From assembly GCA_005787665.1 (NCBI GenBank), contig SYAB01000041.1, forward strand, positions 1 to 14,955: a stretch of 14,955 bases of DNA, given 5' to 3'. The position numbers and the translations under genes were made by a program. The notes under the pieces were generated by a model. That model made no database searches and was not told where the DNA came from. It was given only the letters and a program-made list of their open reading frames with translations. Shown in pieces: positions 1 to 14,955 of this stretch (its first letter is position 1; the number at the start of each line of letters is the position of its first letter). The DNA is from Actinomycetota bacterium (lineage in GTDB: Bacteria > Actinomycetota > Actinomycetes > Mycobacteriales > Mycobacteriaceae).

Positions 1-2
1 CC

Positions 3-545
3 ACCCCGGTCGCGATCAGCGACACCGTCACGATCCCGGGCTATGAGATCGGAACGCCGCGCCTGACGGTCGTCAACCATCATTATCCGACGAACTTCGG
101 TGACCTGTCCGGCCCGCCTGAGCAGGACTACTCGCGGATCACCCTGGAACTGCCGGTCACCCGCGACGTGTTGCCCTACCTGGTCAAGATTATGCTGCCG
201 ATCATCATCGTCATCCTGATCACGTCGTTGATCTACATCATTCCCGCCCGTTTCGAGGAGGCCCGCACCGGCATCGGGGTCACCACGATGCTGACGATGG
301 TCGCCCTGCAGTGGTCCACCGACTCCGACCTGCCGTCTGTCGAGTACCTGACCATGCTCGACCTGGTCTACATCCTGTCCATGCTCTACATCCTGGTGGC
401 CATGGGTTACGCCGTCTTCGCCAGCCGTCGATCCCGCAAGGACGCCGCCGAGGCACTCCTGACCGCCCTGGACCGGCGCGTCGGCATCATCTCGCTGGTG
501 GTCTACGTGGTCCTGATCGCCACCACCATGATCTCCTACCTCTAG
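3..545 (+). CDS. Pentameric ligand-gated ion channel (prokaryotic Cys-loop receptor homologue), 3' part
   Basis: Partial gene; the reading frame is open to the left edge, so most of the extracellular ligand-binding domain lies outside. About 180 residues are visible. The end of the beta-sandwich domain (YSRITLELPVTRD, residues 43-55) leads into M1 (about 57-76, with the conserved proline in KIMLPII), M2 (about 86-105, EARTGIGVTTMLTM), M3 (about 114-139) and, after a short basic cytoplasmic loop (SRRSRKD), M4 (about 159-180). The short M3-M4 loop is the bacterial form (GLIC, ELIC). Family knowledge: five subunits form a ligand-opened ion pore in the cytoplasmic membrane. M2 has Glu at -2' as in cation-selective GLIC, while G2', T6', L9' and T10' resemble the glycine receptor. 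The ligand cannot be inferred from what is visible. A GTG at 168 opens an ORF, but it lies at the start of M1 and is internal. Stop TAG at 543-545; the next gene starts 20 nt later, suggesting an operon. Family assignment is strong; ion selectivity is inferred. Confidence 0.88.
   Translation, partial: TPVAISDTVTIPGYEIGTPRLTVVNHHYPTNFGDLSGPPEQDYSRITLELPVTRDVLPYLVKIMLPIIIVILITSLIYIIPARFEEARTGIGVTTMLTMVALQWSTDSDLPSVEYLTMLDLVYILSMLYILVAMGYAVFASRRSRKDAAEALLTALDRRVGIISLVVYVVLIATTMISYL
258..317 (+). other. Pore-lining M2 segment of the ligand-gated channel
   Basis: This codes for EARTGIGVTTMLTMVALQ and following residues. In pLGIC numbering E is -2', R 0', G 2', T 6', L 9' and T 10'. The TT-x-LTM core is that of vertebrate GlyR/GABA-A receptors, whereas the acidic -2' residue is at the position of GLIC E222. 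The hydrophobic 9' leucine, a typical gate residue, is kept. The alignment was made by eye from remembered family sequences. Confidence 0.75.
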
Positions 546-554
546 CGCCGTCAC

Positions 555-559
555 GGGGG
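555..559 (+). promoter_or_regulatory. Ribosome binding site of the MgtC/DUF4010 gene
   Basis: GGGGG lies six bases before GTG 566 and decides this start over the much longer upstream-open frame that would overlap the channel gene by more than 200 bases. Confidence 0.5.
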
Positions 560-565
560 TCGCCG

Positions 566-1807
566 GTGAGTTGGCCGCTACTTCAGCCCTATCTGATCGC
601 CCTGGCGATCGGGCTGCTGCTGGGATTTGAGCGGGAGCGCAGTCACAGCAGCACGATGCCGGCGGGTTCGCGCTCCTTCGCCCTGCTCTCTCTGCTGGGC
701 GCGGTCGCCGCATCGTTCGGGGTGTGGGCGGTGGTGGTGGGCCTGATCGGGGTCGGCGCGCTGATGGCGCTGGCCTATTTCCGGACCAACGCCCGGGACC
801 CGGGCACCACCACCGAGATCGCCGCACTGGTCACCTACCTGCTCGGCGCGCTGGCCTACACCCGTCCCGCCCTGGCGGTGGCGCTGGCCGTCGTCGTCGC
901 CGGACTCCTGCTGTCCAAGAACCGGATTCACCGATTCGCCCGCGATGTCGTCAGCGAGGTTGAACTGGAGGACGCCATCAAGTTCTTCGTGGTCGCCTTC
1001 GTGGTCCTGCCGCTACTGCCCGATCGCGCGCTGGGCCCCTACGGTGTGCTCAACCCGTCGAAGGTGTGGCTGCTGGTGGTGCTGCTGACCGGCATCGGGT
1101 GGGCGGGCTACATCGGCGTGCGGGCGCTGGGGGCACGGCGGGGCCTGCTGGTCACCGGTCTGGCCGGTGGGTTCGTCTCGGCCAGCGCCACCACCGCGTC
1201 GATGGGCCGGCTCAGCCGGACGTCCGCGAACCTGCGCGGGCCGCTGGCCAGCGCGCTGGCCGCCAGCGTGGCGACCTTTGCGCAACTGCTGGCCGTGATC
1301 GGCTATGTCGACCCCGGCCTGTTGCGACGCCTCTGGCCGCCGGTGGCCGCCGGTGCGATCGTCCTGATCGGTGTGGTGGCTCTCGTCTATCGCGGCACCG
1401 GGCAGCAGGGCTCCACCGAGGTTGCGGAGAACGCCACGGCCAGCCGGCCGGTCGCCCTGCGCCCTGCCCTCGTGCTGGCGGCCGTCCTGATCGGCGCGCT
1501 GCTGGCCGGCCGGTGGGCGGCCGACCTGCTCGGCGCCCGGGGTGCGGTGCTGGCCGCATTCGCCGCCGGTCTGGCCGATGCGCACGCCGGCGCGGCCGCC
1601 GCCGCCACCCTGGCCGCCGCCGGCGACATCACCACCGGCACCGCGCTGGTGGCCATCGCCGCCGCAATCGGATCAAACCTGTTGCTCAAGGTCGCGCTGG
1701 CTTTCGCCGCCGGCGGCCGCCGTTTCGGACTGGGCTTTCTGGCCGGTATGGCCGGGCCCGCGCTGGTGTTCGGAGTCGTCCTGGCTGTCACGATCGCAAC
1801 CGGGTGA
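566..1807 (+). CDS. MgtC/SapB family membrane protein with C-terminal DUF4010 domain
   Basis: 413 residues. GTG 566 is chosen because the protein then begins directly with the MgtC-type first helix and a GGGGG Shine-Dalgarno run (555-559) lies 6 nt upstream; the frame is open further upstream but overlaps the channel gene. The N-terminal part (about 1-135) has the MgtC/SapB signature IGLLLGFERERS and several helices. The region from about 130 (VSEVELEDAIKFFVVAF) onward matches DUF4010, including the LNPSKVWLLVVLLTGI and GLLVTGLAGGFVSASATTAS stretches. The whole protein is hydrophobic, with roughly ten or more helices expected. MgtC domains are linked to growth in low magnesium and inside macrophages; the role of the DUF4010-fused form is not established. 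It follows the channel gene by 20 nt and precedes the permease by 40 nt, so co-transcription is likely. Transport substrate, if any, is unknown. Confidence 0.88.
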   Translation: MSWPLLQPYLIALAIGLLLGFERERSHSSTMPAGSRSFALLSLLGAVAASFGVWAVVVGLIGVGALMALAYFRTNARDPGTTTEIAALVTYLLGALAYTRPALAVALAVVVAGLLLSKNRIHRFARDVVSEVELEDAIKFFVVAFVVLPLLPDRALGPYGVLNPSKVWLLVVLLTGIGWAGYIGVRALGARRGLLVTGLAGGFVSASATTASMGRLSRTSANLRGPLASALAASVATFAQLLAVIGYVDPGLLRRLWPPVAAGAIVLIGVVALVYRGTGQQGSTEVAENATASRPVALRPALVLAAVLIGALLAGRWAADLLGARGAVLAAFAAGLADAHAGAAAAATLAAAGDITTGTALVAIAAAIGSNLLLKVALAFAAGGRRFGLGFLAGMAGPALVFGVVLAVTIATG

Positions 1808-1832
1808 TCGGCCCGCGACGTCCGCCGACGGG

Positions 1833-1841
1833 TGCGACAAT
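1833..1841 (+). promoter_or_regulatory. Possible extended -10 box for leaderless start of the APC permease
   Basis: TGC followed by GACAAT, with six bases to ATG 1848. This fits the mycobacterial leaderless arrangement (TANNNT about 6-7 nt before a start codon that is also the transcription start), apart from G in the first hexamer position. No good -35 was seen. Confidence 0.3.
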
Positions 1842-1847
1842 CCGGGC

Positions 1848-3368
1848 ATGACGCAGGACGGGGAACTCGTCGACCCACCGATGCACGAACTGAAGTCCAA
1901 GGGTCTCAAGAAGGGCTCGGTCTCGCTGATCGGAGCGGTGGCCATCGGCCTGGCCGCCACCGCCCCGGCCTATTCGCTGACCGGGGCGCTGGGTCACGGC
2001 GCCGCCGAGGCCGGCTATCAGATGCCGATCATCTTCATCCTCGCGGTGATCCCGATGTACTTCATCGCGCTGGCCTATAAACACCTGACCGACGCCGCGC
2101 CCGACGCGGGCACGGTCTTCACCTGGGGATCCAAGGCGATCCTGCCGCATATCGGTTGGATCGGCGGCTTCGCGCTGATGCTCTCGAGCATCCTGGCCGG
2201 GGTCGGGGCGGCCGGGATCACGGTGAACGCGGCGACGGTGGCCTTCCGGATGCAGGACCCGCCGGACTGGCTGAAGATTGCCATTGCGGCCACCTTCATT
2301 CTGTTCACCACCTGGCTGGTGGCGCGGGGGGCCGAGGAGTCGTCCCGGACCACCCTGATCCTGACCGTCATCCAGTACGGCGGTCTGGCGCTGTTCGCGG
2401 CGATCCTGGGCATCAACATCCTGCGGCAGAACCGCAACCCCACCGCCGAACCGTTCTCCTGGCAGTGGTTCAACCCGCTGGCCATCAGCAGTTTCAGCGC
2501 CCTGCTCGGCGGATTCCTGGTGGCCGTCTTCATTTTCTGGGGCTTCGACGCCGCCCTGTCGATGTCGGAGGAGACCGAGGGAACCGCCGAGCAGTCCGGT
2601 CGGGTCGGCGTCACGGCGATCATCATCACGGTCATCACCTATGTCGTGTTCAGCGTCGCCGCCCTGGCCTTCGCCGGTATCGACGACGACAGCGAGGGAA
2701 GTCTGACCCACCAGGCCAATATCGACGACATCTTCTCCAGCCTGGCCCGTGACGCCGTGGGTCCGGGCGGTGCCCTGGTCGCCGCGGTCATCGTCGGACT
2801 CTCGGCGTTCTCGGCCACCCTCTCCACGGTGATGGCCACCGTGCGCGGCGTGCTGTCGATGGCCACCTACAAGGCACTGCCGAGCAGGTTCGCCTCCGTC
2901 GACGAGGTGCGGCAGACCCCGACGTTCGCCACCTGGTTCATCGGCCTGACCACGCTGGCCATCTACGCCGGTCTGGTCGTGGTGAGCGACAGCATCGTCG
3001 AGGACACCGTCTACAGCGTCGGTATCGCGATCATGACCTACTACACCGTGGTGGCGGTGTCGTCGGTGATCTACTTCTGGGACACCGCCTTCGAGAACTG
3101 GCGCACCGCACTCGAGCAGGTGATTCTGCCCGGCATCGGTGCGCTAGTGCTGATCCCGGTCGGCGTGATCCAGGCCTACGAAATGGCCAAACCCGACAGC
3201 GGCTCCACCGGATCACTCGCCGGGATCGGCACCGTCTTCGCGATCGGCGTGCTCAGCCTCTTCTTCGGTGTGTTGCTGATGATCGTGTGGAACCTCAAGG
3301 CCCCGGCCTTCTTCCGCGGCGAGACGTTGCCGCATGAGCGAACCCACCGGACCAAGGGCGCCGGATGA
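1848..3368 (+). CDS. APC family amino acid/amine permease
   Basis: 506 residues, usual for the amino acid-polyamine-organocation superfamily. Probably a cytoplasmic-membrane secondary transporter taking up amino acids or related amines. After a short charged cytoplasmic tail (LKSKGLKKG) comes the conserved unwound first helix GLAATAPAYSLTG (about 34-46), the part that contacts the substrate backbone in this fold; a run of hydrophobic segments continues to about residue 490. FIFWGFDAALSMSEETEG near residue 230 fits the conserved helix 6 region with its acidic end. The exact substrate cannot be told. ATG 1848 is preferred; ATG 1881, eleven codons later, is possible. There is no clear Shine-Dalgarno, but a GACAAT box ends 6 nt upstream, so leaderless initiation is possible besides readthrough from the upstream gene. 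Its position behind a ligand-gated channel raises the idea of a shared ligand or substrate, which is inference only. Confidence 0.88.
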   Translation: MTQDGELVDPPMHELKSKGLKKGSVSLIGAVAIGLAATAPAYSLTGALGHGAAEAGYQMPIIFILAVIPMYFIALAYKHLTDAAPDAGTVFTWGSKAILPHIGWIGGFALMLSSILAGVGAAGITVNAATVAFRMQDPPDWLKIAIAATFILFTTWLVARGAEESSRTTLILTVIQYGGLALFAAILGINILRQNRNPTAEPFSWQWFNPLAISSFSALLGGFLVAVFIFWGFDAALSMSEETEGTAEQSGRVGVTAIIITVITYVVFSVAALAFAGIDDDSEGSLTHQANIDDIFSSLARDAVGPGGALVAAVIVGLSAFSATLSTVMATVRGVLSMATYKALPSRFASVDEVRQTPTFATWFIGLTTLAIYAGLVVVSDSIVEDTVYSVGIAIMTYYTVVAVSSVIYFWDTAFENWRTALEQVILPGIGALVLIPVGVIQAYEMAKPDSGSTGSLAGIGTVFAIGVLSLFFGVLLMIVWNLKAPAFFRGETLPHERTHRTKGAG

Positions 3369-3489
3369 CCCCCCACCATCAGACGCGCGAGGACGACGAG
3401 TTCAGCATCCGGTAACGCGGTCAGGTATCGTCACCGCGCCGGCATTTCTCAGCCGCCGCTCAGGTTCACCTTTGGAAGGACTCTCCCAC
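3369..3489 (+). promoter_or_regulatory. Upstream region of the GjpA-like gene with candidate -10 and strong RBS
   Basis: This 121-base gap holds no gene. TATCGT at 3426-3431 fits the actinobacterial -10 pattern TANNNT; a weak TTCAGC at 3401-3406 lies 19 bases before it as a poor -35 candidate. GGAAGGA at 3474-3480 is a good Shine-Dalgarno, nine bases before GTG 3490. This suggests an own promoter with a leader of roughly 50 nt. The -10 call is by eye and could be chance. Confidence 0.4.
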
Positions 3490-4722
3490 GTGCTCATCTC
3501 CCTACGCTCGCCGCTCGTCGCCGGAACGGCCGCCGTCATCGGCGCCGGTTCGATCGCCTTCACCGGTGCCCAGCACCCCCTGCCGGCCCTGCCGACCTCG
3601 GCGAACGTCGCGCTGGCCGGCTTCAACAACCCGGTCGAACAGCTGCTGGGCACCCTGGAGGTCGGACAGAACTACCTGTTCGGCACCTACTACGACAGCC
3701 TGGGCGCGGTCAACTGGCCCTTTGCCGGGATCGGCGATCTGCTGAACGACGCGCTCTACAACGAGTACTCCCTCGGCTACTACAGCTTCGTCGGTCTCCT
3801 GCCGCAGTTCACCAACCAGGCCTCGCCGATCATCCGGCAGCTGACCACCAACCTGTACACCTACATCAACGCTGCCCTCGACGGCACCATCGCCGCGGTC
3901 TCGGAGCTCAGCGCCGGGGTGTGGAACTACCCGTCCGAGGCGATCAATGCCCTGGAACTGGCGCTGAACGGCCAGATCGGTGAGGCCATCACGGTGCTGG
4001 TCGATGCCGTCGTCGACCCGATCGCCGCCGCCGGTGCGGCCGTGTTCGACACGGTGGCCTTCGTGGTGACCGACTTCCTGGCCAAGACCATCGCGGTGCT
4101 CGAAGTCATCCCGCAGAACCTCACCCTGTTCGCCGGAGCCGCCATCGGCGGAGTGACGGTGCTGGCCGAGCGCTCGGTGGAGATCGCGACCGCGTGGCTC
4201 AACGCCCTCGGCGCCGGGGACTGGGAAGGCGCGTGGAACACTGCCGTGGACGGGCTGTTCGGGCCCTCGGGGCTGCCCGGCACCGTGCTGAACCTGACCA
4301 TCGGGGCGGGCGTGCAGACCGGTCCCATCGCCACGGAGGCCGACATCCCGGAGAACTTCGTGCCGAGCTTCCGCACGGCGATCCAGGGCACCATCTGGAA
4401 CACCCAGGAGGCGTTGACGGCCGTCGCGCCGACGGCGGCGGCGGTTGCGTCGGCCGCGGCGGTTGCCGAGGTCCCGGCCGTGGAGCCCGTCGAGGTCGGT
4501 GAGGTCGCCGAGGTCGCTGAGGTCAGCGAGCCGGCCAAGGTCGCCGAGGTCAGCGAGCCTGCCGAGAAGGCTGTCGCCGAGTCCGCGGACACCACAGCCC
4601 CGGCGGCTGCGGCCCCGGAGCCCGTCGAGGCGGCGACCGGCGCTGAGGCCGAGGCCGATCCCAAGCCGGCCAGGAGCCACCGCGGAGGCAAGCGTGCGGC
4701 CAAGGCCGCCGCGGCCGGCTGA
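3490..4722 (+). CDS. Secreted GjpA-like (outer-membrane porin family) hydrophobic protein with Ala/Pro/Glu repeat tail
   Basis: 410 residues. GTG 3490 is chosen for the strong GGAAGGA site nine bases upstream and because the protein then starts with a signal-like segment (SLRSPLVAGTAAVIGAGS, about 5-22). The body (about 45-315) is rich in small hydrophobic and aromatic residues (NNPVEQLLGTLEVGQNYLFG, about 47-66) and alternates amphipathic stretches, as in the mycobacterial/Gordonia proteins named after GjpA. From about residue 315 it becomes low complexity: Ala/Val/Glu/Pro with two 9-residue repeats (VAEVSEPA-K/E), ending in a basic ARSHRGGKRAAKAAAAG tail. In Gordonia the GjpA name denotes a cell-wall porin, but most family members are assigned by similarity only. 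Likely in the envelope or secreted; pore activity here is unproven. It is monocistronic, with the next gene convergent 18 bases away. Confidence 0.6.
   Translation: MLISLRSPLVAGTAAVIGAGSIAFTGAQHPLPALPTSANVALAGFNNPVEQLLGTLEVGQNYLFGTYYDSLGAVNWPFAGIGDLLNDALYNEYSLGYYSFVGLLPQFTNQASPIIRQLTTNLYTYINAALDGTIAAVSELSAGVWNYPSEAINALELALNGQIGEAITVLVDAVVDPIAAAGAAVFDTVAFVVTDFLAKTIAVLEVIPQNLTLFAGAAIGGVTVLAERSVEIATAWLNALGAGDWEGAWNTAVDGLFGPSGLPGTVLNLTIGAGVQTGPIATEADIPENFVPSFRTAIQGTIWNTQEALTAVAPTAAAVASAAAVAEVPAVEPVEVGEVAEVAEVSEPAKVAEVSEPAEKAVAESADTTAPAAAAPEPVEAATGAEAEADPKPARSHRGGKRAAKAAAAG
4513..4566 (+). repeat. Two tandem 27-bp repeats in the GjpA-like tail
   Basis: Units 4513-4539 and 4540-4566 differ at three positions and encode VAEVSEPAK and VAEVSEPAE. 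They are preceded by 9-bp GAGGTCxxx units from 4492 coding for EVG, EVA, EVA and EVS. All unit lengths are multiples of three, so copy changes would keep the frame. Confidence 0.75.
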
Positions 4723-4740
4723 CGCCCGCTCGACAGAACG

Positions 4741-6000
4741 CTAGGGGCCGGGGTCCCGGGGCCGAATCGGCTCCGGGACCTCCGGCGTCGGGCCCTCCGG
4801 CGGCGGAGCCTGGACCGGCTCGTGCCCGGCGGGCAGGTGGTCGGGGGGCTCCACGCGCAACTTGTGCGCCACCGGGACATCGGTCGAGGAATGCAGGATG
4901 ATCGACAGCGCGATCGTGACGGCGATCAGGTCGAAGAGCTTCTCGCCGTTGGGTATTCCGGCTTGCAGCACGAGTAGGCCGTAGACCACGGAGGCGAATC
5001 CCTTCGGTCCGAACCAGGCCGCGGTGAGCCGTTCGGCGCGCGGCATCGGCGTTCTGATCAGGGACAGCAGCATCGAGGCCGGCCGCACCAGCACGATGGC
5101 CAGCACCGCTAGCAGCCAGCCCTGCCAACCCAGATGCGATAGTCGGTCCGGGGTGATCAGGGCGCCGAAGAGCAGCAGGGCCGCGAATTTGGTCAGCTCC
5201 GAGAGCAGGTCGCCGAACGGTTCGAAGGTCTCCGCGGCGACATGGTCGAGGGTGGCCAACGCCGACCCGGCGGCGAACGCGGCCAGGTACGGATTGGCAT
5301 GGGTGAGGTGGCATCCCGCGTACACCACGATCGCGATCGCGACCGGGCCCAGGGGCTGTAACCGCGGTTCGGCGGTCAGGATGTTGCTGCGCCAGGCGAT
5401 CGCGACCACCGCAGCGACGCCGACCCCGATCGCCAGGCCGAGGACCAACTCACCCAGGACCAGGCCCAGGTGGGATTCCTCGTGTTTGGCCAGTGCGAGG
5501 AAGATCAGCACGAAGGGCAGCGCCAGACCGTCGTTGAGGCCGGACTCGACGTTGAGCAGCCGTCGCAGCCGCTGAGGGATGTCGGGCCGGCCGACCAACG
5601 CCGAGGCGAACACCGGGTCGGTGGGGGACAGGATCGCCCCGAGAAGAAGTGCCGTAGGCCAGTCCAGGTTGACCAGGTAGTGCGCCGGGACCGCGATTCC
5701 GATCATGGCCAGCGGCATGCCGAGGCCCAGAGCGCGCCCGGACAATCGCCACCCGTCGCGCAGGGCCGGGACGCTGGCCCGCTGCCCGTCGGTGAACAGC
5801 ACCGTGAACAGGGCGATATCGGCGAGCACCGCCACGATCTCGTCGTCGGCGCTGATATCGACCACACCGAATCCGCCCGGGCCCAGCAGCGCCCCCGCGA
5901 TCAGGAAAAGCAGCGCAGTGGAGAGCACCGTGCGGGCCGCCAACCCGGACAGCGAGACGCTGATCAGCAACACCACGCCGAACGCCAGGACAAGGATCAC
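4741..6000 (-). CDS. CPA1 family Na+(K+)/H+ antiporter (NhaP-like)
   Basis: 419 residues. A cytoplasmic-membrane cation/proton exchanger for pH and sodium homeostasis. Helices begin at the N-terminus. The family markers are in order: ILSPTDPVFASALVG (123-137, the TDP motif of the unwound helix), ESGLNDGLALP (152-162, with the Asn156-Asp157 ion-binding pair typical of electroneutral CPA1 members), an arginine in helix 10-11 (VRPASM, about 306), and the WFGPKGFASVVYGLL signature (329-343). The C-terminus (about 383-419) is a proline-rich hydrophilic tail. Start GTG 6000 has GGGAG (6011-6007 on the complement) six bases upstream. It is divergent from the M15 peptidase gene and convergent with the GjpA-like gene, so probably transcribed alone. 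Ion preference cannot be read from sequence. Confidence 0.9.
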   Translation of the reverse strand: MILVLAFGVVLLISVSLSGLAARTVLSTALLFLIAGALLGPGGFGVVDISADDEIVAVLADIALFTVLFTDGQRASVPALRDGWRLSGRALGLGMPLAMIGIAVPAHYLVNLDWPTALLLGAILSPTDPVFASALVGRPDIPQRLRRLLNVESGLNDGLALPFVLIFLALAKHEESHLGLVLGELVLGLAIGVGVAAVVAIAWRSNILTAEPRLQPLGPVAIAIVVYAGCHLTHANPYLAAFAAGSALATLDHVAAETFEPFGDLLSELTKFAALLLFGALITPDRLSHLGWQGWLLAVLAIVLVRPASMLLSLIRTPMPRAERLTAAWFGPKGFASVVYGLLVLQAGIPNGEKLFDLIAVTIALSIILHSSTDVPVAHKLRVEPPDHLPAGHEPVQAPPPEGPTPEVPEPIRPRDPGP

Positions 6001-6110
6001 GCCGGTCTCCCAGGTAGGTTCCGCTTCCGCCGAGGCTCATGGTGCATGGCACACCGCGGCCGCCGGCGTGATTCCGGGAAAGAAGGCCCTTCTGGGAGAA
6101 TGAGCCCGTC
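6001..6110. promoter_or_regulatory. Divergent promoter region between antiporter and M15 peptidase
   Basis: 110 bases with no gene. Both transcripts must start here. TAGGTT at 6015-6020 fits TANNNT on the + strand and could be a -10 for the peptidase gene; no convincing -35 was found. GGGAGA at 6094-6099 is the likely ribosome site for ATG 6111, though at a long 11-base spacing. GGGAG on the complement serves the antiporter. Confidence 0.35.
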
Positions 6111-6620
6111 ATGCGCATCTCCGTCCTACTCGGCGTTCTACTCGGCGTCCCCGCCGCGGTCGGCTTCGGTACCGCGCCCGGGCCGCAGATCCGGCTGGTG
6201 GACAGCACCATCCAGATGTTGTCGCCGTACGACGTGGCCAATCCGGCGGTCGGCAACCTCGACCCGGTCCTGCTCGGCGCCGTGCAGCAGGCCGCCGCGG
6301 CCGCCGCGGCCGACGGAGTCGCGATGACCATCACCTCCGGATGGCGTTCGGTGCAGTTCCAGCAGCAGCTCCTCGACGAGGCGGTGCTCACCCACGGCAG
6401 CCTGGGCGCCGCGTTGGCGTTCGTGCAGACTCCCGAGGTTTCCCGGCACGTACTCGGTCACGCCGTCGACATCGGCGGCCCCGAGGCCGATCAGTGGCTG
6501 ATCGTCAATGGTTCCCGTTTCGGGCTGTGTCAGATCTACGCCAACGAGCCCTGGCATTTCGAACTCGCGACGGACGCGGTCGGAAACTGTCCACCGCTAC
6601 GCGCGACCGCCGCCGGATAG
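6111..6620 (+). CDS. Secreted M15 family (VanY/DacY-like) D,D-carboxypeptidase
   Basis: 169 residues. A zinc peptidase that trims D-Ala-D-Ala or related bonds of peptidoglycan stem peptides outside the membrane. An N-terminal signal segment (MRISVLLGVLLGVPAAVGFG, about 1-20) is followed by a short catalytic domain. Visible motifs: SGWRS with substrate-binding Arg79; SRHVLGHAVDIG (111-122), giving zinc ligands His113 and Asp120; and NEPWHFE (145-151), giving general base Glu146 and zinc ligand His149. Cys140 and Cys160 could form a disulfide after export. This compact form, with GLCQIYANEPWHFE, is common in mycobacteria. It contains no cell-wall-binding domain. The next gene begins 9 bases after its stop. 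Catalytic residues are complete, so activity is expected; whether it acts as D,D- or L,D-peptidase is not certain. Confidence 0.87.
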   Translation: MRISVLLGVLLGVPAAVGFGTAPGPQIRLVDSTIQMLSPYDVANPAVGNLDPVLLGAVQQAAAAAAADGVAMTITSGWRSVQFQQQLLDEAVLTHGSLGAALAFVQTPEVSRHVLGHAVDIGGPEADQWLIVNGSRFGLCQIYANEPWHFELATDAVGNCPPLRATAAG

Positions 6621-6629
6621 AGTTCGACC
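6618..6629 (+). promoter_or_regulatory. -10 box inside the M15 stop codon for a leaderless DsbA-like transcript
   Basis: TAGAGT (6618-6623) is a full match to TANNNT. It begins with the TAG stop of the peptidase gene and ends six bases before GTG 6630, the spacing seen for mycobacterial leaderless genes whose mRNA begins at the start codon. No Shine-Dalgarno is present before GTG 6630. Confidence 0.45.
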
Positions 6630-7322
6630 GTGCCCGCCCAACCCGATTACGTCGACTTCCACGTCGACATCATGTGTCCCTACGCCTACCAGACCTCGCG
6701 CTGGATCCGCGAGGTCCGCGACCAGACCGGGCTGGTGGTGAATTGGCGGTTCTTCAGCCTCGAGGAGATCAACCGGGTCGAGGGCAAGAAGCACCCGTGG
6801 GAGCGGGAGTGGTCCTACGGCTGGTCGATGATGCGGATCGGCGCACTGCTGCGCCGTCGGTCGATGGCCGATCTCGACGCCTGGTACGAGCGGGCAGCGC
6901 GCGCCCTGCATGTCGAAGGGCACAAGCCGCACGAGAAGGCCGTCGCCCGGCATCTGCTGGCCGAGTTGGGCCTCGAACCCGCACTCGTCGACGAGGCGAT
7001 CGCCGATCCGAGCACCGGAGAGGAGGTGCTGGCCGACCACCGGCGGGTCGTGGAGGCCGGCGGCTACGGGGTGCCCACGCTGTTCTTCCCCGACGGCCAG
7101 TGCCTGTTCGGCCCGGTGCTCATCGACCCGCCGACCGGTGCGGCGGCGGTGCGACTGTGGGATGCGGTCCGGGCCTGGACCGAATTCCCGCACCTCTACG
7201 AGCTGCAGCGGCCCAAGACCGAGTCCGATGCCCAGTTGATCACCGAGACGTTCCGCCCCTATCTGGAGGCCCGCGACTGGGTGTCGATCAACCGCGGCGA
7301 GGTGATCACCTTCCCGGAGTGA
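6630..7322 (+). CDS. DsbA-family thioredoxin-fold protein resembling mycothiol-dependent reductase Rv2466c, with CPYA active site
   Basis: 230 residues, no signal peptide, so cytoplasmic. It has the DsbA layout: a first strand YVDFHVDIM leading to the active site Cys16-Pro-Tyr-Ala19, an inserted helical domain (about 55-135), then the thioredoxin cis-proline motif YGVPTLFF (Pro149). The C-terminal FGPVLIDPP and the [23 protein letters not shown] region resembles, from memory, the end of M. tuberculosis Rv2466c, a mycothiol-dependent nitroreductase/oxidoreductase with a CPWC site. Here the second cysteine is Ala, so only the mycothiol-reactive first cysteine remains, suggesting monothiol chemistry (for example S-mycothiolated intermediates) or an isomerase-like role as in other DsbA relatives. 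GTG 6630 is preferred as the first start after the peptidase stop, with a well-placed -10 box before it. Confidence 0.8.
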
Positions 7323-7352
7323 GGTTCACGAGGACGGGCCGGTGCCGGACTC

Positions 7353-8375
7353 TCAGTAGCCGGTCCAGCCACCGTCGGTGGGGAAGACGCCGCCGGTGAA
7401 GTTCGACGCCTCGGGGGACAGCAGGAACAACATCATCGACACTTGCTCGGCGACCGTTGCCGGACGGTGCTGCGGATCGGCGTACGCGAGCAGGCTGAAC
7501 GTCTTGGCGCGGCCCATATTCGGCTCGGTGGACAGGTTGGATTTCGCCGCCTCGGCCACGAGGATGCCGGCCCGTTCCACCATCGGGGTGTCTGTTGCGG
7601 CCATGTTGACCGAATTCACCCGGATTCCATACGGCGCATAGTCGATGGCGGCGTTGCGGGTCAATCCATTGACGGCGTGCTTGCTCGCGACATAGGCGGG
7701 ATTGCCCGCCAGCCCCGTCATCCCGGCGATGGAGGCGACGTTGACGATCGCTCCGCCGCGTCCCTGGGCGACCATCTGCCGCAGTTCTGCTCGCATACTG
7801 TTGAACACGCCGGTCGAGTTGGTACGGAACACCCGATCCCAGTACTCGTCGGTCGCCTCGTGGATCGGCGCGAAGATCAGGGGCTTCTGCTTCTGGTAAT
7901 CGATGGGCTCTCCGGAGAACACCCCGTCCATCACCCCGGCGTTGTTGATCGCGAGGTCCACGCCGCCGTAGGTGTCGACGGCGACTCTCACCATCCGTGC
8001 GCAGGTCTCGGGCGCACCGACGTCGCCGTCGACGAACGTCGCTTTGCCGCCCGCCGCGACGATATCGGCGATGGTCTTGGTTCCCAGGTCGGTGATCCAG
8101 TCAATGCCAACGACGTTGGCACCTTCGCGGGCAGCCCGCCGGGCCGCGCCCGCGCCCATACCGCGGGCACACCCGGTGATGATGATCGTCTTGCCCTTGA
8201 ATCGGTCGGCGATGATCGCCTCGGCGTCGGGTGGGTTGATCGGAACCGACTCGTTCAGCGGTTGGGTGGGCGGCACGGCTTCCTCCTGCTCCTCGGGCTT
8301 CTGGCAGGCGGCCAGCACCGCCCCGGACGCCGCGACCCCGGCCACGCCCAGCAACATTTCGCGGCGATCGATCAT
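7353..8375 (-). CDS. Tat-exported lipoprotein short-chain dehydrogenase/reductase (SDR)
   Basis: 340 residues. The N-terminus is unusual for an SDR: a twin-arginine motif (DRREMLLG, Arg4-Arg5), a hydrophobic stretch and a lipobox LAAC with Cys24, then a polar Glu/Pro linker to about 57. The rest is a complete classical SDR: TGCARGMG nucleotide-binding loop (67-74), Asp92 after the second strand (favours NAD(H)), DGDV (116-119), NNAG (144-147), Asn186, Ser215 and Tyr228-x3-Lys232. The insertion around residues 155-175 recalls the mycofactocin-associated and related actinobacterial SDRs. Predicted to be exported folded, with its cofactor, and anchored on the outer face of the membrane; substrate unknown. 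Its ATG 8375 overlaps the IIC stop (ATGA) and GGGAG lies 4 bases upstream, so it is translated with the PTS operon. The frame stays open upstream, but that part is shadow of the IIC gene. Confidence 0.87.
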   Translation of the reverse strand: MIDRREMLLGVAGVAASGAVLAACQKPEEQEEAVPPTQPLNESVPINPPDAEAIIADRFKGKTIIITGCARGMGAGAARRAAREGANVVGIDWITDLGTKTIADIVAAGGKATFVDGDVGAPETCARMVRVAVDTYGGVDLAINNAGVMDGVFSGEPIDYQKQKPLIFAPIHEATDEYWDRVFRTNSTGVFNSMRAELRQMVAQGRGGAIVNVASIAGMTGLAGNPAYVASKHAVNGLTRNAAIDYAPYGIRVNSVNMAATDTPMVERAGILVAEAAKSNLSTEPNMGRAKTFSLLAYADPQHRPATVAEQVSMMLFLLSPEASNFTGGVFPTDGGWTGY

Positions 8376-9931
8376 CGGTCTCCCATCGGCGGAGGCGGTA
8401 CGGGCGCGCCAGCCGGCGGGGAAATCTTGGGATAGCTCCGGCCGGTGTTCACCGTGGCGCCGGTGGCTTCGACGCCGTCCGGTCTGGGCCGGCCGGGAGA
8501 GGGATTCCAGTCGGTGTCGACCAGTCGGCGTTGCACCCCGACCGCCAGTGCCAGCAAGCCGGCGCCGATCAGCAGCATCGTGACCACGCCCCAGACCGAT
8601 CCCAGCTTGGCGGCGTTGCCGAGAAGCACTCCGTACCAACCGAAGTCGGCGTCGCCGAAGGTGGTGTTCTCCGAACCGAAGGACCCGAGCACCCGCACCA
8701 GCAGGGCGGGCAGGAAGGTGATGATCAGTCCGTTGACGAAACCTCCGGCCACCGCGCCGCGCCGGCCGCCGGTGGCGTTGCCGTACACCCCGGCCGCCCC
8801 GCCGGTGAAGAAATGCGGCACCAGGCCGGGCAGTACCAGCACCCAGCCGAATGCCGGGCCCAGCCACAGCGAGAGCACCGCCAGCCCGACCAGACCCCCG
8901 GTGAAACTGGCGACGAAGCCGATGAGCACCGCGTTCTGGGCGTAGGGGAAGACGATCGGGGCATCCAGCGCGGGCACCGCCCCGGGCACCATCCGCTCGG
9001 CGATGCCCTGGAACGCCGGAACCAGTTCGCCGAGGATGGTGCGCACCCCGAACAGGATCACCGCGACGGCCACCCCGAATCCGAGTCCCTGCGTGACGCC
9101 CATCATCAGGTAGTTGCCGACCCCGGTGGCCGCTCCGCTGCCGGAGTCGTCGGCGAAGGCGGCGAACGCGGTGTCCCCGCCCGCCTTCGCCAGATAGATC
9201 AGCGACACCGCGAGGTACATCAGCACCATCGAGAGCGCGGTGGCCACCATCGAGTCGCGGAGAAAGCGCAGCGACTCCGGGAGTTTGAGATCCTCGGTGG
9301 ACCGGCTCTTCGCGCCGCCGGTGAAGCGGCCGGTGATGCCGGCCGCGATGTAGCCCAGCGTGCCGAAGTGCCCGATCGCGATGCTGTCGTCGCCGGTGAT
9401 CCGTTTGGTCCACGGTTGCGATATCGCCGGCAGCGATACCATCACCACCCCGAGCAGCAGGCCGCCGAGCAGAACCACCGTGGCGCCCGGCAGCCCGGCG
9501 CTGGCCAGCACGATGGTCAGCAGGGTGGCCATGAACAGGGTGTGGTGGCCGGTCAGGAACACATAGTGCAGTGGGGTGAACCGGGCCAGCAGCAGGCTGA
9601 TCGCGAAGCCCAGGATCATCAGCCAGGCGACTTGGGCGCCGAACTGCTTCTGCGCGATCCCGACGATGGCCTCGTTGGTGGGGACCACACCCTGCGTGCC
9701 GGCGGCCCCCTGGATCATGATGCCGAGCGGCTTGAGCGAGGCCACCACCAGGGTGGCGCCCGCACCGATCAGCAGGAAGCCCAGTGTGGCCTTGAGCGCG
9801 CCGCCGATCACCTGCCCGGTGCTCTTGCGCAGGGCGATCAGACCGACCGCGGTGATGATGCCGATGAGATAGGCAGGGACGGCGAGGATTTCGTTGACGA
9901 CGAACTCGGCGATGGCGACCAACCAGTTCAT
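8372..9931 (-). CDS. PTS system ascorbate-type IIC component (UlaA/SgaT family)
   Basis: 519 residues. The membrane channel of a phosphotransferase system that imports a sugar acid such as L-ascorbate while it is phosphorylated. Family markers: KSTGQVIGGALKATLGFLLIGAGA (about 36-59), FTPLHYVFLTGHHTLFMA (118-135) and QPWTKRITGDDSIAIGHFG (172-190), a close match to the UlaA repeat motif. Many hydrophobic segments follow, with further inverted-repeat elements (GYLMMG/LGFGVAV, about 285-305; DAPIVFPYAQNA). The last about 45 residues are a proline-rich cytoplasmic tail. ATG 9931 has GGAGAG five bases upstream (9942-9937, complement). It sits 17 bases after the IIA-IIB gene and overlaps the SDR by 4 bases. 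No ulaG lactonase, isomerase or regulator gene is in the window, so ascorbate itself is not certain as substrate. EI and HPr must be encoded elsewhere. Confidence 0.9.
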   Translation of the reverse strand: MNWLVAIAEFVVNEILAVPAYLIGIITAVGLIALRKSTGQVIGGALKATLGFLLIGAGATLVVASLKPLGIMIQGAAGTQGVVPTNEAIVGIAQKQFGAQVAWLMILGFAISLLLARFTPLHYVFLTGHHTLFMATLLTIVLASAGLPGATVVLLGGLLLGVVMVSLPAISQPWTKRITGDDSIAIGHFGTLGYIAAGITGRFTGGAKSRSTEDLKLPESLRFLRDSMVATALSMVLMYLAVSLIYLAKAGGDTAFAAFADDSGSGAATGVGNYLMMGVTQGLGFGVAVAVILFGVRTILGELVPAFQGIAERMVPGAVPALDAPIVFPYAQNAVLIGFVASFTGGLVGLAVLSLWLGPAFGWVLVLPGLVPHFFTGGAAGVYGNATGGRRGAVAGGFVNGLIITFLPALLVRVLGSFGSENTTFGDADFGWYGVLLGNAAKLGSVWGVVTMLLIGAGLLALAVGVQRRLVDTDWNPSPGRPRPDGVEATGATVNTGRSYPKISPPAGAPVPPPPMGDR

Positions 9932-9948
9932 TCGAGCTCTCCGTTCGC

Positions 9949-10722
9949 TCAGACGTCGTAGGAATCGCGCAGTGCGGCGTCGATCTCGCGGGTCGAGGTG
10001 AAGTTCTCGATCACCCGCACCGGAACGCCCACATCGCCTAGGGTCTTGGCGATCTCGCCCGAGGTCATGATCAGGTCGGCCTCCTTGGCGCGGCCCTTGG
10101 CCGAAATGGTGTCGGTGGCCTCGACGGCGATGAACGGCGCCCAGCCCCAGGTGCTGAGCACCTGCTCGAGAGTGTTCTTCAGAAAGAGGCTGGTGCCCAA
10201 ACCGTTTCCACACACGGTGAGGATCAGGTTGGTGTTGGCCCGGGACGGTTCGGTGACTGATGGTCGCGGGGCCGACGTGCCGCCGAGGGCGGCCAGCACG
10301 TCGGCGGGGGTTGCGGCGGCATCCAGTGCCGCACGCCGCCCGGCATCGCCCAGGAGTGTGGCCAGTTCGGCCATCGCGGCGGCGTGCGCGCCGTCGTCGG
10401 TGGCGGCCAACGCGACCACCAGGACGACCGGATCGTTGGTCTTGTGCCCGAAGGCGATCGGGTTCGTCAATCGCACCCACGACATTCCGGTGCGGTGGAC
10501 GGCCGCTGACGGGCGGGCGTGGGCGAAGGCGAAGCCGGGGGCCACCACGATGTAGGGACCGTTGAGCGTGACGTTGTCGATCATCGACCCGGTGTAGGCG
10601 GGTCCGGCGATCCCGGCACGCTCCAGCAGGGCTCCGGCGGCCAGGAGGGATTCCTCCCATGTCGCCGCGGGAACGTCCAGGGCGATGCAGTCCTCGGTGA
10701 GAAGCTCGGTCAGACCCGACAT
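9949..10722 (-). CDS. PTS fused IIA-IIB protein (ascorbate/mannitol-type IIA plus SgaB-type IIB)
   Basis: 257 residues, cytoplasmic. Residues 1-147 form a fructose/mannitol-superfamily IIA domain with the phosphorylated histidine in FAHARP (His68). A short Pro/Ser linker (about 148-163) leads to a IIB domain (165-257) that begins LILTVCGNGLGTSLFL, with phosphocysteine Cys171 in the C-x-G-x-G-T-S loop of the lactate/ascorbate IIB type. The phosphate path is thus HPr to His68 to Cys171 to the substrate in UlaA. In E. coli these are separate proteins (UlaC, UlaB); here they are fused in the order A-B. ATG 10722 is chosen because the IIA domain begins there; GGAG sits only one base before it, too close for a normal ribosome site, while TAAATA ends 7 bases upstream, so a leaderless start is plausible. 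First gene of a three-gene operon. Confidence 0.88.
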   Translation of the reverse strand: MSGLTELLTEDCIALDVPAATWEESLLAAGALLERAGIAGPAYTGSMIDNVTLNGPYIVVAPGFAFAHARPSAAVHRTGMSWVRLTNPIAFGHKTNDPVVLVVALAATDDGAHAAAMAELATLLGDAGRRAALDAAATPADVLAALGGTSAPRPSVTEPSRANTNLILTVCGNGLGTSLFLKNTLEQVLSTWGWAPFIAVEATDTISAKGRAKEADLIMTSGEIAKTLGDVGVPVRVIENFTSTREIDAALRDSYDV

Positions 10723-10842
10723 GCTCCGGTATTTAACACCGCGACGGAGGGCGACTTCGTCGTATCCGCGCACGCGATGCGCGCGGTCCGGGCTTTCCTG
10801 ATCGGCCGCGCGGCGGGCACGGATTCTGGCAAACTTCGCGAG
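10723..10842. promoter_or_regulatory. Divergent intergenic region of PTS operon and CaCA antiporter
   Basis: 120 bases without a gene of their own. On the complement, TAAATA (10735-10730) stands 7 bases before ATG 10722; on the + strand, CAAACT (10830-10835) stands 7 bases before GTG 10843. Both suit leaderless mycobacterial starts, although each departs from TANNNT at one position. Between them is an inverted repeat CGCGCA-cgcga-TGCGCG (10767-10783), a possible operator. A related CCGCGCGG lies at 10806-10813. Confidence 0.4.
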
Positions 10843-11997
10843 GTGACGACCGCCGCCCCCGAGAAGCTTCCGCTGTTGAGTGGGCGCGACCGCATCATGA
10901 TCACCGTCACGGTCATCGCGGCGGCGGCCGCCGGCGCCCTGCACTTCGCTCATTCCAATGCGGTGGTGGCCTTCGTGGTCGCCGCGGTCGCGCTGGCCAC
11001 GTTGGCCTCGCTGGTCGGGCGATCGGTGGAAGCGCTGGGTGACCGCCTGGGCCCGAGCGCCACCGGTGTGTTGCAGTCCGCGCTGGGCAACCTGCCGGAG
11101 TTGTTCGTCATCCTGTTCGCGCTCAAGGCCGGCCTGTACGGCGTGGTCAAGGCGACGCTGGTCGGCTCGATCCTGGCGAACGTGTTGCTGATCCTCGGGC
11201 TGGCCTTCGTGGTGGGCGGGCTCAAGCACGGACGGCAGCGCTTCGCCGCCAACGACGTCCGCACCCTGGGACTGATGCTCACGCTGGCAGTGTTCATCCT
11301 GGCGGTGCCGTCGCTCACCTCGGCGCTGCACACCCCGGCGGAATCCCATGAGCGGATGGTGTCGGTGGTGGTGTCCATCGTCATGCTGGCGCTGTTCGCG
11401 CTGTCGTTGCCGGCAACGCTCTCGCGCGGCAAAGCCGCCCAGGGCCCCGACGATGGGCATCTGAAGGCCGGCTCCTCGCCCATCGCAGCCAGCCCTGAAT
11501 CGGCCAGGGCCGCCAGTAAGGCTGCGGCACATGGCGAATGGCCGCTGGCGATGGCGATCGGGATGCTGGCCGCGACAGGTATTGGCGCGGCGTTCGTCTC
11601 GGAATGGTTCGTCGCCGCCCTGCAGCCGGCCATGGACGCCGCCGGAATCAACGAGGTGTTCGCCGGTCTGGTCATCGTGGCCATCGCCGGTAACGCGGTG
11701 GAGAACGTGGTCGGCATCCAACTGGCGGCCAAGAACCAGATGGACTACGGGGTGCAGGTGATCCTGCAGTCACCGGTTCAGGTGGCGCTCACCATCGCCC
11801 CGATCGTCTGCCTGTCTGCGGCCCTGCTCGGCCAGCCGGGATTTGACCTGGTGTTCTCGCCGCTGCTGCTGGCGGCCATGGTGATGTCGGCTCTGGTGGC
11901 GGTGGTGGTGACCTTCGACGGCGAGTCGAACTGGTTCGAGGGTGCGGCCCTCATCGCGCTCTACATCGCCATCGCGACCTCGTTCTGGTGGGGTTAG
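10843..11997 (+). CDS. CaCA family Ca2+/H+ antiporter (ChaA/Cax-like)
   Basis: 384 residues. An inner-membrane exchanger that expels Ca2+ (possibly also Na+ or K+) against protons. Two homologous alpha repeats are visible: SALGNLPELFVILFALKAG (79-97, Glu86) with VKATLVGSILANVLLILG (102-119), and IAGNAVENVVGIQLAAKNQ (281-299, Glu288) with the QVILQSPVQVALTIAP stretch. The G-N-x-x-E pairs supply the ion-binding glutamates. The halves are joined by a polar cytoplasmic loop (about 194-232), as in the CAX branch. GTG 10843 is preferred: it gives a short cytoplasmic N-tail and has a CAAACT box 7 bases upstream; an in-frame upstream extension would only add poorly conserved, Arg-rich sequence. The secreted nuclease gene follows 28 bases after its stop. 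Confidence 0.9.
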   Translation: MTTAAPEKLPLLSGRDRIMITVTVIAAAAAGALHFAHSNAVVAFVVAAVALATLASLVGRSVEALGDRLGPSATGVLQSALGNLPELFVILFALKAGLYGVVKATLVGSILANVLLILGLAFVVGGLKHGRQRFAANDVRTLGLMLTLAVFILAVPSLTSALHTPAESHERMVSVVVSIVMLALFALSLPATLSRGKAAQGPDDGHLKAGSSPIAASPESARAASKAAAHGEWPLAMAIGMLAATGIGAAFVSEWFVAALQPAMDAAGINEVFAGLVIVAIAGNAVENVVGIQLAAKNQMDYGVQVILQSPVQVALTIAPIVCLSAALLGQPGFDLVFSPLLLAAMVMSALVAVVVTFDGESNWFEGAALIALYIAIATSFWWG

Positions 11998-12024
11998 TCT
12001 CGGGCCGGAAGCAACCGGGGGGAG
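11995..12024 (+). promoter_or_regulatory. Candidate -10 in the CaCA stop codon and RBS of the HNH gene
   Basis: TAGTCT (11995-12000) fits TANNNT and begins with the TAG stop of the antiporter gene. Transcription would begin near 12007, leaving a very short leader with GGGGGGAG (12017-12024) directly before GTG 12026. The ribosome site is unusually close, so the start rests mainly on the signal peptide that follows. Confidence 0.35.
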
Positions 12025-12025
12025 T

Positions 12026-12670
12026 GTGACGCGAAAGACGCTGGCTGCCAGCGCTGTCCTGATCGGACTGCTGGTTCCCGCGCCGGCCGCCGCCGACGCG
12101 CCGCCCGACACTCTGGCCACCCTCGACTCGCTGGAGATCAAGGGGCGCGCTCCGAAGACCGGCTACGAGCGGGAGTTGTTCGGTGACCGCTGGACCGACG
12201 ACGTGTGGGTCGAGTTCGGGCACAATGGTTGTGACACCCGCAACGACATCCTGCGCCGGGATCTCATCGATATCGTCATCAAGCCCGACACCAACGGGTG
12301 CGCGGTGCTCAGTGGGGTCCTCAACGACCCCTACACCGGCACCACCGTCGATTTCCTGCGGGGCCCGAACACCTCCGCCGACGTCCAGATCGACCATGTG
12401 GTTGCCCTCTCGGACGCCTGGCAGAAGGGCGCCCAGCAGTGGGACGAGATCACCCGGCGCAACTTCGCCAACGACCCGCTCAACCTGCAGACCACGATCG
12501 GGTGGGTGAACCAGGAGAAGGGCGACGGCGATGCCGCGACGTGGTTGCCGCCCGACAACTCCTACCGTTGCACCTTCGTCACCCGGATCGTCGACGTCAA
12601 GGCCGCCTACCGGCTGTGGGTCACCCAGGCCGAGCACGATGCGATCGCCCGGGTGCTCGAGCAGTGTTGA
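12026..12670 (+). CDS. Secreted HNH-family nuclease (DUF1524/GmrSD C-terminal-like fold)
   Basis: 214 residues. A signal peptide (TRKTLAASAVLIGLLVP, about 2-18) with likely cleavage after Ala23 directs export. The mature part follows the pattern of actinobacterial extracellular HNH nucleases: GYERELFG, CDTRNDILRRDL (69-80), the metal/catalytic DHVVALSDAW (Asp123-His124), FANDPLNLQ (Asn149 and Asn153) and NQEKGDGDAATWLPP (162-176), where family members usually read N-R-x-K-G. Four cysteines (69, 92, 182, 214) could form two disulfides, consistent with life outside the cell. Expected to cut DNA with a divalent metal, for nutrient scavenging, biofilm DNA turnover or competition; which of these is unknown. 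GTG 12026 is the only start that places the signal peptide at the N-terminus. No immunity gene is evident next to it. Confidence 0.87.
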   Translation: MTRKTLAASAVLIGLLVPAPAAADAPPDTLATLDSLEIKGRAPKTGYERELFGDRWTDDVWVEFGHNGCDTRNDILRRDLIDIVIKPDTNGCAVLSGVLNDPYTGTTVDFLRGPNTSADVQIDHVVALSDAWQKGAQQWDEITRRNFANDPLNLQTTIGWVNQEKGDGDAATWLPPDNSYRCTFVTRIVDVKAAYRLWVTQAEHDAIARVLEQC

Positions 12671-12673
12671 GGC

Positions 12674-13957
12674 TCAGAGCACGCTGACCGGGTCGCGCAC
12701 CCCGCGCAACACCAACGTGAACAGATCCTGGCGCTGCCTCGCCTCGCCGGCGCCGTCATCGGAGATCAGCAGCACGCTGTAGGTACCGTCATCGAGCCTG
12801 GGGCCCAGCGTGATTCCCTCGAAGTTGTTGGTGAGGAACACGCTCTGCCAGATCAGCCGTTTGGCCACCGGCGTGAAGCCGCCGTCGGCGAGGCTCGGCA
12901 GGGCCGACACGTCGGTGGCGCCGGTGAAGTCGAGCAGGTAGACCCGCGACCGGAAGGAGGGCAGGAAGCCGCCCAACTCCCGTTCGAGGGCCAGCACCCG
13001 CCCGTCCGGAAGTGCGAGCAGATCGACCAGTCCGCTGCGCTCGGCGGTGGTGAACGGCGAGAGGGCACTGATCCGCTCGGTGCGGTAGGCGTACTGCGCC
13101 AGCGCCGCGACATCCTCGCCGCCGAACTCCTGCAGGCGGACCCAGGTTCCCGACCGGGTGGTGGACAGCGCGCCGTCGGACTTCAGGGCCTCCTCGTTGG
13201 CGGTCCAGAGCCGTCCCGCTCCGAAACTGAGCGCCTCCAGGCCAAAGTTGTTCTGCACGTTGGCCGGCCGATAGATCTCGGGCACCGGGACGGCGCCGAC
13301 CCTGGCCCCGGTGGCGAGGCTGAATTCGCCTATGGTGGAGGTGGATTCGTCGGCTATCCAGGCGGTGCCGGTGCCGGGGCGCAGCGCGATGCCCTCGGCA
13401 TCACTACCCATTCCCGGCGCGCTGATGGCGCCGGCGATGGTGGCGGAGTTGACCCAGCCGAACCCCGCGGCCAATACGGTGGCGAGCTGGAAGATGGAGG
13501 TGGCGCCGTTGTCGCCCACTGCGTAGTAGGTGGAGCCGCCGCCGTAGGTGATCCCGCTCAGTTCGGCGGCACCGGTGGAGCCACTCTTCAGCGGGTAGCG
13601 GCCCTGACCGGTGGGGGTCAGCATCAGCCTGGGCTGGGCCACCGCGGCGGTCGACACCGTCGGGGGTGCGGCGCTGCGCCCCCGACGGGCGGTGGCCGAG
13701 GTGGTTGACGTGGCTGAGGCGGCCGGGGTGCGGGCGGCGACGGCCCTCGAGCGCGGTCCGGCGCTCTCGGCGGTGCCGGCGCTGTCGGCGGATCGTCGCG
13801 CCGGGGAACTGACCGAGTCGCGGTCCCCCCGGCTGTCATCGGCCCAGGCCGGGGCTGCGGCGGCCAGGGCCGCCGTGCCGAGTCCGATGCCGAGTCCGAT
13901 GCCGAGGGCGACCGCAAGTCCGCCGGCACGTCCCACGGCGGTCGGGGAGAAGGCCAC
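12674..13957 (-). CDS. Secreted phytase-like/esterase-like beta-propeller protein (PF13449 type)
   Basis: 427 residues. A signal peptide with GIGLGIGLG repeats ends near AWA-D (residue 39/40). It is followed by a low-complexity Ser/Ala/Arg/Thr linker (about 41-105), then a domain (about 120-427) like the 'esterase-like activity of phytase' family. Visible marks are LSGITYGGGSTYYAVGDNG, GSDAEGIALRPGTGTAWIADE, LEALSFGAGRLWTANEEAL, LLALPDGRVLALEREL and the characteristic end NNFEGITLGPRLDDG followed by LLISDDGAG. The acidic D/E-E-G motifs suggest metal-assisted propeller blades. Described members have phosphatase/esterase-type activity, but substrates are poorly known. GTG 13957 directly follows the TAA of the DUF4185 gene with no gap and no clear ribosome site; an in-frame GTG seven codons later would also give a good signal peptide. 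It runs convergently into the HNH gene with 3 bases between stops. Confidence 0.8.
   Translation of the reverse strand: MAFSPTAVGRAGGLAVALGIGLGIGLGTAALAAAAPAWADDSRGDRDSVSSPARRSADSAGTAESAGPRSRAVAARTPAASATSTTSATARRGRSAAPPTVSTAAVAQPRLMLTPTGQGRYPLKSGSTGAAELSGITYGGGSTYYAVGDNGATSIFQLATVLAAGFGWVNSATIAGAISAPGMGSDAEGIALRPGTGTAWIADESTSTIGEFSLATGARVGAVPVPEIYRPANVQNNFGLEALSFGAGRLWTANEEALKSDGALSTTRSGTWVRLQEFGGEDVAALAQYAYRTERISALSPFTTAERSGLVDLLALPDGRVLALERELGGFLPSFRSRVYLLDFTGATDVSALPSLADGGFTPVAKRLIWQSVFLTNNFEGITLGPRLDDGTYSVLLISDDGAGEARQRQDLFTLVLRGVRDPVSVL
13878..13906 (-). repeat. 12-bp tandem repeat in the phytase-like signal peptide
   Basis: CCGAGTCCGATG occurs twice in a row, followed by CCGAG (2.4 copies on the + strand). 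On the coding strand it yields the GIGLGIGLG hydrophobic core. The unit is a multiple of three, so gain or loss of copies would change signal-peptide length without a frameshift. Confidence 0.8.
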
Positions 13958-14955
13958 TTAGACCAGTGCGGTGACGGGAGCGAGGGGGCTCAGGTCGGTC
14001 TGCATCAGAACGACGTTGTAATTGCTCCAGATCGACATATTCCAGTACAGGTTGGACTCGTCGGGGTCACCGTTGGAGTCCTTGAGATCACCGGTGCCCG
14101 AGAGCGGGTGGATCATCGGCGCATAGAGCCCCGGGTACTGGATTGAGGTCGCGAGCGTGACCGGATCCGACCATGGCCCCTCCGGGGTGTCGGCGGTGCG
14201 CAGGATGACGTTGTTGGCGCCGTTGCCGTACAGCACGACGTACTTGTCGAGGTACTCGTTGTACTGGACCGACATCTCGCTGACGTTGCCGCCGGTCTTC
14301 GCGCCGAACAGCCCGGCGAACCAGCCGCCGAAGAACTTCGGGTTGTTTGCCAGGTCCTTGACGAAGCCGAACAGACCGCTGGAGTTCGGCGAGTCGCCGA
14401 TGATGGGCGCGGCCACGGCGGGCTTGTCGCGCACCCAGCTGCCGCCGTCCCAGTACTCGTACTGCCCCAGGTCGGTGATGGCGCCCTCGGGCACCCGGGA
14501 CAGGAACGCCGAGCCCTGCCGGCCGGCCGGGGTGCCGAACGCGTAGATGTAGCGGGTCTCCCCGGGGGCGACCTTTTCTTCCGGCTGCAGCACGTAGGCC
14601 ATCTGCTGGAAGTTCTGGCTCCCCGCGACGTACGGGGTCGAGGAGCGGAACCAGCCCGCGGAGCGCACACTCGAACTCTGCAGAACCCACTTGTCGGTGT
14701 TCTCGTCGTACATCGAGATCGCCGAGTAGTTCGTGGTCCAGCGACCGGGGGAATCCCACGACTTCACCGACATGTAGTTGACGTAGTTCTCGCTGTTGGC
14801 GTAGACCGCAGCGGTCGGGATGTTGGTGACCTCGGAGCCGATGAAGAACACCTGGTTTCGGGCAGCCGGGATGAACTGGTAGGCGTACCCGGTCTCTTCC
14901 AGCGTCAGGCCGTTGTAGAGCTGGGTGTCGTTGCTGATCAACAGGACGTTGGAGC
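13958..14955 (-). CDS. DUF4185 protein (GH183-type endo-D-arabinanase family), C-terminal part
   Basis: Partial gene: the frame is open to the right edge (first visible residues SNVLLISNDT), so signal peptide and N-terminal blade(s) lie outside; 331 residues are visible, ending at TAA 13960-13958. Blade-like repeats are seen: WTTNYSAISMYDENTDKWV, FQQMAYVLQPEEK, YIYAFGTPAGRQGSAFLSRV, EMSVQYNEYLDKYVVLYGNG and VILRTADTPEGPWSDPV, then LYAPMIHPL and LYWNMSIWSNYNVVLMQTDL at the end. This is the DUF4185 pattern, common in mycobacteria. From memory, members of this family were shown to be endo-acting D-arabinanases (GH183) that cut the arabinan of arabinogalactan and lipoarabinomannan. A glycine-rich hydrophobic insert (about GLFGFVKDLANNPKFFGGW) is unlike the propeller pattern. 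The phytase-like gene follows immediately. Family call is good; activity of this copy is untested, since catalytic acids are probably upstream. Confidence 0.8.
   Translation of the reverse strand, partial: SNVLLISNDTQLYNGLTLEETGYAYQFIPAARNQVFFIGSEVTNIPTAAVYANSENYVNYMSVKSWDSPGRWTTNYSAISMYDENTDKWVLQSSSVRSAGWFRSSTPYVAGSQNFQQMAYVLQPEEKVAPGETRYIYAFGTPAGRQGSAFLSRVPEGAITDLGQYEYWDGGSWVRDKPAVAAPIIGDSPNSSGLFGFVKDLANNPKFFGGWFAGLFGAKTGGNVSEMSVQYNEYLDKYVVLYGNGANNVILRTADTPEGPWSDPVTLATSIQYPGLYAPMIHPLSGTGDLKDSNGDPDESNLYWNMSIWSNYNVVLMQTDLSPLAPVTALV

Follow-up and report, generated by a model that had tools for sequence, protein, structure and literature searches.

A lineage of pentameric ligand-gated ion channel genes in mycobacterium-type genomes

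Does the reading frame at the left edge of a 14,955-nucleotide stretch of mycobacterial DNA (hereafter the window) encode a subunit of a pentameric ligand-gated ion channel (pLGIC), as an earlier note made from its letters had claimed, and if so, what would such a channel do? The frame is open from the window edge, where bases 1–2 form a partial codon, and runs for 180 residues to a stop at 543–545 (Table 1). The antisense strand is likewise open across this region, for 275 codons, so the open frame alone is little evidence here and homology decides. PF02932 (Neur_chan_memb) was the sole Pfam match of the window product, with an E value of 4.3e-6 and a score of 27.6 bits, 0.5 bits below the cut-off of 28.1 bits. 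Weak single-sequence Pfam scores such as this one speak for the alternative that the product is a four-helix membrane protein outside the family that resembles it by chance, and one relative searched singly (P0166) had no Pfam match at 1e-3. phmmer searches of the product against PDB chains returned GABA-A constructs, ELIC and glycine-receptor chains, from an E value of 6.4e-11, and 53 relatives were found in the protein database at E ≤ 0.001. A profile built from 57 full-length relatives matched ELIC, GLIC, glycine and GABA-A receptor chains with E values of 6e-21 to about 1e-12. These profile matches, together with the fold comparison described below, refute a chance likeness, to which we give almost no weight; they exclude an unrelated four-helix family as the best match and bear out the pLGIC identity.

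To place the gene within its family, we aligned the window product with 167 relatives, comprising 160 proteins of 310–405 residues and 7 from fetched loci; shorter pieces were excluded. Identity to the window was at least 50% for 147 relatives (clade A) and below 45% for 20 (clade B), with none between. In the resulting tree, in which the window fills 48% of the columns, it groups with P0176 and P0178 (support 99/98), and its nearest relative, P0176, is 81% identical over 180 columns. The window also carries the residues that mark clade A: acids at -3' and -2' of the M2 helix, Arg 0', Gln 15', Trp 16' and the pre-M1 Arg. All relatives with a named organism were recorded as Mycobacterium, Mycolicibacterium or Mycobacteriaceae, with the exception of P0057 (Candidatus Nanopelagicales), and the window gene belongs to this mycobacterial clade. 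dN/dS between the window and the 15 clade-A genes compared was 0.26–0.46, and differences from one relative (L018) fell 43/20/77 across the three codon positions; the frame is therefore under protein-level constraint. Values against two clade-B genes (0.64–0.72) are unsafe because of saturation. On the combined sequence evidence, the window gene is almost certainly a real subunit gene of a bacterial pLGIC, a member of the superfamily of nerve neurotransmitter receptors.

Since related copies decay, the window gene could itself be broken upstream, with an open membrane half and the break to the left of the window. In genome G001, the relative on contig 92 has lost its middle and lies in two frames; an M. 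adipatum record (P0024) has only 182 amino acids and, judged by eye, lacks M4; and many relatives are pieces of 128–129 amino acids that begin inside M1. Against this stand the 180 open codons and the low dN/dS within clade A, and we consider a decaying copy very unlikely. At the contig 92 locus (L052, 3929–4707), the N-terminal and C-terminal pieces are adjacent in different frames. Relatives P0031–P0050 are pieces of about 101–137 residues, often 128–129, on contigs of up to 59 kb, and may be broken copies, products of start choice or contig artefacts.

The predicted structure of the fragment (pLDDT 78.5) contains four helices that correspond to M1–M4, short strands at residues 14–16, 20–27, 42–49 and 52–54, and an M3–M4 link of about 3 residues. 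Together with Pro66, this agrees with the earlier description of a complete four-helix transmembrane domain with an M1 proline, an M2 pore helix, a short M3–M4 loop and M4. All 50 Foldseek matches listed for the model were GABA-A, glycine, GluCl or RDL receptors, with middling TM-scores of 0.50–0.63 over the query. Because the fold comparison only reorders the matches returned by Foldseek, the lack of other folds in it is uninformative. The earlier note had placed the ligand-binding domain to the left of the window. This holds for most of the beta-sandwich, which is present in the relatives and in the window's own gene would lie left of base 1; residues 14–54, however, span beta-9, loop C, beta-10 and the pre-M1 linker, and this part of the domain is already inside.

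Table 1 Features of the pLGIC gene in the window.
Feature	Position	Strand	Evidence
pLGIC subunit gene, C-terminal 180 codons and stop (5' part left of the window)	3..545	+	Open frame, PF02932, PDB matches, 53 relatives, constraint
Beta-9 aromatic (Y14), loop C (Y28...Y43), beta-10, pre-M1 linker with Arg54	42..164	+	Model strands, conserved columns, hand-read ELIC alignment
M1 helix with Pro66	171..239	+	Model helix 57-79; Pro 147/147 and 20/20
M2 pore helix (predicted): Glu -3', Glu -2', Arg 0', Leu 9', Ala 13', Trp 16', Asp 19'	255..326	+	Model helix 85-108, column counts
M2-M3 linker Pro111	333..335	+	Pro 147/147 and 20/20
M3 helix	339..440	+	Model helix 113-146
M4 helix, after a very short M3-M4 link	450..539	+	Model helix 150-179

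The most conserved residues of the superfamily include the beta-9 aromatic, the pre-M1 Arg, the M1 Pro and the M2–M3 Pro, according to Table 1 as given in passages of PMC4795631, and all of those that fall within the window are present (Y14, R54, P66 and P111). R54, P66 and P111 are invariant in clade A, and the two prolines also in clade B. Y14 was aligned by hand with the beta-9 Trp of ELIC and GLIC; the same table gives Tyr at this position as an 11% variant. The basic 0' and Leu 9' of M2, which those passages call relatively conserved, correspond to R88 and L97. The Pro-loop of the window protein would lie upstream of base 1 and was read from the 147 clade-A relatives, in which it is YPFD (135), FPFD (11, including the nearest relative, P0176) or YPSD (1). 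The Cys pair around this loop is absent from clade A: in the stretch counted, 119 of 147 relatives have no Cys, 27 have one and 1 has two. Judged from these relatives, the protein would fall outside the narrow, metazoan sense of a Cys-loop receptor.

Channels of this kind were found in a minority of the genomes sampled. Of the 396 genomes in the genus-level group of G001, 22 (G001 included) gave 31 matches, with only a short piece in G505. In wider samples, G001 itself was the one matching genome among 401 at family level. The order-level sample of 298 contained three, namely G001 and two with weak matches, and the phylum-level sample of 396 contained six: G001 plus five whose matches were much weaker. 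Two phylum-sample genomes of 1.5 and 1.7 Mb carry divergent pLGICs with a YPLD Pro-loop (L066 and L067), far from both clades. Passages of PMC549065 state that most bacterial genomes with pLGIC genes hold one; G001 has five matches (one broken) and G703 four (two distant or partial), in contrast to this norm. We also considered a recent mobile origin, and saw no sign of it in the phage and plasmid collections: the phage collection held no match to the channel, and the plasmid collection gave nine records at 25–28% identity, from Azospirillum and Streptomyces.

What would pass through the pore? We assigned M2 prime numbers by hand, counting from Leu 9'. Pore residues are strongly conserved in clade A: Glu -3', Arg 0', Leu 9', Ala 13', Gln 15' and Trp 16' each occur in 147 of 147 sequences, -2' is Glu (94) or Asp (53), -1' is Ala or Ser, and 19' is acidic in 145 of 147. 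An anion channel, like the GABA-A and glycine receptors, would fit the observations that the best single-sequence PDB matches are GABA-A constructs, very alike from -1' to 11' with the stretch ART.GVTT.LTM in common, and that GABA-A and glycine receptors head the Foldseek list for the fragment. The GABA-A construct has Pro-Ala-Arg at -2' to 0', whereas the window has Glu in place of that Pro, at a position that is acidic throughout clade A. This acid sets the window apart from GABA-A and, with the acids at -3' and 19', favours cation selectivity; an anion-conducting pLGIC thus seems unlikely, and the sequence predicts, with fair assurance, a cation-selective channel. The metazoan GABA-A and glycine receptors share the fold of the window protein but have a long M3–M4 loop and the Cys-loop pair, whereas the window lacks the long loop and clade A a conserved Cys pair.

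Comparison with the bacterial channels supplies further landmarks. GLIC (16–18% identity in the fold-comparison rows, which hold wild-type or point-mutant GLIC) has Glu -2' and Glu 19' when its M2 is placed from its Ile 9', but Ile at 16' where the window has Trp, and Asn at 0' where the window has Arg. ELIC Glu229 sits one place above the -2'/-3' acids of the window by M2 counting, and the alignment has a two-residue gap. ELIC Phe246, whose ring is called unique to ELIC in passages of PMC3119659, aligns with Trp 16' here, a position that is also aromatic in clade B (Trp in 11 and Phe in 9 of 20). The Trp 16' ring is predicted to form an aromatic upper gate.

Loop C, inside the window, bears on the ligand. 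The principal side of the ELIC pocket includes Glu131, Phe133, Tyr174 and Phe187 (passages of PMC3119659). In a hand-read profile alignment, Tyr174 falls on window Tyr28, which is Tyr in all 147 clade-A and all 20 clade-B relatives, and Phe187 falls on Tyr43, which is Tyr or Phe in all 167. The equivalent of Glu131, in loop B and outside the window, is Glu in 120 of the 147 clade-A relatives and Lys in the other 27. A pocket is likely as judged from these residues. Because those 27 carry Lys in place of the loop-B Glu, the ligands may fall into more than one class; a single class for the whole of clade A is not likely. As the loop C aromatics and, in most relatives, the loop-B Glu match the amine pocket of ELIC, our first guess, a tentative one made by analogy, is an amine-type or amino-acid-like small molecule. 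In 28 of 147 clade-A sequences, Cys replaces the Arg found at window residue 45; the loop-B Lys, found in relatives including P0054, P0068 and P0082, and this Cys may mark a subgroup with another ligand.

Alternatively, the channel could be a pLGIC gated by protons, loss of Ca2+ or some other modulator, and not by a small molecule at loop C. Acid opens GLIC (passages of PMC3119659) and calcium depletion opens DeCLIC (PMC9897478). The near-invariance of the loop C aromatics in clade A is what would be expected of a pocket in use and argues indirectly against modulator gating, which we regard as possible if somewhat doubtful. Small-molecule gating is the preferred reading.

Clade B departs from clade A in the machinery that couples binding to gating. 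Its members belong to the same genus-level group and are 28–35% identical to the window; all 20 have Asp -2', and 12 of them have Pro at M2 4'. The Pro-loop Asp and pre-M1 Arg form a salt bridge and are 93% and 94% conserved (passages of PMC4795631). This coupling pair is kept in 147 of 147 clade-A relatives. In clade B (L045–L050 and relatives), all 20 aligned sequences have Ser in place of the pre-M1 Arg, and at the fourth Pro-loop position 11 have Glu and 9 have Gln; with both partners replaced, the salt bridge that canonically serves gating cannot form in the usual way. Two further genes placed in clade B by the tree and outside the 20 counted (L007 and L031) keep the Asp and lack the Arg, as read by eye from the alignment, so the link between clade B and the lost coupling pair is strong, not absolute.

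Among 25 neighbourhoods examined, drawn from the 31 matches in the genus-level group, a TAP-like alpha/beta hydrolase (PF00561 and PF08386; one member scanned) adjoins the channel in five: two clade-A loci in which the genes are convergent (L040 and L041) and three clade-B loci (L047, L048 and L049). In L049, and probably in L048, the hydrolase and channel genes point the same way and overlap by 4 nt; in L047 they are divergent. By hand count, about 75 PF08386 matches of at least 60 bits occur in the 22 genomes, or about 3.4 per genome, so chance adjacency should be rare. B-type hydrolases also occur apart from the channel (L054–L057), and the five genomes with adjacency are related. A partnership of hydrolase and channel is an idea that these loci raise.

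The window's own surroundings differ from those of its relatives. A gene for an MgtC/DUF4010 protein starts 20 nt past the channel stop, and Pfam searches of nine frames identified amino-acid permease, Na+/H+ exchanger, VanY peptidase, Rv2466c-like, PTS permease, Na_Ca_ex antiporter and GmrSD_C genes further downstream. Counterparts of the MgtC gene, the permease gene and the Na+/H+ exchanger gene were absent from the relatives' neighbourhoods searched; for MgtC/DUF4010, considered as a conserved partner and rejected, these were 21 neighbourhoods, several of which end at contig ends. On G001 contig 77 (L051), a pLGIC paralogue lies between GmrSD_C and Na_Ca_ex genes, whereas the same two genes in the window are 10 kb from its pLGIC with no channel between them. 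A link to the Ca2+/H+ antiporter was set aside, L051 being a single case and no pattern. Window 8372–14953 and L051 4869–12299 share a block of PTS genes, Na_Ca_ex, GmrSD_C and a gene that by eye is DUF4185-like, in which only L051 has a pLGIC paralogue. Channel genes thus change places, given that the L051 paralogue sits where the window has none.

Overall, the locus is best explained, with high probability, by a bacterial pLGIC subunit that would work as a channel gated by an external solute. Its function is probably that of a cation-selective ligand-gated channel; beyond this, we infer a mechanism in which an exported N-terminal ligand-binding domain would face the outside of the plasma membrane and five subunits, from one gene or from mixed paralogues, would form the pore. 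A small ligand would bind between subunits beneath loop C, and contact between the Pro-loop Asp and the pre-M1 Arg would relay the signal to M2. The rings of Leu 9' and Trp 16' would then open and let cations pass, selected by the acidic rings at -2'/-3' and 19', so that a solute outside would cause the cell to depolarise or take up cations. A broader scheme, which we think rather improbable, is that some mycobacteria use paralogous sets of receptor-channels for different ligands, with Glu-type and Lys-type loop B in clade A and gating without the Asp/Arg pair in clade B, sometimes sharing one operon with an exported TAP-like hydrolase by which the ligand would be produced or removed. This would amount to chemo-electrical sensing, possibly by heteropentamers.

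According to passages of PMC4795631, no biological role is established for the pLGIC of any unicellular organism. Acetylcholine is reported to speed the growth of the tuberculosis bacterium, and an ancestral nicotinic-type receptor has been suggested (PMC7930380), the passages of that paper naming no gene for it. Among the open-access papers listed in our literature search, none reports a mycobacterial pLGIC, in keeping with the earlier statement that no member had been described functionally; the main texts of PMC549065 and PMC4795631 contain no word beginning mycobacter or actinobacter. The superfamily is known, but we found no earlier description of the lineage to which the window gene belongs; the new elements are its host group, the multi-copy sets and the departure of clade B from the coupling pair. 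The Trp 16' ring and the changed coupling pair of clade B each offer a natural test of gating models. A real pLGIC lineage exists in a minority of the mycobacterium-type genomes sampled, and with only 22 of 396 genomes matching, carriers and non-carriers can be compared within one genus-level group.
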